Assembly (NCBI RefSeq): GCF_005491705.1
Contig: NZ_CP028092.1
Location: 62,001 to 126,000 of the forward strand
DNA length: 64,000 nucleotides
Reading direction: 5' to 3'
Source: Pontibacter sp. SGAir0037
GTDB lineage: Bacteria > Bacteroidota > Bacteroidia > Cytophagales > Hymenobacteraceae
The notes under the pieces are model-generated. The model saw only the letters and a list, made by a program, of their open reading frames with translations, made no database searches and had not been told where the DNA came from. A program made the position numbers and the translations under genes. This document shows, piece by piece, positions 1-64,000 of the stretch (position 1 is the first letter of the stretch; each line of letters begins with the position of its first letter).

Positions 1-256
1 ATTTCTCATAGTGTTGTTTTTTTAATGCTCTAAACGCAAAGCAATGATAACAGATGCAAGGTTAATCTGCTAATGGTTTAGGAGCAGGATGTAAATTTTA
101 TTTCTAACCTATAGCGTCTTTATACTGGAACGATGTGGTTACCGGAGCAATAGGTTTACAAAGATTTTGCTTTGTGAGCAGATGCTGTCGAGGAGCTATT
201 CCTGTTGTACAGTTACTGCTTGAATAACACCGCTACATTACCTGACCCGAAAAGAA

Positions 257-290
257 ACAGGCCCATTTCATTCATATGAAATGGGCCTGT
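257..290 (-). terminator. Hairpin terminator downstream of the E2 gene
   Basis: A perfect 14-bp inverted repeat (257-270 against 277-290) with a 6-base loop lies about 100 bases past the stop of the minus-strand acyltransferase gene. On the minus strand the stem is followed by a T-rich stretch, as expected of an intrinsic terminator. The rest of bases 1-390 shows no gene or other recognisable element. Confidence 0.7.
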
Positions 291-390
291 GAAATAATAT
301 AGAGATGAACGTCTGACTTATAAGAAAGCTGTCGTACAATGACAGGTCAATCCCTTTAACATCATTCCTGACTTTTAATTTGGCAAAGCC

Positions 391-1770
391 TTAAATTGCT
401 GTGTTCGGGTCAAAATTTTCCAGGTAATCAGCTACTCTGCGCACAAACATACCACCTAAAGAACCATCTACTACACGGTGGTCGTAGGAGTGCGACAGGA
501 ACATGAAGTGACGGATGCCGATCAGATCACCCTCCGGAGTTTCGATAACAGCCGGTTTCTTTTTAATAGCCCCTACTGCCATAATGGCTACCTGTGGTTG
601 CATGATAATTGGTGTCCCCATTACGTTGCCGAAAGAGCCGACATTAGACACGGTATAAGTGCCGCCGGAAAGGTCGTCGGGGGTAAGTTTATTCTGGCGG
701 GCACGATTGGCCAGATCATTTACCTTTTTAGCCAGCCCGTTCAGGTTCAATTGGTCCGCATTTTTAATGTTGGGCACGATCAGGTTGCCGCTTGGCAACG
801 CTACGGCCATACCAATGTTAATGTCTTTGTGGCGGATAATGTTGCTGCCGTCTACCGACACGTTAATCATCGGGAAATCTTTGATGGCTTTGGCAATTGC
901 ATCAATGAAAAGCGGTGTAAAGGTAAGGCTCTCGCCTTCGCGCTTCTTGTAGGCATCTTTGTGCTTGTTTCTCCAGTTCACCAGGCTAGTTACATCGGCC
1001 TCCACAAAAGACGTCACGTGTGGCGAAATCCGCTTACTTTCCACCATACGGTCGGCAATCATCTTACGCATGCGGTCCATCTCGATAATCTCGGCGTTCC
1101 CGCTGTAGGAACTTGCCGGTTTGGCGGCAGGTGCAGCCGCCACCGATGCCTGAACTGCCGGTGCTTGTGGGGCAGCCTGTACCTGCGTTGCTGTGGCAGG
1201 CTGAGCCTGAGGTGCAGCCTGTTGTGGAGCAGTTTTACGGCTCTCTACATAAGCCAGGATATCTTTTTTAGAAACACGTCCTTCGTTGCCAGTACCAGGT
1301 ACATACTCCAGTTCCTGCATCGGAATGCCTTCTTCGCGGGCAATGTTTAACACAAGCGGAGAATAGAAACGCCCTGCTGCGGGTTTATCTAATTTGGCTG
1401 CTGTAGCTGTAGCAGAAGTAGTTTCAGGAGCAGAAGCAGCTTCTGGTTGTGCACCGGCTGTTTCCTGTACTTGCGGAGCAGCGGCTTCAGCTGCAGGCTT
1501 TTCAGACGGGCTTTCCCCCGTAGCTTCCCCATCGGTGCTGATGATGGCTATAGGTGCGCCTACCGCTACAACATCGCCTTCTTTTACCAGTACTTCTTTT
1601 AGTACACCACCTTCAATAGCGGGTACTTCCGTGTCCACTTTATCTGTAGCTACCTCCAGCACCGACTCGTCCTGCTCAATGGTGTCACCCACTTGTTTGA
1701 GCCATTTCAGAATCGTACCTTCCATGATACTCTCGCCCATTTTGGGCATAACCATTTCTACAAGCGCCAT
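391..1770 (-). CDS. Dihydrolipoamide acyltransferase, E2 of a 2-oxo acid dehydrogenase complex
   Basis: This 459-residue protein is the E2 core enzyme of a 2-oxo acid dehydrogenase complex and transfers acyl groups from lipoyl-lysine to CoA in the cytoplasm. The lipoyl domain occupies about residues 1-80, with the lipoylated Lys44 in the ATDKVDTE motif. An E3/E1-binding domain follows at about 135-175, flanked by Ala/Pro/Gln-rich flexible linkers. The C-terminal catalytic domain carries the DHRVVDG motif with His431 and Asp435. The length is normal for a single-lipoyl-domain E2. The substrate (pyruvate, branched-chain or 2-oxoglutarate) cannot be told from sequence reading; no E1 or E3 gene is adjacent, so it is probably transcribed alone from the promoter-like site near 1912. 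Confidence 0.93.
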   Translation of the reverse strand: MALVEMVMPKMGESIMEGTILKWLKQVGDTIEQDESVLEVATDKVDTEVPAIEGGVLKEVLVKEGDVVAVGAPIAIISTDGEATGESPSEKPAAEAAAPQVQETAGAQPEAASAPETTSATATAAKLDKPAAGRFYSPLVLNIAREEGIPMQELEYVPGTGNEGRVSKKDILAYVESRKTAPQQAAPQAQPATATQVQAAPQAPAVQASVAAAPAAKPASSYSGNAEIIEMDRMRKMIADRMVESKRISPHVTSFVEADVTSLVNWRNKHKDAYKKREGESLTFTPLFIDAIAKAIKDFPMINVSVDGSNIIRHKDINIGMAVALPSGNLIVPNIKNADQLNLNGLAKKVNDLANRARQNKLTPDDLSGGTYTVSNVGSFGNVMGTPIIMQPQVAIMAVGAIKKKPAVIETPEGDLIGIRHFMFLSHSYDHRVVDGSLGGMFVRRVADYLENFDPNTAI

Positions 1771-1804
1771 ATATAGTTATTCTTTTTTAAAGACGTTAGA
1801 TCTT

Positions 1805-1901
1805 AGACACAAGACACAAGATAAAAATATCAAAGCAAGAATATGAATAATTTCAGTCTGCTGAAGAAGATCTGAAGTCTTGTGTCTTGATACTTATGTC
1901 T
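1805..1901. repeat. Imperfect inverted repeat of AAGACACAAGA / TCTTGTGTCTT type
   Basis: Bases 1805-1822 contain two copies of an AGACACAAG-like unit, and 1876-1901 holds the opposite-strand form (AGTCTTGTGTCTTGATAC). A related sequence with the same AGTCTTGT...TGATAC pattern occurs at 24073-24107, so this is probably a dispersed intergenic repeat and not a gene-specific operator. Confidence 0.45.
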
Positions 1902-1911
1902 AATTTTAGGA

Positions 1912-1919
1912 CAAAGTTA
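1912..1919 (-). promoter_or_regulatory. Bacteroidota-type -7 box (TAACTTTG) for the E2 gene
   Basis: Read on the minus strand this is TAACTTTG, matching the Bacteroidota -7 consensus TAnnTTTG. It sits between the cinA stop and the E2 start and would give a leader of about 130 bases. No clear TTTG -33 element was found, so the call rests on the -7 box only. Confidence 0.35.
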
Positions 1920-1930
1920 AAGAATTTAGC

Positions 1931-3190
1931 CTATTCCTCAACGGTTGGAGCCAAACTTTGCCTGATGAGGTTAAGCACTGCCAGGGCTGTATACTCTATA
2001 TTGAGCAACCTGTTCTTGTTGTAGTTTAGGAGTCTGGCAATGGTTTTGTCTTTATCGGCATAAGCAATCCAGATGGTGCCAACAGGTTTTTCCGGCGTTC
2101 CGCCATCAGGGCCGGCAATGCCACTTGTAGCTACACCAATATCAGTTTTAAACTTGAGGCGCACATTTTCTGCCATCTGCTTTACTGTTTCTTCACTTAC
2201 AGCGCCATGCAGTTGTAACGTTTCGGGCTTTACGTGCAGCTCCTGCACTTTAACATCATTATGATAGGCCACAACACTTCCTGTAAAGTAAGCAGAACTG
2301 CCGGGCACGCTGGTAAATTTATGGGCCAGCAGTCCTCCGGTGCAGCTTTCGGCAGTGGCAATGGTTAGCTGCTTTTCTTTTAGCAGCAGTCCGATCGCTT
2401 CTTCCAGCTTAATTTCTCCAAAGGCAAATATATTATCAGGAATAAGTTTGACTAATGCTGTTACCTGCTGCTCCAGTTCCTCGTTCAGTATGTTGGCATC
2501 TGTGCCCTGGCCTGTCAGCCTTAATCTAACCCCGTTCAGGTGCGGGAGGTAAGCCAGTTTAATGTGTGGCGGCAGGCTCACTTCCCAGGCCTCCAGGCGT
2601 TCTGCCAGTGTAGATTCCGGAATGGCAATGGTTTGTACCACTTTATGGATAATCTCAGGTGTTTTAAAGTATACCTTCAGCTTGGGCAGTACCGTATCTG
2701 TCATCATACGCTGCATCTCGAAAGGCACTCCTGGCATCGATACAAATATCTTCCCATCTTCCTCAAACCACATGCCCGGGGCAGTACCCAACACATTGCG
2801 TACAGGTGTGCAGGCAGCAGGTAAAAAAGCCTGTTGGCGGTTCAGTTCGCTAACTGCTATACTGCGCCTGCTGAAAATGGCTGTCACATCGTCGAGCGAT
2901 TGCTGGTCTAGCTGTAGTTCTGTTCTAAAGTATGCGGTAAGCACATTCTTGGTGAGATCATCTTTGGTAGGGCCTAAGCCACCGGTTATCAGAATCACAT
3001 CTGCTCTTTTCCGGGCATCATCCAGGGCAGTGGTTATGGCCAAAGCACTGTCGGAGATAGAAGTTATCTGTTTTACCCGGATGCCAACTTTGGTGAGCTC
3101 TGTGCCCATCCAGGCCGAATTAGTATCTACAATCTGGCCATAAAGAATTTCATCGCCTATGGTGATAATTTCTGCGTTTACCGCTTCCAT
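1931..3190 (-). CDS. cinA: CinA family protein (competence/damage-inducible; nicotinamide-nucleotide amidase)
   Basis: The protein has the standard two-domain CinA layout: an N-terminal molybdopterin-binding-like (MoCF) domain with the TGGLGPTKDD motif at residues 69-78, and a C-terminal PncC amidase domain with TAESCTGG at about 279-286. PncC domains deamidate NMN to nicotinate mononucleotide and act in pyridine-nucleotide salvage. The open frame extends upstream to 3310, but the family begins with the AEIITIGDEIL segment, so the ATG at 3190 (419 residues) is chosen. It has its own intergenic region and no evident operon partner. Confidence 0.9.
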   Translation of the reverse strand: MEAVNAEIITIGDEILYGQIVDTNSAWMGTELTKVGIRVKQITSISDSALAITTALDDARKRADVILITGGLGPTKDDLTKNVLTAYFRTELQLDQQSLDDVTAIFSRRSIAVSELNRQQAFLPAACTPVRNVLGTAPGMWFEEDGKIFVSMPGVPFEMQRMMTDTVLPKLKVYFKTPEIIHKVVQTIAIPESTLAERLEAWEVSLPPHIKLAYLPHLNGVRLRLTGQGTDANILNEELEQQVTALVKLIPDNIFAFGEIKLEEAIGLLLKEKQLTIATAESCTGGLLAHKFTSVPGSSAYFTGSVVAYHNDVKVQELHVKPETLQLHGAVSEETVKQMAENVRLKFKTDIGVATSGIAGPDGGTPEKPVGTIWIAYADKDKTIARLLNYNKNRLLNIEYTALAVLNLIRQSLAPTVEE

Positions 3191-3419
3191 ATGTTTTTGG
3201 TCTGATTTATGTTTAAGCTTTCGCGAGACAAGTAGCATGACACAAGTTTCACGACTAAAAATAAAGATATGGCAGATGTGTTGGCGTATTTTTGCATGAT
3301 ATAATTGCAAAGACGCCGTAATAGGTAAAGGTTTCTTACTTTATTGCTCGTGATACGTTAGTTGTGCTACGCGATTCGAAATTATATAACTGTTTCAAAT
3401 AAAAACTGTTCTGAAGAAT

Positions 3420-4148
3420 ATGAAAAAACTGGTTTATACTTCTCTTGTGGCCCTTGCACTGGGTGCTTCTGCCTGTACTGTAGCCGATGTGCAGCGAACG
3501 GTTGATGGTGTTTTAGCAGGCACCGGCGGTGCTGTAACCCGCGAAGAGGTGGCCTCTGGTTTACGGCAGGCTTTGGAGGTGGGCATTAAGAAAGGAGCCG
3601 ACCAGGCTTCACAAACAGATGGATATTATAAAAACCCGTTAATCAGGATTCCTTTTCCGGAGGATGTGAAGCGTGTGGAAAATACGTTAAGGCAGGTGGG
3701 CCTGGGAAACGAAGTGGACCGGTTTATCCTTACCCTGAACAGGGGAGCTGAAGATGCAGCCAAAAGCGCTGTGCCTATCTTTGTTAGCGCCATCAAGCAA
3801 ATGACCATACAAGATGCCTGGGGAATTCTGAAAGGCGATAAAGATGCGGCTACGCAATACCTGAAGCGGACTACTTCGGAGCAACTGTATAACACGTTTA
3901 ATCCGATAGTGGTAAAATCGCTGGAGAAGACGAACGCTACCCGGTACTATGCTGATATTGTAAACCAGTACAACAAGATTCCGCTGGTGCAAAAGGTAAA
4001 CCCGGACCTGGACGATTATGCTACCCAGAAAGCAATGGATGGTTTGTTTCAGTTAGTGGCCCAGGAGGAGGCCAACATTCGTGAAAATCCTATTGCCCGA
4101 ACCACTGAGTTGCTCCGCAGAGTGTTCACTAAAGAAAATCAGTCCTAG
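3420..4148 (+). CDS. DUF4197 family lipoprotein
   Basis: This 242-residue protein starts with a lipoprotein signal peptide: a Lys-Lys N-terminus, a hydrophobic stretch, and a LGASAC lipobox with Cys19. The mature part resembles DUF4197 proteins, helical proteins of unknown function common in Bacteroidota and Proteobacteria; typical pieces are the GLRQALEVGIKKGADQAS stretch and the later QYLKRTTSEQLY segment. It should be anchored in the outer or inner membrane facing the periplasm. A strong hairpin terminator follows directly, so the gene is probably monocistronic. No biochemical role is assigned. Confidence 0.8.
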   Translation: MKKLVYTSLVALALGASACTVADVQRTVDGVLAGTGGAVTREEVASGLRQALEVGIKKGADQASQTDGYYKNPLIRIPFPEDVKRVENTLRQVGLGNEVDRFILTLNRGAEDAAKSAVPIFVSAIKQMTIQDAWGILKGDKDAATQYLKRTTSEQLYNTFNPIVVKSLEKTNATRYYADIVNQYNKIPLVQKVNPDLDDYATQKAMDGLFQLVAQEEANIRENPIARTTELLRRVFTKENQS

Positions 4149-4172
4149 TAGTTACATACATTCACTTACCAG

Positions 4173-4214
4173 AACGCCCGCTTTACCATAAAGTAAAGCG
4201 GGCGTTCTTTTTTG
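4173..4214 (+). terminator. Intrinsic terminator after the DUF4197 gene
   Basis: A perfect 14-bp stem (4173-4186 against 4193-4206) encloses a 6-base loop and is followed on the plus strand by a run of T residues. It ends transcription of the DUF4197 lipoprotein gene and lies upstream of the next start codon at 4292. Confidence 0.88.
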
Positions 4215-4291
4215 TGGAACATAAAGCACTCAATAAAAGTACAATACAGCAAATTTTTAAAACCAAATGCCTGGCACTCAATACCAGAACT

Positions 4292-5572
4292 ATGAAAAAT
4301 AAACCTTTCAGATACCATACCCTGACCAAAGAGCAGGACCTGGATATTTTAGTAGAAGAAATAGGGGATGCGCGTATTGTCATGTTAGGAGAAGCCTCAC
4401 ACGGAACTTCTGAATATTATACCTGGCGTACAGCTATCTCGAAGCGGCTTATACAGGATAAGGGCTTTTGTTGTATAGCTGTGGAAGGCGATTGGCCCGA
4501 GTGCTATAGCGTGAACAGGTTTATAAAAGGGTATCAGAACTCCGGTAGTAAAATTGCCGATGTACTGCAGGTGTACAGGCGCTGGCCTACCTGGATGTGG
4601 GCGAACTGGGAAGTAGCTGCTTTGGTAGAATGGCTTCGGGATTATAATCACCTGAAAAACGGAGCCGAGAAGGCCGGCTTCTACGGGCTGGATGTGTATA
4701 GTTTATGGGAGTCGCTGGATCAGATTGTGCGGTTTCTGGAGCAGCGGGATGGCAATGCGGCAGAGGCTGCCCGGAATGCGATTAACTGTTTTGAGCCTTT
4801 TAACCGTGACCCTCAGTATTATGCGCAGGCCACGGCTTTTGTGCCTACCGATTGCGAGAAAGAAGTAATGGAGATGTTGCAGCGTATCCAGAAGCAACCT
4901 GCCTTTTCCAGCGATGCCGAACATGATTTTAATACCAAACAGAATGCCCTCGTAGCCGCAAATGCCGAAAAGTATTACCGTGCCATGATGAAAGGAGGAG
5001 TCGGTTCCTGGAATGTGCGGGATGCGCATATGATGGAGACGCTGGATCGCCTCCTGGAGCTACACGGGCCTGACTCAAAGATTATCGTTTGGGAACACAA
5101 TACCCACATTGGCGATGCCCGCGCAACTGACATGGCAGATGATGGCATGTATAATATCGGGCAGCTGGCCCGGGAGAAGTACGGCCATGAGCAGGTGAAG
5201 CTGATTGGCTTTGGCACCTACCAGGGAACAGTGATTGCAGGCAAATCATGGGGGGCGCCTATGCAGAAAATGGAAGTGCCGCCTGCCAGAGAAGGTAGCT
5301 GGGAGGCACTGTTGCATGAGATCAGCACCGACGATAAGATTATCTTCTCAAAAGACCTGGCTGAAGTGGCGGAGCTGCAAAAAAGAATCGGCCATAGAGC
5401 TATAGGCGTAGTCTACGATCCTAAATTGGAAGCTTACGGCAACTATGTGCCTACCATTATACCGGAGCGTTACGACGCCTTTATCTACTTCGAGGATACA
5501 GAAGCTGTACACCCTCTGCACTTCACCAACAGAGGCAGCAGAGAACCGGAGTTATACCCGTGGAATTATTAG
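4292..5572 (+). CDS. Erythromycin esterase family protein
   Basis: The 426-residue protein belongs to the erythromycin-esterase/succinoglycan-biosynthesis (EreA/EreB-like) family. The typical MLGEASHGTSEYY motif holds Glu34 and His37, which correspond to the catalytic Glu/His of Ere enzymes, followed by the VEGDWPECY segment and later VWEHNTHIGDA. The frame is open from 4214, but that start lies against the terminator T-run, so the ATG at 4292, which matches the family N-terminus, is preferred. Most environmental members have no proven macrolide substrate, so a resistance function must not be assumed. It has no phosphoribosyltransferase fusion and no operon partner. Confidence 0.85.
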   Translation: MKNKPFRYHTLTKEQDLDILVEEIGDARIVMLGEASHGTSEYYTWRTAISKRLIQDKGFCCIAVEGDWPECYSVNRFIKGYQNSGSKIADVLQVYRRWPTWMWANWEVAALVEWLRDYNHLKNGAEKAGFYGLDVYSLWESLDQIVRFLEQRDGNAAEAARNAINCFEPFNRDPQYYAQATAFVPTDCEKEVMEMLQRIQKQPAFSSDAEHDFNTKQNALVAANAEKYYRAMMKGGVGSWNVRDAHMMETLDRLLELHGPDSKIIVWEHNTHIGDARATDMADDGMYNIGQLAREKYGHEQVKLIGFGTYQGTVIAGKSWGAPMQKMEVPPAREGSWEALLHEISTDDKIIFSKDLAEVAELQKRIGHRAIGVVYDPKLEAYGNYVPTIIPERYDAFIYFEDTEAVHPLHFTNRGSREPELYPWNY

Positions 5573-5766
5573 AATTTGAAGATTAGGGAATGTGGGAATT
5601 TGGAGATTTGAAGATTTAATGAAGTAGCAGTACAGACAAATCTGCCTTGCTGCTTCATCCGGAAAATTTTATTAAGAGACTTAATCTGTTTTCTCAGTCA
5701 GCAGCAGATTGTAGCACATTAGCACATTAAAAAATTAGCACATTTCCACATCTCCACATTTCCTCC
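5573..5766. repeat. Low-complexity intergenic repeat with complementary arms
   Basis: The gap between two convergent genes has a left arm made of loose repeats of the type GGAATTTGGAGATTTGAAG (about 5574-5618) and a right arm of repeated TTAGCACATT/CCACATTTCC units (about 5710-5765). The reverse complement of the right arm resembles the left, so the transcript could fold on itself. It may serve as a bidirectional terminator; no gene is seen. Confidence 0.4.
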
Positions 5767-6732
5767 CTAACCTCGTTGTATCAGGAAAACAATGTAGCCG
5801 ATGTAGATCAGCATAAAGAGTATGCCATTCCAGCGATCGATGGTGTTTCTTTTTCCGATGGGAAGTACAATAATGAGAAGCGTACTGGCTACGATCATCA
5901 TAATGATATCGGAGTTACTTACCACATTGAAAGGAAGGGGATGTATGGTGGCACTTAAGCCCAGAATCCAGAGCAGGTTAAATATGTTGGAACCAATTAC
6001 ATTACCTACCGCTATATCGGTGTTCTTGCGAAGAGCGGCCATAGCCGAGGTGACCAGCTCGGGCAACGATGTGCCAATGGCTACAACCGTTAAGCCAATA
6101 AAAGACTCGCTTAAACCATAAGACTGAGCAATTTCCACGGCACTGTCTACTACCCATTGGCCACCCAGAAACAAACCGGCTCCACCTGCCGCCAGGTATA
6201 ACACGGACTTTGGAAGCGGCATAATAGCGGGTTTTTCATCTTCTTCGTGAGCCGGATCGTTGTTTGTTTTAGCCACATTATAGATGTAGGCCATAAACAT
6301 AATAAAGAAAAACAGCAGGATAAAGCCGTCTAACCGGCTGATGTATAACTGGGTTTCATTTCCTAAGATGACGACGTTCGCTAAAAAGCCAACCAGTAGC
6401 GTTGCAATCAGGGAAAAAGGAATTTCGGTTATAACAGTGTTTCTTTTGATTGGAATTGGTGCCAGAATGGCTGTAAACCCGATAATGAGAAGCAGGTTAG
6501 CTACATTACTCCCAAACACGTTACCTATTGCTAACTCTGACTGCCCCTGCAAGCTGGACATGATGTTGATGATCAGTTCAGGCAGGGAAGTGCCAAAAGA
6601 TACGATCGTAAGACCAACTACCATATCCGAGATATTATACCTCTTGGCAATGGAGGAAGCTCCTGCTACGAGAATATCAGCACCTTTGATCAGAAGAATA
6701 AATCCTGCAATTAAGAGAATGTAGGTTAGCAT
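5767..6732 (-). CDS. Calcium/sodium antiporter, CaCA family (YrbG-like)
   Basis: This 321-residue inner-membrane protein has about ten hydrophobic segments arranged as two homologous halves. Each half carries the ion-coordinating alpha repeat: GTSLPE at 47-52 with GNVFGSNVANL, and GTSLPE at 220-225 with GNVIGSNIFNL. This duplicated GTSLPE/GSN pattern is diagnostic of the K+-independent Na+/Ca2+ exchanger-type CaCA family. A hydrophilic, acidic loop with EEDEK near residues 160-170 separates the halves. The length matches the family. It probably exchanges Ca2+ or Na+ across the cytoplasmic membrane. It is transcribed on its own. Confidence 0.9.
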   Translation of the reverse strand: MLTYILLIAGFILLIKGADILVAGASSIAKRYNISDMVVGLTIVSFGTSLPELIINIMSSLQGQSELAIGNVFGSNVANLLLIIGFTAILAPIPIKRNTVITEIPFSLIATLLVGFLANVVILGNETQLYISRLDGFILLFFFIMFMAYIYNVAKTNNDPAHEEDEKPAIMPLPKSVLYLAAGGAGLFLGGQWVVDSAVEIAQSYGLSESFIGLTVVAIGTSLPELVTSAMAALRKNTDIAVGNVIGSNIFNLLWILGLSATIHPLPFNVVSNSDIIMMIVASTLLIIVLPIGKRNTIDRWNGILFMLIYIGYIVFLIQRG

Positions 6733-6786
6733 GAGATAGGGGATAATATTGAGATGGATAATACAACCTGGTGAAGCCAGAATAAT

Positions 6787-6824
6787 AAAGGCTGCCTGCA
6801 GCTTGGTAGCTTGGGGCAGCCTTT
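6787..6824 (-). terminator. Hairpin terminator downstream of the YebC gene
   Basis: A perfect 10-bp inverted repeat (6787-6796 against 6815-6824) lies just past the stop codon at 6844 of the minus-strand YebC gene. On the minus strand the stem is followed by a CTTTATTATT tail. It separates yebC from the antiporter gene. Confidence 0.75.
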
Positions 6825-6843
6825 ATCTTTATCTCACAGCAGG

Positions 6844-7551
6844 TTACTGCATATTGTGGTACACCGCCTGAACGTCGTCGTCTTCTTCGAACCGTTCAAT
6901 CAGGTTTTCAATCTCCTCTGCCTGTTCATCCGTCAGTTCTGTGCGGGTATTCGGGATTCGCTGCAGTTCGGCACTGATCACATTCAGGCCTTTTTCCTCC
7001 AGCGCCTTCTGCATCGTACCAAAATCAGTAAAGGCGGTCTCAATGATAATCTCTCCTTCGTGTTCGTAAATATCTTCAGCTCCGAAATCGATCAGCTCCA
7101 GTTCCAGTTCTTCGATATCGGTGCCTTCCGGAGCAATTTTAAAAATGCCTTTACGGGTAAAAAGGAAATCCAGAGAACCTGTTTTTCCAAGAGCACCGCC
7201 TCCACGCGAAAAATAGACACGCATGTTGGCTACAGTACGGTTAATATTATCTGTTGCCGTTTCTACCAGGATAGCTATGCCATAAGGGCCGTATCCTTCG
7301 TACACGATCTCTTCGTAGTCTTTTTCTTCTTTAGAGGAGGCTCGTTTAATAGCTGATTCCACTTTATCTTTCGGCATGTTTACGCCTTTGGCGTTCTGGA
7401 TCGCCGTACGTAAGCGGGCGTTCGATTCAGGATTAGGTCCGCCTTCTTTAACCGCTATCGCAATCTCTTTGCCCAAGCGCGTAAAAGCTTTCGACATTTT
7501 ATCCCAACGCTTAAATTTACGGGCTTTTCTAAATTCAAATGCTCGTCCCAT
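6844..7551 (-). CDS. YebC/PmpR family transcriptional regulator or translation factor
   Basis: The 235-residue protein matches the YebC/PmpR/TACO1 family along its length. It begins with GRAFEFRKARKFKRWDKMSK, followed by a segment around ARLRTAIQNAKGVNMPKD, then the acidic DSEEIVYEGYGP-like region and the NRTVANMRVYFSRGGGALG stretch. Members are described as DNA-binding regulators and, more recently, as ribosome-associated factors that relieve stalling; which applies here is unknown. It is cytoplasmic and single-copy in most genomes. A promoter-like -7 box lies at 7572-7579 just upstream and a terminator follows, so it is a one-gene unit. Confidence 0.92.
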   Translation of the reverse strand: MGRAFEFRKARKFKRWDKMSKAFTRLGKEIAIAVKEGGPNPESNARLRTAIQNAKGVNMPKDKVESAIKRASSKEEKDYEEIVYEGYGPYGIAILVETATDNINRTVANMRVYFSRGGGALGKTGSLDFLFTRKGIFKIAPEGTDIEELELELIDFGAEDIYEHEGEIIIETAFTDFGTMQKALEEKGLNVISAELQRIPNTRTELTDEQAEEIENLIERFEEDDDVQAVYHNMQ

Positions 7552-7571
7552 GGTGTCTTAGTTTTGTATTA

Positions 7572-7579
7572 CAAATTTA
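7572..7579 (-). promoter_or_regulatory. -7 promoter box (TAAATTTG) for yebC
   Basis: On the minus strand the sequence reads TAAATTTG, fitting TAnnTTTG, 21 bases ahead of the YebC start codon. The -33 region is not a clear match, so confidence is moderate. Confidence 0.45.
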
Positions 7580-7666
7580 GGCAGCTTGTGCGAAATATGG
7601 TAGTTTATTTTGAATTAGATCACAAAAGCTTCCAATACCAGCTAAGATTTTTCGAATAAAGAAACT

Positions 7667-7822
7667 GGCGCAAGCGTCCGCTTGTGCTTAGACAGACAGC
7701 AACAGCATTGTGCCGGACTAGTGCTTTAGTAGCAGGGGCGCCGGACCAGTGCGTAGCAGGGACACAAGCGGACGCTTGCGCCATATAAGGGCGTAGCAGG
7801 GACACAAGCGGATGCTTACGCC
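7667..7822. repeat. GC-rich repeat cluster: one inverted and two direct copies
   Basis: A 20-base unit reading CACAAGCGGACGCTTGCGCC occurs at 7763-7782. Its exact reverse complement is at 7667-7686 and a slightly diverged direct copy is at 7803-7822. The two direct copies share the preceding GTAGCAGGGA and are spaced 40 bases apart. The unit itself is partly self-complementary (AAGCG/CGCTT). The cluster fills the gap between yebC and the ABC ATPase gene and contains no credible gene. It looks like a small dispersed REP-like element. Confidence 0.65.
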
Positions 7823-7837
7823 AAATAGGTCTAAAAT

Positions 7838-8470
7838 CTAGCGCCTGGCTAACGGGTGAAAGTCGGTGATGTGTAGTTGCTGGTCGCAGAAACCATACTC
7901 GTGCTCAATGTTGGAGCCAACTACGATAAGCCTGTTTTCCCTGTTTAGAAAGATATGCTCCTGGTACCAGGCAATGCCTTCCTGATCCAGGTTTGTGGTA
8001 GGCTCGTCGAGCAGGAGTAATGGGGTATCGGAATAAATAGCGAGGCCTAACTTCAGGCGTTGCTTCATGCCGGAAGAAAAATCTTTCACAAACTTGTGCT
8101 TTGACTTCTGCAATCCCAGCCTTTCGATCAGGTTCTGGGTTGACAGGTTCTTGCGCAGCGGCTTAAAGCGGGTGTGGAAGCCGATCATTTCCTGCAACGA
8201 TAGTTCCTCCACCAGTTCCAGGTAGGGTGCCGTAAGCGACAGGTGCTGATATGCCTTTTCCGGGGCTATAGCTGTATCAGCTAACGTATAGTGGATTTGC
8301 CCCTCGCTATGTAAATTATAGCCGGCAATAATGGTAAGTAAAGTAGATTTTCCGGAACCGTTATGGCCTAGTACAGCATAAGAAGTGCCTGACTCAAAGG
8401 TATAGGTCAGGTTTCGGAAAATCCACTCGTAGTTATAGCGTTTACCTAAATTGGATAGGTTAATCCGCAT
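7838..8470 (-). CDS. ABC transporter ATP-binding protein without a permease partner
   Basis: This 210-residue cytoplasmic ATPase has the Walker A motif GHNGSGKS at 35-42, the signature FSSGMKQ around 131-137 and Walker B LLLLDEP at 151-157. At the Q-loop position the sequence is TAPYLELVEEL, with no glutamine, and at the H-loop it is VGSNIEHEYG, with Asn in place of the usual His. Such changes suggest altered ATP hydrolysis or coupling. Its start overlaps the lpxA stop by 11 bases, so it is translated as the last gene of the lipid A operon. No membrane subunit is nearby; a link to lipid A or envelope traffic is suggested by position only. Confidence 0.85.
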   Translation of the reverse strand: MRINLSNLGKRYNYEWIFRNLTYTFESGTSYAVLGHNGSGKSTLLTIIAGYNLHSEGQIHYTLADTAIAPEKAYQHLSLTAPYLELVEELSLQEMIGFHTRFKPLRKNLSTQNLIERLGLQKSKHKFVKDFSSGMKQRLKLGLAIYSDTPLLLLDEPTTNLDQEGIAWYQEHIFLNRENRLIVVGSNIEHEYGFCDQQLHITDFHPLARR

Positions 8471-9251
8471 CTTTGGAAAAATAGCTCTTGATAATGCCGC
8501 GGCCAGAGTTGCGCAGGAAGTTGGTTACTTCATCGCGTTCTTTGCTCGGTGTAAGTTCGATGTCGATTTTATCTAATGCCTGCGTATTGTTCAGGCCGCT
8601 CATAAACAGAATACGATACAGCTGTTGTATCTCATTAATCTGCTCACTGATAAAGCCTCTGCGGCGTAGGCCAACAGAATTAATGCCTGCATACGAAAGA
8701 GGCTCCCGTGCCGCTTTTACATAAGGAGGCACATCTTTTAAAACTTTAGAACCTCCGGAGATAAAGGCGTGCGTACCTACTTTTACAAACTGGTGTACCG
8801 CACTGGTCGCGCTGATAATGGCATGGTCGCCTACCTCTACGTGGCCGGCCATTTGTACCGCGTTGCCAATAATGCAATAATCGCCTACAATACAATCGTG
8901 CGCTACGTGTGCATAAGCCATAATCAGGCAGTTGCTGCCTATCACTGTTTTCATTTTATCGATTGTACCACGGCTAACGGTAACAAACTCCCTGATAACA
9001 GTATTATCGCCGATATGAGTGGTGGTAACCTCTCCGGCAAACTTAAGATCTTGTGGTACAGATGAAACTACAGCACCCGGGAAAATCTTGCAGTTCTTGC
9101 CGATCCGGGCACCTTCCATAATCACGGCATTGGAACCGATCCAGGTACCTTCTCCGATCTCTACATTTTTATGAATGGTAACAAATGGTTCAACTACAAC
9201 ATTCTGGGCAATTTTTGCCTCCGGGTGGATGTAAGCTAATGGCTGGTTCAT
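8460..9251 (-). CDS. lpxA: UDP-N-acetylglucosamine acyltransferase LpxA
   Basis: LpxA transfers a 3-hydroxyacyl chain from acyl carrier protein to UDP-GlcNAc, the first step of lipid A synthesis in the cytoplasm. The 263-residue protein consists of left-handed beta-helix hexapeptide repeats through about residue 185, then a helical C-terminus. The motif AYAHVAHDC contains His118, at the position of the catalytic histidine (His125 of the E. coli enzyme). The length is right for the family. Its ATG overlaps the lpxC-fabZ stop by four bases (9248-9251), and it overlaps the next ATPase gene by 11 bases, which shows translational coupling. Confidence 0.95.
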   Translation of the reverse strand: MNQPLAYIHPEAKIAQNVVVEPFVTIHKNVEIGEGTWIGSNAVIMEGARIGKNCKIFPGAVVSSVPQDLKFAGEVTTTHIGDNTVIREFVTVSRGTIDKMKTVIGSNCLIMAYAHVAHDCIVGDYCIIGNAVQMAGHVEVGDHAIISATSAVHQFVKVGTHAFISGGSKVLKDVPPYVKAAREPLSYAGINSVGLRRRGFISEQINEIQQLYRILFMSGLNNTQALDKIDIELTPSKERDEVTNFLRNSGRGIIKSYFSKDAD

Positions 9252-10642
9252 GCGTCTTTTTTTACTATACTTGCCGACATTTCTGCTTCCATTACCAGTT
9301 GGCCTCCTACAAAGGCCTGACCAGACATTTTAGCTATACCACGTTTAATGGGAGCCAGCAATTCACATTTAAAAATTATAGTGTCGCCGGGAAGAACCTT
9401 ACGCTTAAAGCGACACTTGTCTATTCCCAGAAAATAAGTCCAGTAATCTTCAGGGTTTTCTACAGTATTTAACACCAGAATACCACCTGTCTGCGCCATG
9501 GCTTCTATCTGGATCACCCCTGGCAGCACAGGGTTGCCAGGAAAGTGCCCCTGGAAGAACGGTTCATTCATGGTTACGTTCTTAACGCCTGTAACCGTTG
9601 TTTCGTCTAAATGAATGATTTTATCGATCAGCAGGAATGGATAGCGGTGCGGTAAAGTAGCAGCTATCTGGTTGATATCCATAACAGGAGGCTTTTTGGG
9701 GTCGTATGTTGGTACAGCCTTTATGCTTGCTTCCTGTATAAGCTTTTTAACTCTTTTTGCAAAGCCGATATTGGCGGCATGTCCCGGGCGGGCGGCCAGT
9801 ATCTGGCCTTTGATAGGGCGCCCGATCAGGGCCAGGTCGCCTAGCAGGTCCAGCAACTTGTGGCGGGCAGGCTCGTTTTTGAAGCGAAGTTCTGTATTGT
9901 TCAGAATGCCTTCTTCTTTAACTTCTACCTTTGGTTTGTTTAGCAGTTCCGAGAGGTACGAAAGCTCATCCTCCTGCACAATGCGGTCTACAATTACGAT
10001 GGCATTGTCCAGGTCGCCGCCTTTTATAAGGTTTTGCTTGAAAAGTGCTTCCAGTTCGTGCAGAAAGCAGAAGGTACGGCAGGGAGCTATTTCTTCTTCA
10101 AACTGGTTGAACTGGGTAATAGAAGCATGCTGGCTGCCTAATGTCGGAGAATTGTAATCCACCATCACTGTCAGGCGATAGTCGTCTAAAGGAAGGCCAA
10201 CGATCTCTACCTCTCTTTTTTCATCTTTGTAGGAAACACCTCTCGGTATTTCGAAATAGTTGCGCAGTGCGTTCTGTTCCTGTATGCCAACTTCTAAAAG
10301 CGCTTTCACAAATTCGATAGCCGAGCCATCCATAATCGGAGGTTCCGGGCCGTCTAATTCAATCAGCACGTTATCTATCTGTAAACCTACCAGTGCAGCT
10401 AAGGTGTGCTCTACTGTGTTTACACGGGCGCCGTTCTGTTCAATAGAAGTGCCTCGCGATAGATCTACCACATTATCTACATCGACATTTACAATAGGCT
10501 GACCTGGTAAGTCGATACGCTGAAACTTATACCAGTGATTAGCAGGAGCAGGTTTAAAGGTCATGTTCGATACAACGCCTGTATGTAGACCGATGCCCGA
10601 AACCGTAACCGGAGCCTTTATGGTATGTTGCTTTTGGTTCAT
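9248..10642 (-). CDS. lpxC-fabZ: Bifunctional UDP-3-O-acyl-GlcNAc deacetylase / 3-hydroxyacyl-ACP dehydratase (LpxC-FabZ fusion)
   Basis: One 464-residue polypeptide joins two enzymes. The N-terminal LpxC part (about 1-310) deacetylates UDP-3-O-acyl-GlcNAc; the zinc ligands are His79 (NTVEHTLAAL), His261 and Asp265 (HKLLDLLGD), and the general acid is His288 in PGHA. The C-terminal FabZ part (about 320-464) dehydrates 3-hydroxyacyl-ACP, with active-site His366 in FFQGHFPGNP and Glu380. This fusion is typical of Bacteroidota and balances lipid A and fatty acid synthesis. The frame is open to 10711, but the ATG at 10642 gives the family N-terminus MNQKQHTIKAPVTV. Confidence 0.95.
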   Translation of the reverse strand: MNQKQHTIKAPVTVSGIGLHTGVVSNMTFKPAPANHWYKFQRIDLPGQPIVNVDVDNVVDLSRGTSIEQNGARVNTVEHTLAALVGLQIDNVLIELDGPEPPIMDGSAIEFVKALLEVGIQEQNALRNYFEIPRGVSYKDEKREVEIVGLPLDDYRLTVMVDYNSPTLGSQHASITQFNQFEEEIAPCRTFCFLHELEALFKQNLIKGGDLDNAIVIVDRIVQEDELSYLSELLNKPKVEVKEEGILNNTELRFKNEPARHKLLDLLGDLALIGRPIKGQILAARPGHAANIGFAKRVKKLIQEASIKAVPTYDPKKPPVMDINQIAATLPHRYPFLLIDKIIHLDETTVTGVKNVTMNEPFFQGHFPGNPVLPGVIQIEAMAQTGGILVLNTVENPEDYWTYFLGIDKCRFKRKVLPGDTIIFKCELLAPIKRGIAKMSGQAFVGGQLVMEAEMSASIVKKDA

Positions 10643-10749
10643 TAATGTATCAGTAGTAATGTTAAGTTCTTGGTTTTGAAGGCAAGCATAGGGTGGGTGC
10701 TCATGCTTCACTCTATGTTATGATTTTTGCTTCCTCATGCTTAGGAATG

Positions 10750-10757
10750 CAAACTTA
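10750..10757 (-). promoter_or_regulatory. -7 promoter box (TAAGTTTG) upstream of lpxC-fabZ
   Basis: On the minus strand this reads TAAGTTTG, matching TAnnTTTG, about 105 bases ahead of the lpxC start. It would start the lpxC-fabZ, lpxA, ABC ATPase transcript. The -33 region is not convincing. The identical box occurs upstream of lpxD (11895-11902). Confidence 0.4.
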
Positions 10758-10820
10758 AATATAATCTTTGGGCTTGCCATTTTATTTTAAAAGAAATGCG
10801 TGACGCAGAAAGAATTACTG

Positions 10821-11846
10821 TTATTTTTTTCCTTCTTTAAGTTCTTCTATTTCTCGCTGAAGCTCAGGAAGTTTTCTAAATACGGTTAAAGCCCTCAGGT
10901 TTTGCTTATAGTCGAATGCCGGTGAACCCTGGATAATGGTACCCGTTTCTTTAACTGATTTGGATACACCCGATTGCGCACCTATGGTTGTTTTATCGGC
11001 GATAGAGATATGGCCTACAACACCCACCTGGCCTGCCAGCACACAGTAGTTGCCGATTTTAGTAGAGCCTGAAACTCCGGTCTGAGCGGCTATAACCGTA
11101 TGCTTCCCTACTTCTACGTTATGGGCAATCTGCACCAGGTTATCAATTTTGGTGCCCTGGCGGATGATGGTAGCGCCCATGGTGGCGCAGTCAATCGTTG
11201 TATTGGCGCCTACAGAAACATCGTCTTCCAGCACTACATTGCCGATCTGGGGTATTGTTTTATAGCTGCCGTCGGGCTGTGGGGCAAAGCCGAAGCCATC
11301 GCTGCCGATAACTGCGCCGGCATGGATGGTACAGTTGCGACCTACCACTGTGCCGGCATACAGTTTGGCTCCGGCCAGGATAGTAGAATTGTCGCCAATC
11401 TGAACGTTATCGCCAATGTATACCTGTGGGAAAATGCGTACATTATCGCCTATTTTACAGTTGTTGCCGATATAAGAGAAAGCGCCACGGTAGTGGTTTT
11501 CGCCTATTGAGCTGTTGCTGCCTATAAAGCAAGGTTCTTCGGTGCCGGTTTTAGACGCCAGAAGAGCGCTTTGGTAGTAAGACAGCAACGTTGAAAAACT
11601 GGAATAAGGATCCTGAACCCTGATAAGAGTGGCGGTAACAGGCTTTTTTAGCTCTAATGTTTCTGATACAATAACTGCGCTTGCACCAGTGCTATAAAGG
11701 TATGGCTCATACTTAGCATTTGACAGAAAGGCCAGTGCGCCGGCCTGTGCTTCTTCAATCTTTGCTAAAGTGCTTACTTTTACTGCGTTGTCTCCCTCTA
11801 TTTTTCCTTGCAACAAGTCAGCAATCTGTTGAACAGTAAATTCCAT
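10821..11846 (-). CDS. lpxD: UDP-3-O-(3-hydroxyacyl)glucosamine N-acyltransferase LpxD
   Basis: LpxD adds the N-linked 3-hydroxyacyl chain in the third step of lipid A synthesis. The 341-residue protein has an N-terminal uridine-binding domain (about 1-100, starting [19 protein letters not shown]), a long run of left-handed beta-helix hexapeptide repeats such as [20 protein letters not shown], the active-site [10 protein letters not shown] segment, and a helical C-terminal tail ending in a Lys/Glu-rich stretch. The length agrees with the family. It precedes lpxC-fabZ on the minus strand with a gap of 178 bases that carries its own promoter-like box. Confidence 0.95.
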
Positions 11847-11894
11847 AATGTAAAATTAGAGCCAAAAATCAAATCTGCTACTACTTTGGGAGGG

Positions 11895-11902
11895 CAAACT
11901 TA
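11895..11902 (-). promoter_or_regulatory. -7 promoter box (TAAGTTTG) upstream of lpxD
   Basis: The minus strand reads TAAGTTTG about 49 bases ahead of the lpxD start codon, a full match to the Bacteroidota -7 consensus. Confidence 0.45.
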
Positions 11903-11980
11903 CTAAAAACTTCTTTTAGCTGCTATTAAATAGAAATTTGAGCCGGCAGATGATAGCCCGGGGGAGGGGATAAAAATAAA

Positions 11981-12020
11981 AAATAGCCTGAATTGTTTTA
12001 GAAACATCATCAGGCTATTT
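11981..12020 (-). terminator. Hairpin terminator after the DUF4468-like gene
   Basis: An 11-bp inverted repeat (11981-11991 against 12010-12020) lies 46 bases past the stop codon at 12067. On the minus strand the stem is followed by a T-rich tail. It separates this gene from lpxD. Confidence 0.7.
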
Positions 12021-12066
12021 ACATACTTAGCTGAAAGAATACGAACAGAAATCTGCTAATGTCTTT

Positions 12067-12621
12067 TTATTTTTTGATACTGCCTATGGCGATGCTGTGT
12101 ACCATCTCGCTTTCTAAGCTGGTAAATAGCTGGGAGATGGTTTCGTCGGTTTTATTCACCAGTTTGCACCTGTCGTTTAAAGAGCGCTTTTTAGGCTTGT
12201 TATTAATGTAGTTTACAAAATACTCCAGGTTTACTTCTGCGTCCTGGTCGTACAGTTTAATGCCTGTAACTTCAACCAGCATTTTGCCCTCTTCAAAGGC
12301 GAAGCTCATGGTAAAGTCGAGCTTACATACATCTATGTCTGTGGTGCCTTTCGATACAAACTTTGTTTTGTTTACATCCTCAGCGTATGATAAGCCTTTA
12401 GATTCAGCTTGCAGGTTAATAGCGTACCAAGTGCGGGCAATATCATAAAGTTGCTCAGAAGACATACCCGGAGATTTTATTTCTCGCTTGTAAGTAATTT
12501 TAGCGTTTGTGTCATAGCTTAACACAGGCATGGTGCTGCAATCGGGGCATTTATCAGCTTTCTGTGCTGTTGCTGATAAGCCTGTCAGGGCAACGAATGC
12601 TATTAGTATGAATCTTTTCAT
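12067..12621 (-). CDS. Exported protein resembling DUF4468 (TBP-like fold)
   Basis: The 184-residue protein has a classic Sec signal peptide (MKRFILIAFVALTGLSATAQ, probable cleavage after the Ala/Gln region near residue 19). The mature chain contains a small Cys pair (KCPDC) near its start. The segments EIKSPGMSSEQLYDIARTWY, FVSKGTTDIDV and LDFTMSFAFEEGKMLVEVTG match the layout of DUF4468 proteins, which are exported proteins of unknown role in Bacteroidota. It is flanked by its own terminator. The 409-base gap upstream (12622-13030) holds AT-rich sequence and no recognisable gene. Function is not assigned. Confidence 0.65.
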   Translation of the reverse strand: MKRFILIAFVALTGLSATAQKADKCPDCSTMPVLSYDTNAKITYKREIKSPGMSSEQLYDIARTWYAINLQAESKGLSYAEDVNKTKFVSKGTTDIDVCKLDFTMSFAFEEGKMLVEVTGIKLYDQDAEVNLEYFVNYINNKPKKRSLNDRCKLVNKTDETISQLFTSLESEMVHSIAIGSIKK

Positions 12622-13030
12622 AGTGGCTGGGCAGTAAAAGGTAAAATTATTATAGTATTATTATATTCTGTTTAAGTTATATAGGCCGTTTAGCAAGAGT
12701 GGTGCCAAAACAATTTGATAACTTTAACTTATAAAAATTGACTATTTTTCAGGCTTGAAATATGAATCTCTTTCCTGTTTTGGGAAAATAAGTTTCAATA
12801 TAGGAAAAAGGATTATTTAATAATTGGAATAGTTATATATATAGATGAAGGTAGGGGGCTGTTGCCTCGTAAAGGCGTTTATTTGCGCCTCTGCCACCTG
12901 AATTGTAAACTGGCGGAGCCATCGGATGGCTGATGCTGAAGTAAGGCAATGCATGATGCCTCAGCAGGCAAAATAGAGCTGCTCATGCTTTACGTGAAGT
13001 ATAGAATAAGTATAAGCAGCGAAAACCTGG

Positions 13031-14263
13031 TTACCAGGTTGCTACCTCTTTGGGGTAACAGACATAATATTTTTCAACCTTATTGCTTAAAGCCTGAATA
13101 TTAGGTAAGTCCGAAGCATTCGCTACATCAACAACATAGCCCGACTTGGTTAAAACATCTATCGATTGCCCCTCAGACTGGTAGGCGTTGTTACTGATTT
13201 TTCCGGCAATCATCAGGTATTTTACTTCTTCAGGGCCAATCATAAACTGTTCCTGCACCAGCTCGCTTATGCCCAGCAGCATCTCCTCATGAACCGGTTT
13301 GTTGGAGATAATCACTTTAAAGAGTTTTCGGTTCAGAATGCTGGTTGATAAAAAGGCCAGGATCGGATCGGAGTGAGAAGCCCATTGCTTGATGCCACTC
13401 CAGATGTCGTGATCGTCGAGCGAGACAAATCGCTCCAGAATACTGTGATCGGTTTCGAAGTTCTGTAAAGTAAGATTGGATGCCAGGAAAAAGCGCAGGC
13501 AGTCGCTCGCAGGCAGGTGTACCCCTGCCTGCATAAGCTCGCGTGCACGCTGCACCGTGCGCAACACCATGTTTTCGGCGCTGATCACGGTTTTGTGCAG
13601 GTAAACCTGCCAGTACATCAGGCGCCGGCTTACCAGAAAGTTTTCGATACTATAAATGGCTTTCTCTTCCACTACCAGTTTGTCGTCTACCACATCCAGC
13701 ATCTTCAGAATCCGGTCTGCCCCTATCTTGCCTTCATAAACGCCTGTGTAAAAGCTATCTCTGTTCAGGTAGTCTAAACGGTCTACATCTAACTGGCTGG
13801 ATACCAGCTGGTGAAAGAAATTCCGTTCGTAGGTGCCATTAAAAATCTGTATAGCCAGATCTAATTTTCCGTTAAAATGCTCGTTAAGCATCTGCATAAT
13901 GTGCAGGGAGAGGTGCTCGTGGTGCACTTCTTTAAAGATAGCAGTTTCCAGGGCATGCGAAAAGGGGCCATGGCCTATGTCGTGCAGTAAGATGGCAATA
14001 AGAGAGGCTTCGAATTCGGTATCAGAAATTTCGTTATTTTTACTTTTTAAACTGTTGAGGGCCGTGTCCATCAGGTGCATAGCTCCCAAAGCGTGGTGGA
14101 AGCGTGTATGCAATGCTCCCGGGTACACCATCTCTGTGAGTCCCAGCTGCTTGATGCGGCGCAGGCGCTGGAAGTAAGGGTGATCGATGATGTCGAAGAT
14201 TAAATCAGACGGAACGGTGATAAAACCGTAAACAGGGTCGTTGAAGATTTTTTTCTTATTCAC
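13031..14263 (-). CDS. HD-domain phosphohydrolase
   Basis: This 410-residue cytoplasmic protein is a member of the HD superfamily of metal-dependent phosphohydrolases, close to the dGTPase/YdhJ-type group. The metal ligands are visible: His52/His56 region (LHTRFHHALG), and His94-Asp95 followed by His98 in LLHDIGHGPFSH; a later Asp in SSQLDVDRLDYLNRD completes the site. The N-terminus has IFNDPVYGFITV, typical for this subfamily. The substrate is not known; nucleoside triphosphates are the usual guess. In Bacteroidota this gene commonly lies near lpxD, as here, but no functional link is proven. Confidence 0.88.
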   Translation of the reverse strand: MNKKKIFNDPVYGFITVPSDLIFDIIDHPYFQRLRRIKQLGLTEMVYPGALHTRFHHALGAMHLMDTALNSLKSKNNEISDTEFEASLIAILLHDIGHGPFSHALETAIFKEVHHEHLSLHIMQMLNEHFNGKLDLAIQIFNGTYERNFFHQLVSSQLDVDRLDYLNRDSFYTGVYEGKIGADRILKMLDVVDDKLVVEEKAIYSIENFLVSRRLMYWQVYLHKTVISAENMVLRTVQRARELMQAGVHLPASDCLRFFLASNLTLQNFETDHSILERFVSLDDHDIWSGIKQWASHSDPILAFLSTSILNRKLFKVIISNKPVHEEMLLGISELVQEQFMIGPEEVKYLMIAGKISNNAYQSEGQSIDVLTKSGYVVDVANASDLPNIQALSNKVEKYYVCYPKEVATW

Positions 14264-14435
14264 GCAGAAGAGAACTAGAATAGATGTTACGTAGAAATTT
14301 ACTTAAGCAGGTAAGGTTCTCCTTTAAAGGAGGATAAAATATTTTTTTGTAACATCAGTTAGAAATTATGAAATAGAAACCAGGACCTGACACAGTAGTC
14401 CAACTAACCAAGCTTTAAACAACGAAATATAAACT

Positions 14436-15998
14436 ATGCAAAGATATAATATTTTATGGGCGGATGATGAAATTGATCTGCTGAAGCCCCATATACTTTT
14501 CCTGGAAGACCGTGGTTACGATATAACTCCTGTAAACAGTGGAGCCGATGCCATAGAAAAGGTGCAGGAACAGCTGTTCGATATTGTTTTTCTAGATGAG
14601 AACATGCCCGGTATAAGCGGCCTCGAGACGCTTAACGAAATAAAAGGCATACGGCCGACCGTTCCCGTAATCATGATCACGAAGAGTGAGGAAGAGCATA
14701 TTATGGAGGAGGCCATCGGTGCCAAAATAACCGATTACCTGATCAAGCCCCTGAACCCCAACCAGATCCTGCTTTCCGTTAAAAAGGTGCTGGACAACAA
14801 GCGCCTGGTATCAGAGCGCACCAACATGAGCTACCAGCGCGACTTCCGCACACTGGGTATGGCTTTCGGGGAACGGTTAAGTCCGATGGAATGGGCCGAT
14901 ATCTACAAAAAGCTGGTATTCTGGGAGCTGGAGATAGACGAGACAGAGAACAGGAGTATGGCTGATGTGATAAACATGCAGAAAGATGAGGCTAACTCTA
15001 ATTTTGCCAAGTTTATCATGGATAACTACGAAGACTGGATAAACAAAGACTCGGACGAAATGCCGCTGATGTCGCACCAGATCTTTAAAGAGCGCGTGTT
15101 CCCGATGATGAAGGAGTCTGACAGGCCTGTATATTTCCTGTTGATCGATAACCTGCGGTACGATCAGTGGAAGGTGCTGGAGCCCCTGATCTCAGACTAC
15201 TTTACAGTAGACCAGGAAGAGATGTATTACTCTATCCTACCTACCACTACGGCCTATGCCCGCAACGCCATTTTTTCGGGAATGCTACCGACAGATATAG
15301 CCAAACGTTACCCGAACCTGTGGGTGGGCGATGATGAAGAGGAAGGCAAAAACCTGCATGAGCCGGAGTTCCTGGATATACAGATGCAGCAGAACAGGAT
15401 AAACGAAAAATATAGCTACCACAAAATAACCAACCCTGCAGCAGGCAAAGATCTGCTGGCCAAGTTCAACAACCTCGATAATAATAAGCTGAATGTAATT
15501 GTCTACAATTTCGTAGACATGCTCTCGCATGCCCGTACCGATAGTAACATGGTGCGCGAACTGGCACCGGATGAATCGGCTTACCGTTCTATTACCAAAT
15601 CGTGGTTCCTGCATTCGCCTTTGTTCGAGACCTTACGAATGATTTCTGAGAAGAAAGGCCGCCTGATAATTACAACAGACCATGGAACTATTCGTGTAAA
15701 AAGACCTTTTAAGATAATCGGAGACAGAAATACGAATACAAACCTGCGGTATAAGCATGGTAAAAACCTGGGCTACACCGATAAAGATGTTTTCACCGTG
15801 AAAAAGCCGGAGCGATTTTTCTTGCCAAAGGCCAATGTTTCTACTACGTTTGTATTCGCAATTGAAGATTACTTTTTTGCGTACCCTAATAACTACAATT
15901 ATTATGTAAACTACTACAAAGATACCTTCCAGCATGGAGGTATCTCTTTAGAGGAAGTGATCATACCATTTGTAGTGCTTAGCCCTAAGAATGCATAA
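14436..15998 (+). CDS. porX: PorX-type response regulator with PglZ domain
   Basis: The 520-residue protein has an N-terminal CheY-like receiver domain (residues 1-120) with acidic residues Asp10/Asp11, phosphoacceptor Asp54 in VFLDENMP and Lys104 in DYLIKPLNP. A linker leads to an alkaline-phosphatase-superfamily PglZ domain from about residue 200, with FLLIDNLRYDQW (Asp238), the LPTTTAYARN nucleophile loop around Thr270-Thr272 and the later ITTDHG metal motif. PorX controls the type IX secretion system with the PorY kinase and an ECF sigma factor, and PorX PglZ domains have been reported to cleave oligonucleotides. It overlaps tsaE by 8 bases. The PglZ domain here does not indicate BREX defence. 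Confidence 0.93.
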   Translation: MQRYNILWADDEIDLLKPHILFLEDRGYDITPVNSGADAIEKVQEQLFDIVFLDENMPGISGLETLNEIKGIRPTVPVIMITKSEEEHIMEEAIGAKITDYLIKPLNPNQILLSVKKVLDNKRLVSERTNMSYQRDFRTLGMAFGERLSPMEWADIYKKLVFWELEIDETENRSMADVINMQKDEANSNFAKFIMDNYEDWINKDSDEMPLMSHQIFKERVFPMMKESDRPVYFLLIDNLRYDQWKVLEPLISDYFTVDQEEMYYSILPTTTAYARNAIFSGMLPTDIAKRYPNLWVGDDEEEGKNLHEPEFLDIQMQQNRINEKYSYHKITNPAAGKDLLAKFNNLDNNKLNVIVYNFVDMLSHARTDSNMVRELAPDESAYRSITKSWFLHSPLFETLRMISEKKGRLIITTDHGTIRVKRPFKIIGDRNTNTNLRYKHGKNLGYTDKDVFTVKKPERFFLPKANVSTTFVFAIEDYFFAYPNNYNYYVNYYKDTFQHGGISLEEVIIPFVVLSPKNA

Positions 15999-16437
15999 CA
16001 GAGTAGAAGAAAGAATACGTATCGAGATGTCGTCGTTGGCTGATTTGCCTGCGGCGGCTTCTGTGCTTATAAAGGAAGCTGAACAGGAGCCCGTTATTTT
16101 GTTTGAAGGACCTATGGGGGCAGGAAAAACAACTTTTATAAAAGAGTTCTGCCATCAGTTAGGGGTGAAGGAAAACGTAAGCAGCCCTACCTTTGCGCTT
16201 GTGAACGAATATGAAACATCGGAAGGGAAACTAATTTATCATTTTGATTTTTATAGGATAAATGAGGAGCGGGAGGCGCTGGAAATCGGGATACTGGAGT
16301 ACCTTGCGTCTGGCAGCATGTGCCTGATCGAGTGGCCCTCTATGATCCCGAACCTGTTGCCGGAGCATTACCTGCTTGTAAAACTGCAGCCATCCGACGA
16401 GGGAGAAGTGCGAACAATGACTATAAACAGAGTATAG
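15991..16437 (+). CDS. tsaE: tRNA threonylcarbamoyladenosine biosynthesis ATPase TsaE
   Basis: TsaE is the P-loop ATPase that drives the TsaB-TsaD complex in making the t6A modification of ANN-decoding tRNAs. The 148-residue protein has Walker A GPMGAGKT at 40-47, the SSPTFALVNEYE switch-like motif and the conserved HFDFYRI and CLIEWPSM segments. The length is normal. Its ATG lies within the last codons of porX (8-base overlap) and only one base separates its stop from the alanine dehydrogenase start, so the three genes form one transcript with coupled translation. Confidence 0.95.
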   Translation: MHNRVEERIRIEMSSLADLPAAASVLIKEAEQEPVILFEGPMGAGKTTFIKEFCHQLGVKENVSSPTFALVNEYETSEGKLIYHFDFYRINEEREALEIGILEYLASGSMCLIEWPSMIPNLLPEHYLLVKLQPSDEGEVRTMTINRV

Positions 16438-16438
16438 A

Positions 16439-17665
16439 ATGACGGAGAGATTCGCCGTAGAGCTTGGAAAACTGGCTTCCAATCCAGCCCTTTACCCAAA
16501 AGAATCGATGCTGGCTGTAGAAGAGCGCCGCAGGAGCCTATTTATTGGTATTCCAAAAGAATCGTCTTTTCAGGAGAACAGGATCGGACTAACACCGGAT
16601 GCTGTGAAGCAGTTGTCGGACCAGGGACACCGTGTCTGGGTAGAGGCGGGAGCGGGTAGCCCATCTAAATATTCTGATAACGAGTTTTCGGAAGCAGGGG
16701 CAAAAATCGTGTATTCTACAAACGAGGTGTATGAGGCTGAAATCATTCTTAAAATTGCTCCTCCCACGTACGATGAAATAGAGTACCTGCGACCGGGGCA
16801 AACGCTGATCTCGGCCCTGCAGTTCGGTAACTTAACGGCTGATTATATCAATGCCCTGCTTCGTAAGAAGATTACGGCAATGTCGTTTGAGTTGCTCCGC
16901 GATAAGTCGGAGGCCAAGCCTATTGTGCGGGCGATGAGCGAAATCGCAGGTAGCACGGTCATGCTGATTGCCGCAGAGTATTTAAGTATCAGCAACGAAG
17001 GCAAAGGTGTTATCCTGGGTGGTATTACAGGCGTACAGCCTTCAAAAGTAGTTATTCTGGGTGCCGGAACCGTAGCCGAGTATGCTGCCAGAGCTGCTTT
17101 GGGACTGGGTGCCGAAGTAAAAGTTTTTGACAACCACATTTACAAGCTGCGCCGCCTTAAGCATAATATTGGTGCGCAGCTGTTTACCTCTACGCTGGAT
17201 AAAGCGGTGCTGTATAATGAAATAAAGCAGGCGGATGTGGTTATCGGGGCCCTTATTTCGGAAGAAGGACAAGTGGCCTGTATGATAGAGGAGGGAGTCG
17301 TCGCCCAGATGAGTCCTGGTTCTGTTATTATTGATGTTTGCATAGACCAGGGAGGCTGTTTCGAAACCTCGGAAATAACATCTCATAGCCGCCCGATCTA
17401 CCGCCGGTACGATATTATACATTACTGTGTGCCGAACATTCCATCCCGTGTACCACGCACGGCAACCACTGCCCTCAGCAATATTTTTACACCTATTTTC
17501 ACAGAGATATCTAAATTCGGAGGCATCAACGAGGCCTTGTTTATGCACGAGCATTACCGCAGCGGCGTGTATATCTACAGAGGCAGCCTGACCAACTCCA
17601 GCATAGCCAAAAAGTTTGGTATGCGCTATAAAGAGCTGGGGCTGATGATTGCTGTGAGAAATTAA
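16439..17665 (+). CDS. ald: Alanine dehydrogenase
   Basis: The enzyme reversibly deaminates L-alanine to pyruvate with NAD. The 408-residue protein has the AlaDH/PNT N-terminal domain with FIGIPKESSFQENRIGLTP near residues 35-55, and the NAD-binding Rossmann fold with VVILGAGTVAEYAARAA at about residue 203. It carries a 30-residue N-terminal extension compared with the usual AlaDH start; this form is common in Bacteroidota, so the ATG at 16439 is kept. It directly follows tsaE. Distinguishing it from a transhydrogenase alpha subunit is straightforward because no membrane domain or beta subunit is present. Confidence 0.9.
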   Translation: MTERFAVELGKLASNPALYPKESMLAVEERRRSLFIGIPKESSFQENRIGLTPDAVKQLSDQGHRVWVEAGAGSPSKYSDNEFSEAGAKIVYSTNEVYEAEIILKIAPPTYDEIEYLRPGQTLISALQFGNLTADYINALLRKKITAMSFELLRDKSEAKPIVRAMSEIAGSTVMLIAAEYLSISNEGKGVILGGITGVQPSKVVILGAGTVAEYAARAALGLGAEVKVFDNHIYKLRRLKHNIGAQLFTSTLDKAVLYNEIKQADVVIGALISEEGQVACMIEEGVVAQMSPGSVIIDVCIDQGGCFETSEITSHSRPIYRRYDIIHYCVPNIPSRVPRTATTALSNIFTPIFTEISKFGGINEALFMHEHYRSGVYIYRGSLTNSSIAKKFGMRYKELGLMIAVRN

Positions 17666-18045
17666 AAGTTGATTAGGTAAGCCGTTATAAATGATGACTT
17701 GCCTATTCTATTCTTTTCATATCCGGCGCATTCGGAAGGAAGATGCACCTATAGTAAAACTCATCTTCAAGGTAGGCACTCTCGGTAAAGAGGGGGTAGT
17801 TCTAAAAGTCCCCCTTGGGGGTAGGGGGATGATTTAGTTTTAAGCACTAGTGCCAACTGCTACAGATTAAGACCCGTAGGAGAGGCTTAGGTATAGAGGA
17901 GAGGCCATTACTTTTAGCAACTGCCTTTTCATCCCACCCCCTTCAAAGGGGAACAGCTTCCAACTATAATGGAAAACACGACAAGCCGCTAGAAGCCTTT
18001 ATATCGTACTCCATATCCGGATGCAATTGAAAGAGGAACGGAGAC
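17666..18045. repeat. Gene-free spacer with one forward and one inverted G5 palindrome
   Basis: This 380-base spacer between convergent genes has no credible gene. At 17808-17836 it carries a shortened forward copy of the dispersed palindrome (GTCCCCCTTGGGGG then TAGGGGGATGATTTA), and at 17930-17954 an inverted copy. The tail after the forward copy ends in TGCTACAGA, as in the longer copies at 51439 and 60613. The two copies face each other about 95 bases apart. Confidence 0.75.
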
Positions 18046-18951
18046 TTATATAATATCACTCAATAATAAAACCTTCCAGGCTGCCTGCACCTGTTTGTCT
18101 GCCAATAGTTTTTTCCCCAACCACTTTAGTTCCTGCCTTAGATGTGCAGCGTCGTGTTTATACTTGTTTAGCGTATAGGCTACCAGGGGCTCCTGTTTAA
18201 AAGCCTCTACCTCTTCAGGAGTGGGTATCGTTTCCGAATTTCCTAGCCTGGCCAGCTCATTGCCAGACAATAAATCACAGTTTCTGATAAAAGCAGGAAG
18301 TGCGTCTATGCCTATCCCTTTGTTTTTAACAGGCTTTTCGAGTTCAAAAATGGCCTCGCCACTGGCCCGGATGTAATAATCACCACCCATGCGGGCTACA
18401 GCATCCAACTTGTAAGGATCTATTTTGCCGCTGGCATCCAGGATGTGTTCGTTTACATGTGCCAGTAGTACCTCGCATACCACCAGGTTGCCCGCTCCGC
18501 CTGTTTCTCCCAGAGAAATGATGTCGTTCACTTGGCACTCAAAGGCAACCGGGGCTTCCTGTACACGCGGTGGTTTTACCAGTGTAGAGGCTTCTGCTGT
18601 TAAGCCGGCTTTTACAAATTCGTTTACGCCTTGCTCATACTCCGTGCTTGCCAATGACATCTGCTCTGCCAGGCTGTAATCAGCAATATTAATCACCACT
18701 TCCTTTGTGGCCAGTATATTGTCCAGCGTGTGTTTAGAGGTATTGTCGCGCACACGCCTGGCCGGAGAAAACACAAGCACAGGAGGATGAGCACTAAAAA
18801 CATTAAAGAAGCTGAACGGACTCAAATTTACATTGCCTTCCCGGTCTGTGGTACTGGCAAAGGCAATCGGGCGGGGTGCTACACTTCCTAAAAGTATGCT
18901 GTGAAACACTGCTGTTTTTACTTCTTTCGGGTTTATCGTTTTTATTGCCAT
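18046..18951 (-). CDS. Flavin reductase family protein (FMN-binding split barrel)
   Basis: The 301-residue protein belongs to the flavin-reductase-like FMN-binding family. The N-terminus has LGSVAPRPIAFASTTDREGN followed by NLSPFSFFNVFSAHPPVL, the FMN-binding signature of this group, and later GKIDPYKLDAVARMGGDYY. A C-terminal helical tail of about 60 residues follows. The physiological partner is unknown; members either supply reduced flavin to oxygenases or act on their own. The reading frame stays open to 19413, but the ATG at 18951 fits the family N-terminus and keeps the 337-base gap to the divergent cysQ gene free for promoters. Confidence 0.85.
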   Translation of the reverse strand: MAIKTINPKEVKTAVFHSILLGSVAPRPIAFASTTDREGNVNLSPFSFFNVFSAHPPVLVFSPARRVRDNTSKHTLDNILATKEVVINIADYSLAEQMSLASTEYEQGVNEFVKAGLTAEASTLVKPPRVQEAPVAFECQVNDIISLGETGGAGNLVVCEVLLAHVNEHILDASGKIDPYKLDAVARMGGDYYIRASGEAIFELEKPVKNKGIGIDALPAFIRNCDLLSGNELARLGNSETIPTPEEVEAFKQEPLVAYTLNKYKHDAAHLRQELKWLGKKLLADKQVQAAWKVLLLSDII

Positions 18952-19288
18952 AGCTGAAAAATGGGGCGGACAGGATAAATGTACGCAAAATTTGGAGTGA
19001 TTTTGTGCAGGAGAGAAGCCGCCAACACAACACTCTTTCATTTTATGGTAGCAGGTCTGTGTGTTTTTACTTAACTTCGCGCTATTAAAAAGATTATGAG
19101 GTTTATACCTGTTGCTGTATCTGAACCAGCAGATCATTTGCTTGATAAGATAAACAGCAGTTCTGAGCTTCATTTTTATCATATAAATTCCTATTAAATA
19201 AATAGGGAAAATGGATTTTAAGGACTTTAAAAGATTCAAGTAACGATCTAGGATCGGAAGTTCTGGCGTAACAAAAAAGAAAAGACCA

Positions 19289-20113
19289 TTGCAAGCGTTC
19301 GTACATAAATCAATTCTGGCTGCCATTGAGGCAGGAAAGAAAATTTTAGAAGTATATGCAGGTGATTTTAGTGCCGACATTTCTTTCAAATCAGATAACT
19401 CGCCCGTTACCATTGCCGACTACAAGGCAAACCAGGTGATCGAAAGTTACCTGGCCGATACAAGCTTCCCGATCCTGAGCGAAGAAGGAACGCACCTGGC
19501 CTATGAAGAAAGGAAAAGCTGGAATGCCTTCTGGCTAATAGATCCCTTGGACGGTACAAAAGAATTTATCAAGAAGAATGATGAGTTTACAGTAAACATT
19601 GCCCTGGTGCGTGATGGGAAACCAGTGCTGGGGGTCGTTTATGTGCCGGTGGCGGGTACTTTATACTATGGGGCCGAAGGAGAAGGCAGTTTCGTTTTTA
19701 ACGTGGATGCCGCTTTTCACCCGGAGAGGCTGGAGGAATACCTGCTGCATGCCACACAACTGCCGCTGGCAAAAGAATACGATATCTATACCATTCTGCT
19801 AAGCCTCACGCACTCCTGCCCCGAAACGCAGGCCTTTGTAGAGGAAAGAAAAAACACCTACGGAGAAGTGAAGATTGAGAGTGCCGGAAGCTCTTTAAAA
19901 CTTTGCCTGGTAGCAGAGGGCAAAGCGCAGGTATACCCGCGTTTGGGCCCGACAATGGAGTGGGATACGGCTGCCGGGCATGCTGTAGCCAAATATGCAG
20001 GCTGCATGGTATATGATTTTGAAACAAAGCAGGAGCTGGTTTATAACAAGGAAAACCTCCTAAACCCATGGTTCGTGGTAGAGCAGGAGCTGCCCAAATT
20101 TGTAACTGTTTAG
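19289..20113 (+). CDS. cysQ: 3'(2'),5'-bisphosphate nucleotidase CysQ
   Basis: CysQ hydrolyses 3'-phosphoadenosine 5'-phosphate (PAP) to AMP and so removes the by-product of PAPS use. The 274-residue protein has the inositol-monophosphatase fold with the metal-binding EEG at 65-67, WLIDPLDGTKEF around 82-93, and the C-terminal EWDTAAGHAV motif. The only in-frame start that gives a full-length protein is a TTG codon at 19289; the next upstream stop is at 19241 and no ATG lies between, nor in the first 200 codons. It begins a plus-strand sulfate assimilation set, 22 bases ahead of the permease gene. Confidence 0.9.
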   Translation: MQAFVHKSILAAIEAGKKILEVYAGDFSADISFKSDNSPVTIADYKANQVIESYLADTSFPILSEEGTHLAYEERKSWNAFWLIDPLDGTKEFIKKNDEFTVNIALVRDGKPVLGVVYVPVAGTLYYGAEGEGSFVFNVDAAFHPERLEEYLLHATQLPLAKEYDIYTILLSLTHSCPETQAFVEERKNTYGEVKIESAGSSLKLCLVAEGKAQVYPRLGPTMEWDTAAGHAVAKYAGCMVYDFETKQELVYNKENLLNPWFVVEQELPKFVTV

Positions 20114-20135
20114 AAATACCTGCTTTTAAGAGAAT

Positions 20136-21911
20136 ATGCTAGCTCTAAGTCCCGGAATCCAGCAGTGGGTGGTATTACTTGTTACGTTCCTGGTAGTCGC
20201 GCTGCTGCTTGTCGATAAGTACAGGCCGTCATTTGTGTTCGGTGGGGCTATACTGGTGCTTTTGCTGAGCGGCATCATCCATACAAACGATTTTCTGGCA
20301 AGCGTGGCAAACGAATCGATCATCACCATCTTTCTGCTGATTTTTATTACCACGGGCATCAAGGAAAACTTTAACCTGGTGGGCTGGCTGGATAAAATCT
20401 TTGGTAAAACAACTAACGGGAGAACATTTATGTTTAAGATGACAACAGCCGTGGCAACAGTATCATCTGTCATGAACAACACTCCCATTGTGGCGCTGAT
20501 GATCCCCTATGTTTACCAGTGGGCCAAAAAGCACGAAATCGCTCCCTCCAAGTTGCTGATACCTTTGTCGTTTGCAGCCATTGTCGGGGGCATGATCACG
20601 GTAATAGGTACTTCTACCAACCTGGTGCTGAACGGCTTTATTCTCTCAAAAAATGATCAGGCCCTGGCGTATACCGATTTCCTGTACCTGGGGCTGCTGG
20701 TAACGGCGGCAGGCTTGCTTTTCCTGTACTTTGTCGGGTATAGGCTCTTGCCTTCCCGCACCGATGCCATCGAAGAGTTTGCTTTGCAGGCGAGGGAGTA
20801 CCTGGTGGAAACAAAAGTGCGTCCGTCGTCTAAATTTGCAGGGAAAACGGTCGCAGAGGCTAACCTGCGCAACCTGAAAGGGCTTTACCTGTTCGAGATT
20901 GTTCGGAACGGCAGTATTATCAGCCCTGTTTCGCCACGTGAAACCCTGTGCGTAGAAGACAAACTCTTTTTTGCGGGCGATACCGAGAATATAGTTGAAT
21001 TGGTGAAGGCCGGTAACGGGCTGGAGTTGCATGCCAACCATGGAAGCAACGGCAGTGTCAACCTGCTCGAAACGGTGGTGCCTGCCAACTCCACTTTAAT
21101 TGGCCATACCCTGAAAGGTGTTGGCTTCAGGGAAAGTTACGATGCCGCCGCAGTAGCCATACACCGCAATGGTGAAAAGCTAAGAGGCAAGATAGGAGAG
21201 ATTGTGATCAAGGCAGGGGACATGCTGTTGATCTCAGCCGGAGAGAACTTTGAGCGGATAGTGCAGGAAAACAACAACCTGTACCTGGTTTCGGTGCTGG
21301 CTAAAACCGAAGACCAGCCTGCCTGGAAAAAGAATGTGTTCATTTCCAGCATGGCTTTAACGGTGCTGGCTATTGCTTCAGGCTTTATTTCGCTGTTTCT
21401 GGGGCTGCTTGTCATTGTGTCGGTTTTGCTGTGGCTGGAATTACTAACGCTGTCCGATCTGCAGAAAAACCTCGATTTTGAGTTACTGCTGATCCTGGTC
21501 TGCTCTTTAACCTTTAGCAAAGCACTGATAGAAAGCGGCACAGCCAAACTGGTGGCCGATTCTTTTATCCCGGTGTTCGATCAGTGGGGCGACCGCGGGC
21601 TTTTACTGGGGATGTTCCTGATAACCGTGCTGTTAACTACCTTTGTAACCAATGTAGCGGCCATATCTATTGTGTTTCCGGTGGTGTATGCCCTGTGCCA
21701 CGGTGCTAACCTGCCCACTACACCTTTTTACGTAGCTATTGCCTTTGCAGCATCGGCTTCGTTTTTGTCGCCGTTCGGGTACCAGACGAATTTAATGGTT
21801 TATGGGCCCGGTGGCTATAAGTTTAAAGATTTTATAAAGGTAGGGCTACCAATTACCATAATTTATAGTGTGATTTGTATCATATTTATAGTATGGTATT
21901 ACAACCTATAA
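20136..21911 (+). CDS. SLC13/DASS-family permease with TrkA-C domains, probable sulfate importer
   Basis: The 591-residue inner-membrane protein has several N-terminal hydrophobic helices, two soluble RCK-C (TrkA-C) domains at about 195-370, and a second membrane half. Conserved pieces include MNNTPIVALMIPYVYQW and VIGTSTNLVLNGFI in the first half and FVTNVAAISIVFPV with FLSPFGYQTNLMVYGPGGY near the end; these are the two SNT-type substrate and sodium motifs of the family. Members with RCK-C domains often carry sulfate, and the location between cysQ and cysC supports that. The substrate remains an inference. The stop lies five bases before the cysC start. Confidence 0.88.
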   Translation: MLALSPGIQQWVVLLVTFLVVALLLVDKYRPSFVFGGAILVLLLSGIIHTNDFLASVANESIITIFLLIFITTGIKENFNLVGWLDKIFGKTTNGRTFMFKMTTAVATVSSVMNNTPIVALMIPYVYQWAKKHEIAPSKLLIPLSFAAIVGGMITVIGTSTNLVLNGFILSKNDQALAYTDFLYLGLLVTAAGLLFLYFVGYRLLPSRTDAIEEFALQAREYLVETKVRPSSKFAGKTVAEANLRNLKGLYLFEIVRNGSIISPVSPRETLCVEDKLFFAGDTENIVELVKAGNGLELHANHGSNGSVNLLETVVPANSTLIGHTLKGVGFRESYDAAAVAIHRNGEKLRGKIGEIVIKAGDMLLISAGENFERIVQENNNLYLVSVLAKTEDQPAWKKNVFISSMALTVLAIASGFISLFLGLLVIVSVLLWLELLTLSDLQKNLDFELLLILVCSLTFSKALIESGTAKLVADSFIPVFDQWGDRGLLLGMFLITVLLTTFVTNVAAISIVFPVVYALCHGANLPTTPFYVAIAFAASASFLSPFGYQTNLMVYGPGGYKFKDFIKVGLPITIIYSVICIIFIVWYYNL

Positions 21912-21916
21912 CAGCT

Positions 21917-22513
21917 ATGGGAGAGGAAATGCATGTTGTAAAGCAGTGCTACAAGATAGACCGCTGTGGCCGAGAAGCCAGGAACGGGCACAAAGCGGCC
22001 TGTTTGTGGTTTACAGGGCTTTCCGGCTCCGGCAAAAGCACATTGGCCAACCTGGTAGAGCAGGAACTGTTCAGGCTGGGTATTCTTACCTATGTGCTGG
22101 ATGGCGATAATGTGCGGCAGGGCCTGAACAAAGATCTTACCTTTGTAGAAAGAGACAGGGCTGAAAATATCAGGAGAATAAGCGAAGTGGTTGGCCTGAT
22201 GTGCGATGCAGGCCTGGTGGTGCTGGCAGCCTTTATTTCGCCATTTCGCAAAGACCGGCAGATGCTGCGTGAACTGATAGGCGAGAATTTTTTAGAAATT
22301 TATGTTGATGCACCCTTGCATGTGTGTGAGCAACGCGATGTAAAGGGGCTTTATCAAAAAGCAAGAAAAGGCGAGATAAGTAACTTTACAGGTATATCTT
22401 CGCCCTTTGAAGCACCCGAATTTCCGGATGTGCATATTAGAACAGATCAGCACAGCATAGAGGAATCTGTGAAAATGATTGTTGATCAAATTTTACCGAA
22501 ATTAAAATTATAA
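21917..22513 (+). CDS. cysC: Adenylylsulfate kinase CysC
   Basis: CysC phosphorylates adenosine 5'-phosphosulfate (APS) to PAPS. The 198-residue protein has the P-loop GLSGSGKS at residues 34-41, the DGDNVRQGL motif, and RDRAENIRRISEV, all hallmarks of APS kinases; the FISPFRKDR segment is the lid region. The frame is open from 21875 inside the permease gene, but the ATG at 21917 starts just past the permease stop and gives the usual length. It sits nine bases ahead of cysD, as part of one transcript. It is a stand-alone kinase and not fused to CysN. Confidence 0.93.
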   Translation: MGEEMHVVKQCYKIDRCGREARNGHKAACLWFTGLSGSGKSTLANLVEQELFRLGILTYVLDGDNVRQGLNKDLTFVERDRAENIRRISEVVGLMCDAGLVVLAAFISPFRKDRQMLRELIGENFLEIYVDAPLHVCEQRDVKGLYQKARKGEISNFTGISSPFEAPEFPDVHIRTDQHSIEESVKMIVDQILPKLKL

Positions 22514-22522
22514 GCAGGATTT

Positions 22523-23428
22523 ATGCATAAGTACTATTTAGACCATCTTCAGGAACTCGAAGCCGAAGCCATTTATGTGATCAGAGAGGTTGTTGCCCAG
22601 TTTGATAAACCGGCGATTCTCTTTTCAGGCGGAAAAGACTCTATTGTGGTAACGCACCTGGCAAGAAAAGCGTTCTGGCCTGCCAGAATTCCGCTTCCGC
22701 TGATCCACATCGACACAGGGCATAACTTCCCCGAAACGATGGCCTTTCGGGACAAGCTGGTAGAAGAGCTGGGAGTGCAGCTGCTGGTGGGCTCAGTACA
22801 GGAATCTATCGACCAGGGCAGGGCGAAAGAAGAAACAGGTATAAATGCAAGTCGGAATGCGCTGCAAATAGTAACCTTGCTCGACCTGATCGAAACCCAG
22901 AAAATAGATGCCGCCATTGGCGGTGCCCGAAGAGACGAAGAGAAAGCGCGTGCAAAAGAGCGTTTCTTCTCGCACCGGGATGATTTTGGCCAGTGGGACC
23001 CTAAAAACCAGCGCCCGGAGCTGTGGAATATCTTTAACGGTCGCAAAAATATGGGCGAGCACTTCCGTGTTTTCCCGATCAGTAACTGGACTGAAATGGA
23101 CGTCTGGAATTATATCCTGCAGGAAAACATTGCGATACCGTCGTTATACTTTGCACACGAACGCGAAGCTGTTTACCGCGACAATACCTGGTTGCCGGTA
23201 TCGGAGCATCTGGTGCTGCGCGAAGGGGAGAAAGTAGAGAAAAAGCTGATGCGTTTCAGAACGTTGGGCGATATCACTATTACAGGTGGTATAGAGTCTG
23301 AGGCCGATACCCTGGAGAAGATTGTAGCAGAAGTGGCGGCATCACGCAGTACCGAGCGGGGCAATCGCAGCGACGACAAACGCTCCGAAACCTCTATGGA
23401 AGACCGAAAACGCCAGGGATATTTTTAA
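22523..23428 (+). CDS. cysD: Sulfate adenylyltransferase subunit 2 CysD
   Basis: CysD is the catalytic ATP-sulfurylase subunit, joining sulfate and ATP to APS with help from the GTPase CysN. The 301-residue protein belongs to the PAPS-reductase-like adenine-nucleotide alpha-hydrolase family and has the PP-loop FSGGKDS at 34-40. The IGGARRDEEKARAKER segment and PISNWTEMDVWNYI are typical of CysD. The length matches the family, with the C-terminal DKRSETSMEDRKRQGYF tail complete. Its normal partner cysN is usually the next gene; here it begins 707 bases further on, after a repeat-flanked DUF559 gene. Confidence 0.95.
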   Translation: MHKYYLDHLQELEAEAIYVIREVVAQFDKPAILFSGGKDSIVVTHLARKAFWPARIPLPLIHIDTGHNFPETMAFRDKLVEELGVQLLVGSVQESIDQGRAKEETGINASRNALQIVTLLDLIETQKIDAAIGGARRDEEKARAKERFFSHRDDFGQWDPKNQRPELWNIFNGRKNMGEHFRVFPISNWTEMDVWNYILQENIAIPSLYFAHEREAVYRDNTWLPVSEHLVLREGEKVEKKLMRFRTLGDITITGGIESEADTLEKIVAEVAASRSTERGNRSDDKRSETSMEDRKRQGYF

Positions 23429-23625
23429 ATCCCCCTAAGGGGGTATTTTGGAGGTCCCCCTTTGAAGGGGGTAGGGGGATGATTTACAGCGGCAGAAAAA
23501 ATTGCTGAAGGCCGGTTTTACAAAAGCAGGTCCAAAGGTACTCTTGGAGGACCCTCGATAGAGAAGGTGGCTAACTTTAATTGTCCCCCTTCGAAGGGGG
23601 TAGGGGGATGATTTACAGTAACAGA
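23429..23625. repeat. Upstream repeat block of the first DUF559 unit (three G5 palindromes)
   Basis: Starting directly at the cysD stop there is a short copy (about 23429-23445), a full forward copy at 23454-23496 and a second full forward copy at 23583-23625. Full copies read GTCCCCCTT, two variable bases, AAGGGGG, TAGGGGGATGATTTAC and a tail AGTAACAGA or AGCGGCAGA. The last copy ends eight bases before the DUF559 ATG at 23634. The palindromic CCCCCTT/AAGGGGG part can form a hairpin. Confidence 0.85.
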
Positions 23626-23633
23626 AAAATAAC

Positions 23634-23990
23634 ATGCACAACAACCAATACAACAAAAAACTGAAGCCACTTGCCAGGACCCTTCGCTCGGCATCTACCA
23701 AGGCAGAAGTGAGGTTGTGGTGCGAACTATTAAGTAAAAGTAAACTAGGTTATTCATTCTTACGGCAACGGTCAGTACACAACTATATCGCCGACTTTAT
23801 GTGTAAAGAATTGAATTTAATTATTGAAGTAGATGGTTATACACATAAATTTAAAGCCGAAGAAGATAAGCTAAGGGATAAAGAGCTGGCAGCTGTAGGA
23901 TTTACTACTTTACGATTTACTGATGAAGAGGTAATGAAGGATATAGCAAATGTACAGCGTGTTATTGAAGGCTGGATAGCAAGCCATTAA
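23634..23990 (+). CDS. DUF559 domain protein, Vsr-like PD-(D/E)XK endonuclease (copy 1)
   Basis: The 118-residue protein is a minimal DUF559 domain. This family is related to the very-short-patch-repair endonuclease fold. The start shows the typical KAEVRLWCELLSKSKLGY stretch with Glu25, then FLRQRSVHNYIADFMC with Asp54, and LIIEVDGYTH with Glu65 and Asp67, the probable metal-binding residues. Its target is unknown. It is enclosed by inverted G5 palindromes and lies between cysD and cysN. About four of five residues are identical to the second copy at 25796, so the two come from recent duplication or repeated insertion of one element. Confidence 0.85.
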   Translation: MHNNQYNKKLKPLARTLRSASTKAEVRLWCELLSKSKLGYSFLRQRSVHNYIADFMCKELNLIIEVDGYTHKFKAEEDKLRDKELAAVGFTTLRFTDEEVMKDIANVQRVIEGWIASH

Positions 23991-23995
23991 CAGAA

Positions 23996-24026
23996 AATCA
24001 TCCCCCTACCCCCTTCAAAGGGGAAC
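23996..24026. repeat. Inverted G5 palindrome closing the first DUF559 unit
   Basis: Five bases after the DUF559 stop the repeat appears in inverted orientation: AATCATCCCCCTACCCCC, then TTCAAAGGGGAAC. With the forward copy at 23583 it forms a pair of terminal inverted repeats around a single nuclease gene. Confidence 0.85.
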
Positions 24027-24072
24027 TTTGCTGTCTTCAGTGGAGGCAGGGTATAGTAAATATTAAAAATAA

Positions 24073-24107
24073 AAGTCTTGTATCGTGGTACTTGTGTCGT
24101 GATACAT
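24073..24107. repeat. AGTCTTGT...TGATAC intergenic repeat
   Basis: The sequence contains AAGTCTTGTATCGTGG and TTGTGTCGTGATACAT, resembling the segment at 1876-1901 downstream of cinA. It lies in the cysN leader, 29 bases before the start codon, and may be a dispersed repeat that also shapes the leader. Confidence 0.35.
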
Positions 24108-24135
24108 ATCAGGTTTAAGAAATAAATTATATATT

Positions 24136-25383
24136 ATGAAATCGGATTTGTTACGCTTTACTACTGCTGGTAGCGTTGATGACGGGAAAAGCACCTTGAT
24201 TGGCCGTTTGTTATACGATTCAAAATCTATTTTTGAGGATCAGATTGCCGCCGTAAAGCAGTCTAGTGAGCGTAAGGGGCTGCAACATATAGATCTTTCA
24301 TTGCTAACGGACGGCTTGCGTGCCGAAAGAGAGCAGGGAATTACCATTGATGTAGCCTACAGGTATTTTGCTACGCCTAAGCGTAAATTCATTATTGCAG
24401 ATACGCCCGGGCATATTCAGTATACCCGCAACATGGTAACCGGTGCTTCTACCGCCAACCTGGCCCTGATTCTAGTGGATGCGCGCAAAGGCATTGTAGA
24501 ACAAACCTGCCGACATTCCTATATCGCTTCCCTGCTGCAGATACCTCACCTGATCGTGTGTATCAATAAAATGGATTTGGTTGATTATTCAGAAGAGGTT
24601 TTCCTGAAGATCCTGGAAGAGTATACCGAGTTTGCCAGCAAGCTGAATGTAAACGATATCCGCTTTATCCCGATCAGTGCCCTGAACGGCGATAATGTGG
24701 TAAATCACCTGGATAATATGCCCTGGTACAAAGGAGCTACCCTGCTGCATACGCTGGAGACAATTCACATTGGCAGCGATTACAACCACCTCGATGCCAG
24801 GTTCCCGGTGCAGACAATCATACGTCCGCACTCTTCGGAGTACCACGACTATAGGGGATATGCCGGCAGAGTAGCAGGCGGTATTTTCAGGCCAGGCGAT
24901 AAAGTACTGGCACTGCCTTCCGGTTTATCATCTAAAATCAAGTCCATCGATACGTTTAACGGACCCGTGCCGGAAGCTTTTGCGCCTATGTCGGTTTCTA
25001 TTACGTTAGAAGATGACATCGACATTAGCCGCGGCGATATGCTGGTAAAAGAGAACAACCAGTCTGAGATGAGCCAGGACCTGGATGTAATGCTCTGCTG
25101 GCTAAGCGGACAGGCTCCGCGCCCGGGCGCAAAATATTACCTGCGGCATACGTCAAAAGAGGTAAGAGCAGTTATCAAGGATGTTATCTATAAAATGGAC
25201 ATCAACACGCTGCAACGCCTGGAAGAAGAGAAAGACATTAAAATGAATGATATCGCCCGGGTAAAACTGCGCACCACGCAGCCGCTCATGTTCGATGCCT
25301 ACAGGAAAAACAGAACAACTGGTTCTTTAATCTTAGTAGACGAATCGACAAACGAAACGGTAGCTGCAGGCATGATCGTGTAA
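24136..25383 (+). CDS. cysN: Sulfate adenylyltransferase subunit 1 CysN (GTPase)
   Basis: CysN is the regulatory GTPase of ATP sulfurylase and couples GTP hydrolysis to APS formation by CysD. The 415-residue protein has the G1 loop GSVDDGKST at 12-20, G3 DTPGH at 89-93 and G4 NKMD at 144-147, followed by two beta-barrel domains. It lacks the C-terminal APS-kinase domain found in NodQ-type fusions, in keeping with the separate cysC gene upstream. It is separated from cysD by an inserted DUF559 unit and so may need its own promoter; none is obvious in the short leader. A strong terminator follows. Confidence 0.95.
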   Translation: MKSDLLRFTTAGSVDDGKSTLIGRLLYDSKSIFEDQIAAVKQSSERKGLQHIDLSLLTDGLRAEREQGITIDVAYRYFATPKRKFIIADTPGHIQYTRNMVTGASTANLALILVDARKGIVEQTCRHSYIASLLQIPHLIVCINKMDLVDYSEEVFLKILEEYTEFASKLNVNDIRFIPISALNGDNVVNHLDNMPWYKGATLLHTLETIHIGSDYNHLDARFPVQTIIRPHSSEYHDYRGYAGRVAGGIFRPGDKVLALPSGLSSKIKSIDTFNGPVPEAFAPMSVSITLEDDIDISRGDMLVKENNQSEMSQDLDVMLCWLSGQAPRPGAKYYLRHTSKEVRAVIKDVIYKMDINTLQRLEEEKDIKMNDIARVKLRTTQPLMFDAYRKNRTTGSLILVDESTNETVAAGMIV

Positions 25384-25389
25384 TAGCTT

Positions 25390-25422
25390 AAACCCGGCAG
25401 GTTTTTATAACCTGCCGGGTTT
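25390..25422 (+). terminator. Intrinsic terminator after cysN
   Basis: A perfect 14-bp stem (AAACCCGGCAGGTT with its complement) at 25390-25403 and 25409-25422 has a 5-base loop and a following TATTATTTT. Almost the same hairpin follows dnaG at 60562-60594. Confidence 0.85.
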
Positions 25423-25473
25423 ATTATTTTCCGCTAACCAAAATGTCTATTTTTTGAAGGAGTAACTTTAAAA

Positions 25474-25776
25474 GTCCCCCTTTGAAGAGGGCATTTCTCA
25501 AAGTCCCCCTTGGGGGTAAGGGCCCTCGAAGAAGAAGAGGGTATTTCTAAAAGTTCCCCTTTGAAGGGGGTAGGGGGATGATTACAGTAGCAGAATAAAA
25601 TTTCCAAAGTCTCTTTAAAGGAGTAACCAGAAGTCCCCTTAGGGGTAGAGGCCCTCGAAAAAGAAGGAGGCTATTATCACAAGTCCCCCTTTGAAGGGGG
25701 TAGGGGGATGATTTACAGTAGCAGAGTAATTTGTTTTCCTCTATGCAAGGTAGGAGGATGATTTACAGTAGCAGAG
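25474..25776. repeat. Cluster of full and degenerate G5 palindromes upstream of the second DUF559 gene
   Basis: Six copies in the same orientation are packed into 300 bases. Full forward copies stand at 25553-25594 and 25683-25725; shortened or decayed ones at 25474-25492, 25503-25524, 25633-25651 and 25748-25776. The last keeps only GTAGGAGGATGATTTACAG and the AGCAGAG tail. The interposed sequences also recur (GAAGAAGAGG / AAGAAGGAGG), so larger units were probably duplicated. Spacing is irregular, unlike CRISPR. Confidence 0.85.
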
Positions 25777-25795
25777 AAAATAACATGCAGCTTTA

Positions 25796-26170
25796 ATGCA
25801 AAACAACCAGTACAATAAAAGCCTAAAGCCCTTTGCCAGAGCTATGCGCACTGCATCCACAAAGGCAGAAGTGAGGCTGTGGTGTGAACTGTTAAGCAAA
25901 AGTAAATTGGGATACCCTTTTCTGCGGCAACGGCCAGTACACCATTACATCGCTGACTTTCTGTGTAAAGAATTGAAGCTGATTATAGAGGTAGATGGAT
26001 ATACCCATAAGTTCAAAACAGAAGAGGATAAGATAAGGGACAAAGAGCTGGCAGAGTTAGGGTTTACAACTTTACGGTTTGCCGATGAAGAGGTAATGAA
26101 GGATTTAGCAAATGTACAGCGTGTTATGGAAGAATGGATAGCGCATAATCAGAAGCAAATCATTCCCTAG
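25796..26170 (+). CDS. DUF559 domain protein, Vsr-like PD-(D/E)XK endonuclease (copy 2)
   Basis: The 124-residue protein is a close relative of the one at 23634. It keeps the KAEVRLWCELLSKSKLGY segment, the ADF aspartate and the IIEVDGYTH motif, so both copies look catalytically intact. Differences are scattered and mostly conservative, as expected of selection on the protein. The last residues (about QKQIIP) run into a decayed inverted repeat at 26158-26182 that supplies the stop codon. It follows cysN and stands alone between repeats; no other gene shares its transcript. Confidence 0.85.
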   Translation: MQNNQYNKSLKPFARAMRTASTKAEVRLWCELLSKSKLGYPFLRQRPVHHYIADFLCKELKLIIEVDGYTHKFKTEEDKIRDKELAELGFTTLRFADEEVMKDLANVQRVMEEWIAHNQKQIIP

Positions 26171-26325
26171 CCCCCAAGGGCAACTCAAGCAAAACTCTTT
26201 TAGAAAGGGCTTATGATGGTTGATCTGTTCCTGAAATCATCCCCCTACCCCCTTCAAAGGGGGGCTTCTGGAACTGACCCCTTCTTTTTCGAGTGCCCCT
26301 ACCCCTAGAGGAGAGACTTCAGAAG
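26158..26325. repeat. Inverted G5 palindromes closing the second DUF559 unit
   Basis: A decayed inverted copy overlaps the end of the DUF559 gene (26158-26182), a full inverted copy lies at 26234-26266 (AAATCATCCCCCTACCCCC, then TTCAAAGGGG), and a further remnant with CCCCTACCCCTAGAGG lies near 26295-26325. Together with the forward block at 25474-25776 they bracket the gene in inverted orientation. Confidence 0.8.
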
Positions 26326-26391
26326 CTACTTTTAAGATAAATCATGTATCTTTCCTCATCTTTTGCACTAATTCCTTAAACCACTTTCCAC

Positions 26392-27702
26392 ATGCTCGAC
26401 GAAAATAATCTGGTAATTGAGAATGCGAAAATTGCTGTAATAGGCCTGGGATATGTTGGGCTGCCGCTTGCCATTGAGTTTGGAAAGAAATATGATGTGC
26501 TGGGCTTTGATATCAACCAGCAACGGGTAGAAGACCTGCGCGAGATCAAAGACAGAACCCTGGAAGCAAACCTGTCGGCGCTGGCAGAGGTGGTGGCACT
26601 AAAGCAAAAAGGCACTATAGGTTTACAGCTATCATACGAAGTAGAGGACCTGCGGCAGTACAATACCTATATCGTAACCGTACCTACTCCCATAGATCAG
26701 TTTAAAGCACCGGACCTCAGGCCTCTCCTGCGGGCTTCCGAAATGTTAGGTGCTGTACTAAAGGCAGGCGATATTGTGGTGTATGAATCGACGGTATACC
26801 CTGGCTGTACGGAGGAAGACTGTGTGCCTGTATTGGAAAAAGTATCCGGCCTGGTGTACAACCGCGACTTCTTTGTAGGCTACTCCCCTGAACGCATCAA
26901 TCCGGGTGATAAAATAAATAAGCTGACCACCATTAAGAAAGTAACCAGCGGTTCTACGCCTGCCATTGCTTCCAGAATCGACGACCTGTACCGCTCTATT
27001 ATTGTGGCCGGTACGCACAAAGCCCCTAGCATAAAAGTAGCCGAAGCGGCCAAAGCCATCGAGAATGCCCAGCGCGACATCAATATTTCTTTCATGAATG
27101 AGTTGTCGCTGATCTTTGATCGGGTAGGCATCGATACCAATGATGTACTGGAGGCAGCCAGCACCAAGTGGAATTTCCTGAAGTATAAGCCAGGCCTGGT
27201 AGGAGGGCATTGCATTGGAGTAGACCCCTACTACCTGGCGCATAAGGCCGAAGCACTGGGCTACCATCCGCAGGTTATTTTATCGGGGCGAAGGGTAAAC
27301 GACTTTATGGCGCAGTTTGTGGCGAATAAGGTGGTGAAACTGATGATTGAAAAAGACCACAAGATAAAAGATTCCCGGGCCTTGATCATGGGTATTACCT
27401 TTAAAGAAAACTGCCCCGATGTACGCAATACCCGCGTGGTAGAGATCTATAAAGAGTTGACACAGTTTGGAATGAGTGCCGATATTTACGACCCCTGGGC
27501 CGATCCGGAAGAAGTGAGGAGCACCTATGGGTTGGAGATTTTAAAAGAAGTAGATGAAACTATTCTCTACGATGCCATTGTAGTAGCTGTGTCGCATAAC
27601 GAATTCCTGCATTTCGACTTTAAGCGCTACAAGAGCAGAAATACTGTTATATATGACACTAAAGCCTTCCTGAACCGGGATCTGGTGGATGGGAGGTTGT
27701 AG
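26392..27702 (+). CDS. Nucleotide-sugar dehydrogenase, TviB/WbpA type
   Basis: This 436-residue enzyme is a UDP-sugar dehydrogenase that oxidises C6 of a UDP-hexose to the uronic acid with two NAD. It has the Rossmann motif GLGYVG at 18-23, the STVYPGCTE loop and the catalytic Cys274 in LVGGHCIGVDPYY, which is the form seen in UDP-N-acetylhexosamine dehydrogenases (Vi-antigen TviB) rather than in UDP-glucose dehydrogenases. A UDP-GlcNAc or UDP-GalNAc substrate is likely. It converges on the ugd gene and shares with it a large bidirectional hairpin that runs from stop codon to stop codon. Confidence 0.88.
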   Translation: MLDENNLVIENAKIAVIGLGYVGLPLAIEFGKKYDVLGFDINQQRVEDLREIKDRTLEANLSALAEVVALKQKGTIGLQLSYEVEDLRQYNTYIVTVPTPIDQFKAPDLRPLLRASEMLGAVLKAGDIVVYESTVYPGCTEEDCVPVLEKVSGLVYNRDFFVGYSPERINPGDKINKLTTIKKVTSGSTPAIASRIDDLYRSIIVAGTHKAPSIKVAEAAKAIENAQRDINISFMNELSLIFDRVGIDTNDVLEAASTKWNFLKYKPGLVGGHCIGVDPYYLAHKAEALGYHPQVILSGRRVNDFMAQFVANKVVKLMIEKDHKIKDSRALIMGITFKENCPDVRNTRVVEIYKELTQFGMSADIYDPWADPEEVRSTYGLEILKEVDETILYDAIVVAVSHNEFLHFDFKRYKSRNTVIYDTKAFLNRDLVDGRL

Positions 27703-27761
27703 GAAAGTAAAAGAAAGCCTGCTGCTCTGAAGATAGCAGCAGACTTTCTTTTACTTTCCTA
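27700..27761. terminator. Bidirectional terminator between the two sugar dehydrogenase genes
   Basis: A 27-bp inverted repeat with a single mismatch (27700-27726 against 27735-27761) begins with the TAG stop of the plus-strand gene and ends with the complement of the TAG stop of ugd. The stem contains A-rich and T-rich outer portions, so it can stop transcription from both sides. Confidence 0.85.
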
Positions 27762-29102
27762 CTTAATTGTTTCTTGTTGTACACCTTGCTTAATGCCTAT
27801 GCCATAGTAGCTAAAGCCCTTCTCGCGTAGCTCTGCTGCGTCGTAGATGTTGCGGCCGTCGAAGATCACCTGGCCCTTCATCAGTTTGCCCACCACGTTG
27901 AAGTTGGGAGACCGGAACTCCGGCCACTCGGTCACCAGCAGCAGGGCGTCGGCGTCTATGAGCGCCTCATACTCGTCCTTGCCGTAGTAGATGCTGTCTT
28001 TCAGGGTGTGCTCTGCCTCCTTCATGGCCACCGGGTCGTAGGCTCGCACCTTGGCTCCCTGCTCCAGCAGCTTCTGAATGATCACCAGCGAAGGAGCCTC
28101 CCGCATGTCGTCCGTCTTGGGTTTGAACGAAAGCCCCCACACGGCGAAGGTTTTGCCGGCCAGTTCGCCGTCGAAGTGCTTGTATATCTTGTTGTAGAGC
28201 ACCGACTTCTGGTTCTCGTTCACGCTCTCCACCGCCTTGAGCACCTGCATCTCGTAGCCGTTCTCGGAGGCCGTCCTGATGAGCGCCTTCACGTCTTTGG
28301 GAAAGCACGAGCCGCCGTAGCCGATGCCCGGGTAGATGAACTTGTTGCCGATGCGGGCGTCGGAGCCGATGCCCTTGCGCACCATGTTCACGTCGGCGCC
28401 CATCACCTCGCAGAGGTTGGCGATGTCGTTCATGAAGCTGATCTTGGTGGCCAGCATGGCGTTGGCCGCGTACTTGGTCATCTCAGCCGAAGGCACGTCC
28501 ATGAAAATGAGCGGGTGGCCGTTCATCAGGAAGGGCTTGTAGAGCTTGGTCATCACCTCTTCGGCCCGCTCGGAGGATACCCCCACCACGATGCGGTCAG
28601 GCTTGAGGAAGTCGTCGATGGCTGCCCCCTCTTTGAGGAACTCCGGGTTGGAGGCCACGTCGAAGGGGATGCTCACCCCGCGCAGCTCCAGCTCCTCTTC
28701 GATCGCCTGCTGCACCTTCCTGGCCGTGCCCACGGGCACGGTGCTCTTGGTCACCACCACCGTGTAGTCGTTGATGTTCTGGCCGATGCTGCGGGCAACG
28801 GCCAGAACGTACTTCAGGTCGGCGCTGCCGTCTTCGCCGGGAGGGGTGCCCACAGCGATAAAGGCCACATCGCAGCCCTGCACGCTCGTGGCTATGTCGG
28901 TGGAGAAAGAGAGGCGCTCTTTCTGCGTGTTGCGCAGTACCATCTCTTCCAGGCCCGGCTCGTAGATCGGAAGGATGCCTTGCTTTAAATTCTCGATCTT
29001 GCGCTTATCAATGTCGATGCAGGTTACATCTATACCCACCTCGGCAAAACAGGTGCCTGTTACCAAGCCTACATATCCGGTGCCTACTACAGCTATTTTC
29101 AT
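27759..29102 (-). CDS. ugd: UDP-glucose 6-dehydrogenase
   Basis: The enzyme makes UDP-glucuronate from UDP-glucose with two NAD. The 447-residue protein starts MKIAVVGTGYVGLV (the frame is open to 29150, but this is the family start), and has the KSTVPVGTA loop and catalytic Cys266 in YGGSCFPKD, the pattern typical of UDP-glucose dehydrogenases. The gene is strikingly GC-rich from about 27870 to 28980 compared with both its ends and its AT-rich neighbours, with third positions mostly G or C; this also creates long spurious frames on the other strand. A horizontal or recombinational origin of the middle part is possible. It is transcribed opposite to the exopolysaccharide genes. Confidence 0.93.
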   Translation of the reverse strand: MKIAVVGTGYVGLVTGTCFAEVGIDVTCIDIDKRKIENLKQGILPIYEPGLEEMVLRNTQKERLSFSTDIATSVQGCDVAFIAVGTPPGEDGSADLKYVLAVARSIGQNINDYTVVVTKSTVPVGTARKVQQAIEEELELRGVSIPFDVASNPEFLKEGAAIDDFLKPDRIVVGVSSERAEEVMTKLYKPFLMNGHPLIFMDVPSAEMTKYAANAMLATKISFMNDIANLCEVMGADVNMVRKGIGSDARIGNKFIYPGIGYGGSCFPKDVKALIRTASENGYEMQVLKAVESVNENQKSVLYNKIYKHFDGELAGKTFAVWGLSFKPKTDDMREAPSLVIIQKLLEQGAKVRAYDPVAMKEAEHTLKDSIYYGKDEYEALIDADALLLVTEWPEFRSPNFNVVGKLMKGQVIFDGRNIYDAAELREKGFSYYGIGIKQGVQQETIK

Positions 29103-29120
29103 AAAATGACTGGTTGTTAT

Positions 29121-29176
29121 TTGAACTATAATAAAAGAATTTATACACAAAGCTAAATTCTTTTATTATAGTTCAA
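29121..29176. repeat. Perfect 23-bp palindrome just upstream of ugd
   Basis: Arms 29121-29143 and 29154-29176 are exact reverse complements around a 10-base loop. The sequence is AT-rich (TTGAACTATAATAAAAG in the left arm). It begins 19 bases ahead of the ugd start codon, so it could be an operator, a leader hairpin or a terminator for transcription arriving from the right. Confidence 0.8.
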
Positions 29177-29241
29177 GGTGTTTTCTACAGAGTTTGATAA
29201 ATTATAAAGCTCCTTTTAGAATGGTCTACTTAGTTAAGCAT

Positions 29242-29403
29242 TTAAATTTGTGAGGTTAAAACGTCGACCAATTTTGTGTTTGAATGTATGCTTTTATTAA
29301 CGTTTGAGATACCAACACACATATTAAAAAGTTCTTCTTTTAATATACCTCTAAAGCTTTCAATGAACTATTCTGTATGATTGTAATGTAGTGGTTGTTG
29401 CTC
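29242..29403 (-). pseudogene. Possible remnant of an IS3-type transposase
   Basis: Translated on the minus strand from 29403, one frame gives HTE, a stop, then FIESFRGILKEELFNM, ending at a stop at 29242. The piece resembles the ...NA-IESF-..-LK-EL... block of IS3-family OrfB integrases, but with a stop codon inside and no remainder of the protein. The resemblance is short and judged by eye only. It is part of the 640-base gene-free gap (29151-29789) between ugd and the first export gene. Confidence 0.3.
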
Positions 29404-29476
29404 TTAATAAATGTTCGAACTTGGATTTAAAAATACAAGGACAAAATGTATATAGTTTAAGAGCTTGTTCAAATGG

Positions 29477-29500
29477 GGATCTGGTGGATAGGAGGTTGTA
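29477..29500 (+). pseudogene. Copy of the last codons of the TviB-like gene
   Basis: The bases GGGATCTGGTGGATAGGAGG and the following TTGTAG repeat, with one change, the last eight codons and the stop of the dehydrogenase gene ending at 27702. Directly after it, as in the original, comes GGAAA and a large hairpin. It is therefore a fragment of a second copy of that gene end, left behind by duplication or rearrangement. Confidence 0.6.
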
Positions 29501-29563
29501 GGAAAACAGAAGAAAATATAACTCAAATAGATATTAATTAAGTTATATTTTCTTCTGTTTTCC
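29501..29563. terminator. Second large hairpin ahead of the exopolysaccharide genes
   Basis: A perfect 23-bp inverted repeat (29501-29523 against 29541-29563) with a 17-base loop follows the gene-end fragment. The outer parts are purine-rich on one side and T-rich on the other, as in the hairpin at 27700-27761. It could shield the export operon from read-through. Confidence 0.75.
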
Positions 29564-29789
29564 TTTAGCTAATTTATACGTCTTAAATGGTAAAATGATT
29601 AAAAGTGTATAACAATTTACATAGTGTATTAAATATAATTAATACTGCCTGATGTAATTTTTAGCTCCGAAAGAAGGAAGTAGAGAAATTATTAATTACA
29701 TTTGAGAAAATTTGCTACGATAAAAAATAGCAACAGGTTATAATTTAATTTTTTTATATACCCCGCAGCTAATACACTACTTACTGAGA

Positions 29790-30575
29790 ATGAAAGTGAA
29801 ACTACTTCAACTGCTAAGTCTACTCTTTTTAGCGGTTTCATGTACTCCCCGAAATCTGGCATACTTCAGCGACTTGCAGGAACAGGCAGAATACAAAGAA
29901 GCCATCAACAATAGATCTGAGTCTAAAATTCAGCCGGATGATCTGCTTAGTATTACGGTTACCAGTTTAAATGCTGAATCAAATGCGCTTTTTAACCGAG
30001 GAGTGTTATTGCCAACAGGTGCAGCAGCTACTAACCTGAACCTGAATCAGAATAATATGCAGAATCAGGAGGGCTATTTAGTAGATAGAGAGGGAAATAT
30101 AAGTTTTCCAGTATTAGGTAGTATAAAACTTGGTGGCTTAACAAAAGAGCAGGCTAGGGCTAAATTAGTTGCAGAGATCAGTAAGCATGTGAAGGACCCT
30201 ATCATAAACATACGCCATATGAACTTTAGAGTAACTGTAGTTGGGGAAGTGTTGCGGCCTTCTACTTTTACAATTCCAACCGAAAAGATAAATATTTTAG
30301 AAGCCCTGGGTATGGCAGGCGATATGACCCCTTTTGGAAAGAGAGAAAATGTGTTGATTATAAGGGAAGAAGAAGGAGCAAGAACGATGGCAAGGTTAAA
30401 TTTGAATAATAAAGAGGTATTAAATTCGCCATACTTTTATCTACAGCAGAACGATGTGATATATGTAGAGCCTGATAAAAAGAAGGAAATACAGGCAAGC
30501 ACGGATACACGCTTTTATGCTATCATAGGATCGTTAGCTTCTGTATTGATAGTAGTTGCAACAAGGTTATTTTAA
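29790..30575 (+). CDS. Polysaccharide export lipoprotein, Wza/BexD family
   Basis: The 261-residue protein is an outer-membrane polysaccharide export (OPX) protein. It has a lipoprotein signal peptide with a FLAVSC lipobox (Cys18), the Poly_export domain (residues about 45-140, IQPDDLLSITVTSL through YLVDREGNISFPVLGSIKLGG) and an SLBB-type domain with VVGEVLRPSTFTIP. A hydrophobic stretch at the C-terminus (FYAIIGSLASVLIVVATRLF) may span the membrane, as in many Bacteroidota OPX proteins. It forms the exit channel together with the Wzc-like protein encoded 12 bases downstream and starts the AT-rich exopolysaccharide operon. Confidence 0.92.
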   Translation: MKVKLLQLLSLLFLAVSCTPRNLAYFSDLQEQAEYKEAINNRSESKIQPDDLLSITVTSLNAESNALFNRGVLLPTGAAATNLNLNQNNMQNQEGYLVDREGNISFPVLGSIKLGGLTKEQARAKLVAEISKHVKDPIINIRHMNFRVTVVGEVLRPSTFTIPTEKINILEALGMAGDMTPFGKRENVLIIREEEGARTMARLNLNNKEVLNSPYFYLQQNDVIYVEPDKKKEIQASTDTRFYAIIGSLASVLIVVATRLF

Positions 30576-30587
30576 TTTAAAGTGGGA

Positions 30588-32933
30588 ATGAACGAAAGAG
30601 ATGTTTTTCAGTTTCAATCTGAAGAGTCAGAGCAAATTGATTTTAAGAAGATCTTGCTAAAGTATTTAAGAGTATGGTACCTATTCGTAATAGGGGTTGT
30701 TGTTTGTATAGCCGGAGCTTTCATTTATTTAAGATATTCAACTCCTAAATATAAAATAACCAGCACTATCTTAATTAAGGATGATAAAAAGGGGGGAGAC
30801 TTGTTAAGTAACCCTTTATTAAGCGATTTGGACCTATTTAATTCAACAAAAAACGTTGATAATGAGGTAGAGGTGCTTAAGTCTAAGGGTTTGATGCAAA
30901 GAGTTTTGTCAGATATTGGGCTTCAGACAACTTACTATAAAGAGGGAAGGATAAGAGATGTAGAATTATATGGTAGTAAACTGCCTATAAAAGTAATAAT
31001 TAATAAACTCGATTCAGTAGCTTATGAAGAGCCAATTTTTATTCATGTAAAAGATAATAACACTTTTGAATTAGAAAGAATAGATCATACTACTACTCAT
31101 AGGTTTGGGCAAGAGATTAGAAAGGACTATGGAATATTTACAGTAATCGCTTTAAAAGAAATACCTGAAGAACATAAAGACATAATTGTTCACTTTAATG
31201 ATATACGTAAGTTAGCTAATGCTTATAATGAAGAATTAGTTGTTGAACCCGTTAGTAAGACTGCCAGTGTAATTACATTAAGCGTAGTTGATCCTGTGCA
31301 AGAGAAGGGAAAAGATATCTTAAACAGGTTAATTGAATTTTATAATAATGAAGCCATTGAAGATAAAAATTTAGTGGCGGATAATACAGTCCAATTTATT
31401 GATGATAGACTAAAGATTTTAACTGCAGAACTATCAGTAGTTGAAAAAGATGTGGAGGACTACAAACGCCAGAATGAAATAACAGATGTTAGCTCCCAAA
31501 CACGTCTTTATTTAGAACAAGCAAGCGAATATAGCCAGAAGCTTTCAGAATGGGCTATACAGATTGATGTATTAGAATCCATAGAAAAATATTTAAATAA
31601 TAACGATAATCGTTATGAATTGGTCCCAAGTACGCTAAGTATTACTGATCCTACCTTATTAGGCCTTATTTCAAATTTCAACCAATTGCAGCTGGAGCGT
31701 AACAGAATGTTGCGTACTACACAACAGGATAATCCTTTGGTTCAGAACATAAATGAACAGTTAGAGAATCTTAGGTTGAATATTCGTGAAAATTTAAAGA
31801 ATATTAAAAATGGCTTGGTTATTACACGCGATAATTTAAGGGCAAGTACTGCTCGCTTCGAAAATCGAGCTAGACAAGTACCTCTGATTGAACGTGAACT
31901 TCTTGAAATAAACAGACAGCAGAGCATTAAGCAAGCTTTGTATTTATACTTGTTGCAGAAGCGAGAAGAATCTGCCTTGTCTCTTGCTGCAACAGTTTCT
32001 AACTCAAGGGTAATAGACCCAGCCATGGTTGGTGATAAACCTGTTAGCCCTAAGAAAATTGTCGTCTATCTAGTTGCTTTTGTTATGGGATTAGGAATTC
32101 CTTTTGCCTTTATCTATATAAAAGAATTACTAAATGATAAAATACAGGAAATTAGTGATATAGAAGGAGTAACATCAATTCCAATATTAGGAGAGCTTTC
32201 ACATAATACCTCTAATGAGACCCTTGTGGTGTTACGTGAGAGCAGAAGCCCTATAGCTGAGATGTTCAGGTTGATAAGGACTAACTTACAATTTTCTACA
32301 GTAGGTAAAGAAAATAAAGTTATTTTAGTTACTTCCAGCATGAGTGGGGAAGGAAAGACCTTTTTTAGTATAAATTTGGCTGCTAGTTTAATTCTTACTG
32401 GAAAAAGGGCTGTTATTTTAGGGTTTGACTTACGTAAACCCAGACTCTTGCAGGACTTAGGTATGCCGGAAGGTTTAGGAATAACAAATTATTTAATCTC
32501 TGATAATGTAACTCTCAATGATGTTGTACAACAATCAGAAACTGTACCTGGCTTATATGTTATTGGTTCTGGTCCTATTCCGCCTAACCCTGCCGAATTG
32601 ATGATGAGTGATAAGGTAAGCCAATTAATTAATAATCTCAGAGCAAGTTTTGATTATATCATAATTGATACTGCCCCAATTGGACAAGTAGCCGATGCCT
32701 TTACACTAGCTCCATTTACAGATTCATCTATTTATGTATTACGGTACGGGTATACCTATAAAGCTCAGCTCGGCATAGTAGAAGATGTTTATAAAAATAA
32801 AAAGTTAAAACATCCTATGGTTGTGCTAAATGATGCTAAAAAGGAAAATAGTTATGGGTATGGTTATGGTTATGGTTATGGTTATGGTTATGGTTATGGT
32901 TCTGATTTAGAAAATAAAATGATTAAAAATTAA
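30588..32933 (+). CDS. Wzc-like polysaccharide co-polymerase with tyrosine autokinase domain
   Basis: The 781-residue inner-membrane protein combines a Wzz-type chain-length domain and a BY-kinase. A first membrane helix lies near residues 24-45 (RVWYLFVIGVVVCIAGAFIY), a coiled-coil periplasmic region reaches to about 480, and a second helix follows (VVYLVAFVMGLGIPFAFIYI). The cytoplasmic kinase has Walker A SGEGKT at about 586-591, Walker A' LGFDLRKP and Walker B IIIDTAP. The C-terminus holds about eight Tyr-Gly dipeptides, a candidate autophosphorylation cluster. An in-frame GTG at 30582 is an alternative start; the ATG at 30588 is preferred. Confidence 0.93.
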   Translation: MNERDVFQFQSEESEQIDFKKILLKYLRVWYLFVIGVVVCIAGAFIYLRYSTPKYKITSTILIKDDKKGGDLLSNPLLSDLDLFNSTKNVDNEVEVLKSKGLMQRVLSDIGLQTTYYKEGRIRDVELYGSKLPIKVIINKLDSVAYEEPIFIHVKDNNTFELERIDHTTTHRFGQEIRKDYGIFTVIALKEIPEEHKDIIVHFNDIRKLANAYNEELVVEPVSKTASVITLSVVDPVQEKGKDILNRLIEFYNNEAIEDKNLVADNTVQFIDDRLKILTAELSVVEKDVEDYKRQNEITDVSSQTRLYLEQASEYSQKLSEWAIQIDVLESIEKYLNNNDNRYELVPSTLSITDPTLLGLISNFNQLQLERNRMLRTTQQDNPLVQNINEQLENLRLNIRENLKNIKNGLVITRDNLRASTARFENRARQVPLIERELLEINRQQSIKQALYLYLLQKREESALSLAATVSNSRVIDPAMVGDKPVSPKKIVVYLVAFVMGLGIPFAFIYIKELLNDKIQEISDIEGVTSIPILGELSHNTSNETLVVLRESRSPIAEMFRLIRTNLQFSTVGKENKVILVTSSMSGEGKTFFSINLAASLILTGKRAVILGFDLRKPRLLQDLGMPEGLGITNYLISDNVTLNDVVQQSETVPGLYVIGSGPIPPNPAELMMSDKVSQLINNLRASFDYIIIDTAPIGQVADAFTLAPFTDSSIYVLRYGYTYKAQLGIVEDVYKNKKLKHPMVVLNDAKKENSYGYGYGYGYGYGYGYGSDLENKMIKN
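32853..32900 (+). repeat. Hexanucleotide tandem repeat GGTTAT coding a Tyr-Gly tail
   Basis: About eight nearly perfect GGTTAT units in a row encode the Tyr-Gly run near the C-terminus of the Wzc-like kinase. Gain or loss of a unit would keep the frame and change the number of tyrosines by one. Confidence 0.85.
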
Positions 32934-32963
32934 ATTTTATTATTTGAAAGTTTAGTAACAGAA

Positions 32964-33038
32964 GCTAAAGGTAATGAAAAGTTAGTTCGATCAGATTAAT
33001 ATTTTAATAATTGAGAATAACTTTTCATCACCTTTAGC
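32964..33038. terminator. Hairpin downstream of the Wzc-like gene
   Basis: A 21-bp inverted repeat with one mismatch (32964-32984 against 33018-33038) starts 30 bases past the kinase gene. It probably ends or weakens transcription before the flippase gene. The rest of the 440-base gap to 33375 is very AT-rich and shows no gene. Confidence 0.65.
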
Positions 33039-33375
33039 ATTATTATTATATGTTGAATTAAATAGTATTTATATGAATACAGGAATATAGTGTGATTAAA
33101 TTATATATAATTTAATTTATAAATGTTTAAAGAATAGTTTATTAATATGACCCGAGTGTAAGATTTTTATTTGAATAATTCAAAAATAGAATTAATATAA
33201 TCTACTAGAGCTATGTGATAAATGCTTTTGTTCTGAAAATTATAGAAATTCTCTTCTTAGATGAAGTTGAACTTAGTTTAAGAAGATACCATTTGAAACT
33301 TCAGCTACCAATGTTTTGTAGTTGCTTAACTTAATATTTTTCAAATTTATTTAATACTATTTATAAAAAAAGACT

Positions 33376-34908
33376 TTGGGAAGTAATAATGGAAGAATAG
33401 CTAAGAACACGCTATTACTTTATTTTAGAATGCTATTAACTATGGTAGTTTCTTTATACACGGTAAGAGTTGTATTGTCCGCATTAGGTTCAGTTGATTA
33501 CGGTATCAACAATGTTGTAGGTAGTGTTGTAACAATGTTAGCTTTTCTAGGGAATACTATGGCTTCAGCTTCACAACGTTTTTTTGCTTTCGAAATAGGA
33601 CAAGCAAATTATAGAAGATTAAACAAAATATTTAATATTTCCTTTTCTATCTATATATTACTGGCTTTAGTTGCTTTTATATTAGCTGAAACTATTGGTA
33701 TATGGTTACTTAATAATTACATTAATATACCTGTAGATCGTGTAGAGGCTGCGAACTGGGTTTATCATTTTGCAATATTGTCTTTCATACTAACAATGAT
33801 AACCATACCATATAATGCTTTGATTATGGCTCATGAGAAGATGAAATTTTATGCTTATGTAAGTATAATTGAGGCATTTTTAAAATTGATAATAGTCTTC
33901 GTACTAAGTGTAATTCCCTACGATAAACTAAAATTATATGCAGTTTTAACTTTTTTAGTAACCATAGTAATTACGGCAGTTTATATAGCGTACAGCACTA
34001 AGAAGTTTAAAGAGTCTAAATTTTCTATACAATGGGATTTTAAATTATTTCAAGAAATCGCTAGATACTCCGGGTGGAGTCTATTTGGAGCAACTACATC
34101 TGTTTTAAATAATCAAGGTTTAAACTTAATTTTAAATATTTTCTTTGGACCAATCATAAATACAGCTAGAGGAATAGCTTATCAAGTTAATGCAGCGATT
34201 ACTTCGTTTGTCAACAATCTATACAGTGCCGTAAATCCTCAAATTATAAAGTCATATGCGGAAAATGATATTAAGAGGCAGACACAGCTAGTAATTAACT
34301 CTACTAAAATAGCATATACTTTGCTTTTTATTCTATCTCTGCCAATTATCATAAAAACAGAATATATACTTAAACTATGGTTAGGTAATGAGGTTGACCC
34401 GCATATGATTTTATTTACGCGGCTCGTACTATTATTTTCTCTAGTAAATGTTTTTGAAAGCCCTATTAGTCAAGCTGTAAGGTCAACTGGTAAAATAAAA
34501 AAATATCAATTGTATGTTGGTATGTTAACCTTATCTATTCTCCCAATATCTTATATATTGTTAAAGTTATGGTCGTTGCCAGAAGTGCCTTTTTATGTTA
34601 TGATCATAGTTTATACGATTGCAATGTTTATAAGATTACAAATACTGAATTCATTAGTAGTCTTTCCAATTAAATATTATTTAATTAATGTTTTTTTTAA
34701 GCTTTTAATTGTTAGCCTAATTGTTAGTGTCATTCCATTTAGTGTAAGTTCATTTTTAGGTGTAAATAATTTTTCTGCATTCATAGTTGTTTCTATTTCT
34801 TCATTTATATCAGTTTTATTCGTGTTTTATTTTTTGATGTTAGCATCTAATGAGAGAAAAAGCATACATAATTATATTACAATTTTCCTGAAACAACAGT
34901 TTAAATGA
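33376..34908 (+). CDS. Wzx-type polysaccharide flippase (MOP superfamily)
   Basis: The 510-residue protein has about 12-14 hydrophobic helices and the N-terminal sequence RIAKNTLLLYFRMLLTM that is typical of Bacteroidota O-unit and exopolysaccharide flippases of the MOP superfamily. It would move lipid-linked repeat units across the inner membrane. No in-frame ATG precedes the conserved NGRIAKNT segment, so translation seems to start at the TTG codon at 33376; the first in-frame ATG would remove 17 conserved residues. It overlaps the next gene by four bases, which shows coupled translation. Confidence 0.88.
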   Translation: MGSNNGRIAKNTLLLYFRMLLTMVVSLYTVRVVLSALGSVDYGINNVVGSVVTMLAFLGNTMASASQRFFAFEIGQANYRRLNKIFNISFSIYILLALVAFILAETIGIWLLNNYINIPVDRVEAANWVYHFAILSFILTMITIPYNALIMAHEKMKFYAYVSIIEAFLKLIIVFVLSVIPYDKLKLYAVLTFLVTIVITAVYIAYSTKKFKESKFSIQWDFKLFQEIARYSGWSLFGATTSVLNNQGLNLILNIFFGPIINTARGIAYQVNAAITSFVNNLYSAVNPQIIKSYAENDIKRQTQLVINSTKIAYTLLFILSLPIIIKTEYILKLWLGNEVDPHMILFTRLVLLFSLVNVFESPISQAVRSTGKIKKYQLYVGMLTLSILPISYILLKLWSLPEVPFYVMIIVYTIAMFIRLQILNSLVVFPIKYYLINVFFKLLIVSLIVSVIPFSVSSFLGVNNFSAFIVVSISSFISVLFVFYFLMLASNERKSIHNYITIFLKQQFK

Positions 34909-36119
34909 AGAATAATATTCGTTATGCATATCAGTTGATCCTTTTTTTCATGTTTTTGAAATCGTTAAGTGCATGGTTTACATGGGAAGCAAACAGCTTG
35001 ATATCTATATTATACATATTTGTTACTCTTATTTATGTATTAGCATTTAAGGAAGAATTATATTTTAAAAAAAATGCTTTAGTAATACTTATGTATGTCT
35101 TTTCAATCATATCTTTAGGATATGGATCAAATATTTCTAAAATACTAGGCTTAGTGCCAATAGTTATTTTTATAGCTACTAGTAGAAAATTCAAAGTAGA
35201 TACTCTAAAATTTATTACTAGAGGGTGGTTATATATTCTAATTCCATCGCTACTACTATTTCTTTGTTCTTTTTTAATGCAATTACCTAATCTAGGACAA
35301 ATAGAACACCCTAATTGGGATGTATACAACTATACTAACTACATTTTTTTCATTAAAGGTCAGTTTTACGATATAAGATTTAATTCTATATTTTTAGAAC
35401 CGGGTCACTTAGGCATGGTATTATCTTTTTTTCTATATGCATATAGATTTGATTTTTCTAGATGGGAAGTTTGGGGTATGCTTGTTATTGAATTTTTTAC
35501 ATTTTCATTAGCTGGATATGTATTAGTAGCAATAGGATATACTCTTGCTCTTGTATCACAAAACAAATCATTTTTTAAATTCGTCTTTTCAGTCCTTTTA
35601 TTCTTTGGATCTATATATATATGTGCAATTTCCTACAATGGTGGTGATAACCTATTGAATCAATATATTATTTCTAGGTTAGAGTTCGATGAGGAGAAAG
35701 GCCTGGCTGGTAATAATAGATTCACTTCCGACGCAGATGATTATGTCAATAGCATGCTCTCAAATGGAAAAATTTGGTGGGGATTACCTGAATACTATTA
35801 CAAAGATGATAATTTAGGAGCAGGTTGGAAAGTATTTTTAATACGATATGGAGCATTTTCTATGATTATTTTTATCTCATTTTATTTCATAGCTGCACGA
35901 AAGAATTCGATTGATAAAAAATATAATATGCTGTTTTTAGTATTACTATTTGCAGCATTCCTTCAAAGATCTTATCCATGGTGGGAGAGTTGGATTATTC
36001 CATTTTTCTGTGGAATTAACTATTGTTATCTTAAGTTATTAAAAAATCAAGGCAAGCTTAAAAATAAATATAATGGTCAAGTTAGATTAATAATAAATAG
36101 ACCAGAGAACTTCAGATAA
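34905..36119 (+). CDS. Multi-pass membrane protein, probable Wzy-type polysaccharide polymerase
   Basis: This 404-residue protein has around ten hydrophobic segments and a large hydrophilic loop between about residues 250 and 300. It includes FNSIFLEPGHLGMVLSFFLY, where the EPGH motif resembles the conserved loop of O-antigen ligase/polymerase proteins. Wzy proteins vary so much that the call rests on topology, that motif and position right after the flippase (ATGA overlap at 34905-34908). A ligase-like role cannot be excluded. The following gap to 36369 is AT-rich and empty. Confidence 0.7.
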   Translation: MKNNIRYAYQLILFFMFLKSLSAWFTWEANSLISILYIFVTLIYVLAFKEELYFKKNALVILMYVFSIISLGYGSNISKILGLVPIVIFIATSRKFKVDTLKFITRGWLYILIPSLLLFLCSFLMQLPNLGQIEHPNWDVYNYTNYIFFIKGQFYDIRFNSIFLEPGHLGMVLSFFLYAYRFDFSRWEVWGMLVIEFFTFSLAGYVLVAIGYTLALVSQNKSFFKFVFSVLLFFGSIYICAISYNGGDNLLNQYIISRLEFDEEKGLAGNNRFTSDADDYVNSMLSNGKIWWGLPEYYYKDDNLGAGWKVFLIRYGAFSMIIFISFYFIAARKNSIDKKYNMLFLVLLFAAFLQRSYPWWESWIIPFFCGINYCYLKLLKNQGKLKNKYNGQVRLIINRPENFR

Positions 36120-36369
36120 AGAATATGAACGCTACAATATGATAATATAAAAATTGTTCATTTTCTTGTAAATATGAATAAATTCAAAAATAATAATTAT
36201 ATAAATAAAGCTTATATATCTTAATTATTATATTCTAGCTAATACTATATTTTAGTGAGTTAAATCATAATGTTCAAGAATCAATACAACTAACGGCTTA
36301 AGTTAATTTTACTATAGGTTTCAGCAGTTAGCAATCATCTATCTATGCATTTATTTGTTAATCTTTATT

Positions 36370-37578
36370 ATGAGAATTTTATATATAGTACATCTTTCTT
36401 CAAAATATACTGGTTCAAATCAATCACTTTTAAACATGGTTGTAGGGCTAAAAGATAGAGGTATTTTTCCTCTTGTAGTGTTGCCACAAAGGGATGATAT
36501 GACGTTAAGAGATGAACTTGCTAAATCAGGTATTGAAACTCGTGTTCTGCAGTACTTTATGCCTATTTATCCTAAAAAGAAATCTTTAAGAGATAAGTTA
36601 TTATATATCCCTAAACTGTTACGATCAAAATGGTGTAATTTCTATGCAAAGCAAAAGATTTACCAGCTCATTAAAAATTTTAAGATTGATCTAATTCATA
36701 CAAATATAGGGCCTATGCTGTTAGGCTATGAAGCTGCTAATAAATTAAATATACCTCATGTTTGGCACCTTCGCGAATTTCAAGATCTTGATTTTAATTT
36801 AAATACATGGTTCAATAAAGAAAAATTTATATCTAAACTTTCATCACCTAATAACTTTATAATTGCGATAAGTGACAGTGTTTATAAGCACTTTAAACTT
36901 AAGCCTCCGGCATGTGTGATTTATAATGGAATAATGAATGCTTCCCAAAAGCAATTTAACCATGAAAAGGAGAATTATTTTCTTTTTGTTGGCTATTTAA
37001 TTGAAAACAAAGGTATTAAAGTTTTAATAGATACTTTCGGTAAATTTGCACAGAAATACCCAAACTATAAGCTATTAGTGGCAGGAAGTGCACCAGATTT
37101 AAAATATTTTAAACAGTTAAACGAGTTAGTAGATTCCTATGGTATAAAAAATAACGTTAAGTTTTTAGGGCCTCGAGATGATATTTCAACACTAATGTCG
37201 AAAGCTACAGCACTTATAGTACCATCTTTTAATGAAGCTTTTGGGAGGATTACTGCTGAAGCAATGTTTAATGGGTGCTTAGTCATTGGCAAGGATGCAG
37301 GGGGTACAAAGGAAATTATTGAAAAAATTGGTGTTGGAGTATTGTACAAGTCTGACAGCAACCTTCTTGAGACAATGGAAAGTGTTATAAGCCGTGGCAT
37401 TCAGAGTTATTATGACAACTTACAATTAGCTGTGAATAATGCCGCTAATGTATTTTCAGTTGAAACGAATGTAGAACAAGTTTACGAATATTATAGCTCT
37501 CATTTTCTGAAGAAAAAGTATCAAGAATTGATTGAAAATAGCCAAGATAAAATTTTTGTACCAGCCAATAAATTATAA
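36370..37578 (+). CDS. Glycosyltransferase, GT4-like family
   Basis: The 402-residue protein has the GT-B layout of GT4 enzymes: an N-terminal MRILYIVHLSSKYTGSNQS segment and a C-terminal nucleotide-sugar-binding domain with FVGYLIENKGIKVLIDTF and FNEAFGRITAEAMFNGCLVI, which holds the E-x7-E motif. It adds one sugar to the lipid-linked unit at the cytoplasmic face. The donor is unknown. The frame is open from a TTG at 36355, but the ATG at 36370 gives the family start. Confidence 0.85.
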   Translation: MRILYIVHLSSKYTGSNQSLLNMVVGLKDRGIFPLVVLPQRDDMTLRDELAKSGIETRVLQYFMPIYPKKKSLRDKLLYIPKLLRSKWCNFYAKQKIYQLIKNFKIDLIHTNIGPMLLGYEAANKLNIPHVWHLREFQDLDFNLNTWFNKEKFISKLSSPNNFIIAISDSVYKHFKLKPPACVIYNGIMNASQKQFNHEKENYFLFVGYLIENKGIKVLIDTFGKFAQKYPNYKLLVAGSAPDLKYFKQLNELVDSYGIKNNVKFLGPRDDISTLMSKATALIVPSFNEAFGRITAEAMFNGCLVIGKDAGGTKEIIEKIGVGVLYKSDSNLLETMESVISRGIQSYYDNLQLAVNNAANVFSVETNVEQVYEYYSSHFLKKKYQELIENSQDKIFVPANKL

Positions 37579-37665
37579 AAAAACTGCTGCTGTTAATTAT
37601 ATTAATAAAAACAAATTATTAATACACTAATTCAATAGTTAGGGAATTTAGATCTAAATCACATT

Positions 37666-38730
37666 ATGAATACCGACCCTAAGATAATTGCTTTGTACCT
37701 ACCACAGTTCCATGTAATTCCTGAAAACGATAAATGGTGGGGAGAGGGCTTCACTGAGTGGACTAATGTAAAAAAAGCAGTGCCATTATTTTCTGGGCAT
37801 AACCAACCTCGAGTTCCTCTTAATGATAACTATTATGATTTATCAGATGTTACTGTAATGCGATGGCAGGCAGATTTGGCTAAACAACATGGTATCTATG
37901 GGTTTTGTTATTATCATTACTGGTTTAATGGTAAAAAATTACTACATATACCCCTTGAAAATATGTTAGCTGATAAATTAGTTGATATTCCATTTTGTTT
38001 TTCATGGGCCAATGAACCTTGGGCGCGTACTTGGGATGGAAGAGATACTGATGTGTTGATGCCTCAAGTTTATGGAGGAAGGAAAGAGTGGTTAGAGCAT
38101 TTCAGTTATTTGCTAAATTTCTTTAAAGATGATAGATATATTAAGGTTGATGGTAAGCCCATGATGGTTATTTATCGTGTCTCAAATATACCAAATGTGA
38201 ATGATATGATTGATTACTGGAATACACTTGCCATTGAAAATGGGTTTGTTGGAATTCACATTGTTGAAACATTAAATAGCAGAGAAAAAGAGCCATTTGC
38301 CAAAAACTCTGCCGCAGCATTTGAATTTGAACCGACCTATACCTTACACCATAAGTATAGTTTCAAATATAGGTTACGGGGATTATTTAATAGAAAAATT
38401 TATAAGCTTGCCTTAAAGAGCTACGATAGCATATACAAATGTATTGTAAACAGACGCCAAATTGCAACTAATCATAAAAGGTATCTAGGAGCATTTATGG
38501 GTTGGGATAATTCACCTCGAAAGGGCAAAAGAGCACTAATTGTTACAGGCTCGTCTCCTGAAAAGTTTGGCAAATACTTAAAGCTTCAGTTTGAAAATGC
38601 AGTAAAATATGATAATGACTATATTTTTTTAAATGCATGGAATGAGTGGGCTGAAGGTACTTATTTGGAGCCAGATCTAAAGCATGGATTTTCTTACTTA
38701 GAACAAATTAAATCAATTAGCAAGAGCTAA
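37666..38730 (+). CDS. WbsX-like / GH99-like protein
   Basis: The 354-residue protein matches the WbsX family of polysaccharide loci, which is related to glycoside hydrolase family 99 (endo-alpha-mannosidase fold). The N-terminal IALYLPQFHVIPENDKWWG and GEGFTEWTNVKKA segments, FCFSWANEPWARTWDG and the C-terminal FLNAWNEWAEGTYLEPD are diagnostic. These proteins are found in O-antigen and exopolysaccharide clusters, often labelled glycosyltransferases, but no activity has been generally shown. No signal peptide is visible, so it probably acts in the cytoplasm. It lies between two glycosyltransferase genes in the same direction. Confidence 0.87.
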   Translation: MNTDPKIIALYLPQFHVIPENDKWWGEGFTEWTNVKKAVPLFSGHNQPRVPLNDNYYDLSDVTVMRWQADLAKQHGIYGFCYYHYWFNGKKLLHIPLENMLADKLVDIPFCFSWANEPWARTWDGRDTDVLMPQVYGGRKEWLEHFSYLLNFFKDDRYIKVDGKPMMVIYRVSNIPNVNDMIDYWNTLAIENGFVGIHIVETLNSREKEPFAKNSAAAFEFEPTYTLHHKYSFKYRLRGLFNRKIYKLALKSYDSIYKCIVNRRQIATNHKRYLGAFMGWDNSPRKGKRALIVTGSSPEKFGKYLKLQFENAVKYDNDYIFLNAWNEWAEGTYLEPDLKHGFSYLEQIKSISKS

Positions 38731-38764
38731 TAATTAGTTAAAGTCTATATTTTATAGAATTTAC

Positions 38765-39610
38765 ATGAAAAATTTGGAGGAGGGTAGTACAATCAAAATA
38801 GTAGCATTAATTGTACTTTATAAAACTAATATTTTTGATTCTAAGAGTTTGAAGACTCTATTGAATAGTTATGGTAATAATATAGATGTTGAGCTTGTAC
38901 TATGGGATAATAGTCCACTGCCTGTCACACAAGCCTTAATTGATAGAGCAAAAAAAATATTCGGAGAGTTTAAATATATATCAACTCCTGAAAATAAACC
39001 TCTGTCACAAATTTACAACAAAGTAATACAGGACTTTGACTTTGATTATATTTTTCTGCTTGATCAAGATAGTATTATTCCTGCAAACTATTTATCAAAC
39101 ACAGTCCATTCAGCAGTTCAAGTTCCTGAAGTAATGCTATTTCTGCCACTTGTTAAGAATGGATTTACAATTGTGAGCCCAGGCTCATTTTATGGATTTA
39201 AAGGTAAACATTGGAAAAAAGAACGAAGAGGGAAAATGCCGGTAAAAAACATTGTAGCTATTACAAGTGGTATGCTGATAGCAAAAAAATACTTCATAAA
39301 ATATTTGTATAAATTTGATGAGCGTCTAAATCTGTATGCAATAGACACAAAATTCATGCTTGATTATGCATGTAATGAAGAACATGTGTTTGTGACGGAA
39401 CAAACCTTTTCGCATGATTCGGCTTTGTGGTCTAATCCCTCTGCTGACGAATTATTGCCGCGCTTTAAAAACATGAGAAGCGCATATGCCATTATGCTGT
39501 CAAACCACCCTTTTTTTTCAATGTTAACTAAAGCGCATACAATTTATTTATCATTCAAATATGCAGTCAAATATAGAGACATGCGTTTTTTAAGATTTAA
39601 ATCCGTTTAA
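38765..39610 (+). CDS. Glycosyltransferase family 2, rhamnosyltransferase-like
   Basis: The 281-residue protein is a GT-A-fold GT2 enzyme. The start KIVALIVLYKTNIFDSKSLK corresponds to the nucleotide-binding strand, and YIFLLDQDSIIP is the DxD-like metal site as found in rhamnosyltransferases. Since dTDP-rhamnose genes are part of the same locus, a rhamnosyl donor is plausible but not shown. The stop at 39610 is one base from the next ATG at 39612, which indicates translational coupling. Confidence 0.83.
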   Translation: MKNLEEGSTIKIVALIVLYKTNIFDSKSLKTLLNSYGNNIDVELVLWDNSPLPVTQALIDRAKKIFGEFKYISTPENKPLSQIYNKVIQDFDFDYIFLLDQDSIIPANYLSNTVHSAVQVPEVMLFLPLVKNGFTIVSPGSFYGFKGKHWKKERRGKMPVKNIVAITSGMLIAKKYFIKYLYKFDERLNLYAIDTKFMLDYACNEEHVFVTEQTFSHDSALWSNPSADELLPRFKNMRSAYAIMLSNHPFFSMLTKAHTIYLSFKYAVKYRDMRFLRFKSV

Positions 39611-39611
39611 T

Positions 39612-40805
39612 ATGAATATAGTAGTAGTACCATATCATGATTGGCGAAAAATAGAAATGGAGGGAGCCAGGACAAGAGACTCTCATATAATTAGTCATTT
39701 AGCGGCCAATAAGGATATCGAAAATCTCATTATATTAAATAGACCAATTTCCTATTTGGAATTAATGGTTAAGAAAAAAATGAGAAAAATTTCTGGTAAG
39801 CTTTTATTTAGATATAAACAATGTTCACTATACGAATTAGCTCCAAAATTTTACGTAATTGATTATATCTCAAATTCTTTCTTAGGGCCAATTCGGGATG
39901 GGAAAAAATGGTTTTTTGACAGTTATGGCGATGATGAATTCATTTCTGGATATGAGAAATGTGTTGATTATCTAAAAATAAATATCAATATAATATTGAC
40001 TCAAAATGTTTTTTCAGCAAAGTTCTGTAGTAAAGTTAAAACACCAGCAGTTTTTGATGGTTGGGATAATTTCCTGCTATTTCCTGAGAATTCTAAATTG
40101 CAAGCCAATTTTATATCGGCCTATACTAGTTTAGCAAAAACATGTGAAGCTTGGGTGACCAACGCTTCAAAAAATATTGAATTTTATAACAAACATTATA
40201 ATCCAAAGTCATGCCATCTTGTTAAAAACGGAGTAGATGTTGAAACCTTTTCCAAAAGTTATAAGTTGCCTACAGATTTGAAAAATATTTCTCGACCAAT
40301 AGTGGGTTTTGGAGGTAAAATCACTCATTTATTTGATTATGAACTATTTAATTATATAGTAAAGGATAATTCTGATAAAAGCTTCGTAATTGTAGGTCAA
40401 ATATTGGATTCTAACGTTTTTTCAAAGATTATTAAAGCAAAAAATGTTTATTATCTTGGTGATAAGCATTATAAACAGTATCCTTCTTACGTTACTAATT
40501 TTGATATTGGTATTATTCCTTATGTTACAAATAGTCTAGAGCATGGCGCAGATAGTATTAAAGTTTATGAATATATTGCTTCTGGACTAAAGGTTGTAGG
40601 AACTGCAGGCGCAGGAATGAGCGATATGCAGGAGTACATCTATATTGGAAAGACAAAAGAAGAGTTTTCAGCAATAATAAATCGCGCAATATCAGATAAA
40701 AACACAATAATTTTGCCAGAGTTTTACACGTGGAAATATAAGTCTCAAACAATAGTAAAGTTACTTAAACAAGTAGCTATGGATAGGGTAAGTGTAAAAA
40801 ACTAA
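39612..40805 (+). CDS. Glycosyltransferase, GT-B type
   Basis: The 397-residue protein resembles GT1/GT4-like enzymes of Bacteroidota surface polysaccharide loci. It begins MNIVVVPYHDWRKIEMEGAR. The C-terminal donor-binding region is seen in NFDIGIIPYVTNSLEHGADS followed by KVYEYIASGLKVVGT, a conserved acidic-residue and glycine pattern. The donor and acceptor are unknown. No membrane segment is seen, so it works at the cytoplasmic face of the membrane. A short 50-base gap leads to the heparinase-like gene. Confidence 0.8.
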   Translation: MNIVVVPYHDWRKIEMEGARTRDSHIISHLAANKDIENLIILNRPISYLELMVKKKMRKISGKLLFRYKQCSLYELAPKFYVIDYISNSFLGPIRDGKKWFFDSYGDDEFISGYEKCVDYLKININIILTQNVFSAKFCSKVKTPAVFDGWDNFLLFPENSKLQANFISAYTSLAKTCEAWVTNASKNIEFYNKHYNPKSCHLVKNGVDVETFSKSYKLPTDLKNISRPIVGFGGKITHLFDYELFNYIVKDNSDKSFVIVGQILDSNVFSKIIKAKNVYYLGDKHYKQYPSYVTNFDIGIIPYVTNSLEHGADSIKVYEYIASGLKVVGTAGAGMSDMQEYIYIGKTKEEFSAIINRAISDKNTIILPEFYTWKYKSQTIVKLLKQVAMDRVSVKN

Positions 40806-40855
40806 AACTGATATAGCTCAAGCTATTTTAATTTGCGTGAGCTGAATATATTTAT

Positions 40856-42778
40856 ATGGACTTCAACCATGTTCAGGTTAAGAGAAGCTTACTAATATTA
40901 TTTTTTTCTTTTTCTTGTCTGATTTCTAACGGGCAAGTGCCCCATTTAATAGATAAAAGGATACTGCCAGCCCACCCAAGGTTATTTCTTACTGGTGATG
41001 CATTATCAATTGATAAGTTCAAAGAAGATGAGGCAGTATTAAAAAGGATTAGCAGCTTAATTATAGCTGATTGTGAGCAAATTATACTTCAGAAGCCAAT
41101 TGAACGAAACTTGATCGGTAAACGATTATTAGATAAATCAAGGGAAGGTTTAAGGCGCATTTTCTATCTTTCTTATGCGTGGAGGCTAACAAAAGATAAA
41201 AGATTTTTAAAGAGAGCAGAGACAGAATTATTAAGTATTAGTGAGTTTGATGACTGGAATCCGCATCATTTTCTTGATGTATCAGAGATGACCCTTGCCG
41301 TCGCAATCGGTTATGACTGGCTCTATGATGAATTATCTTTTAAATCTAAAAAGCTGATTGAAAAAGCAATTTATGAAAAAGGGCTTAAGCCTTCGCTTGA
41401 TAATCGTTATAATAGCTGGTTGAGAATGACTAGTAATTGGAATCAGGTTTGTAATGCAGGAATCGTTATTGGGGCACTGTCTGTTTACGAAACTTATCCA
41501 GGAATAGCTAATCATGTAATAAATCAAGCAATCTCTTCAATTAAGTTACCTATGGATGCTTATGGGCCAGATGGAGGTTATCCTGAAGGGTATAACTATT
41601 GGGGATACGGAACAACGTTTAACGTTATGTTAATTGATGTATTGCTACAAAACTTTAATAATGATTTCAAACTCTTAACAATTCCTGGATTTCTGAATAC
41701 AGCTTACTTTATGTTGCATATGGTAGGTCCTTCTGGTATACCTTTTAATTTTGGGGATTCTGATCAAAATGTTTACCTACAGCCAGCTATGCTTTGGTTC
41801 TCCAAGTACTTGAAAGATGGTAGTTTGGTTAGACAAGAATTAGACTTCTTAACACATTGCAATGATAATACTTTAGTTAAAGAGCGTTTACTTCCACTTG
41901 TTATTTTATGGGGAGAAAGACTAAATAACAACGAAAGAGCTATTCCAAAATCTAAATTTTGGATTGGATCAGGAGCTACTCCAGTGGCATTGATGCGAAG
42001 TTCCTGGTCTGACAAAAATGCAATTTTTGTCGGAATTAAAGGAGGAGGTAATAAAGCTGGGCACGGTCACTTAGATATGGGATCTTTCGTTTTAGATGCT
42101 AATGGAGAGCGCTGGGCCATGGATCTAGGAATGCAAAATTATGAATCACTGGAATCTAAAGGAGTTGATCTATGGAGTATGCATGCTACCTCTCAACGAT
42201 GGAAAGTATTTAGGTTCAATAATTTTTCCCATAATACATTATCTGTTAATAATACGTTACAAAATAGCGAAGGCTTTGCTCCATTTATAAATTATTCAGA
42301 TGTCAAGCACTTTAAAAATGCACAAATTGATCTTAAACAAATTTATAATGCTAAATTTGAGATAGCTAAAAGAGGAATAGGTATAGTAAATAATGAGTTC
42401 GTTCTCTTAAAAGATGAGATAAAAACAAGTTTAACTGATATAACCGTAAGATGGAGTTTTATTACAGATGCAGAAATTTTAAAAGTTAAAAAAAACAGCG
42501 TCTGGTTAAAAAAAAATAATCAGATGCTGTTAGTAACAGTAGTTTCTCCAAAACATGCTGATATTAGAACTTGGTCAACTATACCTAAAGATGATATTGA
42601 TGAACCAAATCCCGGTACTAACATTATTGGATTTGAAACTTTTATAAATCAATCAGAACTTACAAACCTTACTGTTACTTTCAAACCTATTAAGATGCAA
42701 GAAAAGCCAAGGTCATCACGAAGAGACAGTAAGATATTCTCTCTACCATTAAGTAAATGGCCGACAACTAAAAGATAG
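40856..42778 (+). CDS. Heparinase II/III family polysaccharide lyase-like protein
   Basis: The 640-residue protein has a Sec-type signal (hydrophobic LLILFFSFSCLISNG near residues 12-26) and then an alpha/alpha-toroid domain (HPRLFLTGD, LSYAWRLTKDKRFLKRAE, YDWLYDELS, SWLRMTSNWNQVCNAG) followed by a heparinase-II/III beta-sandwich with GGGNKAGHGHLDMGSFVLDA and the later FSHNTLSVNN. Such enzymes cleave uronic-acid-containing polysaccharides by beta elimination in the periplasm. In a synthesis locus with two UDP-sugar dehydrogenases it may trim or edit the product. It abuts the following gene (stop at 42778, ATG at 42779). Confidence 0.87.
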   Translation: MDFNHVQVKRSLLILFFSFSCLISNGQVPHLIDKRILPAHPRLFLTGDALSIDKFKEDEAVLKRISSLIIADCEQIILQKPIERNLIGKRLLDKSREGLRRIFYLSYAWRLTKDKRFLKRAETELLSISEFDDWNPHHFLDVSEMTLAVAIGYDWLYDELSFKSKKLIEKAIYEKGLKPSLDNRYNSWLRMTSNWNQVCNAGIVIGALSVYETYPGIANHVINQAISSIKLPMDAYGPDGGYPEGYNYWGYGTTFNVMLIDVLLQNFNNDFKLLTIPGFLNTAYFMLHMVGPSGIPFNFGDSDQNVYLQPAMLWFSKYLKDGSLVRQELDFLTHCNDNTLVKERLLPLVILWGERLNNNERAIPKSKFWIGSGATPVALMRSSWSDKNAIFVGIKGGGNKAGHGHLDMGSFVLDANGERWAMDLGMQNYESLESKGVDLWSMHATSQRWKVFRFNNFSHNTLSVNNTLQNSEGFAPFINYSDVKHFKNAQIDLKQIYNAKFEIAKRGIGIVNNEFVLLKDEIKTSLTDITVRWSFITDAEILKVKKNSVWLKKNNQMLLVTVVSPKHADIRTWSTIPKDDIDEPNPGTNIIGFETFINQSELTNLTVTFKPIKMQEKPRSSRRDSKIFSLPLSKWPTTKR

Positions 42779-43903
42779 ATGAAAATAGCAATACTTGGAA
42801 CTAGAGGTATACCCAATAATTATGGTGGCTTTGAACAATGTGCTGAATATTTAGCTTTAGGACTAATAAAAAGAGGCTTTCATATTTCCGTCTATAATTC
42901 ACATAATCATCCTTATCAAGAGAGTAATTGGAATGGAGTTGAATTAATCCACTGCTATGATCCGGAGTATAAGTGGGGTACTGCTGGTCAATTTATTTAT
43001 GATTTAAATTGTATTAGAGATCTAAGAAATAGAGATTTCGATGTTATTCTGCAGTTAGGGTATACAAGCAGTTCTATTTGGGGGTGGTTGCTACCCCGAC
43101 AAAGGTCTGTGGTTACTACCAATATGGATGGATTAGAATGGAAGCGGACCAAATTTTCAGGCAAAGTCAAAAAATTCTTGCTTTACGCAGAAAAACTAGG
43201 CGTTAAGTATAGTGATTACCTTATCTCAGACTCCATAGGTATTCAGGATTATCTGTTTGAAAAGTATGGTAAAAAATCGATTTTTATTCCATATGGTGCA
43301 CATCTTTTTCATGATGCAGATGAAGCAATTTTAGAGGAATATAATCTAGTTCCTTATGCCTATAATATGCTTATTGCTCGGCTAGAGCCTGAAAATAGTA
43401 TAGAGATTATATTAGATGGTGTTATGAAATCTAATATAGAAAAACCTTTTTTAGTTATAGGTAATCATTCCACAACCTATGGAGAATATTTAAAAGCCAA
43501 ATATTCAAAGCATTCAAATATCCAATTTATTGGAGGAATCTATGATATCATAAAGCTCAACAATTTAAGATATTTCTCAAATATTTACTTCCATGGTCAC
43601 ACCGTAGGAGGCACGAATCCTTCTTTACTTGAAGCGATGGCTTCAAATAGTTTGATATGTGCGAACAATAATCCTTTTAACCGTTACATTTTGGAAGAAG
43701 ATGCATTGTACTTTACAAATGCTGAGGAAGTAGCAAAGTGTTTACAGGAAGTTAGGCATCAAGAGGATAAGTATCAGCAGATGATTCAACGTAATAGGAG
43801 CAAAATATCAGATATTTATGATTGGGAAATTATTATTGAGCAGTATGCGGCACATCTTAGAGAAATTTATGATGCAGCTAAGGTTGAGAAAATAGCTAAT
43901 TAG
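42779..43903 (+). CDS. DUF1972 family glycosyltransferase, rhamnosyltransferase-like
   Basis: The 374-residue protein begins KIAILGTRGIPNNYGGFEQ, the signature of DUF1972 glycosyltransferases, and continues with YNSHNHPYQESNWNGVELIH and TTNMDGLEWKR. The C-terminal half has a GT4-like domain with GTNPSLLEAMASNSLICANN. Members transfer rhamnose or related sugars in surface polysaccharide synthesis. It directly follows the heparinase-like gene without spacing and precedes rmlB by 52 bases. Confidence 0.87.
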   Translation: MKIAILGTRGIPNNYGGFEQCAEYLALGLIKRGFHISVYNSHNHPYQESNWNGVELIHCYDPEYKWGTAGQFIYDLNCIRDLRNRDFDVILQLGYTSSSIWGWLLPRQRSVVTTNMDGLEWKRTKFSGKVKKFLLYAEKLGVKYSDYLISDSIGIQDYLFEKYGKKSIFIPYGAHLFHDADEAILEEYNLVPYAYNMLIARLEPENSIEIILDGVMKSNIEKPFLVIGNHSTTYGEYLKAKYSKHSNIQFIGGIYDIIKLNNLRYFSNIYFHGHTVGGTNPSLLEAMASNSLICANNNPFNRYILEEDALYFTNAEEVAKCLQEVRHQEDKYQQMIQRNRSKISDIYDWEIIIEQYAAHLREIYDAAKVEKIAN

Positions 43904-43955
43904 GTTAAAGAAAAATACTTTTATTATACTTCTTAATTTTAAGAGTTTTCCTGAA

Positions 43956-45005
43956 ATGACTAAAATTTTAATTACTGGCGGTGCAGGTTTTATAGGATCA
44001 CATGTAGTTCGCAGGTTTGTAAACAGCTATCCAAAATATGAAATTGTTAATTTAGACAAGCTAACGTATGCTGGTAATCTCGCTAATTTGGCAGACATAG
44101 AGCATTTACCAAATTACAAGTTTATTAAAGGAGATATAGTTGATGCTATTTTCTTAGAAAATTTGTTTGCAGAAGGACAATTTGATGCTGTTATTCATTT
44201 AGCAGCTGAAAGCCATGTAGATCGTTCTATCACAAACCCACTGGATTTTGTTATGACAAATGTAGTGGGAACTGTAAATTTATTAAACGCAGCCCGCAAA
44301 CATTGGCAAGATGACTTTGTGAATAAACGCTTCTACCACGTATCTACCGATGAAGTATATGGATCATTAGGAGAAGATGGTATGTTTACAGAGACTACCC
44401 CTTATGATCCTCGTAGCCCCTATTCAGCTTCAAAAGCAAGTTCAGATCATTTTGTTAGAGCCTATCATGAAACCTACGGTTTGAACACAGTTATATCTAA
44501 TTGTTCGAACAACTACGGTTCTTTCCATTTTCCGGAAAAACTTATTCCGCTTGCAATCAATAATATAAAAAGCAACAAGCCTATCCCCGTTTATGGCAAA
44601 GGAGAAAATGTTCGTGATTGGCTTTGGGTAGAAGATCATGCCCGAGCTATTGATGTCATTTTTCATAAAGCAGCACCAGGTACAACTTATAATATTGGCG
44701 GCCATAACGAGTGGAAAAACATCGATTTAATTCAGCTGTTATGCAAGATAATGGATGAAAAGTTAGATCGAGTACCTGGAACCTCTGCCAAACTTATTAC
44801 TTATGTAACCGATAGAGCTGGCCATGATTTGCGGTATGCCATCGACTCAACCAAATTGCAGCGGGAGTTAGGTTGGTCGCCAAGTTTACAATTTGAAGAG
44901 GGCTTGGAGAAAACTGTAACATGGTACCTACATAATGAAGAGTGGCTTGAAGGCATTACTTCAAGAGATTACCAGGCATACTATAACACACAATATAATA
45001 GATAA
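43956..45005 (+). CDS. rmlB: dTDP-glucose 4,6-dehydratase
   Basis: RmlB is the second step of dTDP-L-rhamnose synthesis, making dTDP-4-keto-6-deoxyglucose. The 349-residue short-chain dehydrogenase/reductase has GGAGFIGS at 8-15, the catalytic TDE triad residues 131-133 in HVSTDEVYG, and Tyr156/Lys160 in PYSASKASSDH. The length is normal. Its stop at 45005 is separated by a single base from the rmlC ATG. From here on the genes are less AT-rich than those of the preceding export and glycosyltransferase region. Confidence 0.96.
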   Translation: MTKILITGGAGFIGSHVVRRFVNSYPKYEIVNLDKLTYAGNLANLADIEHLPNYKFIKGDIVDAIFLENLFAEGQFDAVIHLAAESHVDRSITNPLDFVMTNVVGTVNLLNAARKHWQDDFVNKRFYHVSTDEVYGSLGEDGMFTETTPYDPRSPYSASKASSDHFVRAYHETYGLNTVISNCSNNYGSFHFPEKLIPLAINNIKSNKPIPVYGKGENVRDWLWVEDHARAIDVIFHKAAPGTTYNIGGHNEWKNIDLIQLLCKIMDEKLDRVPGTSAKLITYVTDRAGHDLRYAIDSTKLQRELGWSPSLQFEEGLEKTVTWYLHNEEWLEGITSRDYQAYYNTQYNR

Positions 45006-45006
45006 G

Positions 45007-45564
45007 ATGGAAGTAGTTCATACTCACCTAGAGGGGTGCTTTGTTATTAAACCCGCTGTGTTTGATGATCCAAGAGGATACTTTTTTGAAAGCTTCAATG
45101 AAGAAAGGTTTAACAAAGCAGCAGATTTAGCTATACATTTTGTCCAGGATAATCAGTCGTTCTCTAGCTATGGGGTATTAAGAGGCTTGCATTTTCAGAA
45201 GGGGGAGCATGCGCAGGCAAAACTGGTGCGTGTACTGCAGGGTGAAGTACTGGATGTTGCCGTTGATATAAGAAAAGGGTCGCCTACTTTTGGGAAACAC
45301 TTTTCTGTGGTGCTTAGTGCAGAAAACAAATTGCAGCTTTTTATACCACGCGGTTTTGCACATGGTTTTGTGGTATTAAGTGATGTAGCAGAGTTCTTTT
45401 ATAAGTGTGATAATTATTATAATAAGGCATCAGAAGGCGGTTTGCTTTACAATGATGCAGATTTGAACATCAACTGGCACTTACCACTTGCAGATATACT
45501 TGTGTCTGATAAAGACAAAATCAATTCATCCTTTTCTGAATTAGAAAACTCCTTATATGCTTAA
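45007..45564 (+). CDS. rmlC: dTDP-4-dehydrorhamnose 3,5-epimerase
   Basis: RmlC epimerises C3 and C5 of the 4-keto sugar. The 185-residue cupin protein has DPRGYFFESFNEERF, the catalytic His62 in GVLRGLHFQ and IPRGFAHGFVVLSD. The frame is open from 44935 within rmlB, but the ATG at 45007 gives the family length and start. It overlaps rmlD by 8 bases (45557-45564). Confidence 0.95.
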   Translation: MEVVHTHLEGCFVIKPAVFDDPRGYFFESFNEERFNKAADLAIHFVQDNQSFSSYGVLRGLHFQKGEHAQAKLVRVLQGEVLDVAVDIRKGSPTFGKHFSVVLSAENKLQLFIPRGFAHGFVVLSDVAEFFYKCDNYYNKASEGGLLYNDADLNINWHLPLADILVSDKDKINSSFSELENSLYA

Positions 45565-46408
45565 CATTATTGTTTTCGGTGCCTCTGGTCAATTAGGCCA
45601 TTGTCTTAAAGCTGTTGCTCAGGAACGTGCCCTGCAGCATATTTTCTTCCTTCCGGAAGAAAATGCAAACATATTGGATATAGATTCTTTGGATAAGATA
45701 TTTGAAGAATATAAGCCAGCTTATTGCATTAACTGTGCAGCTTATACGGCTGTAGATAAAGCTGAAGACGAGATCGAACTTGCCAGAAGAATTAACCGAG
45801 ATGGTGTAGAAAATCTGAGCAGGTTCTGTGAAGTTTACGATACTACTTTAATTCACGTATCCACAGACTTTGTTTTTTCCGGCAACAGCTACCAACCTTT
45901 ATCAGAGACAGATGAGGCCGTACCTATTAGCATATACGGCCTTACGAAACTGGAGGGTGAACAAGTTATACCTACCTATACTGATAAATTTTTTGTGCTC
46001 AGAACAAGTTGGCTGTATTCTGAATATGGTAACAATTTTGTCAAAACTATGCTAAGGCTTGGAAAGGAGCGTGAGCAGTTAAGTGTTATTTGGGACCAGG
46101 TCGGAACTCCGACATACGCAATTGATTTAGCGGGCTGTATATTTACTATAATAGAATCTGGAAGTACAGCATTTGGGATATACCATTACAGCAACGAAGG
46201 ACTTACATCCTGGTACGATTTTGCTCAATCCATTTTTGAAATAAGTAATACAGCTGTAAAGGTATTGCCTATTCGTACAGCAGAATATGTTACAAAGGCT
46301 AAACGTCCTGCTTATTCAGTAATGGACAAATCTAAAATCAAAAGGGCACTCCAGATTGAGATCCCTCATTGGAGAGAAAGTTTAGAAACCTGTATCAACC
46401 GATTATAA
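45557..46408 (+). CDS. rmlD: dTDP-4-dehydrorhamnose reductase
   Basis: RmlD reduces the 4-keto group with NADPH or NADH to give dTDP-L-rhamnose. The 283-residue protein has the cofactor motif FGASGQLG near the start, NCAAYTAVDKAEDE, HVSTDFVFSG and the catalytic Tyr/Lys in SIYGLTKLEGE. It overlaps rmlC by 8 bases and is followed three bases later by rmlA. Confidence 0.95.
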   Translation: MLNIIVFGASGQLGHCLKAVAQERALQHIFFLPEENANILDIDSLDKIFEEYKPAYCINCAAYTAVDKAEDEIELARRINRDGVENLSRFCEVYDTTLIHVSTDFVFSGNSYQPLSETDEAVPISIYGLTKLEGEQVIPTYTDKFFVLRTSWLYSEYGNNFVKTMLRLGKEREQLSVIWDQVGTPTYAIDLAGCIFTIIESGSTAFGIYHYSNEGLTSWYDFAQSIFEISNTAVKVLPIRTAEYVTKAKRPAYSVMDKSKIKRALQIEIPHWRESLETCINRL

Positions 46409-46411
46409 AAT

Positions 46412-47269
46412 ATGAAAGGAATAGTTCTTGCCGGTGGCTCCGGAACCCGATTACACCCGCTTACTTTAGCAGTAAGTAAACAGTTGATGCCTGTGTACGA
46501 TAAGCCGATGATATATTACCCCTTATCTACACTTATGCTGGCCGGAATCAATGAAATCCTTATCATTTCTACTCCTCACGATACACCACAGTTTCAAAAG
46601 TTATTAGGGGATGGTACTAGTATTGGGTGTAAGTTTAGCTATGCCGTGCAGGAAGAACCGAATGGCTTGGCACAGGCATTTGTAATAGGGGAAGAGTTTA
46701 TTGGAAAAGACAAGGTTGCACTAGTACTTGGAGATAATATATTTTATGGTTCGGGAATGAGCAAATTACTACAGCAAAATAACGATCCTGATGGAGGGGT
46801 TGTATATGCTTACCATGTGCAGGATCCTGAACGTTATGGTGTTGTTGAATTCGATGATGAACTTAAGGCAGTATCTATTGAGGAAAAACCAAAGGAACCA
46901 AAGTCACATTATGCTGTTCCTGGCTTATACTTTTATGATAACGAAGTAGTAGAAATTGCAAAAAATATTTCGCCTAGCAAGCGTGGGGAATATGAGATTA
47001 CAGATGTTAATAAAGAATACCTCCGCCGTGGTAAACTAAAAGTCGGAATATTGGATAGGGGTACAGCTTGGTTAGATACAGGTACTATTCAATCTCTGAT
47101 GCAGGCAGCTACCTTTGTACAAGTAATTGAAGAAAGACAAGGACTTAAGATTGGAGCTATTGAAGAAGTAGCTTATCGTATGGGGTTTATAAATGCGATC
47201 CAGCTAAAGGCAGTTGCTGAACCATTAAGGAAAAGTGGATATGGAGACTATTTGTTATCTTTAATTTGA
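46412..47269 (+). CDS. rmlA: Glucose-1-phosphate thymidylyltransferase
   Basis: RmlA makes dTDP-glucose from dTTP and glucose 1-phosphate and is feedback-inhibited by dTDP-rhamnose. The 285-residue protein has [13 protein letters not shown] near the N-terminus, [17 protein letters not shown], and LGDNIFYG, with the C-terminal half including [11 protein letters not shown]-like sequence. It is the last gene of the rmlB-C-D-A set; the order differs from the common rmlBDAC, but all four enzymes are present. A hairpin terminator follows. Confidence 0.96.
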
Positions 47270-47282
47270 TATTTATACCAAA

Positions 47283-47344
47283 GAGCCTGTTAAAAAGGTA
47301 GTTATTTTGTTTTATATCTAAATAATAGCCTTTTTCACAGGCTC
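47283..47344. terminator. Terminator between rmlA and the XRE gene
   Basis: An imperfect inverted repeat of about 24 bp (47283-47306 against 47321-47344), with GAGCCTGT / ACAGGCTC at the outer ends, lies 14 bases past rmlA. The next gene is convergent, so it may act in both directions. Confidence 0.65.
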
Positions 47345-47375
47345 CAGTACTCTTAATAGCCAAATATCTCGCCAC

Positions 47376-47789
47376 TTAAACCTGTTCTTCTCCTGAACCT
47401 GATTTATGGTTGTTCAACATCCTCTCTAGAAGCGCGTTCTTCTCCCGTTCACTTTGAAGTAATGCATCGTATAACTCTACAATCTTCTCAATTGGATTAA
47501 AATTATATTGGGTGAACTGACCTACTGCATTATCATTCATCGTTTGAATATGAAAGCTGACGCCTTCGCTATCGAAGTTACGGATGGCATCGGCCGGTAC
47601 GCCCAGTGCCTGCGCTACTTTCTGTAAGGTTGGCTCGTCCAGTTCTTCTTCCTGCTCAATCCGGGAAATGTTCTGCTGGGAATAGTTTAGGTTCTGAGCC
47701 AGCGTAGCCTGCTTTATTCCCAGAGCTGTTCTGATCCGCCGGATGTTGTCGCCTACATGTATGTGCCGGTTTCTAGTTGTCGTTTCCAT
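47376..47789 (-). CDS. XRE-family helix-turn-helix transcriptional regulator
   Basis: The 137-residue cytoplasmic protein has an N-terminal Cro/CI-type helix-turn-helix (about residues 12-68: IRRIRTALGIKQATLAQNLN, then YSQQNISRIEQ and PTLQKVAQALGV). The C-terminal half is hydrophilic and predicted helical (LYDALLQSEREKNALLERML), which may allow dimer formation. It stands between the exopolysaccharide cluster and an outer-membrane gene and is divergent from neither, so a role in regulating them is only suggested by position. Targets cannot be named. Confidence 0.88.
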   Translation of the reverse strand: METTTRNRHIHVGDNIRRIRTALGIKQATLAQNLNYSQQNISRIEQEEELDEPTLQKVAQALGVPADAIRNFDSEGVSFHIQTMNDNAVGQFTQYNFNPIEKIVELYDALLQSEREKNALLERMLNNHKSGSGEEQV

Positions 47790-48019
47790 ATTCTTAATTT
47801 ACAATTTCGGAAATCAAGGTGCAAGGCTAATTGCTTGTATAAAACCACTTCGGAATTGTTTTATACAAATGTACCACATTTTATATAAAGGTTTTATAGC
47901 GCAGGTTCGTGTTGTAGTGATACAGCTTCATTGCTCATATAATTATATCACCCTAAAGATATAACATCCGCTACATATATAAAAGCCTGATGCCCCTTTC
48001 CTGGCACTCCAACTTTCCT

Positions 48020-48107
48020 TTTGTCATCTCGATGATAGGAGAGATCTGAGACTGCAGGCAAATGAGCGGCATATCTCAGATTTCTCCCCAGTGTTCGCAA
48101 TGACAAA
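48020..48107. repeat. 88-bp imperfect palindrome with TTTGTCAT / ATGACAAA ends
   Basis: The element begins TTTGTCATCTCGATGATAGG and ends with GTTCGCAATGACAAA. Inner arms AGATCTGAG / CTCAGATTT-like also pair. The general pattern (TTTGTCAT-CTCGA...AGATCT...ATGACAAA) looks like a small non-autonomous repeat. It lies in the 356-base gap between the XRE gene and the downstream end of the outer-membrane gene; the rest of the gap shows nothing recognisable. Confidence 0.6.
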
Positions 48108-48145
48108 TATGAATAATCTAAAGCCTAATACCTGGCATCTAATCC

Positions 48146-49738
48146 TTAAAAATCATAATAACGGTTAATCAAATCTGTTTTGATGCCGAAGTAGATGATG
48201 TGTGCCGTGTTATTTACTTGTGCGGAGCTTTCCCGGCGAAAAGTATAGCCAGCCTGCAACTTCAGGTGTGTACGTGGGTTTAGCAAATAGCTGAGTGTAG
48301 GTCTGAAGTAAATAAAATCTGTCCGGACACCCTGGCCTGTCCGGTGGTCTCTGCTCCACTCCGGGCCTTCGGGTTCGGAAAGGAAAATGTTCTTGCCAAA
48401 GTTGGCGCCGGTGGAGTCGGTACCGTAGCGTGACCGGTTGAACAGGGCATTGGCTTCCCATCTTTTATACCTGTAGCTGCCCGTTAACACCAGTTCCCTG
48501 AAATTAGCGCCGAATGGATGTGCCAGTGGCTCATTAAAGTGGGTGTTGCTTAAGATACGGGTGCGGTGCCCGTGTATGTAAGGCCGGGCCTCGTTATATT
48601 CTGCCTGCAGGTACAGGTTTTGCACGCCAAAGGCATGAAATCCTTTCAACCCTAACTGAAAAGCGTACTTCTGGTTAATATGGCCCCGGTGCTCCTCGAT
48701 AAACAGGTCGTCTATGACGAACTGCCCATAGGCATTGTACCGGTTCAGAAAGGTATGCCGCAGGTTAAGCCCCATCATGGAGTTGCCGGGAGAGCCCATA
48801 TTAAAGTTCGCCGAGTTCATATAGATGATCGGGTTCAGGTAAGCCAGCTCAATACCTTTTACGCCGCTGTGCCGGGAAGACCAAAGCATTGCCTGAAACA
48901 GGCTGATGTTCCATGTCGGGCTGGGCAGGAACGAGAGGTACTGGTAGGAAGCGTACTTTTTCGGGTAAGGCTTGTCTGACAGACCATCGCTGGCATCCAC
49001 AAACTGGGTCCATAGGTTCGTATATTTTATCTTCCAGAAGGTCGTATTTATTTTGAAGAAGGGATAGCTGTAGGCATAATCCGACAGGAAAAGGGAACGG
49101 TAGCCATCGCCGAAGAAAAGCTTGTCGTGGCCTGCCTGTATGTTAAAATATTCGCTGGGGGTGTAGCTGATATAGCCCATGGGGAGGGTATACAGCCAGT
49201 CGCGGCTGTCGTTGGTACGACTGGCCCGGCCCTGCCCGGGTGCCATACCCCGCTCTTGAGTATAAGCATCCAGGTACCCTGGAAACCGGGACCAGTTTTC
49301 ATACAGGGCTGCATAAAACGAGAGCTTAGGCGTCAGGTCGCCCTGCAACTGCACGCCAATTGTATTAGTATATACCAGGCCGGTGCCGCTTGCGTAACCC
49401 GGTCTTATGTCGAGTAAAGGATCGGCTGTAATAAATGCATTTCCACGCCGATAGGGGAGCAGGTGCTCCTGGAAAAGCTTGCGGTAGAGCCAGGAACGGT
49501 TCGGCTCGTTGGTGTTACCATACCGGGCATCCATGAGTGAATCCACGGCCACACCTTCATCTTCTATTTCTTGCTGCAGGAAAGGGCGTATGGAACTGTG
49601 CAAGGGTTTGTTTTGCCTCATCAGTTCGCCCTCCACTACCCGGTTATGTTCCTGCTGCAGGGGCAGGTTTCGCTGCTGTGCCGCAGCAGTACCTGCCGCC
49701 ACTAAGAAGGAGAGAAAAAGTAAAATAGGTTTAGGCAT
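48146..49738 (-). CDS. Wzi/RemB-like outer-membrane beta-barrel protein (paralogue 1)
   Basis: The 530-residue protein has a Sec signal peptide (ILLFLSFLVAAGTAAAQ, cleaved near residue 21) and a C-terminal region rich in alternating aromatic and polar residues that ends in YYDF, with a final aromatic residue as usual for outer-membrane barrels. It resembles the Wzi/RemB group of capsule-assembly and gliding-associated barrels. It is a clear paralogue of the protein at 52939, sharing HSSIRPFLQ, SWLYRKLFQEHLL, YSYPFFKINTTFWKIKYTNLW and the last 30 residues almost unchanged. It could hold surface polysaccharide on the cell. Function is inferred from family and context only. Confidence 0.75.
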   Translation of the reverse strand: MPKPILLFLSFLVAAGTAAAQQRNLPLQQEHNRVVEGELMRQNKPLHSSIRPFLQQEIEDEGVAVDSLMDARYGNTNEPNRSWLYRKLFQEHLLPYRRGNAFITADPLLDIRPGYASGTGLVYTNTIGVQLQGDLTPKLSFYAALYENWSRFPGYLDAYTQERGMAPGQGRASRTNDSRDWLYTLPMGYISYTPSEYFNIQAGHDKLFFGDGYRSLFLSDYAYSYPFFKINTTFWKIKYTNLWTQFVDASDGLSDKPYPKKYASYQYLSFLPSPTWNISLFQAMLWSSRHSGVKGIELAYLNPIIYMNSANFNMGSPGNSMMGLNLRHTFLNRYNAYGQFVIDDLFIEEHRGHINQKYAFQLGLKGFHAFGVQNLYLQAEYNEARPYIHGHRTRILSNTHFNEPLAHPFGANFRELVLTGSYRYKRWEANALFNRSRYGTDSTGANFGKNIFLSEPEGPEWSRDHRTGQGVRTDFIYFRPTLSYLLNPRTHLKLQAGYTFRRESSAQVNNTAHIIYFGIKTDLINRYYDF

Positions 49739-49994
49739 GTGTGCTGAGTGCTAGGCTGCTACGAAAATAAGTATACAATTGCTGTAATTTATAAAATTCT
49801 ATAGAAGCAACTTGTATGCTTCTGCGTCAGGGCCCTGCTTCGTCTGTTTTGGCTGTGATCTTACAGGTAGATTCCCTGAAGCCCCTGAAGGCTTTTAAAT
49901 TTAAGAACTTTTGGAAAGTATGGCATAAATAAGCAATTTCGATGAAATTTTCCAATTTAGTGCTAACTTGCTTTAGCATTACTACGCGCGCCAA

Positions 49995-51389
49995 ATGACA
50001 TACAAATACTCTACATTCTTTAGGTGGGTGAATGTAGCTATAGATTTCATTCTTTTAAATGTATCCCTGTATACCTGTTTTCTGATAGAAAACCCGGATT
50101 TGCTTTGGAAGAATGTAAATGAAAAATATGCCTTAAATTTTGTTCTCTTAAACCTGATATGGTTTTATTTCTCCAGCATCAATAAGCTGTATGAGAATAT
50201 CTTTAAGCGTGATTCCATCCCTACCATCAGAACAACCATTGTATCGCTGGCGCTTTTTGCCATAGGAAGTGTTACTTTAAAGATTGTACTTCCCCAGTTC
50301 AATTTGTCAACCGTCTTTCTCACCTATGCAATTACCTTATTTGCGGGATTGGTATTAAGTTGGAAGATTGTATTCCTGCTTTTCAGAAGGCCGAGACGCA
50401 GGTCCCTTATCAAATATAAAAAATTAGTAATAGCCGGCGCAGGCCCGGTAGGAAGAGATCTCTATAATCATGTTAAGGACAATACCCAATTAGGCTACGA
50501 GGTGGTAGGTTTCTTTGATGATGATTTATCTTTAAAAGAAGAAGGGTTACCTATTTTAGGGAAAGTAGAGGACTGTGTAGCTTATGCAAAAGCGAATAAC
50601 ATCGATTCCATCTATTGTGCATTACCAGACAGTGCGCTTGCTAAAATCAGGAAGCTGATGAAAGATGCCGACAAAAGCCTGATTCGCTTTAGACTGGTAC
50701 CCGATGTGAGAGATCATTTTAAAAAGAATTTTATGGTGGAGATGTACGGGCACCTGCCGGTATTAACACCCAGAAATGAACCGCTGGAGGATAAAGCCAA
50801 CCAGGTGATCAAACGTGCCTTTGATATCTTTTTCTCTGTTTTCGTGATCGTCTTTCTGCTGAGCTGGTTAATTCCGATCATTGCCATTATTATTAAACTG
50901 GATTCCAAAGGACCTGTTTTCTTTAAACAACTTCGCTCCGGCAAAGACAACAAACCTTTTCATTGCCTGAAGTTTAGAAGCATGACGGTAAACAAAGATT
51001 CTGATAGTAAGCAGGCAAGTAAAGGTGATGCCAGAATAACGAAAGTAGGAGCCTTTATACGAAAAACCAGCATAGATGAATTACCCCAGTTTTTTAATGT
51101 GCTGATGGGGGATATGTCAGTGGTTGGCCCAAGGCCACACATGCTGAAGCACACACAGGACTACTCGCAGCTGATAGACAACTTTATGGTTCGGCATTTC
51201 CTGACACCCGGTATCACAGGCTGGGCGCAGGTGAACGGCTACAGGGGTGAAACAAAAGAAACAGACAGTATGGATAAGCGGGTGGAATACGATATCTGGT
51301 ACCTGGAGAACTGGTCGCTACTCCTTGATCTCAAAATTATATTCTTGACGGTATGGCAAGCCATTACAGGCGATGAGAATGCCTTTTAG
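49995..51389 (+). CDS. Undecaprenyl-phosphate glycosylphosphotransferase (initiating enzyme, WcaJ-like)
   Basis: The 464-residue inner-membrane protein starts polysaccharide synthesis by moving a sugar phosphate to undecaprenyl phosphate. It has four N-terminal hydrophobic helices (residues about 10-120), a Rossmann-like central domain with VIAGAGPVGRDLYNHV, a fifth helix (FFSVFVIVFLLSWLIPIIAI) and the C-terminal bacterial sugar transferase domain with GPVFFKQLRSG, KFRSM, and DELPQFFNVLMGDMSVVGPR. This is the polyisoprenyl-phosphate hexose-1-phosphate transferase layout. It lies apart from the main cluster but is the only initiating enzyme visible in the window. Confidence 0.92.
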   Translation: MTYKYSTFFRWVNVAIDFILLNVSLYTCFLIENPDLLWKNVNEKYALNFVLLNLIWFYFSSINKLYENIFKRDSIPTIRTTIVSLALFAIGSVTLKIVLPQFNLSTVFLTYAITLFAGLVLSWKIVFLLFRRPRRRSLIKYKKLVIAGAGPVGRDLYNHVKDNTQLGYEVVGFFDDDLSLKEEGLPILGKVEDCVAYAKANNIDSIYCALPDSALAKIRKLMKDADKSLIRFRLVPDVRDHFKKNFMVEMYGHLPVLTPRNEPLEDKANQVIKRAFDIFFSVFVIVFLLSWLIPIIAIIIKLDSKGPVFFKQLRSGKDNKPFHCLKFRSMTVNKDSDSKQASKGDARITKVGAFIRKTSIDELPQFFNVLMGDMSVVGPRPHMLKHTQDYSQLIDNFMVRHFLTPGITGWAQVNGYRGETKETDSMDKRVEYDIWYLENWSLLLDLKIIFLTVWQAITGDENAF

Positions 51390-51438
51390 TTGGGATGAAC
51401 AAGTTCCCCTTGCGTTGGAGTACCGGAACTACGAATAA

Positions 51439-51641
51439 GTCCCCCTTAGAAGGGGGTAGGGGGATGACTTGCCTGTAAAGTGGTAGTTAAGGTGCTACAG
51501 GTTATGAACAGGATACAACCTTTATCTACTTAACTTTTAGGATACTTAATAATTTATTTAACTGCGGTAAATCATCCCCCTACCCCCTTCAAAGGGGGAC
51601 TTTGGGAAATGCCGCTTTTTTATTGAAGGACCCTGCTACCC
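51439..51641. repeat. G5 palindrome pair and left 167-bp direct repeat next to the Rpn gene
   Basis: A forward G5 palindrome with the long tail (TGACTTGCCTGTAAAG, TGGTAGTTAAGGTGCTACAG) covers 51439-51500, and an inverted copy lies at 51570-51600. Bases 51475-51641 recur at 52738-52904 in the same orientation and without any gap; about nine of 167 positions differ, as counted by eye. The repeat ends 21 bases before the Rpn stop codon. Confidence 0.88.
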
Positions 51642-51661
51642 CAAAGGGGACTTTGTTTCAC

Positions 51662-52522
51662 CTACTTCAACTTTTCTATCTGCTCTATCGGTAGCCCGGT
51701 TGTTTTTGATATGATGGTTACGGCTATTCTGTTTCGGAGTAGCTCCTTTGCTATTTCTATAGCTTTTTGATGCTTTCCCTCTTCTCTCCCCTCTTCCCTG
51801 GCTGTATCCAATGAGTTTTTCAGGTCACGGTAATATTTTAAGCTGTCTTCGTAGGAGCGGATTTGTTCAGGTGTGAAACGAGCTATCTCTGCTGCCTCAA
51901 AAAGCTTCTCAAACACGCGTTCCCTCAGCTTTTCCGGCACCCGGTCCAGCCTGTTAAGGTTGCGCAGTACATAAAGCCATTTGTCGAACCTGCTCTCCAA
52001 CTCATCCACTGTTTTATTAAATTTAGGCATCTCCAGGTAAATGAAGGTGAGCTTGTCGTAGAACACTTTCTTTGTTTCTGTATCCGTTAGTTTAATATCA
52101 TACCGGAACTTACCCGGTTCTTTCTTGTCCTCATCAAATATAAAGTCCAGGATGGCGATGGTATAAACAGCTTTCAGCTCATAGTTCCAGTCGGCCCTTT
52201 TAGCCTGCTCGCGAATAGGAAAAGTGGAGTAGTAGACGGTTCTGTCCTTGAAGAAGTTCTGCTTTGTCTTTTGTAGTTCTACAATAAATTTTTCGCCTCT
52301 TTCATTCTCGCAGTACAGGTCGAAAATAGCCTTCCTGTCCAGTTCGCCTGTTCCCAGGTGCTCGCTTTTCAGGTAGGTCAGGTCTGTGATTTCTCCCTGC
52401 TCTTCTTTTAGAAGTACATTGAGAAAGTCCAGTAGTAAATCTTTATTAGGTTCTTCGCCGAACAATTTTTTAAAGCCATAGTCGGTGAAGGGATTAATAT
52501 ATCGTTCTGCAAATTCAGCCAT
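51662..52522 (-). CDS. Rpn family PD-(D/E)XK nuclease / putative transposase
   Basis: The 286-residue protein belongs to the PD-(D/E)XK transposase-like Rpn family (YhgA-like, recombination-promoting nucleases). The N-terminus ERYINPFTDYGFKKLFG is diagnostic; AIFDLYCENERGEKFIVELQ holds the probable catalytic residues Asp68, Glu82 and Gln84. A Glu-rich segment (AREEGREEGKHQKAIEIAK) follows near 250, as in most relatives. Open sequence reaches 52558, but the ATG at 52522 fits the family and a promoter box lies between. The gene sits exactly between two 167-bp direct repeats that carry G5 palindromes, so the segment may have been moved or duplicated as a unit. Confidence 0.9.
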   Translation of the reverse strand: MAEFAERYINPFTDYGFKKLFGEEPNKDLLLDFLNVLLKEEQGEITDLTYLKSEHLGTGELDRKAIFDLYCENERGEKFIVELQKTKQNFFKDRTVYYSTFPIREQAKRADWNYELKAVYTIAILDFIFDEDKKEPGKFRYDIKLTDTETKKVFYDKLTFIYLEMPKFNKTVDELESRFDKWLYVLRNLNRLDRVPEKLRERVFEKLFEAAEIARFTPEQIRSYEDSLKYYRDLKNSLDTAREEGREEGKHQKAIEIAKELLRNRIAVTIISKTTGLPIEQIEKLK

Positions 52523-52545
52523 CGTTCCTGCCTTTAAATGGTATT

Positions 52546-52553
52546 CAAAGATA
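52546..52553 (-). promoter_or_regulatory. -7 promoter box (TATCTTTG) for the Rpn gene
   Basis: The minus strand reads TATCTTTG, a full match to TAnnTTTG, 23 bases ahead of the ATG at 52522. It overlaps the first codons of the longer open frame, which supports the shorter start. Confidence 0.55.
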
Positions 52554-52737
52554 CACATTTGGCGGATATATCATTCAGAAAGAAGTTACACACCTTTTGG
52601 AGACATTGTAGCAGGACCAGAGGATAAGGCTTCGTGCTGCTTGTTGATAGTATATTGAAATATAATTTTCTAATTTAGAGCCGCACTTTAGCAGAAACCA
52701 ACACACTCCAAGTGCCATGCAGATACGCTGTATGCTG

Positions 52738-52904
52738 GTAAAGTGGTAGTTAAGGTGCTACAGGTTAGGGGCCGGATACAACCTTTATCTATTTAACTTT
52801 TAGGATACTTAATAATTTATTCAACTGCGGTAAATCATCCCCCTATCCCCTTCGAAGGGGGACTTTGGGAAATGCCGCTTTTTTATTGAAGCACCCTGCT
52901 ACCC
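52738..52904. repeat. Right 167-bp direct repeat next to the Rpn gene
   Basis: This is the second copy of 51475-51641 (offset 1263 bases, no gaps). It contains an inverted G5 palindrome at 52833-52863 but lacks the forward copy that precedes the left repeat. The 178 bases between the Rpn promoter region and this repeat show nothing recognisable. The outer-membrane gene begins 34 bases to the right. Confidence 0.88.
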
Positions 52905-52938
52905 TTAAAGTGGGCTTCTTAACATATATGCTACAAAT

Positions 52939-54546
52939 ATGAAAAAGACTTTTTTATACCTTTCGCTCTCCATCGTGACGCTAGCCTCTGTACAGGCACA
53001 GCAATTGTTCCTGCCTCTGCAGCAGGAAAGCAGCAGGGTGGTAGAGGGAGAGTTGATAAAAAGGAATAAGAACCTGCACAGCTCTATACGGCCCTATTTG
53101 CAAAGCGATATCGAAGAGCAGGGCGTAGCTGTTGATTCTTTAATGGATGCCTGGTATTCGAATGCAAAGGAGGAAGACCGTTCCTGGCTCTACCGCAAGC
53201 TTTTTCAGGAGCATTTGCTGCAGTACAAAGACGATAAAATTAATATTTCTGCAGACCTCTTATTTGATATAGCGCCAGGTTATGAAAAAGGAAAAGGACT
53301 TATTTTTAGCAATACAAGAGGAGTACAACTACAGGGGAACCTGGGCAAAAAGTTTTCTTTTTATACAGCGCTTTACGAGAACTTATCCCGCTTCCCGGGC
53401 TATGTAGATGCCTATACAAGGCAAAGAAGAGTAGTGCCTGGTCAGGGATTTGCCAGGCCTAAAAACGGCAACCAGGATTGGGATTATGCGCTGCCTGTTG
53501 GTTATGTCAGCTTCACGCCGAATGAGTACTTTAACTTTCAATTCGGGCAGGATAAAAACTTTTTAGGCGATGGCTATCGCTCGTTAATCCTATCGGATTT
53601 TGCCTATAGCTATCCTTTCTTCAAGATTAATACCACCTTCTGGAAAATTAAGTACACCAACCTCTGGACGCAGTACATGGATATCAGCAACGGCTTTGTA
53701 GGTCCGCGCTATCCTAAAAAGTATGCTACCTATAATTACCTGTCGTTCCTGCCGAGCCCTAAATGGAACATTAGTATCTTTCAGTCTATGATCTGGGGAC
53801 CTGATTCTGGCAGTGATGGTTCAGTAGAACTGGCTTACCTGAACCCGATCATCTTTATGAATGCCGTAAACTTTAATATGGGCTCACCGGGCAATTCTAT
53901 GATGGGAGCAAACTTAAGGTATAATTTCCTGAACAGGTATTCTGCGTATGGTCAATTTGTGCTGGATGACTTTAATATTGAAAAGCTATTTGAAGGGAGC
54001 GGCTTTTTTCAGCAGAAAGTGGGGTACCAGCTAGGCTTAAAAGCGTTTGATTTGTTTGGTATTCCGAATATGTATGCACAGGCTGAGTATAATCATGTGA
54101 GGCCCTATGTTTACGGACATAAGCTGCCTTCGCTTAATAATGCCCATTACAACGAGCCATTGGCGCATCCGTTTGGTGCAAATTTCAACGAGTTAATCCT
54201 GATCGGAGGCTATAGAATCAGGAGGTTCGATTTGAACACAAAGTTTAACATATCCAGGTACGGTGCGGATGCAAATGGTATACACTACGGCAAGAATATC
54301 TTCTTATCAGATTACGATGCGCCGGGAGGAGAATTTACTTTTGGCAACTACACAGGCCAGGGAGTAGCTACAAACTTCTACTACAACAACTCTACCCTCA
54401 GCTATCTGCTAAACCCCAGAACAAACATGAAACTGCAGGCTGGTTATACCTTCCGCCGAGAGAGCTCTTCCCTGGTGAACTCCAACGCCCACATCGTTTA
54501 CTTCGGCATCAAAACTGACCTGATCAACAGGTATTACGATTTTTAA
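52939..54546 (+). CDS. Wzi/RemB-like outer-membrane beta-barrel protein (paralogue 2)
   Basis: The 535-residue protein is the paralogue of the gene at 48146 on the opposite strand; well over half of the residues are identical by eye, including SWLYRKLFQEHLLQY, YSYPFFKINTTFWKIKYTNL, FNMGSPGNSMMG, YNEPLAHPFGANF and the C-terminal IVYFGIKTDLINRYYDF. It has a Sec signal (MKKTFLYLSLSIVTLASVQA) cleaved near residue 20. As a barrel in the outer membrane it may bind or assemble surface polysaccharide. It lies immediately right of the second direct repeat of the Rpn segment. Confidence 0.75.
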   Translation: MKKTFLYLSLSIVTLASVQAQQLFLPLQQESSRVVEGELIKRNKNLHSSIRPYLQSDIEEQGVAVDSLMDAWYSNAKEEDRSWLYRKLFQEHLLQYKDDKINISADLLFDIAPGYEKGKGLIFSNTRGVQLQGNLGKKFSFYTALYENLSRFPGYVDAYTRQRRVVPGQGFARPKNGNQDWDYALPVGYVSFTPNEYFNFQFGQDKNFLGDGYRSLILSDFAYSYPFFKINTTFWKIKYTNLWTQYMDISNGFVGPRYPKKYATYNYLSFLPSPKWNISIFQSMIWGPDSGSDGSVELAYLNPIIFMNAVNFNMGSPGNSMMGANLRYNFLNRYSAYGQFVLDDFNIEKLFEGSGFFQQKVGYQLGLKAFDLFGIPNMYAQAEYNHVRPYVYGHKLPSLNNAHYNEPLAHPFGANFNELILIGGYRIRRFDLNTKFNISRYGADANGIHYGKNIFLSDYDAPGGEFTFGNYTGQGVATNFYYNNSTLSYLLNPRTNMKLQAGYTFRRESSSLVNSNAHIVYFGIKTDLINRYYDF

Positions 54547-54668
54547 AAGAGCTGGGAGCTAAATATGCGGAGAGTTATGAAGCTCTGAGTAACGCTCCAT
54601 TAAGGCAAAAAAAGACCCTGAAGCTTCGTTGAATTCCTTTAGAAAATTATTCAAGCAAGGAGAAAATT

Positions 54669-54826
54669 GTCCCCCTTTGAAGGGGGTGGGGGGATGATTA
54701 CAATAGCAGAGTAATTTTTAGAATTGCCGGAGTAAGTGCATAAAAGGCTGCTCCTGTTCTTACCCTGTAGCAACTGAACTACCACTTTAGAGGCAAGTCA
54801 TCCCCCTGCCCCCTTCAAAGGGGGAC
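54669..54826. repeat. Facing pair of G5 palindromes downstream of paralogue 2
   Basis: A forward copy at 54669-54710 (GTCCCCCTTTGAAGGGGG, then TGGGGGGATGATTAC with the AATAGCAGAG tail) faces an inverted copy at 54796-54826. The sequence before the inverted copy (TGTAGCAACTGAACTACC, ACTTTAGAGGCAAG) is the reverse complement of the long tail found at 51466-51500. No gene lies in 54547-54858. Confidence 0.85.
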
Positions 54827-54858
54827 TTTTGGCCCCCCTCAAAGAAGGGCACTAAAAA

Positions 54859-56130
54859 CTACAAAGCCGGCAGCACTTTGCCGCTTACTTCACCGAAACC
54901 GATTCGGATGCCGTTGCGCTCACCGTAGCCGCGCATGATAACCGTATCGGCATCGTGCAGAAACTTCCGCTCTGTGCCATCTGATAAGACAAGAGCCTGT
55001 GTGCCGCGCCAGGTTAGCTCAAGCATAGAGCCATAAGAGCCCTTCTCTGACCCGCTTATAGTGCCTGAAGCGTACATATCGCCAATTTGTATGTTGCAGC
55101 CATTGCTGCTCTGGTGGGCCAGTTGCTGGTGCATATTCCAGTACATATACTTATAGTTCGACCGCGAGACGAGGTTTTCTGCTCCATCTTCAGGTTGAAT
55201 GAACACCTCCAGGTGAATATCATAATTATGCTCCCCGGCAAGCTGCAGGTATGGCAGAGGCTTCGGATCTTGTTCCGGTCCTTTTACTCTAAATGGCTTT
55301 AAGGCATCCAGCGTAACCACCCAGGGCGAAACAGAGGAAGCAAAGCTTTTCGCTAGAAAGGGCCCCAAAGGCACATACTCCCAGGTTTGTATATCACGGG
55401 CAGACCAATCGTTGAAAAGCACCAGGCCAAATATGTAATCTTCGGCTTCTTCAGGAAGTATACTTTCGCCATGATTTGTTTCACGTCCGGTAATAAAGGC
55501 CACTTCCAGTTCAAAATCTAATAAGCGGGTTGGGCCGAAGGCTGGAGCAGGTTCATCTGGCGCTTTTGTTTGCCCATTAGGTCGGCGAACGGGTGTGCCG
55601 GAAACTACAATAGAGGAAGCGCGGCCATGGTAACCTATCGGAATATGCTTCCAGTTTGGTAGCAGTGCATTCTTAGGGTCGCGAAACATCGTGCCTACAT
55701 TGGTGGCATGCTCTATACTGGAGTAAAAGTCGGTATAGTTGCCAACTTTTACTGGCATTAGCATCTGCACCTCGCTCATTTTTAACAGGCACTTCTCCAT
55801 CAGCTCCGGATTACCGCATATTTCGTCGTTGTTGTTGCGCAGTAAATCAGAAACCCTGTTCCTGACGGCGCGCCAGATCGGTTTTCCCTGGGCAATAAAG
55901 TCGTTCAGGAATGGACGGTTAAAAACAGTGGGATCAATATCAATCAGCTCGAACATATTATACTGCCCCAGTACACACAGGTCCAGTACATAATCGCCTA
56001 TAGCTACTCCAACCCTTGGCGTTTTGGTATGTGTTTGAAAAATACCAAACGGGAGATTTTGTATCGGGAAATCGCTGGTAGGGGAAATTTCGATCCAGGA
56101 ATGCAGGGTAGGGTCGTTCGCTCTGAGCAT
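54859..56130 (-). CDS. Fumarylacetoacetase
   Basis: The enzyme splits 4-fumarylacetoacetate into fumarate and acetoacetate, the final step of tyrosine and phenylalanine breakdown through homogentisate. The 423-residue protein has the full FAH layout: an N-terminal SH3-like domain (FPIQNLPFGIFQTHTKTPRV, GVAIGDYVLDL), then the catalytic domain with YTDFYSSIEHATNVG, PIGYHGRASSIVVSG, FELEVAFITG and NDWSARDIQTWEYVPLGPF. The metal-binding acidic residues of those segments are present. The length matches the family. No other gene of the pathway is adjacent. A -7 box at 56154 lies just upstream. Confidence 0.93.
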   Translation of the reverse strand: MLRANDPTLHSWIEISPTSDFPIQNLPFGIFQTHTKTPRVGVAIGDYVLDLCVLGQYNMFELIDIDPTVFNRPFLNDFIAQGKPIWRAVRNRVSDLLRNNNDEICGNPELMEKCLLKMSEVQMLMPVKVGNYTDFYSSIEHATNVGTMFRDPKNALLPNWKHIPIGYHGRASSIVVSGTPVRRPNGQTKAPDEPAPAFGPTRLLDFELEVAFITGRETNHGESILPEEAEDYIFGLVLFNDWSARDIQTWEYVPLGPFLAKSFASSVSPWVVTLDALKPFRVKGPEQDPKPLPYLQLAGEHNYDIHLEVFIQPEDGAENLVSRSNYKYMYWNMHQQLAHQSSNGCNIQIGDMYASGTISGSEKGSYGSMLELTWRGTQALVLSDGTERKFLHDADTVIMRGYGERNGIRIGFGEVSGKVLPAL

Positions 56131-56153
56131 AGGCTTATACAGGAGGTTCTAAA

Positions 56154-56161
56154 CAAATATA
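56154..56161 (-). promoter_or_regulatory. -7 promoter box (TATATTTG) for fumarylacetoacetase
   Basis: The minus strand reads TATATTTG, fitting TAnnTTTG, 23 bases ahead of the start codon. A G5-repeat fragment (CTTCAAAGGGGGAC) lies further upstream at 56244-56257. Confidence 0.5.
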
Positions 56162-56329
56162 AGAAATTAGGGGAGGAACGGAAAGAGCGGAGGCCCCAAA
56201 AGTCACGCTTGGTGGCAGGAGCCTGCAAGAAAGTAGGTGGTGGCTTCAAAGGGGGACTTCTGCATTACTTCGTGCTGTAGCCGTATGCAAAAAATTTATC
56301 TTAAACCAGTTATCTATAAAGCGGACGTA

Positions 56330-56371
56330 AAAAAGCGGGAGAGGCAAACTATATTGCCTCTCCCGCTTTTT
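56330..56371 (-). terminator. Terminator after the NifU-like gene
   Basis: A perfect 18-bp stem (56330-56347 against 56354-56371) with a 6-base loop lies 21 bases past the stop of the minus-strand NifU-like gene. The stem ends in A and T runs on both sides, giving the minus-strand transcript its U tract. Confidence 0.88.
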
Positions 56372-56391
56372 TATGGTGGTTCAGATGTTTT

Positions 56392-56658
56392 CTATGCTAA
56401 CGGCGTAACATTTACCGCTTCCACAGATTTTATTTCCGGAATGGCTTTTAATACCGATTGCTCCACGCCTGCTTTCAAGGTCATGGTAGACATAGGGCAG
56501 GAGCCGCATGCACCTAAGAGCTCGAGTTGAAGAACCATGTCTTCTGTTATTCCCAGCACCTTTACGTTGCCGCCATCAGCTTCCAGGTAAGGCCTGATCT
56601 GATCCAGAGCGCCCTCTATGCGGAGTAAGAAATCGTTGTCTACGTTTATGGCTGCCAT
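56392..56658 (-). CDS. NifU C-terminal-domain Fe-S cluster scaffold/carrier protein
   Basis: The 88-residue protein is a stand-alone NifU C-terminal domain, with LDQIRPYLEADGGNVKVLGI and the cluster-binding CGSC motif in LLGACGSCPMSTMTLKAGVE. Such proteins carry Fe-S clusters to target proteins in the cytoplasm. The open frame starts at an ATG at 56664, two codons earlier; either start is possible, and 56658 is chosen because it leaves the mrp stop free. It is directly downstream of mrp, another Fe-S protein gene, and the pair forms one transcript ended by a strong hairpin. Confidence 0.88.
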   Translation of the reverse strand: MAAINVDNDFLLRIEGALDQIRPYLEADGGNVKVLGITEDMVLQLELLGACGSCPMSTMTLKAGVEQSVLKAIPEIKSVEAVNVTPLA

Positions 56659-56663
56659 GTGCA

Positions 56664-57767
56664 TTAACTTTTAATTTCTACAATTTGTGTTTTGGCCAAT
56701 GTCGCGTTACGAACAGAAATCTGCTGGGCAACGGCCTGGGCTAACTCTTTGAAAACACCGGAAGCAGGAGAATCGTTCTGTAAAATAACAGGAGTTCCTG
56801 CATCACCGCTTTCACGGATGCTCTGTACCAGCGGAATTTGTCCTAAAAGAGGTACCTCATACTTATCTGCCAGCTGCTGGCCACCGCCTTCACCGAAAAT
56901 GAAGTATTTATTTTCAGGAAGCTCGGCAGGTGTAAAATAAGCCATGTTCTCCACAATACCTAAAATGGGTACGTTAATTTGAGGCTGTCGGAACATCTGC
57001 AGTCCTTTCATGGCGTCTGCCAAAGCTACTTTCTGAGGAGTAGTGACAATAACAGCTCCCGTTACAGGCAGCGCCTGCACCATGGTCAGGTGAATGTCAG
57101 AAGTGCCAGGCGGCAGGTCCAGCAGCAGGTAATCCAGGTCTCCCCAGTCTACATCAGAAATAAATTGCTTCAGGGCAGAGCTTGCCATCGGGCCTCTCCA
57201 GATAACAGCACCGTCGGCCGGTGTCAGGAAACCGATCGACATCATTTTGATGCCGAATTTCTCTATCGGCACAATATAATTCTTGCCGTGGTCGCCCTGT
57301 ACCATACCTGGCCGGTCTTGTTCGGCACCAAACATAGTCGGAATAGAAGGACCGTAAATATCGGCATCGATCAGGCCTACACGTGCGCCGGATTCTGCCA
57401 GGGCAATAGCCAGGTTGGTAGTGACAGTAGATTTACCTACACCACCTTTGCCTGAAGCAACCGCAATAATATTTTTTACGCCACCTACAACCGCTGCATT
57501 ATCGGTGCGGGCTGAGGTAACGCGCGATGTCATGTTCACAGTTACTTCGGCCTCTTTATCTACCATCATATGGATGGCGTTCACGCAGGCATTGCGTATC
57601 ATGTCCTTAAGCGGACAGGCCGGTGTCGTCAGGATAACAGTAAAGCTAACCTGCTTCCCTTCTACCTGCACATCCTCTACCATGTTCAGGGTGACCAGGT
57701 CTTTGCCAAGATCCGGCTCCTCTACATAGCTGAGGGCTTTTAATATATCTTCTTTCGTAATCGCCAT
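56664..57767 (-). CDS. mrp: Mrp/NBP35-type Fe-S carrier P-loop ATPase
   Basis: The 367-residue protein has an N-terminal MIP18-like domain (residues 1-85, with CPLKDMIRNAC around 51-61) and a C-terminal Mrp ATPase domain with deviant Walker A GKGGVGKS at 106-113. It is thought to carry and insert Fe-S clusters. The ATG at 57767 (MAITKEDILKALSYVEEPDL) is chosen over the upstream one at 57779 on family grounds. The NifU-like gene follows at once, which supports an Fe-S role. No CxxC pair is obvious near the C-terminus, and some bacterial Mrp proteins lack it. Confidence 0.92.
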   Translation of the reverse strand: MAITKEDILKALSYVEEPDLGKDLVTLNMVEDVQVEGKQVSFTVILTTPACPLKDMIRNACVNAIHMMVDKEAEVTVNMTSRVTSARTDNAAVVGGVKNIIAVASGKGGVGKSTVTTNLAIALAESGARVGLIDADIYGPSIPTMFGAEQDRPGMVQGDHGKNYIVPIEKFGIKMMSIGFLTPADGAVIWRGPMASSALKQFISDVDWGDLDYLLLDLPPGTSDIHLTMVQALPVTGAVIVTTPQKVALADAMKGLQMFRQPQINVPILGIVENMAYFTPAELPENKYFIFGEGGGQQLADKYEVPLLGQIPLVQSIRESGDAGTPVILQNDSPASGVFKELAQAVAQQISVRNATLAKTQIVEIKS

Positions 57768-57793
57768 AGTTACCTGCAATAAATTTGCACTAC

Positions 57794-57801
57794 AAAGATA
57801 C
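57794..57801 (-). promoter_or_regulatory. -7 promoter box (TATCTTTG) for mrp
   Basis: The minus strand reads TATCTTTG, a complete match to TAnnTTTG, 26 bases ahead of the mrp ATG at 57767. The -33 region has no clear TTTG. The 288-base gap to the divergent macrodomain gene holds nothing else recognisable. Confidence 0.5.
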
Positions 57802-58055
57802 GGATTAAATTTTTAATGCGGCAGAGCCGGTATATTGATAATTGTGATGAAGTGATTGATAATACCGATGAGAGTATATTACAAATGATTGTAAGAACTT
57901 TTAGAGTAGAGAAAACCTGGAACACGCAAGCGGATGAATGAGGGCACTTTTGTTTTTCCCTACAGGATTAGCTTCAAACGGGAACAAATGAATCAGTTAC
58001 AAAAAATAGCTGCTGAATGGAAGGAAGGAGCTGATTATACGTAAGAAGGAGTAAT

Positions 58056-58574
58056 ATGACGCAGATAAAAGTAGTACAGGGAGATATTACAAAGCAGCAG
58101 GTAGATGCCATTGTAAATGCAGCAAACAGCAGCCTGTTGGGAGGCGGTGGGGTAGACGGTGCCATTCACAGGGCAGGCGGACCAGCTATACTGGAGGAGT
58201 GCCGGCAAATAAGGGCCAGGCAGGGAGGTTGCCCTACAGGAGAGGCCGTGATAACAACAGCAGGGAAGTTGCCTGCAGCATACGTTATTCATACAGTAGG
58301 GCCGGTCTGGCAGGATGGTACGCAGGACGAACCCGCGCAGCTGGCCAACTGCTACCGGAACAGCCTGAGAATAGCCTCCGAAAAGCATTTGCAGTCGATT
58401 GCTTTTCCGAATATCAGCACGGGTGTTTACGGTTATCCAAAAGACAAAGCCGCTGCAGTGGCAGTAGAAAGTGTGCGGGAGTACCTGGAAGAGCATGCTA
58501 CCAGCCTGCAAAGCATCATATTCGTATGCTTCGACGAACAAAATTTTAAGTTGTACGGGGAGCTTTTAACGTAA
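58056..58574 (+). CDS. Macrodomain protein, O-acetyl-ADP-ribose deacetylase-like
   Basis: The 172-residue protein is a single macrodomain of the YmdB/MacroD type. It has VDAIVNAANSSLLGG with the conserved Asn residues, GGGVDGAIHRAGG at about 29-42 and PNISTGVYGYPKDKA in the C-terminal half, which together form the ADP-ribose pocket. Members remove O-acetyl-ADP-ribose or mono-ADP-ribose from proteins. It is cytoplasmic and likely a single gene unit. No ADP-ribosyltransferase or NAD-consuming partner is adjacent, so a defence role is not indicated. Confidence 0.92.
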   Translation: MTQIKVVQGDITKQQVDAIVNAANSSLLGGGGVDGAIHRAGGPAILEECRQIRARQGGCPTGEAVITTAGKLPAAYVIHTVGPVWQDGTQDEPAQLANCYRNSLRIASEKHLQSIAFPNISTGVYGYPKDKAAAVAVESVREYLEEHATSLQSIIFVCFDEQNFKLYGELLT

Positions 58575-58579
58575 AACAG

Positions 58580-58611
58580 TTGAGGTTCCTGTACCACATC
58601 TGTTATCTTTG
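58580..58611 (+). promoter_or_regulatory. Promoter for dnaG (TTG at 58580, TATCTTTG at 58604-58611)
   Basis: TATCTTTG at 58604-58611 fully matches the Bacteroidota -7 box, and TTGAGG starting at 58580 is a reasonable -33 element with a 21-base spacer. The dnaG ATG follows 28 bases downstream. Confidence 0.55.
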
Positions 58612-58638
58612 CAATCCCACAAGTAAAAAATTACCCTT

Positions 58639-60546
58639 ATGTCCCTGATTCCAAAAGAAACCGTCGATCAGATTCTAGCGCAGGCTGATATTGTGGAGGT
58701 GGTCGGCGACTTTGTGTCGCTGAAGAAGAAAGGGCAGAACATGTGGGCCTGCTGTCCGTTTCACCACGAAAAATCTCCTTCTTTCTCGGTTTCTCCTGCC
58801 AAAGGCATCTACAAGTGCTTTGGGTGCGGTAAGGCGGGTAACTCGGTGCAGTTTATCATGGATGTGGAAGGCTCCAGCTTCCCGGAGGCGCTGAAGTACC
58901 TGGCGAAGAAGTATGGCATTGAGGTGCCCGAGGAGGAAGCACCAGAGTTTACAGCGGAGCAAAGCACACGCGACAGCCTCTACATTGTTTCAGACTTTGC
59001 GAACAAGCATTTTCAGCAGAACCTGCAGCAGCACGATCAGGGCAGTATAGGGCAATCCTACCTGAAGCAGCGCGGCCTGAGCCAGCAAACAATAAAGAAA
59101 TTTGAACTGGGCTATAGTTTGGAAGCCTGGTCTGACCTGACGGATTCAGCCTTAAAAGCAGGCTATCAGCAGCAATACCTGGAGGCAACCGGCCTCACAG
59201 TGGCGAAAGAAGACAAGCGCTACGACAGGTTCAGGGGCCGTGTCATGTTTCCGATACACAACATTTCGGGTCGTGTGGTCGGTTTCGGAGCCCGTATTCT
59301 GAAGTCCAACGATAAGAAGAGTGCCAAATACCTGAATTCGCCGGAATCGGAGATTTACCACAAGAGCAATGTGCTGTATGGCCTGTACCAGGCAAAGCAG
59401 GCTATCCGGATGGAGGACAGGTGTTACCTGGTAGAGGGTTACCTGGATGTGCTTTCGCTGCACCAGGGCGGTGTCGAAAATGTGGTGGCTTCTTCGGGAA
59501 CATCGCTTACCGAAGGGCAGATAAAGCTGATCAGCCGTTATACCCAAAATATAACGGTTCTCTACGATGGCGATGCAGCGGGTATCAAAGCTTCCTTGCG
59601 CGGGATTGACCTGATCCTGGAGAATGGGCTGAATGTGGAGGTGGTTACCTTTCCCGAAGGGGAAGACCCTGACTCGTACATTCAGAAAGTAGGCGATGCC
59701 GCCTTTAAAACCTACCTGCAGCAGCAAGCCAAAGACTTTCTTACGTTTAAAGCCAGCCTCTTTGCCGCGGAATCGAAGCATAACCCGGTGAAGAAAGCGG
59801 AAGCTATACGGGAAATTGTTTCCTCTATTGCCAGAATTCCGGATGCCATTAAGCGTACGGTATTCTTCCAGAGCTGCAGCCTGATATTTGAGATTGACGA
59901 GCAGGTACTGATTTCGGAGTACAACAAAATGCAGCTGCAGGACAGGCAGCAGCCCCCGAAAACAGGATCTCCCGATGATTTTATTCCGCCATCGCCAGTA
60001 GAAGAGGAGCAGGAGAAGCCGGTATCCGATGCCGACATGCTCAAACGCTATGAGCGGGAAATTGTACGGATGCTGCTCAACTATCCGGATCGTTTGCTGG
60101 ACGATGGCCTGACGGCAAGCCAGTATATCCTGGAGCAGTTGGAGGATGTGGAGTTCCGAACACCGCTCTACATCAGGATTGTGGATGTGGTAAAGGAAAG
60201 GCTTAACCAGGGTGTAGTACCCGGTGCCGATTTTTTCATCAATTACCCTGAGCAGGAGGTCAGAACCGAAGCAACCAACCTGTTGTCAGAGAAGCACGAA
60301 CTCAGCCATAACTGGGAAACACACCAGATCTTTGTTCCACACGAAACCGACCTGCTTTCTTACGGGGCCGAACGTGCCGTATTGCGTCTGAAGTGGCGCA
60401 ATGTGCAGCTCTTGCTGAAAAATGAAATGGAGAAGCTTCGCCTGGTAACCGACCCCACGGAGCAGGACAGGCAACTGACGCTTATCCGCTCCCTGAAGAA
60501 TTTTGAAAACCAGCTGTGCGAGATGCTGGGGATTGTGATTAATTAG
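58639..60546 (+). CDS. dnaG: DNA primase DnaG
   Basis: DnaG makes RNA primers for chromosome replication. The 635-residue protein has the N-terminal CHC2 zinc-binding domain with Cys39, His42, Cys60 and Cys63 (CPFHHEKSPSF and YKCFGCGKAGN), the primase core, the TOPRIM domain with YLVEGYLDVLSL and VLYDGDAAGIKASLRG around residues 262-320, and a C-terminal helical region that should bind the DnaB helicase. The middle region near 440-460 is Pro/Glu-rich and probably a flexible linker. The length is normal for the family. It is not in the classical rpsU-dnaG-rpoD operon here. Confidence 0.96.
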   Translation: MSLIPKETVDQILAQADIVEVVGDFVSLKKKGQNMWACCPFHHEKSPSFSVSPAKGIYKCFGCGKAGNSVQFIMDVEGSSFPEALKYLAKKYGIEVPEEEAPEFTAEQSTRDSLYIVSDFANKHFQQNLQQHDQGSIGQSYLKQRGLSQQTIKKFELGYSLEAWSDLTDSALKAGYQQQYLEATGLTVAKEDKRYDRFRGRVMFPIHNISGRVVGFGARILKSNDKKSAKYLNSPESEIYHKSNVLYGLYQAKQAIRMEDRCYLVEGYLDVLSLHQGGVENVVASSGTSLTEGQIKLISRYTQNITVLYDGDAAGIKASLRGIDLILENGLNVEVVTFPEGEDPDSYIQKVGDAAFKTYLQQQAKDFLTFKASLFAAESKHNPVKKAEAIREIVSSIARIPDAIKRTVFFQSCSLIFEIDEQVLISEYNKMQLQDRQQPPKTGSPDDFIPPSPVEEEQEKPVSDADMLKRYEREIVRMLLNYPDRLLDDGLTASQYILEQLEDVEFRTPLYIRIVDVVKERLNQGVVPGADFFINYPEQEVRTEATNLLSEKHELSHNWETHQIFVPHETDLLSYGAERAVLRLKWRNVQLLLKNEMEKLRLVTDPTEQDRQLTLIRSLKNFENQLCEMLGIVIN

Positions 60547-60561
60547 CTTTGGAGCTTCCCA

Positions 60562-60594
60562 AAACCCGGTAGGTTTTCTTAACCTGCCGGGTTT
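60562..60594 (+). terminator. Intrinsic terminator after dnaG
   Basis: A 14-bp inverted repeat with one mismatch (AAACCCGGTAGGTT at 60562-60575 and its partner at 60581-60594) follows the dnaG stop. The stem is almost identical to that after cysN (25390-25422). Confidence 0.8.
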
Positions 60595-61042
60595 GCCTTG
60601 TGGTATTAAAAAGTCCCCCTTAGAAGGGGGTAGGGGGATGACCTGCCTGTAAAGTGGTAGTTGAGTTGCTACAGACTTTGGCTCCTTCTTTATGGAGGGC
60701 CTCAACTCTCAAGGGTGGCTTTTACAGCATCAAACTTAAGATTTAAAGTAATAATCCATAGCCATGCACAAGTCCCCCTTCGAAGGGGGTTGGGGGATGA
60801 CTGCCTGTGAAGCGGTGTACCAGCTGCTACGGGCTAGGAACGGTATCTGAATTCTCCTACGCTCCGGCACTCATAAGTTTTTCTGCTCCTGTAATCATCC
60901 CCCAACCCCCTTCAAAGGGGGACGAAGTTCTTCTTTGAAAAAGGTAAGCCTTGATTATATTTCCCTCTCAACTTTTCCCACCTATAGGTGTTCAGAAGAT
61001 AACTAAATACCCGGTGACACAGAAAGTCCCCCTTCAAAGGGG
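60595..61042. repeat. Four G5 palindromes in the dnaG-ribBA spacer
   Basis: The 674-base gap between dnaG and ribBA has no gene. It carries forward copies with the long tail at 60613-60674 and 60772-60833, an inverted copy at 60893-60923 and a short copy (GTCCCCCTTCAAAGGGG) at 61026-61042. Both long tails end near TGCTACAGA / TGCTACGGG, like those at 51500 and 17880. The spacing is irregular. Confidence 0.85.
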
Positions 61043-61135
61043 CCTTCACCTTGTATTTAAAGATACGCTTCCAACTAAATTCAATTCTTCCCTGCTTTCA
61101 ACTTTTCCGCTGCTGTAGGTGTTATTGAAATAAAG

Positions 61136-61165
61136 TTTCAATACGGGAGAAACTTATTACTTTTG
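61136..61165 (+). promoter_or_regulatory. Promoter for ribBA (TTTC at 61136, TACTTTTG at 61158-61165)
   Basis: TACTTTTG matches TAnnTTTG, with TTTC at 61136-61139 as a weak -33 element 18 bases upstream. A leader of about 50 bases follows, including a small hairpin around CAGGATAGATAGCTGTCCTG. No FMN-riboswitch consensus was found in it. Confidence 0.45.
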
Positions 61166-61220
61166 TGCCATTATGCAGGATAGATAGCTGTCCTGTATAA
61201 GGCTGTTAAAAATAATAGAT

Positions 61221-62468
61221 ATGGAAAATAATCCGAAAGAAGACTTAAGGCCTTTCGATACTATAGAAGCTGCGATAGAAGATATTCGTCAAGGCAAAAT
61301 CGTGATTGTGGTAGACGACGATGATCGCGAAAACGAAGGAGATTTTATCTGCGCAGCAGAGAAAGTAACTCCTGAAATCATCAACTTTATGGCGACACAC
61401 GGGCGTGGGCTGATTTGCTGCCCGCTTACCGAAGAGCGTTGCGATGAACTGGGGCTGGAGCTGATGGTTGGAAAGAACACTGCTCTGCACGCCACTCCTT
61501 TCACCGTTTCGGTAGACCTGATCGGGCATGGCTGCACCACCGGTATTTCTGCTTCCGATAGAGCTAAGACCATTTTAGCACTTGTCGATCCTGCTACAGA
61601 TCCTGATTCACTGGGCAAACCAGGCCATATTTTCCCGCTTAAGGCAAAGAAAGAAGGCGTTATCCGCCGTGCAGGCCATACCGAAGCGGCCGTCGATCTG
61701 GCTCGCCTGGCTGGTCTGGCTCCGGCTGGTGTGCTCATCGAGATCATGAACGAAGACGGAACGATGGCCCGTTTGCCTGACCTGGTAAAGGTGGCGGAGA
61801 AGTTCGACCTGAAGCTCGTTTCTATCAAGGACCTGATCGAGTACCGCCTCCGGAAAGAAAGCCTGATAGACCTGGAGATTGTGGTGCAACTGCCAACCGA
61901 CTTTGGCAATTTTGATCTATACGCTTTTACACAGCGTAGCAACGGAGCAAAACACCTGGCATTGGTAAAAGGAACATGGGAACCGAATGAACCGGTGCTG
62001 GTACGGGTGCACTCTTCCTGCGTAACGGGCGATATTTTTGGCTCCTGCCGCTGCGACTGCGGGCCACAGCTACACGAAGCCATGCGCATGGTGGAGCGGG
62101 CCGGGCAAGGCGTAATTGTATACATGAACCAGGAGGGCAGAGGCATCGGCCTGATAAATAAACTGAAGGCTTATAAGCTGCAGGAGCAGGGCCTGGACAC
62201 AGTAGAGGCCAATCTGGAGCTGGGCTTCGGAATGGATGAACGTGACTATGGCGTAGGTGCTCAAATTTTAAGGGAGCTAAACGTAACTAAGATGAAACTA
62301 ATCTCGAATAACCCTAAAAAGCGTTCTGGCTTAATGGGTTATGGATTAGAAGTCGTGGATAATGTGCCGATTGAAATAACTCCGAACGAGCATAATCAAA
62401 AATACCTGACAACAAAACGGGATAAATTGGGGCATACTATTTTGAAGAATATAGCCTTTAAAAAATAA
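61221..62468 (+). CDS. ribBA: Bifunctional 3,4-dihydroxy-2-butanone-4-phosphate synthase / GTP cyclohydrolase II
   Basis: The 415-residue protein carries both branches of riboflavin precursor synthesis. The N-terminal RibB domain (about 1-205) has [32 protein letters not shown] and the later Glu-rich active site for ribulose 5-phosphate. The C-terminal RibA domain (about 206-415) opens GTP and has the zinc-binding [18 protein letters not shown] (three cysteines), [11 protein letters not shown], and the [12 protein letters not shown] segment. The length is normal for the fusion. It is transcribed alone from a promoter near 61158 and ended by a strong hairpin. Confidence 0.95.
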
Positions 62469-62505
62469 AGATTCTTAGGGAAGTCTTATAAGGACTACCG
62501 TAGTC

Positions 62506-62551
62506 TGCCTGTGCCGGATGCTTGTAACAAGTATCCGGCACAGGCTTTTTT
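62506..62551 (+). terminator. Intrinsic terminator after ribBA
   Basis: A perfect 19-bp stem (62506-62524 against 62526-62544) is followed by seven T residues. It starts 38 bases past the ribBA stop. Confidence 0.9.
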
Positions 62552-62683
62552 TATGGATATCACTATATAAAAATGAAACAGTTTTAAAGCGTGTAAATGG
62601 CAGAGGAGGGAGCCGGAAGGAAGGCCTTCATTTGTGCAGAAGAATTTAGTAAAAGTAAACCGTGTCTAAAGAAGAGTAAAACT

Positions 62684-63349
62684 ATGAAAGTAATAAACAA
62701 ATCCGCCATAAAAGGATTATGCCTTTTTCTATTCGCAGGCTTGTACCCTGGTATTAATTTTGGGCAGCACTTCAACGACATGTTTGTTCAGGAGTGGGCA
62801 AACGGAAAAGTAACGCTATCTACAGGTGAAAGCATTGACGGAGCCATTGCTTACCATCGTACAGAAGAGGTAATCAGGGTGATTAAGGAAGACGGATCGG
62901 TTAGCTCTTATTCTCCTGTAAGTGTAGATTCCTTTGTGGCAGCAGATTCGCGTTCGGGCAGGTATAATGTTTTTCAGACAATCGACTGGAACCAGGGCAG
63001 GGTAAGGTCAGATTTTAAGAAGCCTGTCTTCTTCGAGGTTTTGCACAACGGCAACTATTCTCTTATTGCCAGAAGCACCTATATTCGGTTGAAAGATTAC
63101 AACAAAGTATTATCCGGCTCAAGTTTTGTGAGGAGGTATGATGACTGGGTAGAAGAAGTGAAAATGTCTTACTATGTGCAGAAGCCTGACGGGGAGATTA
63201 TTGAACTACGGAAATTGCAACGCGATTTGTTTAAGCTGATGGGGGGTAAGAAAAACGAGGTGAAAACCTTTATCAAAGAAAAACATCTTGATATAAACAT
63301 GCCTCACGAGCTTTCCATCATCATCGGCTATTTTAATTCACTCATATAA
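62684..63349 (+). CDS. Exported protein of unknown function
   Basis: I do not recognise this 221-residue protein. From the ATG at 62684 it has a typical Sec signal peptide (IKGLCLFLFAGLYPGINFGQ) with likely cleavage around residue 27; the open frame begins at 62597, but that upstream start would bury the signal. The mature part has short beta-rich segments (VQEWANGKVTLSTGESIDGA, IRVIKEDGSVSSYSPVSVDS) and a C-terminal basic helix region with MGGKKNEVKTFIKEKHLD, reminiscent of small exported Bacteroidota proteins with a KNEV-KTF tail. No catalytic motif is seen. It is probably in the periplasm or outer membrane. Confidence 0.7.
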   Translation: MKVINKSAIKGLCLFLFAGLYPGINFGQHFNDMFVQEWANGKVTLSTGESIDGAIAYHRTEEVIRVIKEDGSVSSYSPVSVDSFVAADSRSGRYNVFQTIDWNQGRVRSDFKKPVFFEVLHNGNYSLIARSTYIRLKDYNKVLSGSSFVRRYDDWVEEVKMSYYVQKPDGEIIELRKLQRDLFKLMGGKKNEVKTFIKEKHLDINMPHELSIIIGYFNSLI

Positions 63350-63379
63350 AGCCTTCTAAAGGCGATAAAGCTGCAGGCG

Positions 63380-63423
63380 GTACCTGTATTTTGTGGGAAA
63401 AAGAAGCCGCGAAATACAGGTAC
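63380..63423. terminator. Hairpin between two convergent genes
   Basis: A perfect 12-bp inverted repeat (63380-63391 against 63412-63423) lies between the exported-protein gene and the truncated permease gene. The two genes converge, so it may end transcription from both sides. Confidence 0.55.
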
Positions 63424-63427
63424 ACTT

Positions 63428-64000
63428 TTAAAGATCGCGCAGCTTTAGCACCATATAAGACAGCAGCAGAAACAGAATGGTATATATGATAGCAGGTACT
63501 AAAGCTACTGCCGGTGATAAAATATCGCTGGGAGAAGTAGCCTGATCTACCATTTGCTGAATCGGGAGCGGTGTGAGGCTGGAGAGTGACTTCATGGGAA
63601 AATACTTATCAACATGATCCGGTACCTGAGAGCGAATGATCGGCTCTACTACCAGTGTAGTGGCTATGAAAACGATAATGGATAATCCGCTTCGCTTTAT
63701 GATGAAGCTGAAGAGCATTGCCAGGGACATAAACCCTGTTACCTGGAAAAAGTAATACAGCAGGTACTGGATCTGCCCGAATATTCCACTGGCTGAAGTA
63801 TCTCTGCTATACATCAGCCCAAAGAACAAGCCCAGCATCAATAAGAAGAGGGTGCAGGCAGCCGCAATCACCAAGGCCATGTAAAACTTCGCCAGTACGA
63901 GCTCCAGCCGGCTTAAACCATCAATTACCTGCTGTCGCATTGTTCTGAAACTATACTCATCCGAAATCAGGATGATCATTAATATACCTGGAATTACATT
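63428..64000 (-). CDS. ABC-2 type transporter permease, partial (N-terminus outside the window)
   Basis: The minus-strand frame stays open to the window edge (the first visible codons give NVIPGILMIILISDEYSFRT), so this is the C-terminal 190 residues of a longer protein. It has about five hydrophobic helices, starting with FYMALVIAAACTLFLLMLGL and ending with AIIYTILFLLLSYMVLKL, and a periplasmic-type loop containing SQVPDHVDKYFPMKSLSSL. The sequence EYSFRTMRQQVIDGLSRLEL before the first full helix is typical of ABC-2 permeases of Bacteroidota exporters. The ATPase partner and the substrate are outside the window. Confidence 0.75.
   Translation of the reverse strand, partial: NVIPGILMIILISDEYSFRTMRQQVIDGLSRLELVLAKFYMALVIAAACTLFLLMLGLFFGLMYSRDTSASGIFGQIQYLLYYFFQVTGFMSLAMLFSFIIKRSGLSIIVFIATTLVVEPIIRSQVPDHVDKYFPMKSLSSLTPLPIQQMVDQATSPSDILSPAVALVPAIIYTILFLLLSYMVLKLRDL

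Follow-up and report, generated by a model that had tools for sequence, protein, structure and literature searches.

The window analysed here is a stretch of 64,000 nucleotides from Pontibacter sp. SGAir0037 (positions 62,001 to 126,000 of contig NZ_CP028092.1), and position numbers without further label are counted from its first letter. It contains a gene of the Rpn nuclease family that lies between two direct repeats, with a sugar transferase gene and a gene for a wzi-like protein on the outside. The features of the locus are as follows.

49995–51389, plus strand: left neighbour, an undecaprenyl-phosphate sugar transferase type protein (PF02397 and PF13727).
51441–51467, plus strand: left palindrome, a hairpin and TAGGGGGATGA tag, of the complete palindromic unit (palindrome search).
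51470–51641, plus strand: direct repeat copy 1, on the downstream side of Rpn; 172 nucleotides, 94% identical to copy 2 (repeat search).
51572–51598, minus strand: right palindrome of the complete unit, inverted, inside repeat copy 1 (palindrome search).
51642–52737, no strand assigned: putative inserted segment of ~1.1 kb, taken as the interval between the copies by analogy with genome G185 (1023 bp) and a Bacteroides faecis plasmid (~1009 bp).
51662–52558, minus strand: Rpn family PD-(D/E)XK nuclease gene; longest ORF 298 residues (PF12784, 269 bits; TIGR01784, 119.5 bits).
52546–52553, minus strand: putative Bacteroidetes −7 promoter box TATCTTTG of Rpn, read from the sequence.
52733–52904, plus strand: direct repeat copy 2, on the upstream side of Rpn, lacking the left palindrome (repeat search).
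52835–52861, minus strand: right palindrome inside repeat copy 2, with one mismatch (palindrome search).
52939–54546, plus strand: right neighbour, a 535-residue wzi-like protein with no Pfam match, 65% identical to the paralogue at 48146–49738.

The two wzi-like paralogues (530 and 535 residues) are divergently placed and flank the sugar transferase and Rpn genes; no upstream sequence common to the two was found. Apart from the 65% paralogue, no relative of the right neighbour above 37% identity is present in 50 congeners, and its sole match among GTDB species, at 39%, is in a groundwater assembly. The sugar transferase gene has ~69–72% DNA identity to those of congeners, in which no wzi-like gene stands alongside. 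On these comparisons the region is a predicted outer-envelope locus that is private to this genome. Because the flanking genes are private, an empty site for the window locus was not found in the sampled relatives (50 congeners and the GTDB species).

The Rpn gene is intact and is the only gene within the repeat-bounded interval. Its PF12784 match covers the full model (1–229 of 229), and the TIGR01784 score of 119.5 bits, against a cut-off of 52, places the product in that family. The true start is probably the ATG at 52522–52520, giving a protein of 286 residues, because the −7 box sits just upstream of it and recurs before other Rpn copies; the box was found upstream of most of the other copies examined in the genus. 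In an alignment of 131 homologues Asp84, Glu98, Gln100, Arg110, and Trp128 (numbered in the stop-to-stop ORF) are near-invariant, and these conserved D, E-x-Q, R, and W positions correspond to the PD-(D/E)XK-type residues of a predicted nuclease core. The C-terminal part carries four-residue repeats, AREEGREEGK in the window protein and AREEGREEGREEGREEGREE in that of locus L077, and the repeat region of the L187 protein is eight residues longer than that of the L185 protein. In such EEGR-type repeats, the number of which varies between copies, the window protein is like those of the RpnL/RpnS family, anti-phage toxin-antitoxin genes (PMC5350276, PMC10327210) that belong to the same PF12784/TIGR01784 family and have the conserved nuclease-core positions in common with it. 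Full-length Rpn has been described as a toxin that is restrained by its own C-terminal fragment, protects against phage, and is not autonomously mobile (PMC10327210). At two loci, L037 and L040, the Rpn genes have additional copies of their C-terminal part downstream. PADLOC returned no match to any Rpn model, and phage records yielded only five Rpn matches, all distant.

A sporadic and often multicopy distribution is shared with the Rpn (YhgA-like) recombination-promoting nucleases, and one genus of the survey, g47, has many Rpn copies per genome. The initial annotation of this DNA had named, as the observation that would count against its proposal, a gene and both repeats occupying one and the same site in every relative. 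The gene is instead sporadic in the genus, with PF12784 found in 4 of the 50 congeners, and the genes that flank it are private to this genome.

The repeats had been described as 167 bp long with about nine differences. There are exactly 9 mismatches between 51475–51641 and 52738–52904, which form the inner part of a repeat with a full extent of 172 nucleotides at 94% identity. The longest identical runs between the copies are 37, 30, and 29 bp, and the similarity is far beyond chance; no third match to more than part of the repeat is present in the 5.38-Mb genome. The inverted G5 palindrome that had been assigned to both copies is indeed there, as a C5/G5 palindrome at 51583–51598 and 52846–52861 (one end base changed). 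The left palindrome, which precedes copy 1 in the opposite orientation, was absent from that description. With it, copy 1 can be seen to consist of the inner and right parts of a complete two-palindrome unit, of which copy 2 is a left-truncated version. In both copies the repeat runs on for 43 bp beyond the right palindrome; neither the genome nor the search of the genus yielded a third match to the final portion of this tail. Since the flanking bases that the copies have in common are without a match elsewhere in the genome, the two repeats are a duplication of one locus and not two insertions of a palindromic element. The gene was also said to lie exactly between the repeats. It is the sole gene of the interval, but “exactly” is generous, as copy 1 is 20 bp from the Rpn stop codon and copy 2 is 180–215 bp from the Rpn start.

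For a survey of such repeats, Rpn loci were collected across the order, and the 400 bp to the left of each gene were compared with the 400 bp to its right at a threshold score of ≥25, with neighbouring ORFs of similar size as controls. Close flanking repeats were found at 6 of 91 Rpn genes as compared with 1 of 268 neighbouring ORFs in the first set (Fisher p = 0.0013), and at 8 of 134 as compared with 3 of 368 in the enlarged set (Fisher p = 0.0017). With tandem Rpn loci left out and two homologous arrays of genus g37 counted once, the figures, for which we counted the denominators, are 6 of 121 and 3 of 368 (p = 0.009). At one positive, L220, the repeat lies inside a probable helix-turn-helix coding sequence. 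Direct repeats are modestly linked to Rpn: about 5–6% of Rpn genes show close direct repeats, as do a few ordinary genes.

The initial annotation had raised the idea that the repeat-gene-repeat arrangement may reflect insertion or excision, and this gains from the enrichment of repeats at Rpn and from a gene-free, single-repeat form that was found for two other Rpn genes. In genome G185 (L374), the Rpn gene at 3541–4389 is located between perfect 36-bp repeats at 3396–3431 and 4455–4490. In genome G103 of the same genus (L403), Rpn is absent and the 36-mer occurs once, with the left flank running through L403:2089 and the right flank beginning at L403:2054; an excised version of the G185 filled site aligns to G103 through the junction. 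A third genome, G213, also has a single copy of the 36-mer, to the left of which is a carboxylesterase gene. The two G185 36-mers are identical to each other and have several differences from the G103 copy, indicating that G185 and G103 had already split when the duplication arose.

The second comparison is between two plasmids. In the B. faecis plasmid NZ_CP103143.1, Rpn (3113–3982) lies between 292-nucleotide repeats at 2764–3055 and 4065–4356, and the B. ovatus plasmid NZ_CP103211.1, which is 97–99% identical on both sides, has one repeat copy and no Rpn; the length of the repeat in this comparison is 281–292 bp. When the three copies are compared, that of B. ovatus mostly follows the left B. 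faecis copy first and the right copy last, apart from two exceptions close to the left end, a pattern that suggests a crossover. The comparison thus looks in part like a crossover chimera and would favour homologous recombination at this site. A 654-bp hypothetical gene to the left of the repeat (L430, 2092–2745; NZ_CP103143.1) is also missing from the B. ovatus plasmid, which implies one or more additional gains or losses at this spot.

Priestia plasmids were considered as empty sites and rejected, the Rpn-free plasmids being rearranged and not simple empty sites. Among Leptospira plasmids no empty site was found, as every match listed carries Rpn. E. coli rpnC was set aside as a test of insertion; it is nearly fixed between panD and panC, and no empty class was seen. 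An empty site was not found for a 40-bp repeat locus of genome G056.

The interpretation that we favour, with middling confidence, is that the repeats are the footprint left when a compact Rpn segment was inserted and its target duplicated. It is based on the duplication of one locus, the sporadic occurrence of Rpn, the excess of flanking repeats, and the two single-repeat empty sites, and we infer by analogy that the event at the window locus was the same as that at the filled and empty sites. The starting site would have held one 172-bp copy, composed of unique flank and the right-hand portion of a palindromic unit already in place. A segment of ~1.0–1.1 kb, comprising little beyond the Rpn gene and its own promoter and lacking conserved ends, would have entered it, and the target would have been left duplicated on both sides of Rpn. 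The duplication may have arisen when a break with widely staggered ends (36 to ~290 bp across cases) was repaired, rather than through homologous recombination. A candidate for the cutter is Rpn itself; the Rpn proteins of E. coli cleave DNA and raise RecA-independent recombination (PMC5350276).

The size of the intervals between repeats is in favour of insertion. Measured from repeat to repeat, they are 1096 bp in the window, 1050 bp in G056, 1023 bp in G185, ~1009 bp in the B. faecis plasmid, and ~994 bp in L206, so that all five are alike at ~1.0–1.1 kb, and each comprises Rpn and an additional 100–230 bp. Counted against insertion are the failure to find an empty site for the window locus in the sampled relatives, the ~94% of Rpn loci that have no close direct repeat, the membership of some bracketing repeats in dispersed families, and the wide range of repeat lengths, which is unlike that expected for a classical transposase. 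The resemblance to insertion sequences consists of a short gene-carrying segment, a duplicated target, and a single copy of that target in the empty site, as seen at two other Rpn loci. The differences from insertion sequences are that none of 92 Rpn loci has terminal inverted repeats at an inverted flank score of ≥25, that the inner ends of the cassettes have, by eye, no apparent sequence in common, and that the duplication varies from 36 to ~290 bp. Integron cassette arrays are similar in having cassettes of one gene or one module split by direct repeats, a layout that is clear in genus g37, but the Rpn repeats vary in sequence and length between cases and the Rpn cassettes have their own promoter. 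No integrase was noticed among the ORFs at 48–56.5 kb of the window.

Homologous recombination at the repeats is a possible, although on the whole doubtful, origin of the arrangement. A circular or linear molecule with Rpn and one repeat would cross into a resident copy, or cassette-like shuffling would occur between dispersed repeats, and the flanking repeats would be recombination sites and not target site duplications. The gene-free B. ovatus copy, which mostly tracks the left copy and then the right copy, is what a crossover would leave. In genus g37, an array of MNT-HepT and Rpn (two genomes) and HigBA (one genome) has its modules separated by ~300-bp dispersed repeats; a 180-bp core of this repeat is present in dozens of copies per genome in several species; across the genus, several genomes gave at least 41 matches and two gave none. 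Because the repeats that bracket Rpn also bracket other modules, recombination is favoured for part of the cases. In G056, the 40-bp repeat is similar to copies next to two further Rpn loci in that genome, and it drew 634 first-look candidates. At the window locus, by contrast, neither the inner part of the repeat nor its 43-bp tail is dispersed, and the 36-bp repeat of G185 is a perfect one for which the genus search did not report dispersed copies; these features speak against recombination at the two sites. The toxin-antitoxin module arrays of g37 (L185 and L187) adjoin a NusG-like gene.

A stronger version of the insertion interpretation, in which Rpn is a self-moving cassette without defined ends that makes its own staggered breaks and has a ~1-kb segment copied into them, with variable duplications (36 to ~290 bp), appears unlikely. 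A tandem duplication of the repeat together with Rpn, after which the second Rpn was lost, is quite improbable: tandem Rpn genes with repeated spacers or ends do occur in L367, L368, and the Persicobacter plasmid L434, but no Rpn remnant is apparent beside copy 2, and the gene-free member of both filled/empty pairs lacks Rpn and has the repeat once, as insertion predicts. Two independent insertions of a palindromic element on either side of Rpn by chance, which the five other palindrome clusters in the same 64 kb might suggest, are very improbable and were rejected as largely refuted by the common outside flank; the copies have bases outside the element in common and differ by 5–6%, as compared with ~71–79% identity among the other units of the window, and copy 2 has no left palindrome.

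The palindrome within the repeats is also found at other sites in the window, of which the following are relevant here.

23585–24024, no strand assigned: DUF559 gene bracketed by an inverted palindrome pair.
25685–26263, no strand assigned: second DUF559 gene bracketed by an inverted palindrome pair.
54671–54824, no strand assigned: gene-free two-palindrome unit in the opposite orientation, ~79% identical to the unit at 51441–51606.

A second gene-free two-palindrome unit is at 60774–60921. Allowing ≤2 mismatches, the hairpin with its tag has 15 copies in the genome, 14 of which are within the 64-kb window; these 14 (23456–60921) are in a polysaccharide-type region, whereas in many congeners the copies are spread genome-wide. 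The partner of the palindrome is DUF559, and the palindrome beside Rpn is a bystander, carried along with the target that was duplicated. The initial annotation had the palindrome accompanying both nuclease families. For DUF559 this holds, with inverted flank matches (score ≥25) at 24 of 29 genes; for Rpn it does not, with none at 92 loci and likewise none at 350 other ORFs. Its suggestion that Rpn genes be examined for a nearby palindrome was followed across the genus, with ~4 kb read on each side, and the palindrome was within 3 kb of none of the nine other Rpn loci; at one of the nine it is ~3.4 kb away. The palindrome is present in 44 of the 50 genomes of the genus and PF12784 in 4, and it is missing in 3 of the 4 genomes without DUF559 as compared with 3 of the 46 with it (Fisher p = 0.004). 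A functional tie of Rpn to the palindrome, or to the nuclease that acts on the palindrome, draws on a coincidence at one locus and is scarcely credible; it was rejected on the genome counts (44 of 50 and 4 of 50), the distances (0 of 9 within 3 kb), and the inverted matches (0 of 92), the inverted hairpins being at DUF559 instead.

In this genus, the inverted repeats that bracket DUF559 genes are hairpins rich in G/C that carry a short G-rich tag, and they belong to several sequence families (L269–L298; L107 and L115); the hairpin family of the window was found at two sampled DUF559 loci in addition to the two in the window. The combination of DUF559 (a Vsr-like PD-(D/E)XK protein), inverted hairpins, and gene-free units elsewhere resembles the REP/RAYT layout with a different enzyme. 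As in REP/REPIN elements with RAYT (PMC3733652, PMC3116915), the palindromic unit has a hairpin and short tag in two inverted copies ~100 bp apart, and gene-free copies and dispersed inverted tagged hairpins are present elsewhere. It differs in that the gene bracketed by the window palindrome is DUF559, and the comparison concerns the palindrome and not Rpn. No match to the cognate Y1 transposase (PF01797) is present in the genome that contains the window. The Y1 transposase genes of two congeners (L336 and L337) have their own inverted palindrome, GCTGGCGCGAGCTTGCAGCTCGTGCCT, which is unlike the DUF559 hairpins, and in genome G015 a gap of 5 bp separates a Y1 fragment from a palindrome copy of the window type. 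At the level of titles and abstracts, no link between DUF559 and hairpin repeats was found among the papers searched that mention DUF559.

Rpn genes and flanking repeats as such were already known; as far as we have seen, the pair of filled and empty sites and the survey are new, and no paper that joins the Rpn family with target site duplication was found among those searched. In the passages of PMC5350276 that were consulted, the account of Rpn makes no mention of flanking direct repeats, whereas the two filled/empty sites described here represent gain or loss of a compact cassette. Rpn genes are widespread, toxic, and linked to phage defence, and have been described as not autonomously mobile. 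The palindrome that adjoins the Rpn gene of the window belongs to a different nuclease family. The two single-repeat empty sites, together with the excess of flanking repeats, provide a concrete and testable footprint for the gain and loss of Rpn genes, and if Rpn were self-moving, an anti-phage toxin gene would be spreading without conventional transposon ends.
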